Assembly: GCA_018333525.1 (NCBI GenBank)
Contig: JAGXTF010000104.1
Span: 1 to 54,147, forward strand
Source of the DNA: Bacteroidota bacterium
GTDB lineage: Bacteria > Bacteroidota > Bacteroidia > NS11-12g > UBA955
DNA length: 54,147 nt
Direction: 5' to 3'
Shown: positions 1 to 54,147 of the stretch, one piece after another
Layout: each line of letters begins with the position of its first letter
Position numbering within the stretch: position 1 is the first letter of the stretch
The notes under the pieces: model-generated
Databases searched by the model: none
Told to the model about the DNA's origin: nothing
The model's input: only the letters and a program-made list of their open reading frames with translations
Made by a program: the position numbers and the translations under genes

Positions 1-321
1 TTGGGACTTTTGAGTGGTCTTACGGGTATTGGCGGTGGCGTTTTGTTATCGCCATTGCTTTTGCTTGGGAAATTTACCGGACAGAAAGAAACTGCGGCAT
101 TGAGCGCGCCATTTATTCTGGTGAATTCTGCCTCCGGATTATTTGGACTGGCGCATGATGGTTTAGAAATAGATTTCCTGATCATCATTAGCCTCATTGT
201 GGTTGTGCTTGGTGGTATGTTGGGCTCTTATCTGGGTGCAGGAAAATTCAACAATGTTGTTTTAAAGAGAATACTTGGGGTTGTTTTGATGATAGCAGCG
301 GTGAAATTGTTGTTTATGTAA
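1..321 (+). CDS. TauE/SafE (TSUP) family permease, C-terminal part
   Basis: The reading frame is open at the window edge, so only the last 106 residues are seen. The sequence starts with the TSUP glycine-rich motif (GLLSGLTGIGGG, residues 3-14). Two or three hydrophobic segments follow, the last ending at the C-terminus (KRILGVVLMIAAVKLLFM). TSUP proteins carry this motif once in each half, so this is probably the second half of a protein of about 250 residues. The family includes putative exporters of sulfite, sulfoacetate and other sulfur-containing anions at the inner membrane; the substrate cannot be told from sequence. It lies directly upstream of the molybdenum-cofactor genes on the same strand, with a gap of 149 bases. 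A link to a molybdoenzyme such as sulfite oxidase is possible but unproven. Confidence 0.85.
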   Translation: MGLLSGLTGIGGGVLLSPLLLLGKFTGQKETAALSAPFILVNSASGLFGLAHDGLEIDFLIIISLIVVVLGGMLGSYLGAGKFNNVVLKRILGVVLMIAAVKLLFM

Positions 322-470
322 CACAAAACATATGAAAAATCTGACGTAGAAAATGAAATTCAAAAGTACTTATTTTTGCGAAACAAGCCAGCAGCCAGTA
401 GCCAGAGGCCAGCAGCCCTCATCATGATTTTCATTCTTTCATTACCTTCATTCTAATTTATCTTTGCCAT
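322..470. other. Intergenic region with short GCCAG-rich direct repeats
   Basis: The stretch separates the permease from moaD. At about 388-420 the unit GCCAGYAG/GCCAGAGG recurs four times in tandem, a low-complexity run. A perfect TAnnTTTG box (TATTTTTG) lies at 371-378 and a second one (TATCTTTG) at 459-466, so a promoter for the molybdenum-cofactor operon probably starts here. No gene is seen. Confidence 0.4.
459..466 (+). promoter_or_regulatory. -7 box (TATCTTTG) of a probably leaderless moaD promoter
   Basis: The box matches the Bacteroidota -7 consensus TAnnTTTG and ends four bases before the moaD ATG at 471. With the usual spacing, transcription would begin at or next to the start codon. 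No clear TTTG at -33 is visible. Confidence 0.4.
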
Positions 471-701
471 ATGCTCAGGGTCTTGTTTTTCGGAGAATTG
501 GCGGAAGTTGCAGGGATGAGGGAGTGCGAATTTCCTTTGACGAACCACACCGGATCTCTGATGGCCGATTTACAAGAAAAATGGCCCGGTTTGAAACAAA
601 AAACCATTTCTATGGCCGTAAACCATAAAATAGTGAATGCGGAATTCAGGTTGAAGGAAGGAGATGAAATCGCTTTATTGCCACCATTTTCAGGGGGATG
701 A
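471..701 (+). CDS. moaD: Molybdopterin synthase small (sulfur carrier) subunit MoaD
   Basis: This 76-residue ubiquitin-fold protein carries the sulfur that MoaE inserts into precursor Z to make the molybdopterin dithiolene in the cytoplasm. It shows the expected short length, the beta-grasp pattern (LRVLFFGELAEVAG at the start, IALLPPFSGG at the end) and the essential C-terminal Gly-Gly, which is adenylated and then thiocarboxylated. The gene overlaps the following adenylyltransferase gene by four bases (ATGA type). The two are therefore probably translationally coupled, in line with their roles as carrier and activating enzyme. The ATG at 471 is the only plausible start. Confidence 0.93.
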   Translation: MLRVLFFGELAEVAGMRECEFPLTNHTGSLMADLQEKWPGLKQKTISMAVNHKIVNAEFRLKEGDEIALLPPFSGG

Positions 702-1507
702 GTTTAAAAGATTCCATATCAAATCGATTTGCCCGACAAATCCGGATGCCTGAAATAGGGCAGGAAGGACAACAAAAATTAATTCAATCATCGGTTCTTG
801 TTATTGGTGCCGGCGGACTGGGTTGCCCGGCCTTATCTTATCTGGCAGCTACCGGAGTTGGCAAAATTGGAATCGTGGATTTTGATCAGGTGGAAATGAG
901 TAATTTACACAGACAATTGCTCTATGACGAATCGGATATTGGAAAAAATAAGGCATTGCAAAGTGATACAAAATTAGCAGCCCAATTTCCGGATTGTAAG
1001 GTTGTTTCTTATCCAAAAGAACTCGACAATAAACTGGCAATGGAGATTTTTCCGGAATACAACATCCTTCTGGATTGTACCGATCAAATTCACACCAGAT
1101 ATTTGATTAACGACGCCTGTCGTGTTTTAAACAAGCCCTGGATATTTGGGGCTATTCAGGGCTTTGAATCGCAGTTTGCACTTTTGAATGCATCAAAAGA
1201 GGCTGCTGATTTCAGAGATATTTTTCCAATTCCTGCCAATCCATTAACAGCGCCCAACTGTGAAAACGATGGAACTATTGGTGTGATTCCGGGAATTACC
1301 GGAATGTTTCAGGCAATGGAATGTGTGAAATGGATTTTGGGATTAGGTGAAAGTTCAACTGTTCTGCATTTTTTTAATTATATGGATTATCAGAAATATG
1401 AAATGGAAATTATTCCATCCAAAGAGCGTGTGAATATTACTGAACTTGAATTTATGCAAACAGATTACAGGGAATATGTAATGGCATGTCATTATAAAAA
1501 AATGTAA
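698..1507 (+). CDS. moeB: MoeB/ThiF/HesA family adenylyltransferase, probably activating MoaD
   Basis: The 269-residue E1-like enzyme should adenylate the C-terminal glycine of MoaD with ATP before sulfur transfer. Visible features are the nucleotide loop GAGGLG (37-42), the ATP-binding segment SNLHRQLLY (68-76) with its arginine, and LLDCTDQIHTRYLI (124-137) with the conserved aspartate. The later GVIPGITGMFQAMECVKW (195-212) is the typical helix-capping region. The two CxxC pairs that hold structural zinc in E. coli MoeB are not seen: the first position reads FRDIF and the tail has no CxxC. There is no C-terminal rhodanese domain. It sits between moaD and moaE, overlapping both, which supports the MoeB role over ThiF. 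Confidence 0.85.
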   Translation: MSLKDSISNRFARQIRMPEIGQEGQQKLIQSSVLVIGAGGLGCPALSYLAATGVGKIGIVDFDQVEMSNLHRQLLYDESDIGKNKALQSDTKLAAQFPDCKVVSYPKELDNKLAMEIFPEYNILLDCTDQIHTRYLINDACRVLNKPWIFGAIQGFESQFALLNASKEAADFRDIFPIPANPLTAPNCENDGTIGVIPGITGMFQAMECVKWILGLGESSTVLHFFNYMDYQKYEMEIIPSKERVNITELEFMQTDYREYVMACHYKKM

Positions 1508-1950
1508 TGGAAAAGAAGATGAAAAAAGTTTTTGTAGCAGGTGCAATTTCTCCTTCATTTATTGGGGAGAGCATTGCTAAACATGCAACCAAAGATGAAA
1601 TTGGAGCCCACAGTATTTTTCTGGGTCAGGTACGCGCAGATATAATCGAAGGTGAGAAAGTTACTGCAATTGTATATGAAGCTTTTGAAGAAATGGCGAA
1701 TGAAAAATTCCATGAAATTCGCGAAACCGCATTTGAAAAATATCCGCTAACCTGCATGCATATTTACCACAGCCTCGGTGAAGTAAAGTCCGGTGAAATC
1801 AGTTTGTTTGTTTTTACATCTTCGGCACATAGGACAGCAGCCATAGATGCTTGCAGCGAAATTGTGGAACGAATAAAATTCGAGGTTCCGGTGTGGGGAA
1901 AAGAAGTTCTGGAATCCGGAAAAATAGTATGGAAAGAAAATAAAAAATAG
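1507..1950 (+). CDS. moaE: Molybdopterin synthase catalytic subunit MoaE
   Basis: This is the large subunit that, with MoaD thiocarboxylate, converts cyclic pyranopterin monophosphate (precursor Z) to molybdopterin. Diagnostic features are the HSIFLGQVRAD segment (about residues 35-45), YEAFEEMA, the HSLGEVKSGE loop and the C-terminal WGKEVLESGKIVWKE, which contains the two catalytic lysines of the family. Length (147 residues) is normal. The ATG at 1507 overlaps the previous stop (TAATG). A second in-frame ATG at 1519 (MKKVFVAG) looks equally possible and gives a slightly shorter protein. Confidence 0.93.
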   Translation: MEKKMKKVFVAGAISPSFIGESIAKHATKDEIGAHSIFLGQVRADIIEGEKVTAIVYEAFEEMANEKFHEIRETAFEKYPLTCMHIYHSLGEVKSGEISLFVFTSSAHRTAAIDACSEIVERIKFEVPVWGKEVLESGKIVWKENKK

Positions 1951-1952
1951 TC

Positions 1953-2864
1953 ATGAATGATATTACCCATAAAATAAAAAGTATACGCACGGCAATAGCT
2001 TCCGCTATTGTGAAAGTGAGTGCAGCTCAGACGATAGAAAGAATAAAAAATAACGATGTTCCGAAGGGAAATATATTTGAATTTTCGCGTGCTGCCGCAT
2101 TACTGGCAGTGAAGAATACCAGTAATGTAATTCCGGATTGCCATCCGTTACCCGTGGAAAGTTGTTCCATTACTTCTGAAATTCTGGAAGATACCATTAA
2201 AATAACTGTGGAAGTAAAAACCATTTACCGCACCGGTGTGGAAGTGGAAGCCATGCATGGAGCGAGTATTGCTGCTCTTACGATGTATGATATGTTGAAG
2301 CCAATTGACAAAGGAGTGGAAATTCAAAATATTAAACTGGAATATAAAAAAGGCGGTAAATCCGATTATACCGATATACCAAAACGCGAAGTAACTGCAG
2401 CGGTGATAGCATGTTCAGACAGCATTAGTGCAGGGAAAAAACAAGACAAAGCAGGTAAAGCTATCATTGCAATTTTGGAAAAATACGGAATTAAAATTGT
2501 GGAGTATTCTATTATTCCGGATGAAATGGAAATGATTCAGGAAAAGGTAAAAACCTTTTGCAAACCTGGAATGGACATGCTCATTTTTACGGGCGGAACA
2601 GGCCTTTCTCCAAGAGATGTTACTCCGGAATCTGTATTGCCTTTGTTAGAGCGTGAGGTGCCAGGAATTATGGAAGCAGCGAGAACTTATGGCCAAGAGC
2701 GAATGCCTTATGCTATGGTTTCACGTGGGGTGGCCGGTTTTAGGGGAAATACACTGGTAATTACAACACCTGGTTCTACCCGTGGTGCTGAAGAAACCAT
2801 GGAAGCGTTATTTCCATATGTTCTGCATTTGTTCCGCGTTGCAGATGGTGCAAGACATTCGTGA
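1953..2864 (+). CDS. moaCB: Bifunctional MoaC-MogA/MoaB fusion (molybdenum cofactor biosynthesis)
   Basis: Two cofactor enzymes are joined in 303 residues. Residues 1 to about 145 are MoaC (cyclic pyranopterin monophosphate synthase), with IPDCHPLPVE, VEVEAMHGASIAALTMYDM and the conserved lysine-rich KPIDKG segment. Residues from about 150 to the end are a MogA/MoaB domain (molybdopterin adenylyltransferase), with the dinucleotide-binding FTGGTGLSPRDVTPE and the TTPGSTRGAEE loop. It starts three bases after moaE, so it is the last gene of the moaD-moeB-moaE-moaCB operon. Fused MoaC/MogA proteins are known elsewhere. The radical SAM partner MoaA, which acts just before MoaC, is not in the window. 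Confidence 0.92.
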   Translation: MNDITHKIKSIRTAIASAIVKVSAAQTIERIKNNDVPKGNIFEFSRAAALLAVKNTSNVIPDCHPLPVESCSITSEILEDTIKITVEVKTIYRTGVEVEAMHGASIAALTMYDMLKPIDKGVEIQNIKLEYKKGGKSDYTDIPKREVTAAVIACSDSISAGKKQDKAGKAIIAILEKYGIKIVEYSIIPDEMEMIQEKVKTFCKPGMDMLIFTGGTGLSPRDVTPESVLPLLEREVPGIMEAARTYGQERMPYAMVSRGVAGFRGNTLVITTPGSTRGAEETMEALFPYVLHLFRVADGARHS

Positions 2865-2956
2865 GTGAGAAGTTAGTTGTCCGCCCGTGCCGGTTCGGAT
2901 GGGTGGGAAGTTAGAAGTTTTTCACTTCATGTAATTTAATTGTATCGCCTTTAATA

Positions 2957-3142
2957 CGGTGGTTGAGCGAAGCCGAAAACACCGCTATTCGCGAAACTGA
3001 AAATACCTCATTATAAAACGGTGGTTGAGCGAAGTCGAAAACACCGCTATACGCGAAGCCGAAAACACTTCATTATAAAACGGTGGTTGAGCGAAGCCGA
3101 AAACACCGCTATACGCGAAACTGAAAACACCTCATTTTTTAT
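2957..3142. repeat. Three tandem 62-bp repeats with hairpin core GAGCGAAGYCGA
   Basis: Copies begin at 2957, 3019 and 3081, exactly 62 bases apart, and differ at only a few positions. Each starts with CGGTGGTTGAGCGAAG, and its flanking arms CGGTG(G)TT and AACACCG can pair around the core. Each copy then ends with a CTCATTATAAAA-like stretch. The array fills the gap between the convergent moaCB and the flavoprotein gene, where it may end transcription from both sides. A related core lies inside truA at 27619-27646. Confidence 0.85.
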
Positions 3143-3146
3143 AAAA

Positions 3147-4808
3147 TTATACTGTATCCAAATATTTTCGGATAGTATAAATTGCCGCTGAACCTTCTCC
3201 AACAGCAGCTGCAACTCTTCTATTCGCACCATGTCTGATATCGCCGGCAGCGAAAATACCGGGAACATTGGTTTCGAATAGAAATGGATCTCTTTTCAAT
3301 GGCCAGTTTAAAACTCCATGGGCATTTCTGGGCAAATCTGTTCCGGTATAAATAAAACCACCGTCATCTATTTCAATAATATCAGAAACCATTTCAGAAC
3401 GTGGAGATGCGCCGATAAATATAAACATGGCATCTGCTTCCATTTCGGAAATTTCACCTGTATTTACATTGCGAATTTTGAGCATTTCCAATTTATCTTT
3501 TCCCATTACCTCTGTAACTTCCACAAATGGAATAACTTCAATATTTTTTGTTTTTTCAATACGTGCAATCAGATAGTGCGACATGGATTTGTGCAGATTA
3601 TCTGCATGAATTAATATTTTTACATGACTGGAATAGCGGGCAAAAAACAAGGCTCCCTGTCCGGCAGAATTTGCCCCGCCAATAATGCAAATAACTTTGT
3701 CTTTGTATGTGGAAGCTTCGGTCATTGCAGCACCATAATACACGCCTATTCCAATCAGAGAATCAATTCCTGTTGCTTCTAATTTTCTTACGGTCATACC
3801 AGTTGTGATTAATACCGTATAGCCGGCAATGGTACTTCCATTGGAGAGTTTTACTTTTCTGTAAGGGCCATCAGTTTCAATTCCTACAACTTCACTGGCA
3901 GTAAGAATTTCCGCACCAAATCGAGTGGCTTGTGCAGTTGCTCTCTGCGCAAGATCTGCCCCGGTGATGCCCATTGGAAATCCGAGATAATTCTCAATTC
4001 TGGAACTGGTACCGGCTTGTCCACCCGGAGCGCTTTGCTCCACCAAAATAGTTTTTAATCCTTCACTTGCACCATATACAGCATTGGCCAATCCTGCAGG
4101 GCCACCACCGACAATGATGAGATCATAAAAAGGTTTGCTGGCTGAAATATGAAGCCCAACTTTTTCAGCGAGTTCATGTATTTCGGGCTTAATTAAATAA
4201 CTACCGTCTTCAAACAATACCAATGGAATGGAATGTTCATCACCGGCAGTTTGAATTACAAGTTCGCGCATAGAGGCATCCTGATCCATATCAACCCATT
4301 GGTATGGAACATGATTCCTGGAAAGGAATTCTTTTAATGGATAGCATTCCGGAGTCCAACGAGTGCCGATAATTCGGATTCCTTCATGATGCATTTTGTA
4401 TTTCGCATGCCATTTCTTTAGTAATTCATCTATTACAGGGTATAATTTTTGTTCCGGCGGAGAGAATGGTTTAATCATGTATTGATCCAGCAACAGGTTG
4501 TTGATGCTATGAATCGCGGCTTCGGAATCTCTATGGGAAGTCAATAATACTTTTATCGCATCCGGATATAATTTCGATGCTTCCATCAGAAAATCAGTAC
4601 CGATAATTTGCGGCATTTTCTGCTCGCTTAAAATCATACAAAGATGTTCACCCAGTAATTTGAGATTTTTGATCAACTCCAAAGCAGCAACAGGGGAATC
4701 GGACTTAAGAATTTTGTAATGTTTCTTATACCCGTTTTGCAGGGCATTTTCAATTTTGTCTAAATCTTCGGAATGGTTATCAACTGCTAAGATTACCGGC
4801 TTTTTCAT
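3147..4808 (-). CDS. Fused response-regulator receiver / thioredoxin-reductase-like flavoprotein
   Basis: The 553-residue protein has three parts. Residues 1-135 are a CheY-like receiver, residues about 143-215 a glutaredoxin/thioredoxin-like fold (IIGTRWTPECYPLKEFL), and residues 226-553 a thioredoxin-reductase-type FAD/NAD(P)H module (FAD loop GGGPAGLA 234-241; NAD(P)H loop GGANSAGQ 377-384; C-terminal FAADGI-like FAAGDIRHGAN). In the receiver the phospho-acceptor aspartate position is Glu62 (ILSEQKMP), while T90 and K113 are kept. In the reductase the redox CxxC is replaced by YYGAAM (357-362). Annotation pipelines commonly call this architecture a fused response regulator/thioredoxin-disulfide reductase, but disulfide reduction by the usual route is not possible without the CxxC. 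It starts nine bases after the RCC1 gene and is probably co-transcribed with it. Confidence 0.88.
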   Translation of the reverse strand: MKKPVILAVDNHSEDLDKIENALQNGYKKHYKILKSDSPVAALELIKNLKLLGEHLCMILSEQKMPQIIGTDFLMEASKLYPDAIKVLLTSHRDSEAAIHSINNLLLDQYMIKPFSPPEQKLYPVIDELLKKWHAKYKMHHEGIRIIGTRWTPECYPLKEFLSRNHVPYQWVDMDQDASMRELVIQTAGDEHSIPLVLFEDGSYLIKPEIHELAEKVGLHISASKPFYDLIIVGGGPAGLANAVYGASEGLKTILVEQSAPGGQAGTSSRIENYLGFPMGITGADLAQRATAQATRFGAEILTASEVVGIETDGPYRKVKLSNGSTIAGYTVLITTGMTVRKLEATGIDSLIGIGVYYGAAMTEASTYKDKVICIIGGANSAGQGALFFARYSSHVKILIHADNLHKSMSHYLIARIEKTKNIEVIPFVEVTEVMGKDKLEMLKIRNVNTGEISEMEADAMFIFIGASPRSEMVSDIIEIDDGGFIYTGTDLPRNAHGVLNWPLKRDPFLFETNVPGIFAAGDIRHGANRRVAAAVGEGSAAIYTIRKYLDTV

Positions 4809-4817
4809 ACGACCAAT

Positions 4818-7115
4818 TTAATTCGGGCGCATCAAAATTATGGTACCTTCCCTAAAGAATTTTCTTTGGGTAACCATGTTTTTTAAGGTTAAGGTATAAA
4901 TATATACCCCTTCCTGGCATGGCTTGCCCATAAAGTTTCCATCCCAACCGGGTTCGCCTGCCGGACCTTCATATATTTTTTCGCCCCAACGATTAAATAT
5001 TTTTATTTCATTGAAATAAAATGGAGGAAAATAAATCTGGTAATTATCATTTAAACCATCGCCATTTGGTGTGAAAATTTCCGGAATTTCAAACCAGGTA
5101 ATATCTTCCACGTCTACCACTCTGCTCATGGTATCTTTGCAGCCGGTGGCGCTGTTTTCGGCGATAAGCATTGCATTGCGTTTTCCGCTAATCTGATACA
5201 CATGAAATGGATTCATGTCATTTGAAATTTCTGAATTGGTACCAAAATCCCATGTGAATTTATTGGCATCGTTACTTTCATTTCTAAAATAAACTGTATC
5301 GTACATAGCGATAGCTGCATTAGACATACTAAAGCCGGCATGCGGTTTGGCTGTGACTTCTACTGATGTGGAAACGAAAGAGTCACATCCGCGATAATTA
5401 GAAAATGTATCCAAATAAACACCTGCATTTTTATAAGTATGGTTGTTGAAGGAAAACGATTGCCCCTCGCAAATGATAACGCTTTGCTTGCCGAAACTGC
5501 TTTGAATGACATTTAATTCAATGGTAAGCACAGAATCACAACCTCGGTAATTTTGCAGGTATTGGAAATAAGTTCCGGGCTCAGAATAATTTTGAGAATT
5601 CAATGTAAATATGCGATTCTCACAAATGGTGCTCTCTAATTTTCCCTGGCTATCCGGATAGTTCGAAATAAAAATACTAACTATAGAATCGCATCCTTTG
5701 TAATTGGCAATAGTATCCAGATATTTTCCGGGAGCACTATAAGTTTTACTATAATATTTTACAGATTCACGGCTGCACTTGCTCACAGTAATAGTGCCAT
5801 GTGAAGCGGATAAATAAGCCAGTGTTGCATAAACAACAGAATCATAACCCTTGGAATCTTTTAAGGTGAAACTATAATTCCCGGCTTTGTATTCGTATTT
5901 ATTTCCAATTAATGCAGAATCACCAGGACAAATTTCTTTGCGTATGTAAACAGGTTTTATGGATTTTGGACTGCATAAATTCATTGGAGCAATATTGGGC
6001 TCAATTCTGGTAAATGTATAACGCATTGTGTTGTCTAAATCCATCCAAATGGATGCTCCTAATTGGGAGTATCCGGATGCCCATAGTGAATTATCTGCTT
6101 TGATAATGTAGGAGAAATTTTCTCCGGCGAGAATATCTGCTGTATTGGTTGCAACTTGTACAGGAAACAATACCGGAGTTCCAATTCCGCTTCCAACCTG
6201 ACCCTTATTATTAGTCCCCCAGCCAAAAACTGTACCTAAAGAATCCAATGCAAGGAAATGATCACCATCATTCATTCCCGAAATTGCAATGATGTTTTTT
6301 AATCCTGCTATTTTATTTACAGTTTGTGAATTTACAATAGAGCCATTTCCCAGACTTCCTTTGCCACCACCACCCCAGGCATATACATATCCATTTTTAT
6401 CCAATGCTACAATCGCATCGGTATTTGCTTTTATATCTACAATATCCTTCAGCCCCGGAATTACTACCGGAGTTTTTGCAAATCCATTAATCGGAATATC
6501 CGCGCCGATACAACCCACCGTGTTTTTACCGGCTGCCATCACAGTACCATCTTTTAGAAGAACGATAGTTCCCCATTGGCAATTTGCTACCCTCGCGGCA
6601 TCGGTAATTTTATCCATTTTTACAGGTATTTTGGATTCATTTCCGGAGGTTCCGTTTCCGAAAGAACCATAGGTGTTTTTTCCTACGGACCAAACTGTAC
6701 CATCATTTTTAATAAATACTGCGATATCCATTCCGGCATCTGTGAAAATCACATTTTCAATCACCTTTTCTGCAAATGGTTTTGCGCCGTTTCCCCAAAT
6801 CCAACCACTGTTATCTTTTTTAATGGCCGCACTGAGATAACCGGCAGTATAAAAATGGACATTGTTCATACCCTGGCATAATACAGGGATATCTGAGTTT
6901 TTATTGGAATTGTTTCCAAGCTGGCTGTAGTTATTTCTACCCCATGCAAGCAATTGACCAGAGTCTCCGCAAACGGTATAACCGGAATAGGAGCCAACTG
7001 AATAATTGTGAGGAGTGTACCACAACCTGCCGCCGAAGCCGTCGCCTACCATGCTGTTTTGCGCATACGCGAACAGAGGCATCAAAAAAATGATGGTTCT
7101 GAAGAGGGTTTTCAT
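4818..7115 (-). CDS. RCC1-repeat, PKD-domain protein with T9SS type B sorting domain
   Basis: A secreted or cell-surface protein of 765 residues. It has an N-terminal signal peptide (cleavage after about residue 18, ...LFAYAQ), then about 350 residues of RCC1-like beta-propeller repeats (AWGRNNYSQLGN, VWSVGKNTYGSFGNG, VYAWGGGGKGSLGNG, VFGWGTNNKGQVGSG). Next come four roughly 60-residue repeats, each ending in N-Y-[KR]-G-C-D-S or a variant, with paired cysteines. A PKD domain (FTWDFGTNSEISN) follows, and a gliding-motility-type C-terminal domain (FTPNGDGLND, IFNRWGEKIYEG) closes the protein. The last domain marks cargo of the type IX secretion system. The ligand or partner is unknown. A TATATTTG-type -7 box lies on the minus strand at 7159-7166. 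Confidence 0.88.
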   Translation of the reverse strand: MKTLFRTIIFLMPLFAYAQNSMVGDGFGGRLWYTPHNYSVGSYSGYTVCGDSGQLLAWGRNNYSQLGNNSNKNSDIPVLCQGMNNVHFYTAGYLSAAIKKDNSGWIWGNGAKPFAEKVIENVIFTDAGMDIAVFIKNDGTVWSVGKNTYGSFGNGTSGNESKIPVKMDKITDAARVANCQWGTIVLLKDGTVMAAGKNTVGCIGADIPINGFAKTPVVIPGLKDIVDIKANTDAIVALDKNGYVYAWGGGGKGSLGNGSIVNSQTVNKIAGLKNIIAISGMNDGDHFLALDSLGTVFGWGTNNKGQVGSGIGTPVLFPVQVATNTADILAGENFSYIIKADNSLWASGYSQLGASIWMDLDNTMRYTFTRIEPNIAPMNLCSPKSIKPVYIRKEICPGDSALIGNKYEYKAGNYSFTLKDSKGYDSVVYATLAYLSASHGTITVSKCSRESVKYYSKTYSAPGKYLDTIANYKGCDSIVSIFISNYPDSQGKLESTICENRIFTLNSQNYSEPGTYFQYLQNYRGCDSVLTIELNVIQSSFGKQSVIICEGQSFSFNNHTYKNAGVYLDTFSNYRGCDSFVSTSVEVTAKPHAGFSMSNAAIAMYDTVYFRNESNDANKFTWDFGTNSEISNDMNPFHVYQISGKRNAMLIAENSATGCKDTMSRVVDVEDITWFEIPEIFTPNGDGLNDNYQIYFPPFYFNEIKIFNRWGEKIYEGPAGEPGWDGNFMGKPCQEGVYIYTLTLKNMVTQRKFFREGTIILMRPN

Positions 7116-7158
7116 AACATGTTGTCCGGAAATTTGGGTAGATCAGGACATTGTGTAA

Positions 7159-7166
7159 CAAATATA
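7159..7166 (-). promoter_or_regulatory. -7 box (TATATTTG) upstream of the RCC1/T9SS gene
   Basis: The sequence matches TAnnTTTG and lies 43 bases upstream of the start codon of the RCC1/T9SS gene. No convincing -33 TTTG is seen at the normal spacing, so confidence is modest. Confidence 0.3.
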
Positions 7167-7329
7167 ACATAAGGCTTCAAGTGGTACGGCGCCGTTTTAC
7201 CAAATGCCGTTTTCAATTGAAGAAAGTAGGAGGGAGGTACTTTCATGACAATTAATTATTTACGTGGCAAATAAGAGTACAACGAATGTATGCGAAACCC
7301 TTAAAATATAGTCTTGGGTTTTGTCATAT

Positions 7330-7374
7330 TTGGTTGGCACGAATTCAACCACCGGTTGAATTCGTGCCAACCAA
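7330..7374. repeat. Perfect 21-bp inverted repeat with 3-base loop
   Basis: The left arm (7330-7350, starting TTGGTTGGCACGAATTC) is the exact reverse complement of the right arm (7354-7374), with ACC between them. It is the first of a series of hairpins surrounding the RAYT gene. Confidence 0.9.
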
Positions 7375-7434
7375 CCGCAACGTAAGCACTTCTAGATCCG
7401 GTCGTATTCTATATCATTTCACCTTCATTTAAAA

Positions 7435-7480
7435 GTGGTTGGGGTTTCGCCGCGATGCGAGCGAAACGAAGAATACCACC
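7435..7480. repeat. REP-like hairpin upstream of the RAYT gene
   Basis: An outer stem GTGGT/ACCAC encloses an inner stem GTTTCGC (7444-7450) and GCGAAAC (7461-7467). A purine bulge (GAAGAA) lies on the 3' side. A GTGG tetranucleotide sits at the 5' foot, as is typical of REP elements recognised by RAYTs. The layout equals that of the hairpin at 8180-8229 downstream of the transposase. Confidence 0.7.
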
Positions 7481-7526
7481 CATGAGGTTGCGCTCAATGG
7501 ACCAAGGCATACCACCAGGGTATACG

Positions 7527-7572
7527 CGGTTGGTGTTCATGTCGCATAAGCGAAGCATGCGACCACCAACCG
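7527..7572. repeat. 46-bp REP-like hairpin, upstream member of a flanking pair
   Basis: The outer stem is CGGTTGGTG/CACCAACCG and the inner stem GTCGCAT/ATGCGAC, with loop AAGCGAAGC. The same 46-bp element, differing only in the loop, recurs at 8353-8398. A shorter palindrome (GCATACC/GGTATAC) directly precedes it. Confidence 0.8.
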
Positions 7573-7648
7573 CTTTTATGCCAGATAAATAATCGATTAA
7601 TTTAAATCAAAAATGTAAATCAATGTTGTGAAATTTTAATTTTGATGG

Positions 7649-8167
7649 ATGAGGGAATTTATTCAAGGATTGTATTTTTATACAGCCACTTGTAACACAT
7701 GGAAGAAAATATTATTGGGAAAGAATGAGCATGAAATTATTATGAATAGCATGAGGTATTTTACAAGACAAAAAATATGCAAGATTTATGGTTTTGTGAT
7801 TATGCCAAATCACATTCACATGATAGTTGCCATTCATGATGAAAATCTAAAATCCTTCCAACAACGTTTTTTGAAATTTACTGCGCATCAAATTGTTATG
7901 CTTTTTAAAAAAGAAAAAAATAATTTATTGAAGGAGTTACATTCTACACAGTCAGATAGAAGATTTCATATATGGGAAAGGAGATCGAAATGGAAAGCAA
8001 TTTACAATAGTGATGAATTTTATAACGCATTGAATTACACACACAATAATCCTTTACAAAAACATTGGAAGCTTGTAGCGAATCCAGCGGATTATATTTC
8101 AAGTTCTGCATTGAGTTATAAAATAGGAGTTACACAATTTGATTTTCTTACAATTTATGAGTGGTAA
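7649..8167 (+). CDS. REP-associated tyrosine transposase (RAYT, IS200/IS605-like Y1 HUH)
   Basis: This 172-residue single-strand DNA transposase-like protein has the HUH motif as MPNHIHMIV (about residues 52-60) and the conserved C-terminal segment with the likely catalytic tyrosine in LNYTHNNPLQ (about 128-137). A PADYISSSA-type tail follows. RAYTs are single-copy, domesticated relatives of IS200 TnpA that nick and rejoin REP hairpins. Its identity is supported by context: at least five REP-like hairpins lie within 350 bases on either side. The gene is AT-richer than its neighbours. A different-frame ATG at 7645 ends after a few codons and was discarded. No second IS605 gene (TnpB) is present. 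Confidence 0.88.
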   Translation: MREFIQGLYFYTATCNTWKKILLGKNEHEIIMNSMRYFTRQKICKIYGFVIMPNHIHMIVAIHDENLKSFQQRFLKFTAHQIVMLFKKEKNNLLKELHSTQSDRRFHIWERRSKWKAIYNSDEFYNALNYTHNNPLQKHWKLVANPADYISSSALSYKIGVTQFDFLTIYEW

Positions 8168-8179
8168 GTGCAAAAAGAA

Positions 8180-8229
8180 GTGGTTGGTAGTTTCATCGCT
8201 TCGCGAATGAAACAAGGAATACCAACCAC
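8180..8229. repeat. REP-like hairpin directly downstream of the RAYT gene
   Basis: A perfect 10-bp outer stem, GTGGTTGGTA (8180-8189) with TACCAACCAC (8220-8229), encloses an inner stem GTTTCAT (8190-8196) and ATGAAAC (8207-8213). There is a six-base purine bulge. It starts 13 bases after the stop codon of the transposase and is followed by CGCGCTGACGCG, which also follows the next hairpin. Confidence 0.85.
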
Positions 8230-8257
8230 GCGCTGACGCGCTGTGAGAATAAGAATG

Positions 8258-8320
8258 TATGGTAGATATGTTCTTCGTTCCGCGAATGAAACAAGGAATA
8301 CCACCCACGCGCTGACGCGC
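8258..8320. repeat. Partly degraded REP-like unit
   Basis: The right half (CGCGAATGAAACAAGGAATACC, then ACCCACGCGCTGACGCGC) copies the unit at 8180-8242. The left arm has diverged, so the inner stem is largely lost. It is a decayed member of the same series. Confidence 0.6.
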
Positions 8321-8352
8321 AATTTACCCAGGCATGCTGTACACGGCATGCT

Positions 8353-8398
8353 CGGTTGGTGTTCATGTCGCATTGGCGTAGCATGCGACCACCAACCG
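8353..8398. repeat. 46-bp REP-like hairpin, downstream member of a flanking pair
   Basis: It is the same element as 7527-7572: outer stem CGGTTGGTG/CACCAACCG and inner stem GTCGCAT/ATGCGAC, with loop TGGCGTAGC instead of AAGCGAAGC. It ends 16 bases before the stop of the glycosyltransferase gene and may help terminate that transcript. Confidence 0.8.
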
Positions 8399-8414
8399 AT
8401 TATATTCTTTTAGT

Positions 8415-9188
8415 TTAAAACAACTTACCAAACATCCATTTCAAACGGAGTTCTATAACACCGAAAAGCGCCTCTCGGATAATGCTGGTGCTCATTTTGC
8501 TTGTACCCAAAGTGCGGTCTGTAAAAATAATTGGAATTTCTTCTAACTTATATCCTTTTCTGAATGTACGAAATTTCATTTCAATTTGAAACGCATAACC
8601 TTTAAAATGGATGCGATCAATTCCTACATTTTCCAGAACTTTTCTATGGTAACAAATAAATCCTGCAGTAGCATCCGAAGCTTTTAATCCGGTAATGATA
8701 CGCACATATTTACTCGCATAATAACTCAACAAAACCCTTCCCATCGGCCAGTTAACCACGTTTACAACACCACCTACATATCTGGAACCGATAGTTGCAT
8801 CTGCACCTTTTTCACAATTGGCAATCAACCTTGGCAAATCATCCGGATTGTGCGAAAAATCGCAATCCATTTCACAGATGTACTCATAATTTCTTTCCAA
8901 ACACCAGTGAAATCCAGCTATATACGCAGTTCCCAATCCGTTCTTTCCGGCGCGTTCCATCAGGTGCAACTGTTCGCCGTATTCGGGTTGTAATTTTTTT
9001 ACCAACGCCGCTGTGCCATCAGGCGAGTTGTCATCAACTACCAGAAGATCTATGGCAGGCTGAAGGCTCATCACCTTCCGAACCATAGCCTCGATGTTCT
9101 CAATTTCGTTGTACGTGGGGATAATTACAATTCGCGTATTCAAATGAATGGGCGAAAATAATTTATTTCGCTGCAATGCGGAAGGCAA
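8415..9188 (-). CDS. GT2 glycosyltransferase, polyprenol-phosphate mannosyltransferase (DPM1-like)
   Basis: A 257-residue enzyme of the DPM1-like class of GT-A glycosyltransferases, which move a sugar (typically mannose from GDP-mannose) to polyprenyl phosphate at the cytoplasmic membrane face. Visible motifs are IIPTYNEIENIE (near residues 23-34), LLVVDDNSPDGTA, the DxD-like MDCDFSHNP, GSRYVGG and the acceptor-site region near FTDRTLGTSKM. There is no C-terminal membrane domain, as in the soluble bacterial form. The start at 9188 overlaps the divergent phosphatase gene by 13 bases, so one of the two starts may be slightly too far upstream. The sugar donor is inferred from the family. Confidence 0.86.
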   Translation of the reverse strand: MPSALQRNKLFSPIHLNTRIVIIPTYNEIENIEAMVRKVMSLQPAIDLLVVDDNSPDGTAALVKKLQPEYGEQLHLMERAGKNGLGTAYIAGFHWCLERNYEYICEMDCDFSHNPDDLPRLIANCEKGADATIGSRYVGGVVNVVNWPMGRVLLSYYASKYVRIITGLKASDATAGFICYHRKVLENVGIDRIHFKGYAFQIEMKFRTFRKGYKLEEIPIIFTDRTLGTSKMSTSIIREALFGVIELRLKWMFGKLF

Positions 9189-9673
9189 TATTGGAAAAGC
9201 TCATTTTTCTCGATAGAGACGGTGTGATTAATTATGAACCTGGAACTTACACCTGGGATCCGGAAAAATTTCAGGTGCTGCCGGGAGTAATGGACACATT
9301 GAAATATTGGAAAAATCAGGGTTATGGATTGGTGGTCATTACCAATCAGGGAGGTGTTGCCCGCGGATTGTACAGTAAAAATGATGTGTTTGCCGTACAC
9401 CATTATTTTCAGGGACTTTGTAATCTGCAGGGTTTTAACATTGATGCATTCTACTATTGTCCGCACCATGAAAATTACTCGGGTCGCTGCCTATGCAGAA
9501 AACCCGGACATTTAATGCTGGATAAAGCCCTGCATCATTTTGGAGCACTACCCGGCGATTGTGTATTCATCGGTGACAATGAACGGGATATGGCGGCCGC
9601 CGCAGGTGCAGGAGTGAAAGGAGTTTTGGTGGAAACCAATATTGGATTGTCCGCAGAAATTATTCACGCATAA
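9176..9673 (+). CDS. gmhB: HAD-family histidinol-phosphate/heptose-bisphosphate phosphatase (GmhB-like)
   Basis: The 165-residue HAD phosphatase has motif I FLDRDGVIN (about 11-19), motif II VITNQGGVARG, the lysine in CRKPG and motif IV FIGDNERDM. The insert CPHHENYSGRCLC supplies the Cys/His zinc loop typical of GmhB and HisB-N. GmhB removes the 7-phosphate from D-glycero-D-manno-heptose 1,7-bisphosphate during LPS or nucleotide-heptose synthesis. No other heptose genes are nearby, so the substrate is uncertain. The ATG at 9176 overlaps the divergent glycosyltransferase start. An in-frame TTG at 9191 would remove the overlap. Confidence 0.85.
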   Translation: MRKAILEKLIFLDRDGVINYEPGTYTWDPEKFQVLPGVMDTLKYWKNQGYGLVVITNQGGVARGLYSKNDVFAVHHYFQGLCNLQGFNIDAFYYCPHHENYSGRCLCRKPGHLMLDKALHHFGALPGDCVFIGDNERDMAAAAGAGVKGVLVETNIGLSAEIIHA

Positions 9674-9680
9674 ATTGAAA

Positions 9681-10082
9681 TTAAATTCCAAATGCACTGT
9701 CTACAGGTTCCCAAAGTTCCATGCGTATTCCATTGCAGTCTTCAATCCAGGCAAATTTCCCGTAATCCATAATTTCCATTTCTTTAACAGGCAATATGCC
9801 CTTTTCCGATAATTCCTTCAAAAGCAATTCCAAATCCCGCACCCTGTAGTTGATCATGTATGCCTGATTGGTGCTGCCAAAATAATCCGTTTCATTTTTA
9901 AATGGACCCCATGTGGTGCTACCTGGATTTGATGGGTTTTCATAATCTCTCCACTTAAAAATACAACCCCAGCTTTCCATTTTTAAACCAAAGGTTTCCT
10001 GATACCAATTTCTGGTTTTGTCCGGATCTGAGGTGCGGAAAAACACTCCGCCAATGCCGGTAATGTGCGAATTCATGCCCAA
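9681..10082 (-). CDS. VOC-family (glyoxalase/bleomycin-resistance fold) protein
   Basis: A 133-residue protein with the paired beta-alpha-beta-beta-beta modules of the vicinal-oxygen-chelate fold. Examples are the first strand GIGGVFFRTSDPDKTRNWYQ (about 9-28), the middle MINYRVRDLELLLKEL and the last strand WIEDCNGIRMELWEP, whose glutamate is a usual metal ligand. The specific reaction cannot be told. It converges with the phosphatase gene (gap of seven bases) and diverges from the pirin gene. Confidence 0.82.
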   Translation of the reverse strand: MGMNSHITGIGGVFFRTSDPDKTRNWYQETFGLKMESWGCIFKWRDYENPSNPGSTTWGPFKNETDYFGSTNQAYMINYRVRDLELLLKELSEKGILPVKEMEIMDYGKFAWIEDCNGIRMELWEPVDSAFGI

Positions 10083-10132
10083 TCTTAAACATTTAAGGCC
10101 AATCTGACATAGATTTGATTCAGTTTTTTAAG

Positions 10133-10165
10133 TTTGACATAAAAGTAAATCAGGTATAATATTTG
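10133..10165 (+). promoter_or_regulatory. Candidate promoter of the pirin gene (TTTG-N21-AATATTTG)
   Basis: TTTG at 10133-10136 and AATATTTG at 10158-10165 are 21 bases apart. This fits the Bacteroidota TTTG/TAnnTTTG promoter with one mismatch in the -7 box. The pirin ATG follows at 10179. Confidence 0.45.
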
Positions 10166-10176
10166 TTTAAACAAAT
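10161..10176. promoter_or_regulatory. 16-bp perfect palindrome, candidate operator of the pirin gene
   Basis: ATTTGTTTAAACAAAT is its own reverse complement. It overlaps the -7 box and ends two bases before the pirin ATG, a position where a bound dimeric repressor would block transcription or ribosome access. No known regulator is identified. Confidence 0.45.
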
Positions 10177-10178
10177 GT

Positions 10179-10886
10179 ATGAAACATATATTTCACCCCG
10201 CAAATGAGCGCGGACACAATAAATTCAGCTGGCTCGACAGCTACCACAGTTTCAGTTTCGGGCATTATTACGATGAGAAAAAAGTGCATTTCGGCGCTTT
10301 GCGCGTGCTGAATGATGATTTGGTTGCTCCCGGAGGAGGTTTTGGAACCCACCCGCACGACAATATGGAGATAGTGAGTATTCCACTTTCCGGAGCGCTG
10401 GAACACCGGGACAGTATGAGCAGCCATGGCATAATTAAAAGTGGAGATGTTCAAATTATGAGTGCTGGAACCGGAATTTCACATTCTGAGTTTAACCACA
10501 GCCAGAGTGAAGAGGTGCGTTTTCTTCAAATTTGGGTATTCCCAAGACGGCGTCAATTGAAACCGAGATACGACCAAAAAACTTTCGAATTTGCTACTGG
10601 TAAATGGCAGGTAGTTGTGGATCCGGAAGGAGAGAATGGCGTTGGCATCATGCAGGATTCCTGGTTTTCTCTGTTTGAAACAACTGAGATTTCAGATGCA
10701 AATTATCAAATGCACAAATCGGGAAATGGGGTGTATTTTTTTGTTTTGGAAGGACATGTAAAAGTTGAGGAATTAGAATTGGGAAGGAGAGACGCCGCAG
10801 GATTTTGGGAAACCGACAATGTGCAGATCAACGCAAAGGCGGGAAGCAGAATTCTGGCAATTGAAGTTCCAATGGAGTTGCCTTAA
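10179..10886 (+). CDS. Pirin family protein (YhhW-like bicupin, possible quercetinase)
   Basis: The 235-residue double-cupin protein belongs to the bacterial pirins. Metal ligands are visible in FGTHPHDNMEIV (His-x-His, about residues 56-67) and ISHSEFNHS (His and Glu, about 100-108), matching the iron or zinc site of E. coli YhhW. Some members oxidise quercetin; others have no known substrate. The first 12 residues, including ANERGHNKFSWLDSYHSFSF (9-28), are typical of the family start. It is monocistronic, with its own promoter and an upstream palindrome. Confidence 0.9.
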   Translation: MKHIFHPANERGHNKFSWLDSYHSFSFGHYYDEKKVHFGALRVLNDDLVAPGGGFGTHPHDNMEIVSIPLSGALEHRDSMSSHGIIKSGDVQIMSAGTGISHSEFNHSQSEEVRFLQIWVFPRRRQLKPRYDQKTFEFATGKWQVVVDPEGENGVGIMQDSWFSLFETTEISDANYQMHKSGNGVYFFVLEGHVKVEELELGRRDAAGFWETDNVQINAKAGSRILAIEVPMELP

Positions 10887-10926
10887 AAATAGGTTCCAAC
10901 AAAAGACACGGAAATATTAGTTTCTC

Positions 10927-11772
10927 TTACTTTTTGTAACCGGTGCTTTTTCTTGCAGGGCTGTAGCTGCGGCGATAAGATGAAGAGCGATAATACGAAC
11001 GTTTGTATGGTTTTCTGTAATACACCACAGGTGGAGGTGTACTAAAGGAATTGGTATCAAACACCAAAGTATCCTTCAACAGAGAATCCAATTGAAAATC
11101 GATGAGATTTTGAGGATTAAAGGGTTTGCCCATAAAACGAGTTTCAAAGTGCAAATGCGGTCCGGTGCTATGTCCTGTTGACCCTCCCAAACCTATAATC
11201 TGGCCGGCATTTACCAATTCACCCACATTTACCATTCTTTTGCTCAGGTGTCCGTATAAGGTTTCAATTCCATTGTGGTGGCGAACAACTACACAATTCC
11301 CATAACCATAGTACCACATGCTCATTCGAACAACTCCATCAAAAGCGGCATTAACCGTATCCCCGGTTTTCAGCGAAAGATCCACCCCGGCATGTTGCCT
11401 TCCCCAACGATAGCCGAAAGGAGAAGTAATTCCACCCAAAACCGGCAAAGCAAATCCGCAATCGCTTTGTAATACCGGCAATTCTATGGAACCGCCCATG
11501 GATTTAATATCAAATTTATATGGATCCAAAGTTGCAGTATCCCAATAACAATAGATATCGAAATAGGGATAAAAGCCGGGAATCACGGCACTGTGAACCA
11601 CGTCGCCTCCTGAAAATCCATCGGTATCGTGGAAAAAACGGAGGTCATGGCCTGCGAAAGCTTGTAACTGGACACTAAAAAACAGGATTCCGGCAAGACA
11701 CAGCAGCTTAAAAAGTGCTGAAAACCGCTTTGGTTGCGGAGATGTCTTTATCAATCTGTTCCCGGAGCGCAT
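10927..11772 (-). CDS. M23-family (LytM-type) metallopeptidase
   Basis: A 281-residue exported peptidase with the full zinc site: RQHAGVDLS supplies His and Asp, and GPHLHFETR supplies the second His pair. The ITSPFGYRWG entry motif (near 114-123) and the LYGHLSK segment are also present. The family cuts peptidoglycan cross-links or acts in cell-wall remodelling. A basic N-terminus and hydrophobic stretch (about 17-40) form a signal peptide. The C-terminus is rich in Tyr, Ser and Arg. The start overlaps the 3' end of ribF by 65 bases, with no other good start before the signal peptide, so the two genes are probably translationally coupled. Confidence 0.88.
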   Translation of the reverse strand: MRSGNRLIKTSPQPKRFSALFKLLCLAGILFFSVQLQAFAGHDLRFFHDTDGFSGGDVVHSAVIPGFYPYFDIYCYWDTATLDPYKFDIKSMGGSIELPVLQSDCGFALPVLGGITSPFGYRWGRQHAGVDLSLKTGDTVNAAFDGVVRMSMWYYGYGNCVVVRHHNGIETLYGHLSKRMVNVGELVNAGQIIGLGGSTGHSTGPHLHFETRFMGKPFNPQNLIDFQLDSLLKDTLVFDTNSFSTPPPVVYYRKPYKRSYYRSSSYRRSYSPARKSTGYKK

Positions 11773-12640
11773 CTAGATTGCTGAACTTCTCTTCATTGCG
11801 CAAAAACCGGACCAATTCAATGGAAATTTGCTGCCCATAGATATCTTCATGGAAGTCTATAATATGAACTTCAATGCTAAACCCTTTGCCTTCTATGGTA
11901 GGGTTCCAGCCAATATTTGCCGCACCCGGATAAGAATTCCCATTCCAATTCACCTTTACTGCGTATACCCCGGTTTTGGGAATCAGTTTATAGGAATCTG
12001 TCATTTCCAGATTTGCTGTAGGAATTCCTATACTTCTACCCAACTTTTGTCCATGAACTACTTTTCCGGATAGGGAATAATTTCTACCCAATAATTCATT
12101 CGCCAGTTGCAGGTCACCTTCAGCAAGTGCTTTTCGTGCACGGGTGCTGCTAATTGCAATATGTTCAATTTCGGATGCCGGAATTTCATGCACTTTAAAA
12201 CCAAACATTTCACCAAATTGCATCAGATCCTGAAAACTGCCTTCGCGGTTTTTCCCAAATCTGTGATCATGGCCAATAACCATCCTTTTAACATGTAACT
12301 TTTGAACGAGAATATCGCGCACAAAAACCAGAGGTTCCAGGGATGCAATTTCGTCGGTAAAAGGCAAAATCAGCATGTGGTCGATGCCGCATTCTCTTAC
12401 CAGTTCCACTTTTTCGTCAATGGAGTTCAGCAAACGCAAGTTGTTGTCGTTTGGATACAAAACCAACCTGGGGTGCGGGAAAAAAGTGAGTAACATACTT
12501 TCTCCGCCGCTGTTTTTTGCGAGACGAACTACATTCTGCAATACTTCTTTATGTCCGCGATGAACTCCGTCAAAAGTGCCTTGAGTAAGCACAAGGTCTT
12601 GAATTTCAGGGACTTCTTCCAGGCTGTGGTATACTTTCAT
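11708..12640 (-). CDS. ribF: Bifunctional riboflavin kinase / FAD synthetase RibF
   Basis: This enzyme makes FMN from riboflavin and FAD from FMN. The N-terminal adenylyltransferase half has TQGTFDGVHRGHKEVL and the GHDHRFGKNREG and ISSTRARKAL motifs. The C-terminal kinase half has GKVVHGQKLGRSIGIPTAN, the riboflavin-kinase PTAN motif and EVHIIDFHEDIYG. I place the start at 12640 (MKVYHSLEEVP, 310 residues). An in-frame ATG at 12676 adds 12 residues (MVSFPFRKFAAC) unlike the family. The gene overlaps the M23 peptidase gene at its 3' end. Confidence 0.93.
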   Translation of the reverse strand: MKVYHSLEEVPEIQDLVLTQGTFDGVHRGHKEVLQNVVRLAKNSGGESMLLTFFPHPRLVLYPNDNNLRLLNSIDEKVELVRECGIDHMLILPFTDEIASLEPLVFVRDILVQKLHVKRMVIGHDHRFGKNREGSFQDLMQFGEMFGFKVHEIPASEIEHIAISSTRARKALAEGDLQLANELLGRNYSLSGKVVHGQKLGRSIGIPTANLEMTDSYKLIPKTGVYAVKVNWNGNSYPGAANIGWNPTIEGKGFSIEVHIIDFHEDIYGQQISIELVRFLRNEEKFSNLDALREQIDKDISATKAVFSTF

Positions 12641-12756
12641 GCAGGCTGCGAATTTCCGAAAAGGAAAGGACACCAAAAAAAATTGTTTCGGTCACATATT
12701 TGTAAGCACTTGCATTTCACAGAATTTACACAGCAATTATACCGTTAACCTGCTGT

Positions 12757-13851
12757 TTGATTCGCGCGAGTCTCAATATATTTGCCAGATTGAAAAAGGG
12801 AATTCCTGTATTATTTGCATTATTTAGTTTTTCCGTATCCAAGGCTCAAGTTGGAGGCACTGGTGTATTTTCAGTTTTAAAAATGCCGGCAAATGGCAGA
12901 ACCCTTGGCTGGGGCGGATATAGCAGCGCATATAGAAACGGAGATGCCACTTTCATGTTAAACAATCCTGCACTTTTGGGAAATTCCAATCACAACATGG
13001 CGAGCATGAATTTCAACACCCAGTTTCCGGGTGTATGGAGCGGTAATGGCGCGTATGCCATGAAATACAAGGATGTGGGATATTTTGGAATGTCTGTAAG
13101 TTATATTGATTATGGAACCATGGACGCTTACGATGCGGGTGGCAATGCAGAAGGGCAGGTACAGGCAAATGAAACCAGTATTGCTTTGGGGTATGCAAAA
13201 CCGCTGAATAACCAGATTTCTTATGGTGTGAATATTAAAATGGCTTATTCCATTTTGGCCGGATATGTCGCTAATGGTATTGCACTGGATGCCGGAGTGC
13301 TTTATTCCTCGGCAGACAGTATTCTCTCAGCAGCTCTGGTATTTAAAAATGCAGGATTTATGTTACAGCATTACAGAAACGGAGAAAGGGAAAAACTCCC
13401 TTTTCAGGTAGAATTGGGGTTGAATTTCAAACCCAGACATATGCCTTTTCGATTTAATATTACTGCGCATGATTTGCAAAAAGCGGATATAACTTACAAC
13501 CAATACCTGAAAACCAACAATACTATTGACCTCAGCGGCAATACCGTTGTTGCCAAAGAGGCGAATTTGGGAGAAAAAGTAATGCGCCATTTTACCATTG
13601 GTACCGAATTGGTATTGGGCAAAAATTTTGGAATCCTGTTTGGTTATAACCACCAGCGGAGAAAGGAAATGGCCCCCGATATACTCAGCAGGGTAACCGG
13701 CTTCAGTTGGGGTTTGCATTTTAAAGTTTCTAAAATTCAGATTACATACAGCAGCGCAGCATATTTTCCCGGATATAATATGAATTTGTTCACCTTTAGT
13801 GCGCGCATATCTGATTTCAGCAGAAAAAATGGAAATTCGCGATCAAATTGA
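12757..13851 (+). CDS. porQ: Type IX secretion system outer-membrane protein PorQ
   Basis: A PorV/PorQ-family barrel of about 350-364 residues. In characterised T9SS, PorQ works with PorU, PorV and PorZ in cargo attachment. Family signs are GVFSVLKMPANGRTLGWGG near the mature N-terminus, FMLNNPALLGNSNH, YIDYGTMDAYDAGGNA, ANETSIALGYA and FKNAGFMLQHY..REKLPF. No ATG is available: the frame opens with TTG at 12757. A TTG at 12790, giving MKKGIPVLFALFSFSVSKAQ, makes a better signal peptide and may be the true start. It overlaps cmk by four bases, and porQ-cmk adjacency recurs in Bacteroidota. Confidence 0.85.
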   Translation: MIRASLNIFARLKKGIPVLFALFSFSVSKAQVGGTGVFSVLKMPANGRTLGWGGYSSAYRNGDATFMLNNPALLGNSNHNMASMNFNTQFPGVWSGNGAYAMKYKDVGYFGMSVSYIDYGTMDAYDAGGNAEGQVQANETSIALGYAKPLNNQISYGVNIKMAYSILAGYVANGIALDAGVLYSSADSILSAALVFKNAGFMLQHYRNGEREKLPFQVELGLNFKPRHMPFRFNITAHDLQKADITYNQYLKTNNTIDLSGNTVVAKEANLGEKVMRHFTIGTELVLGKNFGILFGYNHQRRKEMAPDILSRVTGFSWGLHFKVSKIQITYSSAAYFPGYNMNLFTFSARISDFSRKNGNSRSN

Positions 13852-14534
13852 TCACAGAAAAAATCAACATCGCTATTGACGGATTTAGCAGTTGCGGGAA
13901 AGGCACTCTTGCACGCTATCTCGCATCGGAACTGGGTTACATATTTATAGATACTGGTTCTATGTACAGAGCAGTTGCATGGTATTTTATGGAAAACCAT
14001 TTGAATCCTGATGATGAAAATGATGTAAAAAACGCTCTGTCCGAAATTCAATTGTCTTTTATTCAGGCATCCAATGATTTTTCACATATTTCTTTAAATG
14101 GAAGAGATATAGAAAAAGAAATTCGGAACAATGAAGTTGCCTCTGTTGCAAGTAAAGTTGCAGCAATTCCGGCAATCCGGAAATTTCTTGTTATTCAGCA
14201 ACAGGAAATTGCTGCGCAAAAAGGTGTGGTTATGGATGGTCGCGATATCGGTACTGTTGTAATTCCAAATGCTGAAGTCAAAATATTTATGACTGCATTG
14301 CCGGAAATTCGAGCTCAAAGGCGATATGAAGAATTGGAACGTGCCGGAGTAAAAACAACATATGAAGATGTGCGGAGAAATATTCAGGAAAGAGATGAGC
14401 GCGACAGCAAAAGAGATGATAGTCCGCTCACTTTTGGAAAAGATTATCACCTGCTGGATAATTCTTATCTTTCCGTGGAGCAACAAAATGAAATTGCAAT
14501 GGCTTGGGTGAAATCTTCCAGACCATTGTATTAA
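13848..14534 (+). CDS. cmk: Cytidylate kinase
   Basis: Cmk phosphorylates CMP and dCMP with ATP. The 228-residue protein has the P-loop variant DGFSSCGKGTLA (about 11-22), DTGSMYRAVAW, the NMP-binding VVMDGRDIGTVV and the lid RRYEELERAG. The final RDERDSKRDDSPL is also characteristic. Its start is a TTG at 13848 that overlaps the porQ stop codon (TTGA), so the two are translationally coupled. The segment after the P-loop lysine is intact, and nothing suggests loss of function. Confidence 0.93.
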   Translation: MITEKINIAIDGFSSCGKGTLARYLASELGYIFIDTGSMYRAVAWYFMENHLNPDDENDVKNALSEIQLSFIQASNDFSHISLNGRDIEKEIRNNEVASVASKVAAIPAIRKFLVIQQQEIAAQKGVVMDGRDIGTVVIPNAEVKIFMTALPEIRAQRRYEELERAGVKTTYEDVRRNIQERDERDSKRDDSPLTFGKDYHLLDNSYLSVEQQNEIAMAWVKSSRPLY

Positions 14535-14562
14535 TCTTGTTCTCCTTATTTCTAAATTTCAT

Positions 14563-16104
14563 ATGCGATTCATTTTTATATGTATTTTGTTGTGTTTTTA
14601 TTTTGAAGGTACTGCTCAAATTCATTTTTTTGAAAGGAAAGAACTCGCTCCAACATTAGAAATTCCCTGGGATATTGAGTTTGGCCCGGATGGAAATTTA
14701 TGGTTGTCAGAATCTCAGGGAAGAATTTCCAAAGTAAATCCCAATACCGGAGAATACCATTTGGTTTGGAAAGCTCCCGATTATCGGGATCCATCCATTT
14801 CTGAACAATGGCCTTTGTGTTACAAACCCATGCCGGGTAGCGGTTGTCTGGGTCTGGCTTTAGATCCGGATTTCCAGAAATCACATGAATTATATTTGTT
14901 ATATTCTTATTGGGATTCTTCTAACCTGCCTGTAAAAACTGCATTTAAAATTGTTTTGCTGCGTTTAGATGAAAAAAATGATACAGTAATTTTTTCAAAG
15001 AATATGGTGTTGCAAATTCCAACAGGATTTGATCACCTTGGTGGAAGAATGTTGTGCGTGAATTCAAATGGTAAAAAATATTTATTTGTGAGCACCGGGG
15101 ATAATGGCATCAGTGAAACCTCTCAACCATCCTGTTATTCCCCGCAAAGTACAAATCCCAATAACCAGGCATGGAATCCGCTTACCAAAAACGGTAAAAT
15201 TCTGAGATATTATGCCGATGGAAGTATTCCCAATGACAATCCATTAGCCGGAAATCCTTTCTATACCAGAGGACATCGAAATCCACAAGGGCTTGCCTGG
15301 AATTCAGAACAACACATTTTATATGAAACGGAACATGGCGATCGCACGGATGATGAAATCAATATTTTACAGAGCGGAATGAATTATGGCTGGAAATGGG
15401 TGAGAGGCTGGCATGCCGATAATAACTGGTCTGGAGAAGAGGATTCTGTAAATCAATATCAGCCGTATCCGGGAATAACCGGTGATCATTTGGTAGAGCC
15501 AATTTATGTATGGTGTGCAGATCCACAACCATTATCGAATAGCAATGCAGATTGGTGCACCGTTGCACCGAGTGGTGCATGTTGGTATGGACAAGGAGCA
15601 ATTTCAATTTTGCAAAATAGTTTATTGGTAACAACCTTAAAAAATGGTGATTTCGCAAAGCAGGAAGTGTATGCTTTTCGAATGAATAAAGATGGAAAAT
15701 CTTTAATTCCTTCCAATTCTACCATTCCCAATCCGTTGCATTTGTTTACAGAAGATGCCAATATTAATGGGCGAATCCGGGATATAGCATTATCACCGGA
15801 TGGCAGAAAAATATTTATAATAAACAACGGAGGATTTGGAAGTGGCAGAGATAAAATTACGGTATACACTTATGTAAAAAAAGGTTTTCAACTCCATCCC
15901 AATCCCGCGGAACGCGTCAGTTATATCCAGTGGGATTCTCCAATAATGGATGTGAAAATAACGGATGTTTGTGGCAGGGAAGCCACAGAATTTACCTGGC
16001 AAAACAATGCACTGGAATTCAATCCGGGTTTGCATGGAATCTATTTTGTAAAAGTGAAAGATGAATGGGGTAATGAGCAAACAGGAAAATTGATGTTGCG
16101 ATAA
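14563..16104 (+). CDS. PQQ-dependent sugar (soluble glucose/aldose) dehydrogenase-like protein with T9SS type A tail
   Basis: This exported protein of 513 residues has a signal peptide ending near residue 19 (EGTAQ). Its six-bladed beta-propeller is of the GSDH/sorbosone dehydrogenase type: PWDIEFGPDGNLWLSE (34-49), GSGCLGLALDPDF, a FDHLGGRML blade with the usual histidine, GHRNPQGLAW and HGDRTDDEINI. The Arg in GHRNPQG and the His in FDHLGG match PQQ-contact positions in soluble glucose dehydrogenase. The last 75 residues (LHPNPAERV to KLMLR) form a T9SS type A sorting domain. The sugar substrate is unknown. Confidence 0.87.
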   Translation: MRFIFICILLCFYFEGTAQIHFFERKELAPTLEIPWDIEFGPDGNLWLSESQGRISKVNPNTGEYHLVWKAPDYRDPSISEQWPLCYKPMPGSGCLGLALDPDFQKSHELYLLYSYWDSSNLPVKTAFKIVLLRLDEKNDTVIFSKNMVLQIPTGFDHLGGRMLCVNSNGKKYLFVSTGDNGISETSQPSCYSPQSTNPNNQAWNPLTKNGKILRYYADGSIPNDNPLAGNPFYTRGHRNPQGLAWNSEQHILYETEHGDRTDDEINILQSGMNYGWKWVRGWHADNNWSGEEDSVNQYQPYPGITGDHLVEPIYVWCADPQPLSNSNADWCTVAPSGACWYGQGAISILQNSLLVTTLKNGDFAKQEVYAFRMNKDGKSLIPSNSTIPNPLHLFTEDANINGRIRDIALSPDGRKIFIINNGGFGSGRDKITVYTYVKKGFQLHPNPAERVSYIQWDSPIMDVKITDVCGREATEFTWQNNALEFNPGLHGIYFVKVKDEWGNEQTGKLMLR

Positions 16105-16210
16105 TTCTCATTTTGATTTATGCGCCTGTCATTTTGTTGAAATCCCGTGTCTTACTTATCAGAAATTCCCTTTTATAGATGAATGAAATAACCGAATTTC
16201 GCGGCCGTTT

Positions 16211-16975
16211 ATGACCAGACTCAAAATCGTTGCAGGAAATTGGAAGATGCACAAAACACTGGAGGAAAGCCAGTCACTAATTACAGAAATTCGCGGAATA
16301 GTACGCGATGAGATTCGCAGCAATACCAAGGTAATCGTCTGCCCGCCTTATATTGCTCTTGCAGCAGCCACGCGTTTATTGGAAGGTACCGGTATTGGAC
16401 TCGGCGCGCAAAATTGCCATTTCGAAGAACAGGGTGCCTTTACCGGAGAAATTTCTGCCGGGATGATCAAATCTACAGGAGCAGAATATGTAATCATCGG
16501 GCATAGCGAACGCCGTCAGTATTTTGGAGAGACGAATGAAACCACAGCACTAAAATCGAAAACGGCCATCAGGCATGGCTTACATGTGATATTTTGCGTA
16601 GGTGAAACCTTAAGTCAGAGAGAAGATAAAAGTTATTTCCGCGTGGTTGAAGCGCAGTTGCAAGAGGGTTTATTCCATTTGGATCGCAAGGAATTCAGCC
16701 ATATTGTGATTGCATATGAACCTGTTTGGGCAATAGGGACAGGCCTTACCGCTTCTCCGGAGCAGGCGCAGGAAATGCATGCTTATATCCGTAAAGTAGT
16801 TGGGATGCACTATACCGACGAAATCGCAAACAATACCAGCATCTTATATGGAGGTTCTGTAAAGCCGGATAATGCGCAAACATTGTTCAGCCAAGGCGAC
16901 ATAGATGGAGGATTGATAGGCGGAGCAGCACTAAAAGCAAGAGATTTTGTGGATATCGTGAAAGGAATGCATTGA
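16211..16975 (+). CDS. tpiA: Triosephosphate isomerase
   Basis: The glycolytic enzyme interconverts dihydroxyacetone phosphate and glyceraldehyde 3-phosphate. Catalytic residues are visible: Asn/Lys in AGNWKMHKT (8-16), His in YVIIGHSERRQYFGE (near 93-107) and Glu in IAYEPVWAIGTG (near 170-181), with the phosphate loop YGGSVKPDNA after it. Length (254) is standard. It appears to be transcribed alone or with the following giant gene. A weak stem (TGGTAT/ATACCA) follows it. Confidence 0.97.
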   Translation: MTRLKIVAGNWKMHKTLEESQSLITEIRGIVRDEIRSNTKVIVCPPYIALAAATRLLEGTGIGLGAQNCHFEEQGAFTGEISAGMIKSTGAEYVIIGHSERRQYFGETNETTALKSKTAIRHGLHVIFCVGETLSQREDKSYFRVVEAQLQEGLFHLDRKEFSHIVIAYEPVWAIGTGLTASPEQAQEMHAYIRKVVGMHYTDEIANNTSILYGGSVKPDNAQTLFSQGDIDGGLIGGAALKARDFVDIVKGMH

Positions 16976-17044
16976 TTTTGCGTTTTTTTGGTATGGTTTT
17001 TATACCACAATAAGTAACCTTTGATAAACGTTAATCCTTATTTC

Positions 17045-20000
17045 ATGCGCATTCTGAAAAAACTTCTTCTGATAGGGCTGTTGTTATGTCCCCTTTTTGC
17101 CAAAGCGCAAATCAAAAGTTTTAGTACAGATCCGCTTTTGTTTATTGATGAATTTGAGAAATTCATCCAAACAGCAGAGGAGAAAAAATTGAATGAGGAT
17201 GTAAAATTATTTGCAGAAAATTGGAAACTCGGTAAATTTTCTCCGCTTCAGCAAAAGAGCATTATCAAAATATGCAACGATATGTTGTTGGAGCAGATGA
17301 ATGTGCAACCCTATTTCGGTCTGATGATTAATTCTCTGGCTACATTATTGGAAAAGAAATTACCGGATAAAATTTTACAACAATGGCAAAAAGTTACGGA
17401 ATCCCTGATTGGGCAGGGAAATGCAGAATATCTGGATTTCCTGAAAATAACTGCCAGGCTGTTTGCAGAAAATATTGTTTTTGAAGATGACAATAAAAAA
17501 TGGTTTGCAGATAATTCTGATTATGATATTCTGTATGAACGCGGAAAAATCATAATTAAATTTAAAACGTTAAACCTCACCTGCCAGGGTCCTCTGGATA
17601 GAATGGTGGTGTACAATACCGGAGGTTTTTATGTCCCTTCGGAAAAAATGTGGTACGGTGTAAGCGGAAAATGCAATTTCGACAGGGTAATGCCAGAGGA
17701 AAAAGTGGAAGTGGAATTCGGAAAATACCGCATACCATTAAACGAATCCAACTTTACAATAGACTCTGCGAATCTCATTTTTTCAAAGTACTTTACAGGG
17801 GAAAAGGTTATTGGAAAATTCAGCGAAAGAATGTCGTATGCGAACGACAGTTTGTCTATTCGAAAAACCGGATTTCCAAAATTCGCATCTTATGCAAATA
17901 CGCTGCAGATCAAAGGGATTGTAGGTCCCAATGCGAGTTTTAGAGGTGGACTTACCATCAACGGAAAAGAAATAAATACCCAAACTGCCAATGGCGAAAA
18001 ATCGCTTATCAGTATTTATTATAAAGGAAAAGTTAAAGCTACATTAGAGGCGGCAGCATTTAAAATTGAGGATGGTGTGGCAGCCAGTCCGGGGGCCAAT
18101 GTTACCATCATATTGGATAGCGCAAATATTTACCATCCCAATGCAATTGTAAATTTTATTTTTAAAGAAAATAAATTAGTAGTAAACCGCGGAGAAAAAG
18201 GATTACAAAGGGTGCCATTTACCTCGGATTATCACAAAGTAGATATTGATGTGCAACAGGTTCGTTGGAAAATAGATGAACCCTTTATTGATTTTGATAA
18301 CATCAATAATGATTTGGAAGCGAAAATTGCGTCGGGTGATTTCTTTAAAGAAATGATTTATGCACGCATGCAGGGCGCATTGTCTTTTAACCCGCTGGAA
18401 GCGGTAATGCGTTATTATGCCAAATACATGCGTGGTACTAAAACTACCAAATTTGCAGTAGCGGATTTCGCACAATTTTTAAAAACGCAACCACAATACC
18501 TCACTTCTTCTTTTATTGATATGCACGATGCCGGTTTTGTAACCTATTTTGAAAAAGAAGACAGCGTTAAAATAAAACCAAAATTATTCAATTACGTAAT
18601 AGCACATGAAGGGCATAGAGATTATGATGTAATACGACTTTCGTCCCTGATATCCAAGAGACCCAATGCTTCTTTGAATTTGCTGAGCAATGAACTGGTA
18701 GTAGAAGGCGTATTGAAGTTCTTTTTCTCGGATAGCCAGAATGTAATTGCATTGCCTTACGATCAAAAAGTAATTTTAAGAAAGAACAGGCGCATTGTAT
18801 TTGGAGGTATGGTACGTGCCGGCCGGTTTGATTTTTTTGGAAAACAATTTGAATTTGATTACGCTAATTTTCAGATTTATAATCCAAATATCGATTCCAT
18901 GAAAATGTATTTCCCGGATTCAACGGGATACAAGGTAATTCCAATTAAAACAGTTTTGCGGAATATTGATGGGACTATTTTTATTGATAAACCAAATAAC
19001 AAATCGGGAGTTGTAAGTTATCCGGAATATCCAATATTTAAATCGGGAAAAGGTTCAGAAGTATTGTACGATAACCCGAAGATCCACGGCGGAGCTTATA
19101 AGGCGGACAAATTTAAATTCGTGGTAGATCCATTTACCATTGACAGTTTGGATAATTTTACCATAGCAGGGTTGCAATTTGGTGGAACATTTATCAGCGA
19201 TGGAATTTTTCCGGAATTCCGACATTATGTTTACATTCAACCCGATTATTCTTTAGGATTTATTAAAGCAACTCCTCCCGGCGGATTCCCGATGTATCGC
19301 GGAAAAGGACAGGGAGAAATGATCATGGCTTTGAGTAATGATGGTTTTTATGGATTGAAAGGAGACATTGGTTATAATGGAAGCAGTACCAAATTTGACA
19401 AGATTTTATTGTTGCCGGATAAGGCAGTGGGGCAAATTTCCAGTTACGATCTTGCAATCAATTCAAAATACCCTCAGGTACATGCCAGCGATGCAAATTT
19501 GGAATGGAAACCCTACGAAGATAAATTGACTATTGCCCAGGGTGAAACACCAATTAAAGTGTTTAAAATGGGCTATGATTTTTATGGAAGTATTACACAA
19601 ACCCCTGCCAAATTAATTGGAAATGGAACGCTTGCCTGGGATCAGGCGAGATTCAATTCCAATGATATGACCCTTGGGCCTAACAAGGCAACAGCAGAAA
19701 AAGCTTCCCTAAGAATTTATGCTGCAGATTCCACCAAAATTGCTTTTGAAACCAATGATATAAAAGGTAATATGGATTTCGATAAACGATTGGGGACCTT
19801 TACCACCAATCAGAAAGATGCCACGACCAATTTCCCGTTCAATAGTTTTACCACCAACCTGAACGATTACAAATGGAATATGGATCAGAAAACCATTGAA
19901 GCGAATGTGGGTGCAAATCTGGCGGGAACCACTCCCTATTTTATGAGTACCAATCCTTTGCAGGATAGTCTGAAATTTGAAGCGAAACATTCCATTTATG

Positions 20001-21427
20001 ATCTGAATAATTATACTTTAAAAATTGAACAAATTCCATACATCGATATCGCAGATTCCAGAATTTTTCTCAAAGATGGAAGCATCACTGTGCGTGAAGC
20101 CGGGGATATTGATATTGTGGAAGGAGCAAAAATTGCGGCAAACAGAACCGATAAATTCCACGAAATTTATAATACCAGAGCAAAAATATATGGTCGTTTG
20201 AAAATGCGCGGAAGCGGAAAATACCAGTATGTGAGCAACCTTGGCGTGCGCCAGGAATTTACTTTGGACAGCATTATTGTGAATGCAGATAAACATGTGG
20301 AAGGGGTTGGAAAAATTAATGAGGAGCAGAATTTTACATTAGAAACCAAAATTGGTTACAAGGGATTTGCGCAGGTTTTAAGTACAGAGAAAAATATTCT
20401 TTTTACCGGTTATGTAAAACCATTACATACATTTAAAAACATAATTCCATCAGCATGGATTCGATATAACGATCGACTGGATCCGAAAAATGTGGTGATC
20501 AATATGATGGATCCGCGGGACAAAGACAACAAAAAACAGTATGTGGGATTGTTTATTGCCAATGATTCCAGCCACGTTTATCCGTTGATGTATAGCTGGA
20601 AACGCAGGTACAGCGACCCGGATGTTACCAATGATACCGGTATTTTATATTACGACAACGAAAAGCAAAGCTTTTTTGCAGGAAGTAAAGCGAAATTAAT
20701 CGACGGCTCATTAAAGGGAAGTTACTTGCAGGTAAATGAAGGCAACCATTCCATACATGCAGAAGGTCCTTTGGATTTTGGTATGGAAACCAACCACATT
20801 CATTTTAAAAATGCGGGAACAGCAGACCTGCTTCCTGGCGATTCCTCCTTTCAATTTAATATGGCTATGATGCTGGACTTTCCGCTGCATAAAGATGTTG
20901 CAGAGAAAATAAAAGCAAAAGCTGCAGCGAGCAGTGGGGCATCGGTAGATATCAATACCGAATTTTTTGAAAAGGCTTTGGGTGAAATGATCAGCGATGA
21001 TAAAAATGCGCGCAAGGCCATGGACGAAGTGATTAAAACAGGTAAATTAAGTGGTAAGGATGAAGTGGATTATAAACTGGTGATGAGCGATGCCATTTTC
21101 CGCTGGGACAGCAAACGCCGTGGAATGTATTGCCATGATGCAGTAACCCTTGTGAATTTTGCGGGAACATCTGTAAATAAAACAGTAGATGCAACCATTT
21201 TACTGGAGCACAAACGCAGTGGCGAAAACATGTATATTTATCTGGAATTTGGAACCAACGACTGGATTTATATCAACCTGCAAAAGAATGTTTCTTACAT
21301 GCTCAGCAGCGATCCCCTACTCAACGAAACCATGATCAACACAGCCGACAAACTCGGTCTAGACGATTTCTATAGCCGTATGGCAACACAGCGCCAGGTG
21401 GACAGGTTTTTGGCGAAGTTTGATTGA
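17045..21427 (+). CDS. Very large exported protein of unknown function
   Basis: I do not recognise this 1460-residue protein. A clear signal peptide (MRILKKLLLIGLLLCPLFAK, then AQ) starts at the ATG at 17045. An earlier in-frame ATG at 17021 adds eight residues before it and is less likely. The first 150 residues look alpha-helical. The rest alternates short beta segments with polar turns (GGxF, DSxK, GNGTLAW), as in long beta-solenoid or AsmA/TamB-like proteins, with no cysteine-rich or catalytic motif that stands out and no T9SS tail. It ends in a soluble segment (TQRQVDRFLAKFD). A periplasmic or outer-membrane role is likely. It is about four times longer than the average gene here. Confidence 0.85.
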   Translation: MRILKKLLLIGLLLCPLFAKAQIKSFSTDPLLFIDEFEKFIQTAEEKKLNEDVKLFAENWKLGKFSPLQQKSIIKICNDMLLEQMNVQPYFGLMINSLATLLEKKLPDKILQQWQKVTESLIGQGNAEYLDFLKITARLFAENIVFEDDNKKWFADNSDYDILYERGKIIIKFKTLNLTCQGPLDRMVVYNTGGFYVPSEKMWYGVSGKCNFDRVMPEEKVEVEFGKYRIPLNESNFTIDSANLIFSKYFTGEKVIGKFSERMSYANDSLSIRKTGFPKFASYANTLQIKGIVGPNASFRGGLTINGKEINTQTANGEKSLISIYYKGKVKATLEAAAFKIEDGVAASPGANVTIILDSANIYHPNAIVNFIFKENKLVVNRGEKGLQRVPFTSDYHKVDIDVQQVRWKIDEPFIDFDNINNDLEAKIASGDFFKEMIYARMQGALSFNPLEAVMRYYAKYMRGTKTTKFAVADFAQFLKTQPQYLTSSFIDMHDAGFVTYFEKEDSVKIKPKLFNYVIAHEGHRDYDVIRLSSLISKRPNASLNLLSNELVVEGVLKFFFSDSQNVIALPYDQKVILRKNRRIVFGGMVRAGRFDFFGKQFEFDYANFQIYNPNIDSMKMYFPDSTGYKVIPIKTVLRNIDGTIFIDKPNNKSGVVSYPEYPIFKSGKGSEVLYDNPKIHGGAYKADKFKFVVDPFTIDSLDNFTIAGLQFGGTFISDGIFPEFRHYVYIQPDYSLGFIKATPPGGFPMYRGKGQGEMIMALSNDGFYGLKGDIGYNGSSTKFDKILLLPDKAVGQISSYDLAINSKYPQVHASDANLEWKPYEDKLTIAQGETPIKVFKMGYDFYGSITQTPAKLIGNGTLAWDQARFNSNDMTLGPNKATAEKASLRIYAADSTKIAFETNDIKGNMDFDKRLGTFTTNQKDATTNFPFNSFTTNLNDYKWNMDQKTIEANVGANLAGTTPYFMSTNPLQDSLKFEAKHSIYDLNNYTLKIEQIPYIDIADSRIFLKDGSITVREAGDIDIVEGAKIAANRTDKFHEIYNTRAKIYGRLKMRGSGKYQYVSNLGVRQEFTLDSIIVNADKHVEGVGKINEEQNFTLETKIGYKGFAQVLSTEKNILFTGYVKPLHTFKNIIPSAWIRYNDRLDPKNVVINMMDPRDKDNKKQYVGLFIANDSSHVYPLMYSWKRRYSDPDVTNDTGILYYDNEKQSFFAGSKAKLIDGSLKGSYLQVNEGNHSIHAEGPLDFGMETNHIHFKNAGTADLLPGDSSFQFNMAMMLDFPLHKDVAEKIKAKAAASSGASVDINTEFFEKALGEMISDDKNARKAMDEVIKTGKLSGKDEVDYKLVMSDAIFRWDSKRRGMYCHDAVTLVNFAGTSVNKTVDATILLEHKRSGENMYIYLEFGTNDWIYINLQKNVSYMLSSDPLLNETMINTADKLGLDDFYSRMATQRQVDRFLAKFD

Positions 21428-21716
21428 GAGAATGAAAGCTTTGTCGTAGTATGATTATTGGAGTTAAAAAATTATATATCTAAGGAACTAAACATATGTT
21501 TTAGTTTAGATCGCTTTTATACCTTCACTCCAAATAGAGTGCTTTCAATCTATTATGAATATAATTATTTTGTTCCTAAGACAAGCAAAATAGGTTTCTT
21601 CTCAAAAGATGCGATTGAATGGATTATGGCTAATAACGGCGTTTCTGTAACTTGCATTGCTATTTGGATTATTAACATTTAATGGGAATTTGTTTCCTTT
21701 TTTATTATCGTATAAT
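21428..21716. other. Intergenic region between convergent genes
   Basis: A gap of 289 bases lies between the giant exported protein and the end of the M50-HlyD gene. It is AT-rich. The only frame longer than 60 codons opens with TTG at 21458 and lacks family resemblance. No terminator hairpin is convincing. Confidence 0.3.
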
Positions 21717-23984
21717 TTACCAAAGCGACCAGAATTCCACTCGGATGTAACGAACAAATCTCCTGAATACAATCGAAAGAATGGAGTGTTTTTCACAATG
21801 AATCTTCGCATTTCCTGTCATCAAAGGTTTTAAACTTAAGCCCGGATTTGGAATATAGGATCTTACAATTAAATAATGATCATTTTGCCATTCATTTAAC
21901 TTTTCAACCACTGGAGATATGGAATACACTTTGCCGGTAAATGTTTGGCCTGGAAAGGCTCTGGCTTTTAATGTAATTTTTTGACCCTGTTTGATATCCC
22001 CGATTTCTTTTTCCGGAATTTGTATTTCTGCCATTAAATAATTTATCTGGTTTATTTCAAGCAACAGGTCACCTTTTTTTACATTTTCGCCAATTTTTTC
22101 ATTGGTTTTTTTTGTAATTACTGTTCCATTTATGGGACAAACCAATGTTAATTCGGAGATTTTCTTTTCGAGATATTTTTTCTGAGTGGTAAGCCGTCTG
22201 ATATCAGCTTGCAACCACTGAATTTCTTCAGGTCTGTTACCGGTAAGCAAAAGGTTCAGTCGTTCTTTCATTTCCCTGAATTCACTTTCACTTTTGCTTC
22301 GGTCTTCCAGAGATTGTTCATATTCCTTAGGTGAGATAACCTGATTCGTTAGTAGAAATTTGCTCCTTTGTTCGTTTATATTCGCGAAGTAAGCCTGATC
22401 TTTAGCCTTGGTTACCATAATCCTGGCGAGTTCGATTTCTTCATTGCGCGGCCCGGATTTAGATAAATGCAATTTGGCGTTTGCTGCTTCAATTTCAGCA
22501 TTTATTTTATTTAATTCCAGTCTGTAATCAGAATCAACCAATTTGGCTATCATGGAATTTTTCTTTACACTTTCACCTTCTTTCACATAAATACTGTCAA
22601 TTATTCCTTCCGCCGGGGCATGTATTTTTGCAATTTGAACGGGGATGATAGTAAAGGAACCGGAAATCCGCAGTTCTTTTTTTATTACTGACATCAAAAG
22701 AAGAATAGTTGTAATTATCATGATAATTTTAAACTTTCCCCTTTTAAAAAATGTTTTGATTTGCATATTTTGAATGTATGTTTTTAGTGAGACTAAATGG
22801 TTTTTTAATGGATATCTGAAGTAGATAATCAGACATGTCATAAAAATAATGAAACCCCAGGCCTGGAATCTGGTAACCATAAAACCTCCAAACCAGGTTG
22901 CGGTTTTGTAGAGTAGCGTGTAACTATAAATTGCCGATAGGAATGCGTATGAAATTAATAAGTTCCTATTTTTTCTGTCGGGTTTGAGCAATGCGGTTGC
23001 GGATTTGGACCATATAGATCGAACACTGTTATTCAGATAATGGAATGCTTTTTTTCTAAGGTTTGGAATATTTAGCCAATCGCTCAGCAAATAGTACCCG
23101 TCTAATTTAATAAGTGGGTTAAGATTGAAGAAAGACTTAATGGCGGATGTACATGTGATGATTAAAGCAAAATAATGAATGTTCGTGCCGGGTTCTGTTA
23201 AACGCCATATTAGTGTTGCTATGGCCCATATAAATACTTCAAAATATGCACCGGCAAATGTTACCCAGAGCCTTTTGTGTTTTTCCGGAAATAACCACGC
23301 ATCGCTGACATTACAATAAAAAGCAGGTTGAAAATAAATCAGAAGAAAACCGATTTCCTTGACTTTTCCGCCAAAATAACTGCAAGTCATTCCATGTGCG
23401 AATTCATGAAGCGTAACAACAACCAGAATTACCAGCCAGGCGGTAAGGATAGTGCCCCAATGAAAAGTATTTTTAAAGTCTGTGATAATTTCACGCCAAT
23501 GCCCAAATGTTACTAAAGTGGCAATTAGTAAAAGTGATATGGAAAATAAAATAAACCCAGCTGTAAAAAATATGCGGGTTCTTGGAAGCAACCACCGGAA
23601 CAGATTTTCAGGGTTGAATAATTTAAATCTGAGATATAGAATATCTCCCTTTATTATTTTTTTTCTGGGATGTGTTTTAGACCCAGGGTCAGAATTTTCT
23701 AAAAGACTGGTTCGGAGCAGGCCGTCCAAAAAATCTTTCAATTCGGATTCACTGATTGTGATGTCAAATTGGGAATGAATTAACTCTATAATGGACACAT
23801 GGGAATTACTTCCATCTAATTGCGAAATAATATAAAATTCAATCTCCTGAAAACGGAAATATCTCTCATTTAGAGGATCTTTGATTACATAGGATGTGTT
23901 TTCCCCGGAATTATCAATTTGTTTACTGATGATAATATCCTGCCTGATTCTGGGAAATATTTGTACTTCTGATTCGTTGGCCAT
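21717..23984 (-). CDS. PqqD-like / M50 metalloprotease / HlyD adaptor fusion, candidate peptide processor-exporter
   Basis: Three modules are joined in 755 residues. Residues 1 to about 105 resemble a PqqD-like winged-helix domain (IISQLDGSNSHVSIIELI), the fold used as a leader-recognition element in peptide biosynthesis. Residues about 115-400 are a multi-pass site-2-protease-type membrane core with the zinc site HEFAH (193-197) and the third ligand in NPLIKLDGYYLL (289-300). A transmembrane segment near 418-434 leads into an HlyD/MFP periplasmic adaptor (barrel-sandwich IHAPAEGIIDSIYVKEG 454-470, coiled coil to about 640, then LMAEIQIPEKE). The gene is last in line after four small peptide genes on the same strand, separated by a hairpin. 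No ABC transporter or outer-membrane channel is nearby. Processing and export of those peptides is inferred, not shown. Confidence 0.82.
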   Translation of the reverse strand: MANESEVQIFPRIRQDIIISKQIDNSGENTSYVIKDPLNERYFRFQEIEFYIISQLDGSNSHVSIIELIHSQFDITISESELKDFLDGLLRTSLLENSDPGSKTHPRKKIIKGDILYLRFKLFNPENLFRWLLPRTRIFFTAGFILFSISLLLIATLVTFGHWREIITDFKNTFHWGTILTAWLVILVVVTLHEFAHGMTCSYFGGKVKEIGFLLIYFQPAFYCNVSDAWLFPEKHKRLWVTFAGAYFEVFIWAIATLIWRLTEPGTNIHYFALIITCTSAIKSFFNLNPLIKLDGYYLLSDWLNIPNLRKKAFHYLNNSVRSIWSKSATALLKPDRKNRNLLISYAFLSAIYSYTLLYKTATWFGGFMVTRFQAWGFIIFMTCLIIYFRYPLKNHLVSLKTYIQNMQIKTFFKRGKFKIIMIITTILLLMSVIKKELRISGSFTIIPVQIAKIHAPAEGIIDSIYVKEGESVKKNSMIAKLVDSDYRLELNKINAEIEAANAKLHLSKSGPRNEEIELARIMVTKAKDQAYFANINEQRSKFLLTNQVISPKEYEQSLEDRSKSESEFREMKERLNLLLTGNRPEEIQWLQADIRRLTTQKKYLEKKISELTLVCPINGTVITKKTNEKIGENVKKGDLLLEINQINYLMAEIQIPEKEIGDIKQGQKITLKARAFPGQTFTGKVYSISPVVEKLNEWQNDHYLIVRSYIPNPGLSLKPLMTGNAKIHCEKHSILSIVFRRFVRYIRVEFWSLW

Positions 23985-24000
23985 CTTTCAAATCATAATG

Positions 24001-24033
24001 AAAGCCCACTCAACATTATGTTGAATGGGCTTT
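24001..24033. terminator. Hairpin between the peptide genes and the exporter gene (possible attenuator)
   Basis: AAAGCCCACTCAACAT and ATGTTGAATGGGCTTT pair over about 15 bases with one mismatch (a G-U pair in the minus-strand RNA). It lies 16 bases before the exporter ATG. The minus-strand transcript then reads UUUCAUUAUG, a weak U-tract, so it could act as a partial terminator or mRNA-processing site that sets peptide expression above exporter expression. Confidence 0.55.
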
Positions 24034-24065
24034 GACACTTGTTACATCAATCTTATTGGAATTGA

Positions 24066-24290
24066 TCATTTTTTAGGCTGGTCACCAGGCTGATTGGTGT
24101 TGTTTTCACCCGGATTATTATTGCCGGGATTACCGCCACCACCAGATCCATCACCAGGTTGATTGCCCTCCAGATTGGTATTGTTTTCACCAGGATTGTT
24201 GTTGTCAGAATTATCGCCGGTTAAACCGCTGGGAGCAATACGAGCTTCAAGTTCCTCAAGATTCAAGAGATATTTTGCTCTATTTTTCAT
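24066..24290 (-). CDS. Small Asn/Gly/Pro-rich peptide with LEELEARIAPS motif (peptide A)
   Basis: The 74-residue peptide begins with a short basic stretch (MKNRAKYLL), then the motif NLEELEARIAPS (10-21). A tail of about 50 residues follows, made almost only of Asn, Gly, Pro, Glu, Asp, Thr and Gln. The tail contains the segment NNNPGENNTN twice and NQPGD twice, so it grew by internal duplication. It has no cysteine and no classic Sec signal or double-glycine site. Together with three neighbouring small genes it shares only the motif region. This fits precursor peptides with a conserved recognition leader and variable cargo. It is 34 bases after peptide B and 81 bases before the exporter gene. 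Confidence 0.75.
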   Translation of the reverse strand: MKNRAKYLLNLEELEARIAPSGLTGDNSDNNNPGENNTNLEGNQPGDGSGGGGNPGNNNPGENNTNQPGDQPKK

Positions 24291-24324
24291 AAAATTTTAA
24301 AATTATTTATAGAAATACCAACAT

Positions 24325-24555
24325 TTATTTGTCGTCGCCAAGTCCAGGATTGCCCCCGGCTTGTCCACCTCCGCCAGTGTCATTTCCTCCATTTTGATCT
24401 CCACTGCCGGAATTCCCTGGACCTCCGCCCCAGTTTCCCTGTCCAGGAGGGCCGTCATGTGGATCATTGATGCCACCTGTGTCTGGTGCAATTCTCTCTT
24501 CAAGTACTTCGAAAGAAAGAGAAATTTTTGGTGCAAAAATTGAATTTTTCATCAT
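24325..24555 (-). CDS. Small Gly/Asp/Asn-rich peptide with LEERIAPD motif (peptide B)
   Basis: The 76-residue peptide has the motif as FEVLEERIAPD (15-25) after a longer N-terminus (MMKNSIFAPKISLS). The tail is glycine-rich (GGGPGNSGSG, DTGGGGQAGG) and ends in DDK. It is cysteine-free. Its ATG directly follows the stop of peptide C (TAA ATG ATG), so the pair is translationally coupled; the second ATG at 24552 is an alternative start. The motif replaces Ser with Asp at the last position. Function is unknown; the role is inferred from the shared motif and the adjacent M50-HlyD gene. Confidence 0.75.
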   Translation of the reverse strand: MMKNSIFAPKISLSFEVLEERIAPDTGGINDPHDGPPGQGNWGGGPGNSGSGDQNGGNDTGGGGQAGGNPGLGDDK

Positions 24556-24759
24556 TTATTTGGGTTGTGGTGAACTTCCATTAGAAACTTCGTTGCCTGG
24601 GTTTCCGTTGCTTTCTCCATTTGAACCACCGCCACCACCTCCGGAGGGTTCAGGTGATGATCCATTTGAAACTTCATTGCCGGAGTTACCATTGTCTGAT
24701 GGGCCCCAACCGCTTGGTGCAATCCTTGCTTCAAGCTCTTCTAAATTTAATTTTTTCAT
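24556..24759 (-). CDS. Small Gly/Ser/Asn-rich peptide with LEELEARIAPS motif (peptide C)
   Basis: The 67-residue peptide has the shortest leader, MKKLNLEELEARIAPS (1-16), and a tail in which NEVSNGSSPxP occurs twice around a GGGGGG run. It is cysteine-free and acidic overall. It heads the cluster C-B-A-exporter. An 18-bp motif at 24880-24897 lies 120 bases upstream and recurs at a similar distance before peptide D. The motif residues are identical to those of peptide A (NLEELEARIAPSG), while the tails have almost no shared sequence beyond composition. Confidence 0.75.
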   Translation of the reverse strand: MKKLNLEELEARIAPSGWGPSDNGNSGNEVSNGSSPEPSGGGGGGSNGESNGNPGNEVSNGSSPQPK

Positions 24760-24879
24760 GATTTTTTTAATTTTGAAATTAAATTGTTTAATGAATGACT
24801 TTAGCTTCCAGTCGGACCTTGAAAGGGCCTATGAAGGTTACTTTAAGTCTTTTTTTGGGTCTTGATTAATTGAAACAAA

Positions 24880-24897
24880 ATAAGTTGCCCATAGTTA
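24880..24897 (-). promoter_or_regulatory. 18-bp motif shared upstream of peptide C and peptide D
   Basis: Read on the minus strand the sequence is TAACTATGGGCAACTTAT. It matches TAACTATAGTCCACGTAT (25287-25304) at 14 of 18 positions. It lies 120 bases from its gene start, the other 107 bases. It is a candidate promoter or operator, perhaps read by the adjacent ECF sigma factor. Confidence 0.45.
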
Positions 24898-24987
24898 TTT
24901 GACGCAACCTGTTTTCAAGTATTTCACCGACCTATTTGTTTTCATTTCCATTCTTTAATTAACAAAGATTATTATTTGTCTTATTCT

Positions 24988-25179
24988 TTATTTTCCACCG
25001 GAATTTTCAGGATTGGCAGTTCCCTCGGGGTTTGCGCTTCCGGAAGGGTTGTGGTCACTGGAACTCTGATTACCAGGTTGTCCATCATAACCTCCGGTTC
25101 CGGTTACGCTGGGAGCGACGCGTTCCTCCAGTTCTTCTAAAAGGAGAGAAGCCGGAGAATGTTTGATTTCATTTTTCAT
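24988..25179 (-). CDS. Small Gly/Ser/Pro/Asn-rich peptide with LEELEERVAPS motif (peptide D)
   Basis: A 63-residue peptide with MKNEIKHSPASLL, then LEELEERVAPS (14-24), then a hydrophilic tail (DGQPGNQSSSD, ANPEGTANPENSGGK) with the near-repeat ANPEGT/ANPENS. It has no cysteine. It lies 228 bases upstream of peptide C and has its own copy of the shared 18-bp upstream motif, so it is a separate transcription unit or the first gene of a longer one. It is the most divergent in the motif (Val for Ile). Confidence 0.72.
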   Translation of the reverse strand: MKNEIKHSPASLLLEELEERVAPSVTGTGGYDGQPGNQSSSDHNPSGSANPEGTANPENSGGK

Positions 25180-25774
25180 TGTTTTTTTATTTATTTAATT
25201 ACCTGTACAGCCTTGAATATAACGGACTATTTCGGAACTTTTAAGTGTGTTTTTAATTACTTTATTTCCTCAAGCCGGCCTTATTTATACGTGGACTATA
25301 GTTAGGTTTTTTTTAAGATTTGCTTTACAGTTCTTTTTTGTTAAACTATTTATTTAAGTGGAAAGTAAAAAAACACAAATTATTTAACCGGTTGTTTTGA
25401 TCAAGTTAAGAAATACCTCATCCATTCTAAATCAAAAAATTCAGACAAAATAGTTTTTAATATTTCTATTGAAATTTTACCAACTATTAAAATAGATATT
25501 TACCAGTTTTCCATTCAATATTAATTTTCCTTCCAATCTAATAAGAATATTATCTTAAAAAGTCCATCATATTTTACTTAGAAATTAAAAAATATATGTA
25601 AAGAACAGAAATACAATAACATACGGGATCATTGAAGGTTGGATTTTAGTAGCCTGGTGTATAATCCGATATTTTATCCTTTGAAAAACCTGTTAGTTTA
25701 GTGAATTATTATTCAAATAAATCTGAATAAAAGTATAAAAGATTAAGTATGCGTTTAAAATTATTTTCCTCATA
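25180..25774. other. AT-rich intergenic region between the sigma factor and peptide D
   Basis: The stretch of about 595 bases contains no credible frame on either strand. Its main feature is the 18-bp motif at 25287-25304 in front of peptide D. The rest is strongly AT-rich and looks like regulatory or spacer DNA. Confidence 0.5.
25287..25304 (-). promoter_or_regulatory. Second copy of the 18-bp motif, upstream of peptide D
   Basis: On the minus strand it reads TAACTATAGTCCACGTAT, 107 bases before the peptide D start. It pairs with the copy at 24880-24897 in sequence, strand and distance to the gene. Confidence 0.45.
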
Positions 25775-26428
25775 TCAGGACTCTTGAGGGGCCCGATAAT
25801 TCATGTGTACGCGGAGAGCAAGTTTAGCCTTCGATATCAGATTATAAGCGCTCTTGAGACTAATATTCATGATGGTAGAAATTTCTTCAGGAGTTAAATT
25901 GAAATAAAACTTGAGTATAATAATTTTCTTTTGCCTATCGGAAAGCTTGTTGATGTTTTTCAGTATTTGAATTGCATTATGGTTGAATTCCTGCACATAA
26001 ATGAAGGTTTCCTCAACCGATGGTAGAGTCTGGTGCAAGTAACTTTCTGGCAGTGAATAAGATTGTAATTTAGTTAGAGTTCTTATCAGCCGTCTTCGGA
26101 GGCAGGTCTTTAGATATGCAGAAATGTTATTCGTTGTTCCAAGATGATCGCGGTGATTCCAGAGTTCAATAAATAAATCATGTGTTTCATCCTCTATAAG
26201 ACAATAATCGTTGGTGATGGTACTGCCGTACGCTAGTAATTTGGATGAATATTTCTCATAAATAGCCTGAAGCGCACTTTCATCGCCATTTCTAAAGGAT
26301 TGCCATAACTCATATTCATAATTTGGCGACTCCGCTTCAGCAAACTTTTGCTGAAGCTCAGTCATAGAGCCCATATTTGATGGTGATATCGGATTTTGAT
26401 CTTTATTCCGTTTTGTTGCCATAAACAA
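25775..26428 (-). CDS. ECF-type (sigma-70 family) RNA polymerase sigma factor
   Basis: The protein of 217 residues has a sigma-2 region (AIYEKYSSKLLAYGSTITND, then EDETHDLFIELWNHRD) and a sigma-4 helix-turn-helix (LSDRQKKIIILKFYFNLTPE, then EISTIMNISLKSAYNLISKA), with a 25-35 residue extension before sigma-2. No anti-sigma (FecR-like) gene is next to it, unlike many Bacteroidota ECF genes. It is upstream of and on the same strand as the peptide cluster, so it is a candidate regulator of it. In-frame ATGs at 26428 and 26422 are both possible starts. Confidence 0.88.
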   Translation of the reverse strand: MFMATKRNKDQNPISPSNMGSMTELQQKFAEAESPNYEYELWQSFRNGDESALQAIYEKYSSKLLAYGSTITNDYCLIEDETHDLFIELWNHRDHLGTTNNISAYLKTCLRRRLIRTLTKLQSYSLPESYLHQTLPSVEETFIYVQEFNHNAIQILKNINKLSDRQKKIIILKFYFNLTPEEISTIMNISLKSAYNLISKAKLALRVHMNYRAPQES

Positions 26429-27177
26429 CTCTTTAGATAATTATTTACGGGCCTAAATGCTAAATGGCCATGAAAACTGCAAGTCATAACCGAAAGACCT
26501 GAAATGGCTTTTCGATGCATGACAAAATGATTCTTTTTTGGATCATTGCATGTTTGTCTGGACAACTATCATATAAGTATGTCTACAGACGCAAAGCGGT
26601 GTAATAATGGTGTTACTCGATCATTGGATAATATTAAGATTAATGAACCCTCTTAACATGCTAAGATATATTAAAAAAATTAAATAATCAAGGGGAAAAT
26701 CAATTTTAAAGATGTTTGAACAACTTATAAGTATCCTGAGAATCGCAAGGTTACACTTCGACTTTATGCCTTTAATCTATCTGACTGAATTAAAAAAAGA
26801 TTTACAGAGCGTTAATTTACAAAACCTCCCAATGAGGAAGAAAAACAGTAAATACGCTGCATATATTGAAGTGAAATAAGTGTAAACAAATAGATTTTTT
26901 ATAATTGGGAAAAAGAATAGATAGGTTATCGAACTTTAATAAAACGATTTTGTAAAAAATTCAATTGTAATTTATATTTTTTAGATTGACTCGATGGTCT
27001 TATCCGATTATTTAAATTTTCAAATTACAACTATATATTCCGCAGAAAACCGTGAATATGACCTTGTCCAAAAGACTACAAATTGCTATTCCTGCATAGT
27101 GAAGTGTAATCAAAGAATGAAATTAGTTATTGTCCGGATTTACATGTGAAAAAAAATACCAATTAATTTGTGAAAAT
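26429..27177. other. Long AT-rich intergenic region upstream of the sigma factor
   Basis: About 750 bases separate the sigma factor start from the truA stop. No recognisable gene, tRNA or strong terminator is seen. The only notable frame is a 55-codon one on the plus strand at 26712-26879. This is the longest gene-poor stretch in the window and borders the peptide system, which could mark the edge of an acquired region. Confidence 0.5.
26712..26879 (+). CDS. Possible small protein, unrecognised
   Basis: An ATG-started frame of 55 codons encodes a peptide with a hydrophobic N-terminal half (MFEQLISILRIARLHFDFMP) and a basic C-terminal half (MRKKNSKYAAYIEVK). No family is recognised and no ribosome-binding site is evident. 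It may be chance. It is listed because it is the only sizeable frame in a 750-base gap and has an amphipathic, protein-like composition. Confidence 0.2.
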   Translation: MFEQLISILRIARLHFDFMPLIYLTELKKDLQSVNLQNLPMRKKNSKYAAYIEVK

Positions 27178-27900
27178 TCAATACACGACTTCTTCCAACA
27201 CCAGCCCCTTGGCAGGCACACTCTCCCCAGCGTCACTCCTGGTTCCATTTTGAAGAATACCCTCGAATTCAGTAACTGATAATTTGCCATTTCCAACTTC
27301 TATCAGTGAACCAACAATCGCCCTCACCATATTCCTTAAAAAACGATTGGCGCGAATGGTGAAAACCGCTCCGTTTTCATCAAATTCCCATTGTGCAAAT
27401 GTAACATCACAAACATAATTATTATTTGGTGCTTCGCCCTTGCAAAAACAAATGAATTCCTTTTGTCCAATCAGCATATCTGCGGCCCTGTTCATCATTC
27501 CGAAATCCAAAACACCATAACGGAACCAACTAATTCCTTCTAAAAATGGATTTTTTTTGAAATGAATATAATATTTATATTCCCTGCTTTTTGCATCAAA
27601 GCGAGCATGGAACGAATCCGCTGTCTGAGCGGAGTCGAAGACAGCGATATCCCTTGGCAATAGCCCGTTTAATCTGAAAACAAAATTATCTGGTAGCGGT
27701 TTTTCTGAATCAAAATGTGCAACAAAATGTTTTGCATGCACTCCGGTATCCGTCCTTCCACAGCCTGTTAATGCAACTTTATTTTGAAATAATATTTCTA
27801 TTTTTTCTTCAATCACCTGTTGAACACCAATGGCATTGATCTGCCGCTGCCATCCATTATAGGCTGTTCCGCGATAACAAAGATTTAACCTGTACCTCAA
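27178..27900 (-). CDS. truA: tRNA pseudouridine synthase A
   Basis: TruA makes pseudouridine at positions 38-40 of tRNA anticodon stems. The catalytic aspartate is in GRTDTGVHA, preceded by YRGTAYNGWQRQ at the start and followed by FHARFDAKSREYKYY, NRFLRNMVRAIVG and the C-terminal PAKGLVLEEV. I place the start at the TTG at 27900 (MRYRLNLCYRG), which matches the family. A TTG at 27933 would add 11 residues. A perfect TATTTTTG box lies four bases before the chosen start, implying a leaderless mRNA. The codons for AVFDSAQTA in a variable loop (27619-27646) coincide with a perfect palindrome of a repeat family. Confidence 0.92.
   Translation of the reverse strand: MRYRLNLCYRGTAYNGWQRQINAIGVQQVIEEKIEILFQNKVALTGCGRTDTGVHAKHFVAHFDSEKPLPDNFVFRLNGLLPRDIAVFDSAQTADSFHARFDAKSREYKYYIHFKKNPFLEGISWFRYGVLDFGMMNRAADMLIGQKEFICFCKGEAPNNNYVCDVTFAQWEFDENGAVFTIRANRFLRNMVRAIVGSLIEVGNGKLSVTEFEGILQNGTRSDAGESVPAKGLVLEEVVY
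27619..27646. repeat. Palindromic repeat element embedded in the truA coding sequence
   Basis: Perfect 8-bp arms CGCTGTCT and AGACAGCG flank GAGCGGAGTCGA. The core differs at only two positions from the core GAGCGAAGCCGA of the 62-bp repeats at 2957-3142. The reading frame runs through it without disruption. Confidence 0.7.
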
Positions 27901-27904
27901 AAGG

Positions 27905-27912
27905 CAAAAATA
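27905..27912 (-). promoter_or_regulatory. -7 box (TATTTTTG) of a probably leaderless truA promoter
   Basis: It is a perfect TAnnTTTG match on the minus strand, ending four bases before the TTG start codon at 27900. The same four-base spacing is seen before moaD and the T9SS gene at 36238. Confidence 0.4.
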
Positions 27913-28139
27913 CAAAACTGCTATTAACCTCAAGGGCTTGCAGTCTCACAAAGTACTAACAGCCCAAAGTGCACAAGGAAAAGCCCAAAGCTCACTCCAT
28001 AACCAATTCTTAAACCCCTGAGAAACAAGCAATTAATGAATAAATGAGAAGACACGGTGGACAGCGAGGAATTTTCTGTGTAATCCTAAAATCCGTCAAA
28101 TCTGCGTTTCTGCATTTTGGTATTTACAACCTTAGCGGT

Positions 28140-29339
28140 TTACAAATTCTCGTATACAATCGCACAACCCTGGCCAACACCAATGCACATGGTAGCTAGT
28201 CCATATCGAACATTTCCTCTGCGTTTCATTTCGTGCAACAATGTGGCACTTATCCGCGTACCACTCGCACCTAATGGATGCCCAATTGCTATACTTCCAC
28301 CATTTACATTTACAATTTCTCTTGGTATTTGCAACTCCTGCATGCTGGCGATTACCTGCACTGCAAAAGCTTCGTTTAATTCTGCCAAACCCAGATCATT
28401 TGCTGTAATTCCCGCATTTTTCATCGCCTTTTGGCTGGAAGGTACGGGACCCATGCCCATAATTTCCGGAGGAACACCTGCCGCAGCAAACCCTGCAATT
28501 CGCGCCATCGGTTTCAGATTATAGCGCTTTACAGCTTCTGCAGATGCCAAAATTACACAAGCAGAGCCATCATTAATTCCGCTGGAATTACCGGCTGTAA
28601 CAGTGCCATCTTTTCTGAAAGCGGCTTTCAAACCGGCTAAAGTTTCTACACTGCTCAATCTTGGATGTTCGTCTTTTGCAAAAATCACCGGTTCTCCTTT
28701 TCGTTGGGGAATAGAAACCGGCAACAACTGGCTGGCGAAATACCCGGCTTCATGCGCCTTTTGGTAATTGGTTTGTGTTTCCGCAGAAAAAATATCCTGT
28801 GCTTCCCGGCTGATTTTATATTTTTCTGCAACATTTTCCGCAGTTTCCCCCATGCTGTAAGGATGGTACATTGCAGAAAGTGCAGGATTGGTGAAGCGCC
28901 AGCCAATGGTGGTATCATGTATCTCCACATGCCGTTGAAATCCGGCCTCTGCTTTTGCCATCACAAAAGGCGCTCTGGTCATGCTTTCTGAACCACCTGC
29001 AAGAATCAAATCGGATTGCCCGCTTCCAATAGCCATTGCGCCATTCATGATACTTTGCAAACCCGAGGCGCACAAACGGTTTACCGTATAACCCGGTACT
29101 GAAACCGGTAAACCAGCGAGCAATAATGCCATTCGCGCTACATTCCGGTTGTCTTCCCCGGCCTGATTGGCGGCACCAAAAATCACATCATCGGTTTCTG
29201 AAAAGTCTATGGTTGGGTTTCTGGCCATTATCCCTTTGATAACATGTGCAGCCAAATCATCGGGTCGTACAGTTGCCAGGGCACCTCCAAATTTGCCCAC
29301 CGGAGTGCGCAAAGCGTCAATCACGAATACGTCATTCAT
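28140..29339 (-). CDS. Acetyl-CoA C-acyltransferase (thiolase), PcaF/PaaJ type
   Basis: The 399-residue thiolase has the acyl-accepting cysteine in NRLCASGLQS (about 85-94), the histidine in NGGSIAIGHPLGASG (near 345-359) and the second cysteine in TMCIGVGQG (near 384-392). The segments ANQAGEDNRNVARMALLLAG and DTTIGWRFTNP are typical of 3-oxoadipyl-CoA / 3-oxo-dehydrosuberyl-CoA thiolases. No other aromatic-degradation genes are nearby, so it may equally serve general beta-oxidation or acetoacetyl-CoA metabolism. A minus-strand TATTTTTG box at 29347-29354 ends seven bases before the ATG. Confidence 0.9.
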   Translation of the reverse strand: MNDVFVIDALRTPVGKFGGALATVRPDDLAAHVIKGIMARNPTIDFSETDDVIFGAANQAGEDNRNVARMALLLAGLPVSVPGYTVNRLCASGLQSIMNGAMAIGSGQSDLILAGGSESMTRAPFVMAKAEAGFQRHVEIHDTTIGWRFTNPALSAMYHPYSMGETAENVAEKYKISREAQDIFSAETQTNYQKAHEAGYFASQLLPVSIPQRKGEPVIFAKDEHPRLSSVETLAGLKAAFRKDGTVTAGNSSGINDGSACVILASAEAVKRYNLKPMARIAGFAAAGVPPEIMGMGPVPSSQKAMKNAGITANDLGLAELNEAFAVQVIASMQELQIPREIVNVNGGSIAIGHPLGASGTRISATLLHEMKRRGNVRYGLATMCIGVGQGCAIVYENL

Positions 29340-29402
29340 TCCACCGCAAAAATAAGCGTTGTCAACGCTACTCTGGAACTTACAGTATTGTGCCTAAATA
29401 AA

Positions 29403-29434
29403 TTTGGCATTCCAAGCAACGTTTTGTATTCTTG
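29403..29434 (+). promoter_or_regulatory. Candidate promoter TTTG-N20-TATTCTTG upstream of the first barrel paralogue
   Basis: TTTG (29403-29406) and TATTCTTG (29427-29434, one mismatch to TAnnTTTG) are 20 bases apart. Downstream lies AGGAGGGG (29450-29457), an unusually strong Shine-Dalgarno sequence for this phylum, three bases before the ATG at 29461. Confidence 0.45.
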
Positions 29435-29460
29435 TATGTCAAAATAAGCAGGAGGGGCTT

Positions 29461-30393
29461 ATGATGTATAGACCTATTTTCAATTCTAAAAAACGCAATC
29501 TGTTCAGGTTCAGTGCATTGGCGCTCGCCTTAACTTCTACCCAAATTTCTTTCGGGCAATTTGAATTAATCGCCACTGCAGGAACCAGCCATTTTCTTGG
29601 TGACCTGGGAGGAAAACCCACTCTGGGGTCCAATAATGTATCAGATCTGAATTGGCAAAGCACGCGTTATATGGCCGGGCTTGGAGCAAGAATCAACATG
29701 GGACACAGGTTTGCACTCAGGGCTTCCGGTTATTACACCCGCGTTTCAGCTAACGATGAATTCACCAATAACCGGGAACGTCACATGCGTAACCTGGATT
29801 TTTTTAGCAACATATATGGGGCAGATGCAGTCCTTGAATTTCATTTTCGCAGCAGAAACTCCCGTTTTGCAGATAAACATTGGTATATTTTCGGAGGCGG
29901 CGGGTATTTTCGTTTCAACCCTAAAACCCATTACAATGGGCAAGTAGTTGCATTACAACCTTTGGGAACTGAAGGACAATTTTTTCTTCCCGGCAGGTCT
30001 CCATACAAACTTTCCAGCTTCACCATACCATTTGGAATCGGATACAAATTCAAAGTTTTCTCCTCCGGATATCTTACACTTCAGGTGGATGCCAGAAAAA
30101 CATTTACCGATTATATCGATGATGCCAGTACCCAATTTGTAGATAAAACCCAACTGCTCGCCAGTAATGGTCCGGTAGCCGTGGCTTTATCTGACCGAAG
30201 CAATCCGGATGGGCGTATCATTGGATTTAGTGAGCCGGGTGCCATTCGTGCAAACCCCAATAACAACGATAATTTCTTTTTCCTTTCAGTCTCCTATAAC
30301 CTGGTTATCGGCGCAACTCAAAAAGAAGTATCTTTTTCCAAAAAGGGTGGAAAGCATTTGGGTGCCGGTAAAAACAAGTGTTATTCTTTTTAA
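29461..30393 (+). CDS. Outer-membrane beta-barrel protein (DUF6089-like), paralogue 1
   Basis: A 310-residue protein with a signal peptide (MMYRPIFNSKKRNLFRFSAL to about residue 32, FGQ). Its barrel strands begin FELIATAGTSHFLGDLGG and run to FFFLSVSYNLVIG, and the C-terminus ends KNKCYSF. The AGGAGG-containing site just upstream decides the start at 29461; an earlier in-frame ATG at 29404 would lie inside the promoter. The next gene is a tandem paralogue with the same layout, shared blocks such as ALQPLGTEGQFF and TDYIDD, and a similar Cys-containing tail. The transported substrate or structural role is unknown. Confidence 0.82.
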   Translation: MMYRPIFNSKKRNLFRFSALALALTSTQISFGQFELIATAGTSHFLGDLGGKPTLGSNNVSDLNWQSTRYMAGLGARINMGHRFALRASGYYTRVSANDEFTNNRERHMRNLDFFSNIYGADAVLEFHFRSRNSRFADKHWYIFGGGGYFRFNPKTHYNGQVVALQPLGTEGQFFLPGRSPYKLSSFTIPFGIGYKFKVFSSGYLTLQVDARKTFTDYIDDASTQFVDKTQLLASNGPVAVALSDRSNPDGRIIGFSEPGAIRANPNNNDNFFFLSVSYNLVIGATQKEVSFSKKGGKHLGAGKNKCYSF

Positions 30394-30624
30394 CACGCTG
30401 TTTACATATACAAGCTCTCATCAGGACGTTTCTAAAAAGTAATTTTCAAGTCAATTTCGAGATTTTTATTGCAAGACATGGCGCATTTTGCATTTCAGGC
30501 TGGGGGCCTGTAAAAGAGTTACAATGCCGTATTGCAATAAAAAGCGATGTATATAGCCGCGGTCAATAATTTGAATAGTACGGACAAAAAGAATTTTTGA
30601 CATATGTTCTATTCAAACATTAAT

Positions 30625-30632
30625 TATTTTTG
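30625..30632 (+). promoter_or_regulatory. -7 box (TATTTTTG) upstream of the second barrel paralogue
   Basis: It is a perfect TAnnTTTG box ending ten bases before the ATG at 30643. Because it lies downstream of the alternative ATG at 30604, it supports the shorter start. No TTTG at the usual -33 spacing is visible. Confidence 0.4.
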
Positions 30633-30642
30633 CAGTTCAGGT

Positions 30643-31581
30643 ATGGCGAATTACCAAGGTACCGGGCTAAATCCAGAAACAAATAAACCTGCTTTTTCAT
30701 CCACTTTGGTATTAGTACTGTTGTTGGGCTGTTTGTCTATACAACAGGCTAAGGCACAACTGGAATTTGTTTCGTTTTTCGGAACTTCACATTATTCCGG
30801 TGATTTGGGTGGTGGTTTCTCATTTTCCGAAATGAACACTTCTGAACTGAGCTTTGGAAGTACTCGTTTCGCGTTGGGTGCGGGAGTGCGCGCATATGCC
30901 ACCAGAAGGCTGGCTTTTCGCGGCAATTTGTTTTATGGCAAAATAAGTGGAGATGATAAATACACAGACAACATTCCACGCCGCAACCGTAACCTGAATT
31001 TTTACTCGCCGATTGTTGGAATTACAGGATACATGGAGTTTCACTTTGGTTTTGGCAGCAAGGGCGTGGATCAGTTTTACCTCATGGGAGGAGCGGATTA
31101 TTTTCATTTTAATCCCAAAACCAAATACAAAGGCTCAGTAGTGGAGTTGCAACCTCTTGGTACAGAGGGCCAGTATTTTATTCAGGATAAAGCACCATAC
31201 AATCTCAATTCCGGAGCAATGGTGTTGGGAATGGGCGCTAATTTGTTCTATTCTCCCAGAGCCACTTTAAGTTTGGAGATTACCGGACACAGAACTTTCA
31301 CCGATTATCTGGATGACGTTTCTACCACTTATGTAGACAAAAGCCAACTGCTTACCAGCAATGGACAGGATGCTGTGGCGCTTGCAGACAGAAGTCTGGG
31401 GCTCATTCCAAACTCTTCGGATCCCGGTGCAATTCGCGGCAACCCCGGTGTTAAGGATAATTTCTATTTCGTATCCGTTGTCTATAGTTACAGAATCGGA
31501 AATTCTAAACGAAATTCATCCGTTTATAATCAACCGGGAGGCGTGAGAAGAGGAACCAAAAAACGTTGTTTCGACTTTTAA
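30643..31581 (+). CDS. Outer-membrane beta-barrel protein (DUF6089-like), paralogue 2
   Basis: A 312-residue paralogue of the preceding gene. It has a signal peptide (hydrophobic LVLVLLLGCLSIQQ, cleaved near AKAQ), then LEFVSFFGTSHYSGDLGG, FNPKTKYKGSVVELQPLGTE (the other copy has FNPKTHYNGQVVALQPLGTE), TFTDYLDDVSTTYVDKSQLL and an SDPGAIRGNPG loop. It ends GTKKRCFDF. The ATG at 30643 is preferred. The stop overlaps the start of the next gene (TAATG). The two copies presumably arose by tandem duplication and have diverged widely outside the shared blocks. Confidence 0.82.
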   Translation: MANYQGTGLNPETNKPAFSSTLVLVLLLGCLSIQQAKAQLEFVSFFGTSHYSGDLGGGFSFSEMNTSELSFGSTRFALGAGVRAYATRRLAFRGNLFYGKISGDDKYTDNIPRRNRNLNFYSPIVGITGYMEFHFGFGSKGVDQFYLMGGADYFHFNPKTKYKGSVVELQPLGTEGQYFIQDKAPYNLNSGAMVLGMGANLFYSPRATLSLEITGHRTFTDYLDDVSTTYVDKSQLLTSNGQDAVALADRSLGLIPNSSDPGAIRGNPGVKDNFYFVSVVYSYRIGNSKRNSSVYNQPGGVRRGTKKRCFDF

Positions 31582-32108
31582 TGAAACTGCACTCCGGAAA
31601 TAGAAAATTCGATATTTTTCAGGGTTTTAAATTCCTTTTAATTGCAATATTAATTCTGGTAGTAGGCGCAGGTCCCATTTGGAAAACATTTACCATAGTT
31701 ATAGGTAAAATCAATATTGAAAAATCTATTGGGAAATTAGAAAAAGATCTTCCTACTTCAAAAATCTTATTAAACAAAAAGGAATATTCTAAATTATTTC
31801 CCGGGGACGAGATTTATTTCCAACAAAAAAAATACGATATATTTCAGGTACTCGATAAAGGTGATTTTTGGGAAGCCGTAGCATATTGTGATGTTTTGGA
31901 AACCAATCTGGAGGCTGATTTATTGAATAACAAGACCAAAGACTCCAATCATCAGAAAACGAATATTACATACGAAACTGTTTTGTGGTTTATTGAATAT
32001 ATGAATTTCGAATATCTTTATAACACAAAAGTATTAAAAGGAAATTCAGAAATTGCAGCGGCACTTCTAACAGGCTTTCCTGATAAGGTTTTTCAGCCAC
32101 CGGTCTGA
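31581..32108 (+). CDS. Small membrane-anchored protein of unknown function
   Basis: I do not recognise this 175-residue protein. After MKLHSGNRKFDIFQG comes one transmembrane segment (FKFLLIAILILVVGAGPIW, about 16-34), then a mostly soluble domain with FPGDEIYFQQKKYDIFQVLD, probably on the periplasmic side. Its ATG overlaps the stop codon of the second barrel gene, so it is translationally coupled to it. A TonB-dependent receptor gene follows after 53 bases. An in-frame ATG at 31566 would run into the previous gene and is unlikely. Confidence 0.7.
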   Translation: MKLHSGNRKFDIFQGFKFLLIAILILVVGAGPIWKTFTIVIGKINIEKSIGKLEKDLPTSKILLNKKEYSKLFPGDEIYFQQKKYDIFQVLDKGDFWEAVAYCDVLETNLEADLLNNKTKDSNHQKTNITYETVLWFIEYMNFEYLYNTKVLKGNSEIAAALLTGFPDKVFQPPV

Positions 32109-32161
32109 ACTTTTTTTTTAAAAAAAAGAACAGATTTCTACCTACAAAACTTTATAATAAA

Positions 32162-34381
32162 ATGAAAAAATTACAACTCTGCATGGGGCTGTTGGTCTTG
32201 TGCTTATATCCATTAATGGGACAAAATGAAGAAAAGGATTCTGCAGAAATAGAATCTATGAATGAAGTACTGATTTCATCTCAAAGAATGGGTGAAACCA
32301 GATTAAATACCACGCGTCAGATCGAATCAATAAATAGTAGACAAATAGAATTGATCCAACAGGGTACAATGGGTGATGTATTGCAACAAAGCGGTCAGGT
32401 TTTGGTACAAAAAAGCCAGATGGGCGGCGGCAGCCCTATCATTCGCGGTTTTGAGGCGAGCCGTGTGCTGATGGTAGTAGATGGTGTTCGGATGAACAAT
32501 GCTACTTATCGTGCCGGGCATTTGCAGGATATCATTTCACTGGACCAATTTATGCTGGAACGAACAGAAATTTATTTTGGCAGTGGTTCCACTTTATACG
32601 GCAGCGATGCATTGGGTGGTGTTATGTATTTTAAGAGCAGGGATCCCAAATTGCGCAATCAGAAATTTGGATTTGCCGGAGCTAATGTAAATCTGCGTTA
32701 TATGAGTGCTTCTAATTCTAAAATCGGAAATTTGAATTTCGAATTTTCCGGTAAAAATATAGCATGGTTATTCAATTTTACCAGCAATGATTTTGGGGAT
32801 TTAAGAATGGGCATGCAGCGCAATTTTAGCAACAATGATACATTCGGGTACCGCCGTTATTATATCTCCCAAGTAAATGGTATCGATACACAAATGATTA
32901 ACAACGATCCATTTGTGCAAAAAGGTACTGGTTATAAACAGAACGATTTGTTTACCAAAGTTTTATTTCAAACCGGAAAATGGAAACATATGGTAAATTT
33001 TCAAATGTCTTTGAGTGAAAATATTCCGCGATATGATCGCATGACTGATGTGCGCAATGGGGCTTTGCGTTATGCAACCTGGGCCTATTCACCTCAAAAC
33101 AGAAGGTTTTTCTCTTATACTTTGACTTTACCGGAAACCAAAAAATTAAAACATCGGGTAATACTTTCCAACCAGTTTTCTGAAGTAGGAAGAGTTACCA
33201 GAGGTTTCAAAAACAAAAATGAAAAAACGCAATTGGATAAGGTAAATATGTCTGCTTTAAATTATGATTTAAATTACCTGTTGAACGAAAAATTTAAAAT
33301 TTCCGGAGGTGCTGAAATAGTTTTTAATGATGTAAAAAGCACAGCGAAAAATATCGATGTTTCTAACCATTCAAGTACAGAAATACACGAAACCAGATAT
33401 GCTGATGGTGGGTCTAAAACCACCGCTGCTGGCTTGTTTGCAAACGCCATTTACACAATCAAACCAAATGATTTTATTTTAGAAGCCGGAGCCCGTTTTA
33501 CCTATTATTCCCTGAAAGCAAATTATACCGCAGATAATTTTTTGAAACTTCCGTATTCCAATGCAGGTTTTTCGAATATTGCTCCGGTTTTTAACATTGG
33601 TGTTACCAAAAATATGGGTATGGAAGGCCTCTTTTTCAAATCCAGCTATAGCACAGGTTTTCGCAATCCAAATGTGGATGATATGACCAAATTATTTGAA
33701 TCCGTTTCAGGTACAAAACTAGAAATTCCAAATAAAAATCTAAAGTCTGAAAAAACAGGCACCATGGATGTTGCGCTGTATTACAATGCCAAAAAAGCGC
33801 GTTTTGAAATGGGCACTTATTATACCAAAATCTCCAATTTGTTAATTGACCAGCGAGCCATATACAATGGAAGCGACTCGTTTTTTTACGATGGGAAAAT
33901 GACTCCGGTTTACCAAATGGCAAATACTGCCGGCGGATTTGTTACCGGTGCCTGGATTTCTGCAAAATTGCAATTGGCGAATCACTTGTATCTGGATGTA
34001 AATTACAATACAACTTATGGCCGCTATCGTGCCACAGAAAATAGCGATTGGGTTCCATTGGATCACGTGGCACCGGATTTTGGAAGGGTTGCCCTGCGCT
34101 GGGCTTCCGGTGAATGGCAAATGGAAGGTTATATGCTTTTTAACGGGATGAAACGCGCCAGAGATTACAGCCCCAGCGGAGAAGACAATGTGCAATATGC
34201 GGCAGGAGGACAAAGTCCAAATTGGGAAACCTATAATGTTCGTGCATTATGGAAATTAAATAAACACCTGCAAATGGGTTTTGTAATTGAAAATATTCTT
34301 GACCTCAGGTACCGTGTTTTCGCCAGTGGAATCAATGCTCCGGGCAGAAATCTGGTATTCTCTCTAAAAGCCTCTATTTAA
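32162..34381 (+). CDS. TonB-dependent outer-membrane receptor
   Basis: A 739-residue receptor that imports a scarce ligand through TonB-ExbBD energy. The signal peptide ends near MGQ (residues 19-21). The plug domain has VLISSQRMGETRLNTTRQIE, a GGGSPIIRGFEASRVLMVVDG loop and VRMNNATYRAGHLQ. These are frequent in heme/iron-siderophore receptors of this phylum. The barrel runs to the C-terminal VFSLKASI with a final aromatic-hydrophobic pattern. There is no N-terminal carboxypeptidase-like domain, so it is not a SusC type. A heme ligand is a guess. Confidence 0.88.
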   Translation: MKKLQLCMGLLVLCLYPLMGQNEEKDSAEIESMNEVLISSQRMGETRLNTTRQIESINSRQIELIQQGTMGDVLQQSGQVLVQKSQMGGGSPIIRGFEASRVLMVVDGVRMNNATYRAGHLQDIISLDQFMLERTEIYFGSGSTLYGSDALGGVMYFKSRDPKLRNQKFGFAGANVNLRYMSASNSKIGNLNFEFSGKNIAWLFNFTSNDFGDLRMGMQRNFSNNDTFGYRRYYISQVNGIDTQMINNDPFVQKGTGYKQNDLFTKVLFQTGKWKHMVNFQMSLSENIPRYDRMTDVRNGALRYATWAYSPQNRRFFSYTLTLPETKKLKHRVILSNQFSEVGRVTRGFKNKNEKTQLDKVNMSALNYDLNYLLNEKFKISGGAEIVFNDVKSTAKNIDVSNHSSTEIHETRYADGGSKTTAAGLFANAIYTIKPNDFILEAGARFTYYSLKANYTADNFLKLPYSNAGFSNIAPVFNIGVTKNMGMEGLFFKSSYSTGFRNPNVDDMTKLFESVSGTKLEIPNKNLKSEKTGTMDVALYYNAKKARFEMGTYYTKISNLLIDQRAIYNGSDSFFYDGKMTPVYQMANTAGGFVTGAWISAKLQLANHLYLDVNYNTTYGRYRATENSDWVPLDHVAPDFGRVALRWASGEWQMEGYMLFNGMKRARDYSPSGEDNVQYAAGGQSPNWETYNVRALWKLNKHLQMGFVIENILDLRYRVFASGINAPGRNLVFSLKASI

Positions 34382-34385
34382 GAAA

Positions 34386-34421
34386 TTAGGGCAGGTACAA
34401 TAACTTTTGTACCTGCCCTAA
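34386..34421. terminator. Perfect 15-bp hairpin terminator after the TonB-receptor gene
   Basis: TTAGGGCAGGTACAA (34386-34400) and TTGTACCTGCCCTAA (34407-34421) are exact complements around TAACTT. It starts five bases after the stop codon and has only a short T-run after it. It is probably a terminator that stabilises the 3' end. Confidence 0.75.
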
Positions 34422-34441
34422 TCATATTTGCTATACTAAAT

Positions 34442-34471
34442 TTTGGCCTTTGGCCAATCAGCTTAAATTTG
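34442..34471 (+). promoter_or_regulatory. Candidate promoter of the yebC-family gene (TTTG-N18-TAAATTTG)
   Basis: TTTG at 34442-34445 and a perfect TAnnTTTG box (TAAATTTG) at 34464-34471 are 18 bases apart, slightly shorter than usual. The ATG follows 20 bases after the box. Confidence 0.45.
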
Positions 34472-34490
34472 CGAACGAAATCACCATTAT

Positions 34491-35207
34491 ATGGGTCGCA
34501 TATTTGAAAAGAGAAAACACAAAATGTTCGCGCGCTTTGACCGTATGGCAAAGCAGTTTACCAGAATAGGCAAGGAGATTGCCATAGCGGTGAGGCAGGC
34601 AGGTCCGAATCCGGATTATAACCCCCGCCTTCGTATGGCCATTCAGAATGCCAAAAGTGTTAACATGCCTAAAGACCGTATTGATGCAGCAATAAAACGC
34701 GCATCAGACAAGGATATGGCTGGTTATGAAGAGATAAAATATGAAGGCTATGCGCCACATGGTGTTGCAATTTTAATAGAAGCTGCAACGGATAACAATA
34801 CCAGAACCGTAGCTAACGTGCGCATGCATTTTAATAAAGGTGGAGGCGCTTTGGGAAAAACAGGGTCATTGGATTTTGTTTTCGGCAGAAAAGGTGTTTT
34901 TAAAATTTCAAAATCCAAACTCTCTGGAAAAGACCTGGACGAGTTTGAATTGGAGTTAATCGACCATGGCTGTGAAGACATGGCGATTGATGATGAAGAC
35001 GTTTATATCTACACAGGTTTTACAGAATTTGGAAGCATGCAAAAAGCATTGGAAGAAATGAAAGTGGAAGTAACCAATGCGGAATTACAATATCTACCCA
35101 GCACTTACGTAGATTTATCGGAAGAGCAGGCGCAGGAAGTATTGGATTTAATTGACCGTTTAGAAGGCGATGAAGATATCCAAACCGTGTATCACAATTT
35201 GAAATAA
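34491..35207 (+). CDS. YebC/PmpR-family regulator or translation factor
   Basis: The 238-residue protein shows the family hallmarks: IFEKRKHKMFARFDRMAKQF near the start, NPRLRMAIQNAKSVNMPKDRI and YEGYAPHGVAILIEAATDNN. The FNKGGGALGKTGSLDFVF segment and C-terminal LIDRLEGDEDIQTVYHN complete it. Members are described as DNA-binding transcription regulators and, more recently for some, as factors that help ribosomes at proline-rich stretches. The first residues (MGRIFEKRK) differ from the commoner MSGHSKWANI form, as in many Bacteroidota homologues. It is monocistronic. Confidence 0.9.
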   Translation: MGRIFEKRKHKMFARFDRMAKQFTRIGKEIAIAVRQAGPNPDYNPRLRMAIQNAKSVNMPKDRIDAAIKRASDKDMAGYEEIKYEGYAPHGVAILIEAATDNNTRTVANVRMHFNKGGGALGKTGSLDFVFGRKGVFKISKSKLSGKDLDEFELELIDHGCEDMAIDDEDVYIYTGFTEFGSMQKALEEMKVEVTNAELQYLPSTYVDLSEEQAQEVLDLIDRLEGDEDIQTVYHNLK

Positions 35208-35338
35208 TAAAGAACCTTTATTTTAACTGATAAGTGAAAATTGGGTTGTAAATAAATCTCTGAGGTTGTAATAAATTTCAATTCATCCATCTCGAATTCG
35301 CCTGGATAATCTACCATTGAAAGAATGTTAAATTGCAT

Positions 35339-35367
35339 AAAAAAAGGAGCCCGAAAGCTCCTTTTTT
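35339..35367. terminator. Bidirectional rho-independent terminator
   Basis: GGAGC (35346-35350) pairs with GCTCC (35357-35361) around CCGAAA, extended by A-run and T-run on both sides. It lies between the convergent yebC-family and T9SS cargo genes and can serve both strands. Confidence 0.85.
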
Positions 35368-35383
35368 ATTTTATTATTTTGAT

Positions 35384-36238
35384 TTATTGAACTACAATTT
35401 TTTCAGTTTTTTCGTAGGAACCGGTAGATATTTTAACGATATACGTTCCGGTGGAGAGTGCTGATGCAGAAAGGCTGTGAGAATGTTCACCATTGGTTTC
35501 GCGACCATCAAAAAGATCTAAAACTTTTTTACCCATTAAATCATAAACTGCAATTTTTACGTTGGTTTCCCCATTCAATGTATAGTTGATTTTGGATTCA
35601 CCAAGTGTGCTAACAGGGTTTGGTTGAATGCTCGGTTTGCCATAGAAATAATTGTCAATTTCAGTTACACCTTGGGTGAAATCGGAAAACTTCACATTAT
35701 CAATGCACAAAGTAGTGCCCTGGCTGGCTCCTGCATTCACTGTAGCAAAAAATGCCACCAAAGCAGTGTCCGGATTGTCTGGTAATTTATAATTGGCCAA
35801 ATCCAGAGTGAATTCTCTCCATGGGTTTACAGTTCCTGGTGCAGCTGCGCCTATCCAACTACCTACAGTATCAATTTTATTGGTGGTGGTATTCTTTTTG
35901 GTAAATAAAACCAGCATCCCCAAAGTTTCTCCTGATTTTGCGGGAAAATAAGTTGCAATAAAGCGCAAAGCTGCGGGCCTGCCTGTAAAGGCGAACTTAT
36001 CGGTATAAAATACTCCAACTGTAGAGGTGTTTTGAATAGCCGCAAAAGGAGAATTATCTTCCCCTTTTAATGTACCGGAAGTACCCAAACTCACAGAAGT
36101 TACGATTACGGCAGTTCCACCACCCTGATTCCAGTGCGTAGTTCCGGAAGTAGTAGTAAAATCACCATTTGGGAGCATTTGGGCATTTGCACCTGCCAAT
36201 GCACCACACATAAAAATTCCAAGTAATACTTTTTTCAT
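35384..36238 (-). CDS. Secreted protein with T9SS type A sorting domain
   Basis: A 284-residue cargo protein. The signal peptide ends near ANA-Q (residues 19-20). An N-terminal domain of about 180 residues begins MLPNGDFTTTSGTTHWNQGG and ends LCIDNVKFSDF, like a carbohydrate-binding jelly-roll module. The final 80 residues (IQPNPVSTLGESKINYTLNG, VYDLMGKKVLDLF, LSTGTYIVKIS, EKIVVQ) are a typical T9SS type A domain that directs secretion and removal at the surface. The ligand is unknown. A TACATTTG box ends four bases upstream of the ATG, suggesting a leaderless transcript. Confidence 0.87.
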   Translation of the reverse strand: MKKVLLGIFMCGALAGANAQMLPNGDFTTTSGTTHWNQGGGTAVIVTSVSLGTSGTLKGEDNSPFAAIQNTSTVGVFYTDKFAFTGRPAALRFIATYFPAKSGETLGMLVLFTKKNTTTNKIDTVGSWIGAAAPGTVNPWREFTLDLANYKLPDNPDTALVAFFATVNAGASQGTTLCIDNVKFSDFTQGVTEIDNYFYGKPSIQPNPVSTLGESKINYTLNGETNVKIAVYDLMGKKVLDLFDGRETNGEHSHSLSASALSTGTYIVKISTGSYEKTEKIVVQ

Positions 36239-36242
36239 ATTT

Positions 36243-36250
36243 CAAATGTA
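36243..36250 (-). promoter_or_regulatory. -7 box (TACATTTG) of a probably leaderless T9SS cargo gene
   Basis: It is a perfect TAnnTTTG match on the minus strand, separated by exactly four bases from the ATG at 36238. This is the same spacing as moaD and truA. Confidence 0.4.
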
Positions 36251-36315
36251 CTTTTTTAATTGTCAGATTCTTGAAATACCAGTGATAATTATGCAATTAT
36301 TACACGTATATGGAA

Positions 36316-37437
36316 TTACTTACACGTAGGACAATGGTATTCTTTTTCGGGAAGTTGTGCCCGAATACTGATACGCATTTCATCTCTAGTTGGATCATTG
36401 CACACAATCCAAACACTTTGGTTACTGGTACCCTTTTTAGCTATGGAATCGTAGGTGAGTTGTATCGTCATGGATTCACCTGGCTTCAAAATATTCTTAG
36501 GATATTTTAAAGTCAGACAACTGCATTCCGGAAATATTTCATGAAAAATTAAATCGCTTTTACCCACATTGCTCACCACAAAATCTGTAGACATTAATTC
36601 TCCGGTTAAATGATTTCCAAAATTGTGAAACTCCTTATCCCACTTTGCCTTTGGTGCTTTGGCCAATTGTTTGGAATTCATTTTGGGAAAGAATTGCCTG
36701 CGTTGGTATGCCACAAATAATCCGATATCCGGACTCACGGGATTGTCGCAGGAAACAGGCACCTGGAATGCTCCGAATCCATATCCTTTTATGATTTTAC
36801 CATTTAAAATTACCATGATTTGAACTGTTTCGCCGGGTTCCAGAGATTTGGGCAAACCTATGATGGTTAGATTTTCGGGTATTTTAACATCTGCAAAGGT
36901 GGTGGTAAACGGGGTTCCATTAACCAAACGCGCAAACTGGGTATCTACTTTATTATCAAATAACGGTCTGAAATCAATAGTTGCAGGCTCAAAATATACC
37001 TTACCATAGTCCGGAATTTCTATACCGTTTACTTGCGGCTTTTCACGATGCACATCTCCAATAATATTTAATTGTACAAAAGGTGAAGTAACAGCATTGG
37101 AATAAACAGTGATGCTTTTGCTGAAAGTACCAATACGATTGGTAGTTTCGTATTTGGCCTGAACAAAACCGGTATCCCCTGGATTAATAGAATCCTTTGT
37201 CCAGTCGGGGGTTGTGCAACCACAAGAGGTTGCAACATTGGTAATATGTAATTTTCTGTCTCCGGTATTTACAAATCTGAATTGATGAATGGCAAAGTTT
37301 ATATCTTCATTCACCACACCAAAATCGTGAGTGGTTTTTAAAAACTGAATTTCTGCACCGTGCGAAGTCTTGTCCTTTACCTGGGCACTTATACCTCCGA
37401 AAAAGCAAAAGGCAATAACAATAATTAAAAATCTCAT
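36316..37437 (-). CDS. DUF1573-domain protein
   Basis: An exported 373-residue protein with a signal peptide (MRFLIIVIAFCFFGGISAQ). Two Ig-like DUF1573 domains are seen. The first (about residues 26-125) carries the diagnostic TSCGCTTPDW and DFGVVNEDINFAIHQFRFVN. A second (about 265-360) carries FPECSCLTLKY and SNQSVWIVCNDP. The tail ends EYHCPTCK, a possible metal-binding pair. The role is unknown; in this phylum such proteins are periplasmic or surface-exposed and common. It is followed downstream, on the same strand, by the T9SS cargo gene. Confidence 0.85.
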   Translation of the reverse strand: MRFLIIVIAFCFFGGISAQVKDKTSHGAEIQFLKTTHDFGVVNEDINFAIHQFRFVNTGDRKLHITNVATSCGCTTPDWTKDSINPGDTGFVQAKYETTNRIGTFSKSITVYSNAVTSPFVQLNIIGDVHREKPQVNGIEIPDYGKVYFEPATIDFRPLFDNKVDTQFARLVNGTPFTTTFADVKIPENLTIIGLPKSLEPGETVQIMVILNGKIIKGYGFGAFQVPVSCDNPVSPDIGLFVAYQRRQFFPKMNSKQLAKAPKAKWDKEFHNFGNHLTGELMSTDFVVSNVGKSDLIFHEIFPECSCLTLKYPKNILKPGESMTIQLTYDSIAKKGTSNQSVWIVCNDPTRDEMRISIRAQLPEKEYHCPTCK

Positions 37438-37515
37438 CAGTTTATTTTATCAAATACCATACCCAAAGCAGACGTAAGATCAATTTGTGCGGTTGTCCGG
37501 TGAATGAATAATATT

Positions 37516-39387
37516 TCAGGGATTGGTATTATGAATAAGGGAATGGCTATAAACCTGTAAATAAGCTTTCAAATAATGAAGCATATTTTCGTAAACCTCA
37601 CCTTCTTTTTGCATATGCGTAACAGTTGTGCTGTTTCGGATTCTGGAATAAAAATCGGTTACTTTTCCGGCATCGTTCATTCCTAATGTATAAGGGTATT
37701 GAATGATGAAATTGATACCATTGTCGCGGTGAAAGGAGTAACCGGGATAGGTGGAGTCCAGCGCATTGCGGCCCATACCGGGAAAAGGTTTATGTTGATT
37801 CAGGTATCCCAATAAAGTTGGGATAATATCACACTGGGATACCGTTTTATTTATGATCGCCGGCTTTAATAAAGTGGAATAAAACAATAAAGGAATTTCA
37901 TAATGCCCGGTTTGACTATAGAAATAAGGATTCTTGCTATGGCTGGTATGATCTCCCGTAATGATAAATATCGTATTGGAAAACCAGGGTTGTTTTTGGG
38001 CATATTGAAAAAAACTGCGTATTGCCTGATCGGTATATGCTATGGTTTTGTGAATGGGTAATGGTCCGGAAGGTAGATTCTTATAGGAGTCGGGTACTCT
38101 ATATGGATGGTGAGAAGAGAGGGTAAACAGGGAAAAAAAGAAAGGTTCTTTAGATTTTGTGAGTTGCTGCCCGAAGTATTGCAGGTAAGGTTCATCATAA
38201 ATTCCCCAACTTCCATCATAGTCAATTGATGTATTGGGATATTCATCAATTCCGAAATAATTTTGGAGCCCGGTGCTTTTTAAAAAGCTCTGAAACCGCA
38301 TGGTACCATTGTTTGCCCCATGGTAAAAGGCAGTTGCATAACCCTGCTTTTCAAAATAACTAAAAGCATTTTCGCGGTGGTTACTGGCGTAAGCAGAATT
38401 TAGGTATTGCTGGTCCATAAGAGATGGAATACCACAGAAGATGGATGGCACCATTTCAATACTTCGTATGCCATTTGCATAACAATATGGGAATACCACA
38501 GACAATTTGCTGAGAGAATCGAGGAATGGGGTATAGGGTTGACCGTTTAAGAAACCGGTATAATCCCGGGCAAGACTTTCCACTACCAAAACCACCACAT
38601 TGGTCTTGCGATTGGCAGGATTTTCAGCTGAAGGTGCCTGCAACACCAGCCGGCGTGCTTCTTCCGCATTCATAAACTTAAATTCGGTAATGTCTTTTTG
38701 CCCCCAGGTACTAATAAGTTGCATGGGTGTGCTGGAAATCAGCGGAGCAAATCTTCCATCGGCATATTGCCCTGAATCTACTGTGGATAAGGGTTTTAGC
38801 CTAAAACCACCTCTGGCTCCGATAATGAATAAGCTGAGTGCCAGGGTATATTTAATACCCCTATTCCACCATCTCCCTTTATATAAATATAAGGAGTAAC
38901 CCTTATATGGCGCCAACAGATAAACCATTACCAGGGCCATCAATACTCCTGCAATTGCAAAAGGATATGCCTTTATATATGGGGCTATTTTATTGCCGGG
39001 ATCGGCCAAAAGCGCAAACAATTCGTACCCGGTTCTTCGTGTGGTTATTTCTGAATAAATGGTGTCAATGCCATTGAGTAAAATGCAAATACCCGCGCTC
39101 AAAGCAAATAATCCGCGTGTAATGGCAGGTTGTAAAGCCGCTTTTTGGGGGAAAATGAGCATCCAGAGCCAAAGAGGAAGGAAAAAAAAGGCAACAACCG
39201 GCATATCAAAATAGATGCCCAGAAGAAGGCCTTGGAACAGTTGATGGAAATTCCACGGTTGTAACCAATATTGGTTAAACGAGAACCAAACAATGCGTGA
39301 TAGTTCTAACAAAATGAAAGAAAAAATCAGTTGACGCACCAGAATGATTCTGGTAAAGTCGATAAGGTATGCTTTGAATTTCTGCAC
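37516..39387 (-). CDS. LTA-synthase-family (alkaline-phosphatase-fold) membrane enzyme
   Basis: Five N-terminal membrane spans (for example LIFSFILLELSRIVWFSF and PVVAFFFLPLWLWMLIF) precede a sulfatase-fold periplasmic domain. Visible motifs are VVLVVESLARDYTGFLN (metal-binding Glu), ANGIRSIEMVPSIFCGIPSL with the probable nucleophilic Ser, and TGDHTSHS near the C-terminus. Relatives transfer phosphoglycerol or phosphoethanolamine to polymers or lipids; the substrate here is unknown. I place the start at a GTG at 39387 (MQKFKAYLIDFTR, 623 residues). The open frame reaches 39531, but that would overlap rpsL and its promoter. Confidence 0.85.
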   Translation of the reverse strand: MQKFKAYLIDFTRIILVRQLIFSFILLELSRIVWFSFNQYWLQPWNFHQLFQGLLLGIYFDMPVVAFFFLPLWLWMLIFPQKAALQPAITRGLFALSAGICILLNGIDTIYSEITTRRTGYELFALLADPGNKIAPYIKAYPFAIAGVLMALVMVYLLAPYKGYSLYLYKGRWWNRGIKYTLALSLFIIGARGGFRLKPLSTVDSGQYADGRFAPLISSTPMQLISTWGQKDITEFKFMNAEEARRLVLQAPSAENPANRKTNVVVLVVESLARDYTGFLNGQPYTPFLDSLSKLSVVFPYCYANGIRSIEMVPSIFCGIPSLMDQQYLNSAYASNHRENAFSYFEKQGYATAFYHGANNGTMRFQSFLKSTGLQNYFGIDEYPNTSIDYDGSWGIYDEPYLQYFGQQLTKSKEPFFFSLFTLSSHHPYRVPDSYKNLPSGPLPIHKTIAYTDQAIRSFFQYAQKQPWFSNTIFIITGDHTSHSKNPYFYSQTGHYEIPLLFYSTLLKPAIINKTVSQCDIIPTLLGYLNQHKPFPGMGRNALDSTYPGYSFHRDNGINFIIQYPYTLGMNDAGKVTDFYSRIRNSTTVTHMQKEGEVYENMLHYLKAYLQVYSHSLIHNTNP

Positions 39388-39464
39388 CAGTCCTAATGTT
39401 TCGACAAATTTGCGATAACATTTTGGTAAAGCGAAAATACCCCTCGATTTTTTTTCAAATCCCT

Positions 39465-39496
39465 GTTGATTTTGATAAAAAATAGGTGTAATTTTG
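39465..39496 (+). promoter_or_regulatory. Promoter of the rpsL-rpsG-fusA-S10 operon (GTTG-N20-TAATTTTG)
   Basis: GTTG at 39465-39468 and a perfect TAnnTTTG box (TAATTTTG) at 39489-39496 are 20 bases apart and followed by CCGTCCTTTTT. The same layout and very similar bases occur before infA. The rpsL ATG follows at 39517. Confidence 0.6.
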
Positions 39497-39516
39497 CCGT
39501 CCTTTTTGGGAAAGAT

Positions 39517-39894
39517 ATGCCAACCATACAACAGTTAATTAGAAAGGGACGTCAGGAAACGGTTTTCAAGAGCAAATCGCCAGCCCTGGATTCCTGTCCT
39601 CAAAGACGCGGTGTTTGTACCCGTGTTTATACGACCACGCCTAAGAAGCCAAACTCTGCGCTGCGTAAGGTTGCGCGTGTACGTTTGACCAACGGAAAAG
39701 AGGTGAATGCTTATATCCCGGGTGAAGGTCACAACCTGCAAGAGCACAGTATCGTATTGGTACGTGGCGGCAGGGTGAAAGATTTACCTGGTGTTCGTTA
39801 TCACATTGTGCGCGGAGCTCTTGATACCGCAGGTGTGGAAGGTAGAAACCAGCGCCGATCCAAGTATGGTACCAAAAAGCCCAAGAAAAAATAA
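39517..39894 (+). CDS. rpsL: 30S ribosomal protein S12
   Basis: S12 sits at the decoding centre and is the classical streptomycin-resistance protein. The 125-residue sequence has [20 protein letters not shown] with the drug-relevant lysine, and [17 protein letters not shown]. The start is the ATG at 39517 ([12 protein letters not shown]); in-frame sequence upstream reaches 39466 but is promoter DNA. It is the first gene of the long ribosomal cluster. Confidence 0.98.
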
Positions 39895-39910
39895 TTAACG
39901 AAGAACTGAG

Positions 39911-40381
39911 ATGAGAAAATCCCGCCCTAAGAAACGCATATTGTTGCCTGACCCAAAGTTCAGCGAAACACTTGTTACCCGCTTTGTGAACGGTATGATG
40001 TACGATGGCAAAAAGTCATTGGCGTATAAGATTTTTTACGACGCACTGGAATTGGTAGAAAAGAAAGCTACTGAGGAGCCCGGTTTGGAAACCTGGCGCA
40101 AAGCGTTGAATAACGTAATGCCAACTGTGGAAGTAAAAGCACGCCGTGTTGGTGGTTCTACCTTCCAAATTCCTACAGAAGTTCCTGCGGCTCGCAGACT
40201 TGCAGTTGGAATTAAATGGATGGTAGGCTATGCCCGCAAACGCAATGAGAAATCCATGGCAGAGAAACTTGCAGGTGAAATTCTTGCTGCTGCGCGTGGT
40301 GAAGGTGCAAGTGTGAAGAAGAAAGAAGATGTACATAAAATGGCAGAAGCGAATAAAGCCTTCTCTCATTTCAGGGTTTAA
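39911..40381 (+). CDS. rpsG: 30S ribosomal protein S7
   Basis: S7 is the assembly-initiating protein of the 30S head and contacts the E-site tRNA. The 156-residue protein has RKSRPKKRILLPDPKFSETL at the N-terminus and the central KALNNVMPTVEVKARRVGGS, with a beta-hairpin typical of the family. It lies 16 bases after rpsL and 25 before fusA, the usual str-operon order. Confidence 0.98.
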   Translation: MRKSRPKKRILLPDPKFSETLVTRFVNGMMYDGKKSLAYKIFYDALELVEKKATEEPGLETWRKALNNVMPTVEVKARRVGGSTFQIPTEVPAARRLAVGIKWMVGYARKRNEKSMAEKLAGEILAAARGEGASVKKKEDVHKMAEANKAFSHFRV

Positions 40382-40406
40382 TAAACAGGAAAGCGAAAAG
40401 CACTAA

Positions 40407-42542
40407 ATGTCACGCGACTTAAAATATACAAGAAACATAGGGATTGCAGCCCACATTGATGCCGGTAAGACAACAACTACCGAGCGAATATTATATTATT
40501 CCGGTGTAAACCATAAAATTGGTGAGGTGCACGATGGTGCAGCAACCATGGACTGGATGGTACAGGAGCAGGAGAGAGGTATTACCATCACATCTGCAGC
40601 TACCACAGTTATGTGGAACTATCCGATGATAGACGGAAAACCAACCCCTGATACCAACCAATACCATATTAATATTATTGATACTCCGGGTCACGTGGAT
40701 TTTACCGTTGAAGTGAACCGTTCCCTGCGTGTATTGGATGGTCTTGTATTTTTGTTTAGTGCGGTTGATGGAGTTGAACCACAGTCAGAAACCAACTGGC
40801 GTCTGGCTAACAATTATAGCGTTGCACGTATTGGCTTTGTAAATAAAATGGACCGTGCAGGTGCCGATTTTCTTAACGTGGTAAAACAAGTAAAAGAAAT
40901 GTTGGGCAGTGTTGCAATTCCTTTGCAATTGCCAATCGGTGCTGAAGAAAAATTCACAGGTGTGGTTGACTTGATCAACAACCGTGGAATGGTTTGGAAC
41001 GAAACCGATAAAGGAATGACTTATCAGGTTGTTCCAATTCCGGCAGATATGGAAGCTGAAGCTGCGGAATGGCGCGAGAAACTTTTGGAAGCGGTATCTG
41101 AATATGATGATACCCTGATGGAGAAATTCTTTGAAGACCCTGCTTCTATTACCGAAAGAGAAATTTTGACAGCGTTGCGTAAAGCAACCATTGATATGAA
41201 AATCGTTCCTATGGTTTGTGGATCGTCCTTTAAAAACAAAGGTGTTCAAACCATGTTGGATTTGGTAATGGAATTGTTGCCTTCTCCTTTGGACCGTATG
41301 GATATTGTAGGTACTAACCCCGATACCGAAGAAGAAGTTCACCGCAAGCCTAGTTACACTGAGCCATTTTCTGCATTGGCATTTAAAATCGCCACCGATC
41401 CTTATGTTGGTCGTTTGGCATTTATGCGTGCTTATAGTGGTAAACTGGATGCAGGTTCTTATGTATTGAATACCCGCAGTGGTAACAAAGAACGTATATC
41501 CCGTATTTTCCAGATGCATGCCAATAAACAGAACCCCATTGAAATGTTGGGTGCCGGTGATATTGGAGCCGCAGTTGGATTTAAAGATATTAAAACAGGC
41601 GATACGCTTTGCGATGAAAAGAATCCTATCGTTCTGGAAGCGATGGATTTCCCTGATCCGGTAATTGGATTGGCTGTTGAACCTAAGACTCAGGCAGATA
41701 GCGATAAGCTTGGCGTTGCCTTGTCTAAACTTGCGGAAGAAGATCCTACTTTCAGAGTTCAAACCGATCAGGACACCGGACAAACCATTATTTCAGGTAT
41801 GGGCGAACTGCACCTGGAAGTAATTGTAGACCGCCTGAAACGCGAATTCAAAGTAGAATGTAACCAGGGTGCGCCTCAGGTTGCATATAAAGAGGCAATT
41901 ACCAAAAGCTTTACCCATCGCGAGGTGTATAAAAAGCAGACTGGTGGTCGCGGTAAATTTGCGGATATCCAGTTTGAACTGGGCCCTGCAGATGACTCGT
42001 ATGAAAAAGATGGTTTGCAGTTTGTAAACGAAGTAGTGGGAGGTAATATCCCACGTGAATTTATTCCATCCGTGGAAAAAGGATTCAAAGCTTCTATGGC
42101 AAATGGTGTTTTGGCAGGATATCCAATCAGCCGCATGAAAGTGCGTTTGTTTGATGGTTCTTACCACAACGTGGACTCGGATTCACTGTCATTTGAAGTT
42201 GCAGCAAAAAGCGGTTACCGTGAAGCTGCCCGCAATTGCGGACCAGTATTGCTTGAACCTATAATGAAACTGGAAGTGGTTTGCCCTGCAGAAGCTACCG
42301 GTGATGTAATGGGTGACTTGAACCGCCGCCGTGGACAAATGGAAGGAATTGACGAACGTGCCGGTTCCCAGGTGGTAAAAGCAAAAGTGCCGTTGAGTGA
42401 AATGTTCGGATATGTTACAACTCTCCGTACTATCACCTCCGGACGTGCAAGTTCATCCATGGAATTCAGTCATTATGCTGAAACTCCAAAGAGCATTGCA
42501 GAAGAAGTATTGAAAAAAATTAACGGTGTTGCATCCAAATAA
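40407..42542 (+). CDS. fusA: Translation elongation factor G
   Basis: EF-G is the GTPase that moves tRNAs and mRNA after peptide-bond formation. The 711-residue protein has the P-loop [14 protein letters not shown] (about 15-28), the switch region [15 protein letters not shown], the G3 [12 protein letters not shown] and the NKMDRAGAD motif, and ends in ...[10 protein letters not shown]. tuf does not follow fusA; rpsJ starts eight bases later. Confidence 0.98.
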
Positions 42543-42550
42543 GAAATAAA

Positions 42551-42859
42551 ATGGTTAGCCAGAAAATTCGTATAAAACTAAAATCCTTCGACCATAATCT
42601 GTTGGACAAATCAGCAGAAAAGATTGTGAAGGCTGTGCGTACCACAGGAGTAGTTGTTAGTGGACCTGTTCCGCTTCCAACACGCAAAAAGATTTTCACC
42701 GTTTTGCGCTCTCCCCACGTAAACAAAAAGGCAAGGGAGCAGTTCCAATACTGCACTTACCAGCGCCTGATTGACATATATAATGGATCTACCAAAACGG
42801 TTGATGCATTGATGAAAATTGAACTGCCAAGCGGCGTAGAAGTAGAAATTAAATTGTAA
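42551..42859 (+). CDS. rpsJ: 30S ribosomal protein S10
   Basis: S10 is a 30S head protein that can also act with NusB in transcription antitermination. It has 102 residues, with [20 protein letters not shown] at the start and [20 protein letters not shown] in the loop. It is the first S10-operon gene and lies eight bases after fusA, so it seems to share the str promoter. Confidence 0.98.
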
Positions 42860-42866
42860 AAGAACC

Positions 42867-43493
42867 ATGGAAGGCCTGATAGGTAAAAAAATAGGAATGA
42901 CCAGCATTTTCGACCAGAATGGGAAGAAAGTGGCATGCACCGTGATTGAAGCGGGTCCATGCGTGGTTACCCAGGTTAAAACCGATAAATCTGACGGATA
43001 CCGTGCTATTCAAATGGCATGGGGCGACAGCAAAGACAAGCATACCACAGCTGCGGTAAAAGGTCACTGCGCAAAAGCAAACACTGGTGCAAAATCCCAT
43101 TTTGTGGAATTCCGCAATCCGGATGAAGCTGAAGAAGGTGCAAAAATCGGAGACAGTTTCGATGTTAGCATTTTCGAAATCGGTCAGTTTGTGGATGTGA
43201 TTGGCAAATCAAAAGGTAAAGGCTTTCAGGGTGTTGTAAAACGCCATGGCTTTGCCGGTGTGGGTGAATCTACCCACGGTCAGCACAACCGCTTGCGTGC
43301 GCCAGGTTCCATCGGTGCCTGTTCTTTCCCTGCCCGTGTATTCAAAGGAATTCGCATGGCTGGAAGAACCGGTGGTGATAGAGTAATGGCGGTGAATTTG
43401 CAGGTATTGCAAATCCATCCTGATAAAAACCTTCTGGTTATCAAAGGAAATATCCCGGGTCATAATGGTTCCATCGTAGTAGTAGAGCGTTAA
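42867..43493 (+). CDS. rplC: 50S ribosomal protein L3
   Basis: L3 binds near the peptidyl-transferase centre and starts 50S assembly. The 208-residue protein has [20 protein letters not shown] at the N-terminus and [20 protein letters not shown] in the long loop. The loop lacks the glutamine-rich GQNQ segment that carries the methylated Gln of E. coli L3. It lies seven bases after rpsJ. Confidence 0.98.
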
Positions 43494-43498
43494 TAAAG

Positions 43499-44125
43499 AT
43501 GAAACTGAAAGTATTAAATAAGCAAGGCGCAGAAACAGGTAGAACCGTTGATCTTTCTACCGGCGTATTTGGCATCGAACCAAACGATCATGCCATTTAT
43601 CTTGACGTAAAACAATACCTGGCCAACCAAAGGCAGGGTACACATAAAACCAAAGACCGCACTGAGATTTCCCGCAGTACCAGAAAAGTTTTCAGACAAA
43701 AAGGTACAGGCGGAGCACGTCACGGTAGCTTGAAGTCTGGTATTTATGTTGGTGGTGCAAGAATCCACGGACCACGTCCAAGGGATTATTCTTTTAAACT
43801 GAATAAAAAACTTAAACAACTGGCACGTTTGTCTGCTTTGTCTTATAAGGCAAAAGGAGATAGCATCATCGTTGTGGAAGACTTTGATTTCAGCACACCA
43901 AAAACTTCGGAATTTGTAGGAGTATTGAAGGCTTTGAACATTACAGGAAGAAGCCTGTTTATCACTCCTGAAATCAATAAAAATGTTTACCTCAGCGGAC
44001 GTAACATACCTGGAAACAAGGTGATGCGTGCCAATGACATCAATACTTATGAAGTAATGAAAGCTGGTAAACTGATTTTGACAGAGAAAGCTGTAGCAAC
44101 CATTCAAGACAACTCAGAAAAATGA
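43499..44125 (+). CDS. rplD: 50S ribosomal protein L4
   Basis: L4 lines the peptide exit tunnel and in E. coli autoregulates the S10 operon. The 208-residue protein has the loop VFRQKGTGGARHGSLKSGIY and GPRPRDYSFKLNKK that define the family. It overlaps rplW by four bases (ATGA). Confidence 0.98.
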   Translation: MKLKVLNKQGAETGRTVDLSTGVFGIEPNDHAIYLDVKQYLANQRQGTHKTKDRTEISRSTRKVFRQKGTGGARHGSLKSGIYVGGARIHGPRPRDYSFKLNKKLKQLARLSALSYKAKGDSIIVVEDFDFSTPKTSEFVGVLKALNITGRSLFITPEINKNVYLSGRNIPGNKVMRANDINTYEVMKAGKLILTEKAVATIQDNSEK

Positions 44126-44406
44126 TACTGAAGAAGCCGTTGATTACCGAAAAAATGACCGCTATCATGGATAAGCGTGGCCAATATGGTTTTGTGGTAG
44201 ATAAGAAAGCTACCAAAGACGAAATCAAAAAAGCTATCGAAGATTTCTATGGCGTGGAAGTGAATACGGTAAACACCATGATTTCACGGGGGAAAGCGCG
44301 TCGTAACAGACGCTCTGGCCAAATCTCCGGTTATACCAATGCGTATAAGAAGGCCATTGTGACATTAAAAGAAGGATTTAACATAGACTTTTACGAGAAC
44401 ATCTGA
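44122..44406 (+). CDS. rplW: 50S ribosomal protein L23
   Basis: L23 lies at the tunnel exit and docks trigger factor and SRP. The 94-residue protein has [20 protein letters not shown] at the start and [20 protein letters not shown]. The ATG overlaps the rplD stop; rplB follows after two bases. Confidence 0.97.
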
Positions 44407-44408
44407 TC

Positions 44409-45245
44409 ATGGCAGTTAGAAGATTAAAACCAACCACACCGGGACAGCGATTCAGAATCGCGAACACCTTTGTTGAGTTGACAACGGATACTCCAGAAAA
44501 ATCATTGCTGGTTCCAATGAAAAGAACCGGCGGACGTAATAACCAGGGACGCACTACCATTCATTACCGCGGTGGCGGGCACAAACGTCGTTATCGTTTG
44601 ATAGATTTCAAACGCAACAATGCAGGTGTTGAAGGTGTTGTGAAAACTGTAGAATACGATCCAAACCGCACCAGCTGGATTTCATTGGTAGAATTTAGTG
44701 ATGGCGACAAACGCTACATTATTGCACCAAACGGAATAAAAGTAGGGCAAAAAATCAATCAGGGCAGTGGTGCACCGGCAGAAGTCGGAAATGCATTGCC
44801 ACTGAGCGAAATTCCATTGGGTTCTTTGATTCACAATATTGAATTACAACCTGCACAAGGTGCGAAAATTTGCAGAAGTGCAGGTTCTTACGCACAGTTG
44901 TTGGGCCGCGAAGGAAACTACGCTTCTGTGAAATTGCCATCCGGTGAGTCTCGCAGAGTATTGGTGAACTGCATGGCTACCATAGGCAGCGTTTCCAATA
45001 GCGATCACAGCCTTGAAAATAAAGGTAAAGCAGGACGCAGTCGTTGGTTGGGTATTCGCCCACACAACAGACCTTCTGCAAGGAACCCTGTGGATCACCC
45101 AATGGGTGGTGGTGAAGGCCGTAACAAAGGTGGACAGCCAAGATCCAAAAACCTGATCTACTCACAAGGTCAGAAAACTAGAGCACCCAAAAAAGCGAGC
45201 TCCAAAATGATCATTGAACGCAGAAAAAGCATTAGGAATAAATAA
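44409..45245 (+). CDS. rplB: 50S ribosomal protein L2
   Basis: L2 is needed for subunit association and peptidyl transfer. The 278-residue protein has [20 protein letters not shown] and the C-terminal [17 protein letters not shown] with the functionally important histidine. Spacing to rpsS is 13 bases. Confidence 0.98.
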
Positions 45246-45258
45246 TTAGCACGAACAG

Positions 45259-45516
45259 ATGGCAAGATCGATTAAAAAAGGACCATACGTAGACCACAAA
45301 CTGTCGCGCAAGGTTGATGTAATGAACGATAACAACAAGAAATCAGTGATCAAAACCTGGTCTCGTCGCAGTATGATTATTCCGGATATGGTGGGACACA
45401 CTTTTGCAGTACATAACGGGAATAAATTTATTCCGGTTTACGTAACTGAAAATATGGTGGGACACAAACTGGGAGAATTTGCACCAACAAGAACATTTAA
45501 GGGTCACTCAAAATAA
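45259..45516 (+). CDS. rpsS: 30S ribosomal protein S19
   Basis: S19 is a 30S head protein near the A-site tRNA. It has 85 residues: [20 protein letters not shown] at the start, then [20 protein letters not shown], and [12 protein letters not shown] at the end, all typical. rplV follows after eight bases. Confidence 0.98.
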
Positions 45517-45524
45517 AAATATTC

Positions 45525-45905
45525 ATGGAAGCTAAAGCAATATTGAGAAACTGTCCTCTGCCACCACGCAAAATGCGTTTGCTGGCAGATCAGGTTCGCG
45601 GTCAGAAAGTGGAACGCGCCCTGAATATACTTCAGTGGAACCAGCGTCCGGCTTATGCACTTTATCTGCATAAACTGATTCGCAGCGCGGTTGCAAACTG
45701 GAGTCAGAAGAACAGCGGAGCCCGCATAGAAGAAAATGAATTGTATGTAAAAACAATTATGGTTGATGGTGGATTCACCGTTAAACGCCTGCGCACCGCT
45801 CCTCAGGGTAGAGGTTACCGCCAGCTGAAAAGAACCAACCACGTAACGGTGGTGATTGATACAGTTCCAGTTAAAGAAAACGCTAACACAGAGGTAGAAA
45901 ATTAA
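45525..45905 (+). CDS. rplV: 50S ribosomal protein L22
   Basis: L22 forms part of the exit tunnel constriction that interacts with nascent chains and macrolides. The 126-residue protein has LPPRKMRLLADQVRGQKVER and the hairpin region RLRTAPQGRGYRQLKRTNHV. It ends three bases before rpsC. Confidence 0.97.
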   Translation: MEAKAILRNCPLPPRKMRLLADQVRGQKVERALNILQWNQRPAYALYLHKLIRSAVANWSQKNSGARIEENELYVKTIMVDGGFTVKRLRTAPQGRGYRQLKRTNHVTVVIDTVPVKENANTEVEN

Positions 45906-45908
45906 AAA

Positions 45909-46673
45909 ATGGGACAAAAAGTAAACCCTATAGGTCTTAGATTGGGAATTATCCGCGGATGGGATTCCAACTGGTATGGTGGAAAAGATTACGGAGATAA
46001 ACTCCAGGAGGATGCCAAAATCCGCAAATACCTTCGCATTCGTATTCCCAAAGGTGGAATTGCGAAAGTGATGATTGAGCGCACTTTGAAGCGCATCACC
46101 ATCACTATCAATACTTCACGTCCGGGTATCGTAATTGGTAAAGGTGGACAGGAAGTAGACACCATTCGCGAAGAGATAAAAAGAATCACCGGTAAAGATG
46201 TTCAGATCAATATCAATGAGATCAAACGTCCGGAACTGGATGCCTTTTTGGTAGCAGAAAATATTGCGCAGCAGATTGAAAATCGTTTTTCATACAAGCG
46301 TGCAGTAAAAAATGCGATTCAAAGCACGATGAAAATGGGTGCTGAAGGAATCAAGGTTCGTGTTGGTGGCCGATTGAACGGAAAAGAAATAGCGCGTTCA
46401 GAGGTTTACAAAGAGGGAAGAACTCCATTGCATACCTTGCGTTCCAATATCGATTACGCCTTGTGCGAAGCACAAACCGTTTACGGAAAAATAGGTGTAA
46501 AAGTGTGGCTGTGCAAAGGTGAAATCTATGGAAAAGTAGATCTGGCACCACAAGCAGAATCAGAGAGAAAAAGAGACAATAACCAGCGTCAAGGCAACCG
46601 TGGCGATGACCGCAGAGATCGCGGTGACCGTGGAGGCAGAGGTGGAGGAGATCGCCGCAAACGCAACAAATAA
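45909..46673 (+). CDS. rpsC: 30S ribosomal protein S3
   Basis: S3 binds mRNA at the 30S entry channel. The 254-residue protein starts [20 protein letters not shown] and has the KH-domain [20 protein letters not shown] and [16 protein letters not shown]. The C-terminal tail of about 35 residues is rich in Arg, Asp and Gly, longer than in E. coli, and likely disordered. Confidence 0.98.
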
Positions 46674-46691
46674 GCATAAAAAGAATTAGAG

Positions 46692-47117
46692 ATGTTAAGT
46701 CCAAAAAGAACCAAATTCAGGAAACAGCAAAAAGGGCGCGTTAAAGGTATCGCATCCCGCGGACATCGTGTGGTGTTTGGGAGCTTTGGCCTCAAAACCC
46801 TGGAGCCCCATTGGATCACCTCCAGACAAATAGAAGCCGCTCGTATCGCGTTAACCCGCCATTTGAAGCGTGAAGGACAGGTTTGGATCCGTATTTTCCC
46901 GGATAAACCAGTTACCAAAAAACCTGCAGAAGTGCGTATGGGTAAAGGTAAAGGTGCGCCAGAATATTGGGTAGCAACTGTAAAACCAGGAACTATTATG
47001 TTTGAGGTTGGAGGTGTACCTATGCAGATAGCGCAGGAAGGCATTCGCCTGGCTGCACAAAAACTGCCGGTTAAAGCTGTATTTGTTGTAAGACCTGATT
47101 ATCAGGAGGAGGCTTAA
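46692..47117 (+). CDS. rplP: 50S ribosomal protein L16
   Basis: L16 positions A-site tRNA on the large subunit. The 141-residue protein begins [20 protein letters not shown] and contains [20 protein letters not shown] and [17 protein letters not shown]. rpmC follows after two bases. Confidence 0.98.
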
Positions 47118-47119
47118 TT

Positions 47120-47356
47120 ATGAAAAATGAAGAATTGAAATCCATGCCGAACAAAGAACTGGTAGATGCCTATAAAGAAGAAAGAAAGCGCTATCAGAAA
47201 ATGAAGTTTCAGAATACTGTGTCGCAGATCGACCAACCTCATAAGCTGAAAGCTACCCGCAAGAATATTGCACGTTTGCTTACAGAATTGAACGATCGCC
47301 GCATTACCTCCGAGACCAATGCATATCTGAAAAAAATAAACGAGGAAAACAACTAA
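47120..47356 (+). CDS. rpmC: 50S ribosomal protein L29
   Basis: L29 lies at the tunnel exit next to L23. The 78-residue helical-hairpin protein has [20 protein letters not shown] and [12 protein letters not shown]. It is slightly longer than E. coli L29 (63). Its stop overlaps the rpsQ ATG by one base. Confidence 0.96.
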
Positions 47357-47616
47357 TGGAAAACGAACGCAATTCCAGAAAAGAAATTATAGGTACTGTT
47401 ACCAGCGCAAAAATGGACAAAACTGTGGTTGTGTCTGTGGTTAGGCGTATGAAACACCCTAAATATGGAAAGTACTTCAAAAGAACCAAGAAGTACACTG
47501 CACATGATGAGAAAAATGAGTGTGGCGAAAACGATATCGTGCGCATCATGGAAACCCGTCCGATGAGCAAAACCAAACGTTGGAGACTTGTAGAAATAGT
47601 AGAAAAAGCTAAATAA
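47356..47616 (+). CDS. rpsQ: 30S ribosomal protein S17
   Basis: S17 binds the 5' domain of 16S rRNA. The 86-residue protein has [40 protein letters not shown] and the C-terminal [17 protein letters not shown], standard for the family. Confidence 0.98.
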
Positions 47617-47619
47617 ACC

Positions 47620-47988
47620 ATGGTACAGCAGGAATCAAGATTAAAGGTAGCAGATAACAGCGGTGCACGCGAAGTGTTGTGCATACGCGTTCTGGGTGGC
47701 TCAGGCCGCCGTTATGCCAGCGTTGGCGATAAAATCGTGGTGAGCGTAAAAGATGCCCTTCCCGGAAGTGGCATGAAAAAAGGCGCAGTATCCAAAGCAG
47801 TAGTTGTTCGCGTGAAAAAAGAAGTTCGTCGTCCGGACGGTTCTTATATCCGCTTTGATGAAAACAGCTGCGTGCTGTTAAACGCTGCCGACGAACCTCG
47901 TGGAACCCGTATTTTCGGCCCCGTGGCAAGAGAGCTCCGTGATAAGCAGTTCATGAAAATTGTTTCACTGGCACCTGAAGTATTATAA
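47620..47988 (+). CDS. rplN: 50S ribosomal protein L14
   Basis: L14 forms an intersubunit bridge. It has 122 residues, with [20 protein letters not shown] at the start and [20 protein letters not shown], and ends [11 protein letters not shown] as expected. It is the first gene of the classical spc block. Confidence 0.98.
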
Positions 47989-47993
47989 AAAAG

Positions 47994-48329
47994 ATGGCAA
48001 CGAAAAAAGAGACCAAAGTAAAATTGCACGTTAAAAAGGGCGATCAGGTGAAAGTGCTTGCCGGTGATGACAAAGGCAAAACCGGAAAAGTGCTGAAAGT
48101 GTTCCCCGCAGAAAATCGTGCATTGGTAGAAGGCGTTAACGTGGTTACTAAACATAGAAAACCAAGTGCGCAAAATACCAGTGGTAAAATTGAGAAAATG
48201 GAAGCATCCGTGCACCTTTCCAACCTGATGGTTGTTATTGGTGGAGCTCCAACACGCATTGGCCGCAAGCTGAATGAAGAAGGCAAACTGCAGCGCGTGG
48301 CAAAACGCACCGGAGATTTTATTAAATAA
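47994..48329 (+). CDS. rplX: 50S ribosomal protein L24
   Basis: L24 starts 50S assembly. The KOW motif is visible in [20 protein letters not shown] (about 14-33), followed by [20 protein letters not shown]. Length is 111 residues. rplE follows after 11 bases. Confidence 0.97.
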
Positions 48330-48340
48330 GAAAAACAGAA

Positions 48341-48892
48341 ATGAGTTACATACCAAGGCTTAAAACCGTTTACACCGAGGAAGTGATTCCCGGAATGAAA
48401 GCCAAATTCGGATATAAGAATGTGATGGAAATTCCCCGTGTGGAGAAAATATGCCTCAACCAGGGAGTAGGTGCTGCAGTAAACGACAAAAAGATTGTAG
48501 ATGCTGCAGTAGATGAGATGACAAAAATCTCTGGCCAAAAGGCTCAGGCTACTTTTTCCCGCAAAGCGATTTCTAACTTCAAATTGCGTGAAAACATGCC
48601 TATCGGGGCAAAGGTGACCCTAAGGAAAGAGAACATGTACGACTTTATGGATAGATTGATTTCCATCGCTCTTCCTCGTGTACGTGACTTTCAGGGATTA
48701 AATGTAAAAGGCTTTGATGGCCGTGGTAACTTTACCATGGGTGTAACCGAGCAGATCATTTTCCCGGAGATCGACATTGATAAAGTAAACAGAATTTCAG
48801 GGATGGATATTACCATCGTTACAAACGCCAAAACGGATGAAGAGTGCCTGGAATTGTTGAAGTTGTTCGGTTTCCCATTTAAAAGCAATTAA
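48341..48892 (+). CDS. rplE: 50S ribosomal protein L5
   Basis: L5 binds 5S rRNA and contacts P-site tRNA. The 183-residue protein has [40 protein letters not shown] and [20 protein letters not shown], all family signatures. Confidence 0.98.
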
Positions 48893-48899
48893 TTAAGAA

Positions 48900-49169
48900 A
48901 TGGCAAAAGAATCCATAAAAGCCAGACAGCGCAAACGCGAGAGAATGGTTGCACAGTATGCCGATAAAAGGGCAGCTTTGAAGGCGGCAGGAAACTACGA
49001 AGCACTGCAGCGTATTCCGCGCAATGCATCTCCGGTTCGCCTGCGCAACCGCTGCAAACTCACCGGCCGCCCAAGAGGCTATATCAGAACCTTCGGTATT
49101 TGCCGCAATCAGTTTCGCCAATTGGCAAGTGATGGCAAAATCCCGGGTGTAACAAAGTCCAGTTGGTAA
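48900..49169 (+). CDS. rpsN: 30S ribosomal protein S14, zinc-free type
   Basis: S14 lies in the 30S head near the decoding site. The 89-residue protein carries [20 protein letters not shown] but no CxxC...CxxC zinc knuckle, so it is the long, zinc-independent form. It ends GVTKSSW as usual. Confidence 0.97.
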
Positions 49170-49185
49170 AATAATAAAGAAAAAA

Positions 49186-49584
49186 ATGACCGATTCCATA
49201 GCAGATTTCCTTACCAGAGTTCGCAATGCCGCTAAGGCACGCCACAGAATTGTGGAAATTCCGGCAAGTAACCTCAAAAAAGAAATAACCCGCGTGTTGT
49301 ACGAAAAAGGGTATATCCTCAAATACAAATTCGAGGAATCCGAAAACGGACAGGGCGTGATTAAAATTGCACTGAAATACAACCCACAAACCAAAGAAAG
49401 CGCTTTCCGCGATCTTCACAGAGTAAGTACTCCTGGTTTGCGCAGATATGCAGGCTCAGACAGATTACCACGTGTATTGAATGGTCTTGGCGTTGCAATT
49501 CTCAGCACTTCCAAAGGTGTAATGACCGATAAAGAAGCACGCCAGCTTGGTGTGGGCGGAGAAGTATTGTGTTACGTATCGTAA
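49186..49584 (+). CDS. rpsH: 30S ribosomal protein S8
   Basis: S8 binds the central domain of 16S rRNA and in E. coli represses the spc operon. The 132-residue protein starts [20 protein letters not shown] and ends with [20 protein letters not shown] and VLCYVS. Confidence 0.98.
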
Positions 49585-49604
49585 AAAAAGAATAAGAATA
49601 TAAA

Positions 49605-50156
49605 ATGTCACGCGTAGGAAAAGCACCCGTTCAAATCCCTTCAGGAGTAACAGTTACCACCAATGGTAATGTAGTTACTGCAAAAGGACCAAAAGGAGAA
49701 GTGTCGCAGGTCATCAGCCCGGATATGCAAATATCTGTGGATGGTGGTGTGCTGACAGTAAATCGCCCAAGCGACAGCAAATCACACAAAGCCCTTCATG
49801 GTTTAACCCGTTCACTCATTAACAATATGGTTATTGGTGTAAGCACCGGGCATAAAGTAAGCCAGGAGTTGGTAGGTGTAGGTTATAAAGTTTCCAATCA
49901 AGGTCAGTTGCTCGACTTTACTCTGGGATACTCACACCGCATTATGCTGGAAGTACCCGCAGAAATTAAAGTAACTACCGAAACTGTAAAGGGTAAAAAC
50001 CCAACCATTATTATGGAAAGCGCAGATAAGCAATTACTCGGTCAGATTGCAGCAAAAATCCGCTCATTCCGCAAACCTGAACCATACAAAGGAAAAGGTA
50101 TTCGTTTCACAGGTGAAGTGCTTCGCAAGAAGGCAGGTAAATCAGCAGCTAAGTAA
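49605..50156 (+). CDS. rplF: 50S ribosomal protein L6
   Basis: L6 lies near the factor-binding site. The 183-residue protein starts [20 protein letters not shown] and carries the second-domain signature [20 protein letters not shown] near its end. Confidence 0.98.
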
Positions 50157-50167
50157 TTATAGAAGCA

Positions 50168-50524
50168 ATGGCAAAAACTAAAGTTCAAAGAAGAAGTAAA
50201 ATCCGCAAAGGAATTCGCGGAAAAATTGAGGGAAACACCAGCCGTCCAAGGCTTAGCGTTTTCCGCAGCAATAAAGATATTTATGCTCAGATTATTGACG
50301 ACAGCAAAGGCATGACCATTTGTTCCGCATCGTCCAGAGATAAAGATCTTGTGCAGGATAAAGTAAATAAAGTGGAAGCTGCTTCCGTTGTAGGAAAGAA
50401 ACTGGCTGAAAAGGCAATTGCTGCCGGCATTTCAGCAGTAGTTTTCGACCGCGGTGGATACCTCTATCACGGACGTGTGAAAAGTCTGGCTGAGGGAGCT
50501 CGCGAAGGAGGGCTTAAATTCTAA
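50168..50524 (+). CDS. rplR: 50S ribosomal protein L18
   Basis: L18 helps bind 5S rRNA to the 50S subunit. It has 118 residues, with an N-terminal basic stretch ([20 protein letters not shown]), [18 protein letters not shown] and the C-terminal [20 protein letters not shown]. Confidence 0.98.
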
Positions 50525-50534
50525 AATCATAAAA

Positions 50535-51053
50535 ATGTCTAACATTAACAATAAAAGAATAAGACCGGGTGAAATCACCCTCGCTGAAAAAGTAGTTTCC
50601 ATTAACCGTGTTGCCAAGGTAACAAAAGGTGGACGTACATTCAGCTTTACTGCCCTTGTGGTAGTTGGTGATGGCAAAGGTGTTGTTGGGCACGGCCTGG
50701 GCAAAAGCAATGAAGTTATTGATGCTATCAATAAAGGCATTGAAGATGCGAAGAAAAACCTGATCAAAGTTCCAATAATCAATGGAACTGTTCCACATGA
50801 GCAGATCGGGAAATTCGGTGGCGGCAATATCTTTTTGAAACCAGCAGCACACGGTACCGGCGTAATTGCAGGTGGTGCCATGCGTGCAGTTTTGGAAAGT
50901 GCCGGTGTTACCGATGTACTGGCAAAATCAAAAGGATCCTCTAACCCCCACAATGTGGTAAAAGCAACTTTTGATGCACTGTTAAAAATGCGCGATCCGT
51001 TTACTATTGCCGGAACCCGCGGAATTGATATGAAGAAAGTATTTAACGGCTAA
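50535..51053 (+). CDS. rpsE: 30S ribosomal protein S5
   Basis: S5 affects fidelity and is the classical spectinomycin-resistance protein. The 172-residue protein has [37 protein letters not shown] and VFLKPA-like [20 protein letters not shown]. Confidence 0.98.
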
Positions 51054-51057
51054 GATT

Positions 51058-51240
51058 ATGGCAAAAGTGAAATTAACACTGGTAAAGAGCGGAATTGGCC
51101 GTCCGAAAAATCAAAAGGCTACCCTGGAAGCGCTGGGATTGAGAAAACTGCACGCATCACGCGTAGTAGAAGTAAATCCGCAGGTTCAGGGAATGATTGA
51201 TGTAGTTAACCATTTATTAAAAGTAGAAAACCAGGATTAA
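51058..51240 (+). CDS. rpmD: 50S ribosomal protein L30
   Basis: A 60-residue protein of the large subunit. KVKLTLVKSGIGRPKNQKAT and LEALGLRKLHASRVVEVNPQ are typical. It lies four bases after rpsE and one base before rplO. Confidence 0.96.
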   Translation: MAKVKLTLVKSGIGRPKNQKATLEALGLRKLHASRVVEVNPQVQGMIDVVNHLLKVENQD

Positions 51241-51241
51241 T

Positions 51242-51691
51242 ATGGATCTGAGTAATCTGAAACCAGCCAAAGGCTCGGTTAAAAAAAGTAAAAGAATTGG
51301 CCGTGGTCAAGGCTCCGGAAAAGGAGGCACTTCCACAAAAGGTCACAAAGGTGCGCAATCACGCACAGGATATAGCCGCAAAATCGGTTTTGAAGGTGGA
51401 CAGATGCCACTGCAACGCCGTATTCCAAAAGGTGGATTTAAAAACATCAACCGAGTGGAATATGCAGCTATTAACCTGGATGTGATTCAAAGCCTGGCTG
51501 AGGCAATGAATGTGAACAAAATCGATCATGCAACCCTGGTTCAAAAACACCTCGTTGGAAAAAGGGAATTGGTGAAAGTTTTGGGCCGCGGTGAAATTAA
51601 AACAGCCGTGGAAGTGCATGCACATAAGTTCAGCGATACAGCGAAAAAAGCTATCGAAAATGCAGGCGGATCAGCTAACCTGATCGCATAA
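51242..51691 (+). CDS. rplO: 50S ribosomal protein L15
   Basis: A late-assembling 50S protein of 149 residues. The glycine-rich N-terminal segment RIGRGQGSGKGGTSTKGHKG and GFEGGQMPLQRRIPKGGFKN are characteristic. secY follows after four bases, as usual. Confidence 0.97.
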   Translation: MDLSNLKPAKGSVKKSKRIGRGQGSGKGGTSTKGHKGAQSRTGYSRKIGFEGGQMPLQRRIPKGGFKNINRVEYAAINLDVIQSLAEAMNVNKIDHATLVQKHLVGKRELVKVLGRGEIKTAVEVHAHKFSDTAKKAIENAGGSANLIA

Positions 51692-51695
51692 GGAA

Positions 51696-53066
51696 ATGAA
51701 AAAAATCCTAGAAAAACTTAAAAACATCTGGTCCATCGAGGAACTGAGAAGAAGAATAATGTATACGATTATTCTTCTTGTCGTTTATCGTCTTGGCTCC
51801 TTTGTAATCCTTCCGGGTGTTGATTCAGAATTACTGGAAGGGTTGAACAAACAAACCAAGAACAACATCCTTGGTCTGGTTAATACTTTCGCCGGAGGCG
51901 CATTTGCCCGTGGTGCAATCTTCGCTCTGGGAATTATGCCTTATATTTCGGCTTCCATTTTTATGCAGTTGGTTTCCATTGCCATTCCGGCATTCCAGCG
52001 CATACAAAAAGAAGGGGAAGAGGGCAGAAGAAAAATTAACCAATATACCCGAATTCTCACCATAGCATTTACTGCAGTGCAGGCATATGCTTATCTGAAT
52101 AATATCATTGGAAGTCCGGGAAATGAAGGGGCACTTTTGTTTAAGGTACATCCGGAAATTCTTACGGAAGGTATGTTTATCATCACCAGTATTATTTTGC
52201 TAACAGCCGGTACCATGTTTACCATGTGGATGGGTGAGAGAATCACCGATCGCGGTTTGGGTAATGGTATCTCCCTTTTGATAATGGTGGGTATTATTGC
52301 CCGTCTCCCAAACTCGCTCCTAACAGAATTCCTTTTTAAAGTTCAGAATAAAGGGATCATTCTGTTCCTGGTAGAAATTGTAATCTGGTTCCTGGTAATT
52401 CTTGGTGTAATTCTGTTAACTCAGGGTACACGAAAAATAACAATAAACTACGCCAAGCGTGTGGTGGGAAACCGCCAATATGGTGGGGTTCGCCAATACT
52501 TGCCGATTAAAATTCTGGCAGCTGGTGTAATGCCAATCATTTTCGCTCAGGCTATTATGTTCCTGCCTGCAACTATTGGTTCCTTTTATACACAAGAGAA
52601 TGCACCAAACTGGTTGGTAAGCATGATGAATCCAAACGGAATTTGGCATAATGCATTGCTTATTTTCCTGATTGTAATTTTCACTTACTTCTATACGGCA
52701 ATTATTTTTAACCCGGTGCAAATGGCGGATGATATGAAACGCAACAACGGTTTCATCCCCGGCATTAAACCTGGAAAACAAACGGCCAACTTCATCGACG
52801 ATGTAATTTCCAAAATCACTTTCCCCGGAGCTGTATTTATTTCCCTTGTGGCAATACTTCCGGTATTTGCTGTAAAAATGGGAGTGAACCAGGAGTTTAG
52901 CCAGTTTTTTGGAGGTACCAGTTTATTGATTTTGGTAGGCGTGGTGCTGGATACACTTCAACAAATAGACAGTTATTTGCTGATGCGTAAATATGATGGT
53001 TTGATGAGCAGTGGCGGCAAGCTCAAGGGAAGGATGACAAGTCAATATAGTCAGGTTGATTTATAA
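51696..53066 (+). CDS. secY: Protein translocase channel subunit SecY
   Basis: SecY forms the inner-membrane channel for exported and membrane proteins. The 456-residue protein has about ten membrane segments, FALGIMPYISASIFMQLVSI in TM2 and RITDRGLGNGISLLIMVGII in TM4, and the cytoplasmic loop VVGNRQYGGVRQYLPIK. adk and map, which follow secY in many bacteria, are absent here. Confidence 0.98.
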   Translation: MKKILEKLKNIWSIEELRRRIMYTIILLVVYRLGSFVILPGVDSELLEGLNKQTKNNILGLVNTFAGGAFARGAIFALGIMPYISASIFMQLVSIAIPAFQRIQKEGEEGRRKINQYTRILTIAFTAVQAYAYLNNIIGSPGNEGALLFKVHPEILTEGMFIITSIILLTAGTMFTMWMGERITDRGLGNGISLLIMVGIIARLPNSLLTEFLFKVQNKGIILFLVEIVIWFLVILGVILLTQGTRKITINYAKRVVGNRQYGGVRQYLPIKILAAGVMPIIFAQAIMFLPATIGSFYTQENAPNWLVSMMNPNGIWHNALLIFLIVIFTYFYTAIIFNPVQMADDMKRNNGFIPGIKPGKQTANFIDDVISKITFPGAVFISLVAILPVFAVKMGVNQEFSQFFGGTSLLILVGVVLDTLQQIDSYLLMRKYDGLMSSGGKLKGRMTSQYSQVDL

Positions 53067-53086
53067 GAAAAAAAACACTAATTTTG
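53055..53086 (+). promoter_or_regulatory. Internal promoter before infA (GTTG-N20-TAATTTTG)
   Basis: GTTG at 53055-53058 and TAATTTTG at 53079-53086 are 20 bases apart, then CAGCCCTTTT. This mirrors the rpsL promoter. The GTTG lies inside the 3' end of secY. It would start a second transcript for infA-rpmJ-rpsM-rpsK. Confidence 0.55.
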
Positions 53087-53099
53087 CAGCCCTTTTAAA

Positions 53100-53318
53100 A
53101 TGTCGAAGCAAGATGCAATAAAACAAGATGGAGTTATCAAAGAAGCCCTGTCGAACGCAATGTTCCGGGTGGTACTTGAAAACGGCCACGAAATTATTGC
53201 AACAATCTCCGGCAAAATGAGAATGCATTACATCAGGATACTACCTGGTGATAAGGTTCAGGTGGAGATTTCTCCATATGATCTTACCCGCGGAAGAATA
53301 TCCTACAGATATAAGTAA
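53100..53318 (+). CDS. infA: Translation initiation factor IF-1
   Basis: IF-1 binds the ribosomal A site during initiation. The 72-residue S1-fold protein has [20 protein letters not shown] and the C-terminal [14 protein letters not shown]. It has a promoter just upstream. Confidence 0.98.
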
Positions 53319-53325
53319 TAAAGAA

Positions 53326-53442
53326 ATGAAAGTCAGAACCGCAGTAAAGAAGCGCAGTGTAGACTGCAAAATCGTACGCCGCAAAGGGAAGGTGTATGTT
53401 ATTAACAAAAAGAACCCCAAATACAAGCAAAGACAAGGTTAA
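53326..53442 (+). CDS. rpmJ: 50S ribosomal protein L36, zinc-ligand-poor form
   Basis: The 38-residue protein [20 protein letters not shown] and following [17 protein letters not shown] matches L36. Only one of the four zinc ligands (Cys14) remains; positions 11, 27 and 32 are Ser, Asn and Tyr. It is therefore a C-minus type. An in-frame upstream extension overlaps infA and is not real. Confidence 0.95.
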
Positions 53443-53445
53443 TTT

Positions 53446-53823
53446 ATGGCAAGGATAGCAGGTATAGATTTACCAAAAAACAAGCGCGGCATTATAGGCC
53501 TTACCTATATTTATGGTATTGGTCGCAGCAAAGCACAAACCATTCTGGAGAGCTCCGGAATCGATGTAAATAAAAAGGTAAACGACTGGGATGATGACGA
53601 TTTGTCAAAAATTCGCGGATTTATCACAGAAAACCTCAAAACAGAAGGTGAACTGCGCAGTGAGACCCAGCTGAACATCAAGCGATTGATGGATATCGGT
53701 TGCTATCGCGGATTGCGTCACCGTAAAGGTTTGCCGGTTCGCGGACAGCGCACCAGCACCAATGCACGTACCCGAAAAGGAAAACGCAAAACTGTTGCAG
53801 GTAAGAAGAAGGTTACCAAATAA
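53446..53823 (+). CDS. rpsM: 30S ribosomal protein S13
   Basis: S13 lies in the head of the 30S subunit and forms intersubunit bridges. The 125-residue protein starts [20 protein letters not shown] and ends in [20 protein letters not shown] and a basic tail. It is three bases after rpmJ. Confidence 0.98.
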
Positions 53824-53844
53824 TAATTAGAGAGAAGCAATAAA

Positions 53845-54147
53845 ATGGCGAATCAAAAAAAGGTTCAAAAGAAAAAAGTAAAAGTTGATCCACAGGGCCA
53901 GGTTCACATCCGGGCTACTTTCAACAATATTATAGTGAGCGTAACCAATATTGAAGGACAGGTTATTTCCTGGTCTTCAGCTGGTAAGATGGGGTTCCGG
54001 GGTTCTAAAAAGAACACTCCCTATGCAGCTCAAATGGCATCTTTGGATTGTGCTAAAGTGGCATTTGATGCCGGTTTGCGCAAGGTAGAAGTGTTTGTTA
54101 AAGGTCCGGGAGGCGGGCGCGACAGCGCAATCCGTAACCTCCAAACC
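53845..54147 (+). CDS. rpsK: 30S ribosomal protein S11, cut by the window end
   Basis: The 101 residues present start [20 protein letters not shown] and contain [40 protein letters not shown] and [18 protein letters not shown], the standard S11 sequence. The frame is still open at the last base. rpsD and rpoA would be expected next. Confidence 0.97.

Follow-up and report, generated by a model that had tools for sequence, protein, structure and literature searches.

In a window of 54,147 nucleotides (the whole stretch analysed, from contig JAGXTF010000104.1 of a Bacteroidota bacterium) we find a locus for what looks like a previously undescribed route of peptide secretion, possibly used for signalling. 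Four small genes and a gene for a three-domain fusion protein (Table 1) probably make up a system for maturation and export of leader-tagged micropeptides, a small relative of the exporter of giant LEPR-type proteins; a secreted signal is the role we favour for the peptides. The original prediction had placed on the minus strand four small Cys-free genes sharing a block LExLE[EA]R[IV]AP, the fusion and an ECF sigma gene. All are present where it had placed them, and none of the four peptides contains a Cys.

Table 1. Features of the candidate peptide locus (positions in the window)
Feature	Position	Strand	Remarks
ECF-type sigma-70 factor gene	25775-26428	-	TTG start; in-frame ATG two codons in
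Candidate precursor peptide W4, 63 aa	24988-25179	-	leader LEELEERVAP; tail GTGGYDGQPGNQS..HNPSGSANPE common to E4
Candidate precursor peptide W3, 67 aa	24556-24759	-	leader LEELEARIAP; GN[SP]GNEVSNGSSP[EQ]P twice in tail; orthologue E3
Candidate precursor peptide W2, 76 aa	24325-24555	-	leader FEVLEERIAP; Gly/Asn-rich tail; only LEERIAPDT in common with E2
Candidate precursor peptide W1, 74 aa	24066-24290	-	leader LEELEARIAP; NNPGENNTN twice in tail; Eisenbacteria orthologue E1
Terminator-like hairpin, 15 bp, between W1 and fusion	24001-24033	-	pattern match only
PqqD/RRE-M50 site-2 protease-HlyD fusion, 755 aa	21717-23984	-	sequence and model evidence

Within the genome the shared block is confined to this locus. 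Among all window ORFs of at least 20 aa, the strict motif [LF]ExLE[EA]R[IV]AP selects exactly these four, with a chance expectation of 2e-6. Written as a DNA pattern, it occurs four times in the 3.7-Mb genome, always here (the reversed pattern: 0), and a scan of 394 further genomes from the phylum gave no match. The whole-genome count, the 394-genome scan and the expectation thus rule out a chance motif. Viral contigs, taken as negative control, gave 18 motif matches, none of them adjoining a fusion. One distant fusion was found among the viral contigs.

The motif and the PqqD-M50-HlyD fusion are genetically coupled in both search directions. Starting from the motif in about 85,000 species, small motif ORFs were found to adjoin a fusion in Zixibacteria, Eisenbacteria, Gemmatimonadota and Planctomycetes, and to lie 4.5 kb from it in Armatimonadetes. 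Clustering of the two in other genomes, the check put forward with the original prediction, is therefore seen in five other phyla. The link between the two is real: of 21 genomes that encode proteins with the motif at the N-terminus, 20 have a PqqD-M50 region, against 3 of 24 controls (p=1e-8; p=6e-7 after conservative reclassification). Starting from the fusion, all three close Eisenbacteria relatives have an adjacent motif gene. In the fusion tree, the window protein belongs to a group of 11 (support 98/94), at least 9 of which are accompanied by such a gene. Within its own lineage the fusion is absent at E up to 1e-40 from 394 other genomes of the class and 107 of the order, which leaves no close relative for comparison. 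A contig scan with the window fusion alone also returned no relatives, because its patterns fell in non-conserved stretches. Regulator genes adjoin the clusters in several lineages.

The most extensive material comes from Zixibacteria, where 100 of 132 genomes encode the fusion. Directly after it, 43 of the 46 fusions with at least 40% identity have a micro-ORF, for example MKDYKLTVEVLEARIAPAFSQGGQ; below 40% identity, a recognisable adjacent micropeptide is present in just 10 of 40. Control positions on the opposite strand or upstream of the fusion were positive at 0 of 90 loci. These genes have 21-30 codons (about 24 typically), and are likely to escape gene callers. GGAGG, a Shine-Dalgarno sequence, precedes 56 of 61 of them. 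Mismatches between close pairs amount to 0.12, 0.08 and 0.48 at the three codon positions; the micro-ORFs are under codon-level purifying selection. In most Zixibacteria one micropeptide gene is paired with one fusion, and 6-8 residues follow the tag.

The fusion itself joins a PqqD-like RRE domain (about residues 9-99), an M50 domain with HEFAH at 193-197 and NPLIKLDG at 289-296, and an HlyD part (about 430-748). This combination in one chain had been noted before, and profile and structure comparisons agree with it. Residues 26-395 match the daptide_HExxH model NF041824 with E=2.3e-61 and 208 bits, below the curated cut-off of 300, and the Pfam match of the HlyD part reaches E=1e-22. In the structure model, residues 11-98 superpose on the lasso-peptide RRE TbiB1, solved in complex with a leader (Z 10.8, rmsd 2.4 over 82 residues), and the HlyD part resembles adaptors of MacA/EmrA type. 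The M50 region is helical in the model and shows a weak sequence match to mjS2P (3b4r; residues 183-214, E=4.6e-4). A structure search with the whole model gave mostly matches to the HlyD half, and no M50 structure was among the matches listed. The catalytic motifs are intact, HExxH and NPxxxxDG being invariant in 20 aligned fusions, distant ones included. HExxH and the second-ligand motif lie in a transmembrane context, as in M50 site-2 proteases, and RRE, HExxH and NPxxxxDG occur together as in daptide-type leader peptidases. The adaptor fold of HlyD/MFP type has a possible partner in TolC-type OEP genes encoded by the same genome.

What the system might be related to is indicated by more distant relatives of the fusion. 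These adjoin giant proteins, several of them of LEPR type, and homologous PqqD-M50-HlyD proteins lie next to substrates with N-terminal tags resembling [LIM]Exx[EL]EPR[IVF]LL. The giants of two such loci (L034 and L036) match the LEPR-XLL model NF012209. Their export neighbourhood contains M50-HlyD, further HlyD adaptors, an RND adaptor and TolC, sometimes with a SecA-like protein; no SecA-like gene adjoins the window fusion. The resemblance to LEPR motifs, mentioned in the original prediction, thus goes beyond mere likeness. Since several of the giants next to distant fusions are of LEPR type, the motif described here is probably a small form of the LEPR-type N-terminal export tag. The two kinds are nevertheless distinct: LEPR-XLL proteins have thousands of residues as against 63-76 in the window peptides, none of the four peptides matches NF012209 at E up to 1, and our fusions form a group separate from the giant-protein ones (support 100/98).

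We infer the following model of leader binding, cleavage, export and biological role of the peptides. The RRE/PqqD domain would bind the N-terminal block LExLExR[IV]AP as a recognition signal. Cleavage of the precursor by the M50 domain would come next, in or at the membrane, with Ala-Pro or the position just behind it as the probable site; no site is kept beyond this AP. The hydrophilic tail could then be handed by the HlyD domain to a TolC-type channel whose gene lies elsewhere. Released products would be short and unmodified, with about 6-8 residues for most Zixibacteria as against 40-54 for the window peptides, whose tails may be trimmed further at the internal repeats that W1 and W3 carry. 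The part of recognition signal, already ascribed to the block before this analysis, is consistent with its tie to the fusion across phyla and with the RRE-type leader-binding domain, binding itself being the presumed step.

Alternatively, the tag might stay uncut and serve as a signal for export or surface sorting, with small proteins displayed whole as structural or matrix components, like miniature LEPR-type proteins, and with M50 acting elsewhere. The same kind of tag does head giants adjoining homologous fusions, and tails in Planctomycetes and some Eisenbacteria are long SK/H/G repeats of structural appearance. We nevertheless regard this as unlikely given the invariant catalytic motifs and the tails of most Zixibacteria, which are so short that without cleavage the product would consist almost wholly of leader. 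It is very improbable that the micropeptides are intracellular or membrane regulators or inhibitors of the fusion, acting as pseudo-substrates. Their strictly kept leader, short tails and the 1:1 pairing would fit such a role, but at two loci (L145 and L167) the gene stands in tandem arrays of as many as five, in which some copies have a terminator-like hairpin to themselves, and the W1, W3 and W4 tails are kept across phyla. Tandem copies and conserved tails together suggest that the tail is the product.

This conservation also corrects the view that the tails are unrelated. For each of W1, W3 and W4 there is a single matching tail in Eisenbacteria (p=0.0005 in every case, by comparison with shuffled sequences), so that three of the four window tails are kept one to one. 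In composition the window tails are hydrophilic, with 85-93% G/N/S/P/Q/D/E/T, which makes a bacteriocin less likely. By lineage, tails are of NPGN type, SKG/H-rich or of the form xxSxGGQ; because they differ so greatly, a single tail function is not implied.

Several known systems share parts of this design. A radical SAM enzyme is the hallmark of epipeptide systems. Their M50 proteases YydH/LiaK also belong to ribosomal peptide loci, and the fusion matches NF058609 weakly (E=8e-12), but its 45 bits are far below the cut-off of 225 bits and radical SAM is absent at the window locus. Type I secretion (HlyD/ABC/TolC) likewise combines an HlyD/MFP adaptor with an OEP-type channel; it differs in that our adaptor has no dedicated ABC transporter beside it, as none of the genes scanned around it in the window (13.8-34.4 kb) encodes one. 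Closest to the RRE-M50 half is the daptide leader peptidase MpaP, in which an RRE (PqqD-like) and an M50 intramembrane peptidase free a short ribosomal peptide of its leader (PMC10036551). The window protein shares this architecture and differs in its score, its fusion to HlyD, the absence of Mpa modifying enzymes and its unrelated precursors. Finally, the streptococcal pheromones SHP and ComS are matured by the M50 protease Eep, exported via PptAB and used as signals (PMC7564271). They too are very short peptides matured by an M50 protease, but the hosts are Gram-positive, the peptides hydrophobic, and the system uses no RRE, a separate ABC exporter and RRNPP receptors. In the open-access journal literature searched, the combination of PqqD, M50 and HlyD was not found, and LEPR-XLL was mentioned in passing in two papers.

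The nearness of the RRE-M50 half to the daptide model could also point to a new RiPP class, in which the peptides would be substrates of a modifying enzyme that is unrecognised or has its gene at another place, and the fusion would act as leader peptidase and exporter. FemAB-family genes within Eisenbacteria clusters would agree with it. This is improbable: as had been predicted, there is no modifying enzyme in the window neighbourhood, nor in the Zixibacteria clusters examined (a FemAB gene occurs in clusters of some relatives), and the tails, which are Cys-free in the window, have no common modifiable motif.

Control of the peptides and fusion by the ECF sigma factor, also proposed, is unsupported, as relatives of the locus have other neighbours. 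The sigma gene and the four peptide genes do not clearly form one operon, given an AT-rich gap of 595 bp before W4 and the hairpin between W1 and the fusion; inspection by eye found no shared promoter. A link between the sigma gene and the peptides is not established. The hairpin might be an attenuator through which more peptide than fusion is made; by pattern match, the region has 5 terminator-like hairpins against 3.9 expected.

Returning to maturation and export, we consider it plausible that the tail is a signal. A more far-reaching reading is possible, our judgement leaning slightly against it: a new signalling system of diderms, ancestral or near-universal in Zixibacteria, in which genes of about 24 codons would give oligopeptides like AFSQGGQ, IGWSID and SRWGTD. 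One RRE-protease-adaptor protein would both mature and export them, and the kinase, TPR and histidine-kinase genes that lie next to them in convergent orientation would provide the readers. A scaled-up version of this tag and machine would export the giants.

Taken together, the data suggest a class of presumably secreted peptides with a dedicated one-protein device for recognition, cutting and export, spread over six phyla and most genomes of one of them. For LEPR-type N-terminal tags on giant bacterial proteins, they offer a testable role in recognition by RRE. If the tails do signal, peptide communication would be added for diderm bacteria, where few cases are known.

On the minus strand of the window, an ECF sigma gene, four small ORFs and the gene of a single-chain PqqD/RRE, M50 protease and HlyD adaptor protein (hereafter the fusion) are present as originally predicted, coordinates included. 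The pattern [LF]ExLE[EA]R[IV]AP occurs in exactly these four ORFs, with a chance expectation of 2e-6 over all window ORFs. Its degenerate DNA pattern matches four times in the entire 3.7-Mb genome, always at this locus, and never in 394 other genomes of the phylum. The expected absence of RiPP-modifying enzymes near the peptides also holds for the window neighbourhood; TolC-type genes are present elsewhere in the genome.

Coordinates of the window genes and of selected genes at related loci
Feature	Position	Strand
ECF sigma gene	25775-26428	minus
Peptides W1-W4 (leader motif, or tag, plus tail)	24066-25179	minus
Fusion, 755 aa	21717-23984	minus
1468-aa protein adjoining fusion, no Pfam family matched	17021-21427	opposite to fusion
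Conserved small gene, Planctomycetes	L148:11150-11773; L149:3997-4476	
ATGK-type motif gene, Gemmatimonadota	L085:3225-3876	
FemAB-family gene and unknown 345-372-aa gene, Eisenbacteria	L161:2938-5117; L162:4731-6799; L163:1250-3399	
"Prepilin peptidase" genes, LEPR-type operons	L010:12966-14990; L011:12171-14087	

A single pattern scan of a genome collection (84,980 species) yielded 78 loci, and the anticipated clustering of motif genes with fusions recurs in other phyla: small motif ORFs adjoin a fusion in Zixibacteria (L078, L081, L101), Gemmatimonadota (L085, L121), Planctomycetes (L092, L130, L140) and Eisenbacteria (L115). In one Armatimonadetes genome, two motif genes stand in tandem on one contig, and a variant of the motif lies on another, 4.5 kb from the fusion. 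The PqqD-M50 fusion is found in 20 of 21 genomes whose proteins, large or small, carry the motif N-terminally (the exception, L085, has a fusion cut short by the contig end), versus 3 of 24 with the motif internal or antisense (Fisher p=1e-8, kinship ignored). Assignment to these groups was made by eye; with four ambiguous control ORFs shifted to the N-terminal group, p is still 6e-7, kinship again ignored. Viral contigs, the negative control, gave 18 motif matches, none near a fusion.

Starting from the fusion, all three further close relatives in the Eisenbacteria phylum (45-48% identity) have a motif gene directly ahead, encoding MRHLxLE[LM]E[KV]LEQRIAP and a Gly/Ser/Lys-rich tail; two distant fusions of this phylum have none in that position. 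The sole close Gemmatimonadota relative (77%) has a motif gene 84 bp upstream. Zixibacteria carry the fusion in 100 of 132 genomes. Of 90 loci, 53 have a very short motif gene (micro-ORF) downstream in the same orientation, and none has one upstream or on the opposite strand. It is present beside 43 of 46 fusions with 40% identity or more and sufficient flank, and beside 10 of 40 below 40%. In a tree of the PqqD-M50 half (50 rows), the window fusion is one of 11 in a group that also contains Eisenbacteria, Gemmatimonadota and Planctomycetes (support 98/94), where 9 have an adjacent motif gene by automatic label and L266 has one as well. The label changes 7 times on the tree, versus 15.4 in shuffles.

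In two Planctomycetes (L148, L149) a conserved small gene (SRCxRxxGEAFxCxKxxYVFDxDMAR...) lies between an SK-repeat motif protein and the fusion, which a TolC-type gene adjoins. In Gemmatimonadota (L085, L203, L267, L273, L274) another type of motif gene, with ATGK(D/N)..A(V/I)EL or similar ahead of the motif, is located at distances of up to about 3 kb from genes for GAF-HlyD proteins or fusions.

The tails had been described as unrelated, which comparison with Eisenbacteria contradicts. Locus L115/L144 likewise encodes four peptides (E1-E4), and for W1, W3 and W4 the tail has a single counterpart among them (E1, E3 and E4, respectively), scoring above all 2,000 composition-preserving shuffles; no remaining pairing has p<0.04. 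Common stretches include GTGGYDGQPGNQS..HNPSGSANPE and GNPGNEVSNGSxPQP, while W2 and E2 have the leader and DT alone in common. Because three tails are matched one-to-one and the genes differ chiefly at third codon positions, the sequences point to selection acting on the tail as a product. Zixibacteria micropeptides are mostly 21-30 residues long (e.g. MKDYKLTVEVLEARIAPAFSQGGQ, MYELKIEQLEARISPSRWGTD), in most cases with about 6-8 residues past AP. Of 61 start codons, 56 have GGAGG ahead of them; between close pairs, 12/8/48% of codon positions 1/2/3 are mismatched. At L145, which has four tandem copies, the one closest to the fusion has AGGAGGTTTTGAG ahead of its ATG and a terminator-like hairpin past its stop.

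The predicted domain composition of the fusion is borne out. Residues 9-99 adopt an RRE/PqqD fold in the AlphaFold model (Z 10.8, rmsd 2.4 over 82 residues against the leader-bound lasso-peptide RRE TbiB1), and a profile search matched PqqD and TbiB1 at E about 0.004. The M50 part contains HEFAH (193-197) and NPLIKLDG (289-296), HExxH and NPxxxxDG being invariant or nearly so across 20 aligned fusions, and an adaptor of the MacA/EmrA/HlyD type forms the C-terminal part. The model (pLDDT 84, pTM 0.54) is read domain by domain, relative placement not being readable from it. The analyses establish the linkage of motif and fusion, the coding of the small genes, the catalytic motifs and the folds; by analogy with leader binding by TbiB1, the RRE domain would bind the tag. 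The bound precursor may then be cut near AP, as MpaP, reported to be an RRE-dependent intramembrane peptidase, takes off the daptide leader (PMC10036551), and the tail would be exported via HlyD and a TolC channel. Outside this system, Eep/SHP is an example of peptide pheromones being matured by M50 proteases (PMC7564271).

Homologous fusions of roughly 20-24% identity were found by tblastn against plasmids in Alphaproteobacteria and on Enterobacteriaceae plasmids. They adjoin giant proteins annotated LEPR-XLL (NF012209) in Thalassospira and Pseudosulfitobacter, and other giant proteins in Methylosinus and E. coli; these loci also encode HlyD-type and RND adaptors, usually with TolC. The giant N-termini read VEPIEPRILLSAD, MEALEPRFLLSAD, FDTLEPRVLLNAD and ALESRQLFDGA; NF012209 matches the first two, and none of W1-W4. 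Distant relatives in the window's phylum again have the fusion within comparable operons, and in the tree giant-protein-associated fusions are set apart (support 100/98). In Pseudosulfitobacter and Methylosinus, a gene labelled "prepilin peptidase" encodes a SecA-like protein; the giant-protein operons are suggested to have a dedicated SecA-like motor. Such misannotated genes of LEPR-type operons encode about 640-675 aa (NCBIfam E about 1e-175). Reading by eye places comparable genes after the fusion in several of the giant-protein operons in the window's phylum (L038-L043, L045).

In Zixibacteria the micropeptide gene is usually convergent with an STK-TPR gene (both 25, peptide only 3, kinase only 3, neither 31; Fisher p=6e-11, kinship ignored). 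In the clusters examined a GAF-histidine kinase comes next, and in at least one also a sigma-54 response regulator. The convergent arrangement of STK-TPR (about 990 aa) and GAF-histidine kinase is conserved at L283, L284, L285, L287 and L206-L263, and the two are a candidate sensing module. In three Eisenbacteria with close fusions, the peptide and fusion genes precede an unknown gene and one of the FemAB family, possibly for tRNA-dependent addition to the peptide. BTAD-type regulators occur at L115 and L085. By gene proximity, the regulators near peptide genes, the window's sigma factor among them, fit a signalling role.

Pfam and NCBIfam hold no family model for the window peptides. In openly accessible literature other than preprints, no paper joins PqqD, M50 and HlyD, and within that scope the system is undescribed. 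Its individual parts are known domains. As the combination of tag, micropeptides and single-chain recognition-protease-adaptor does not qualify as any of the known systems it was compared with, we regard it as a new category.
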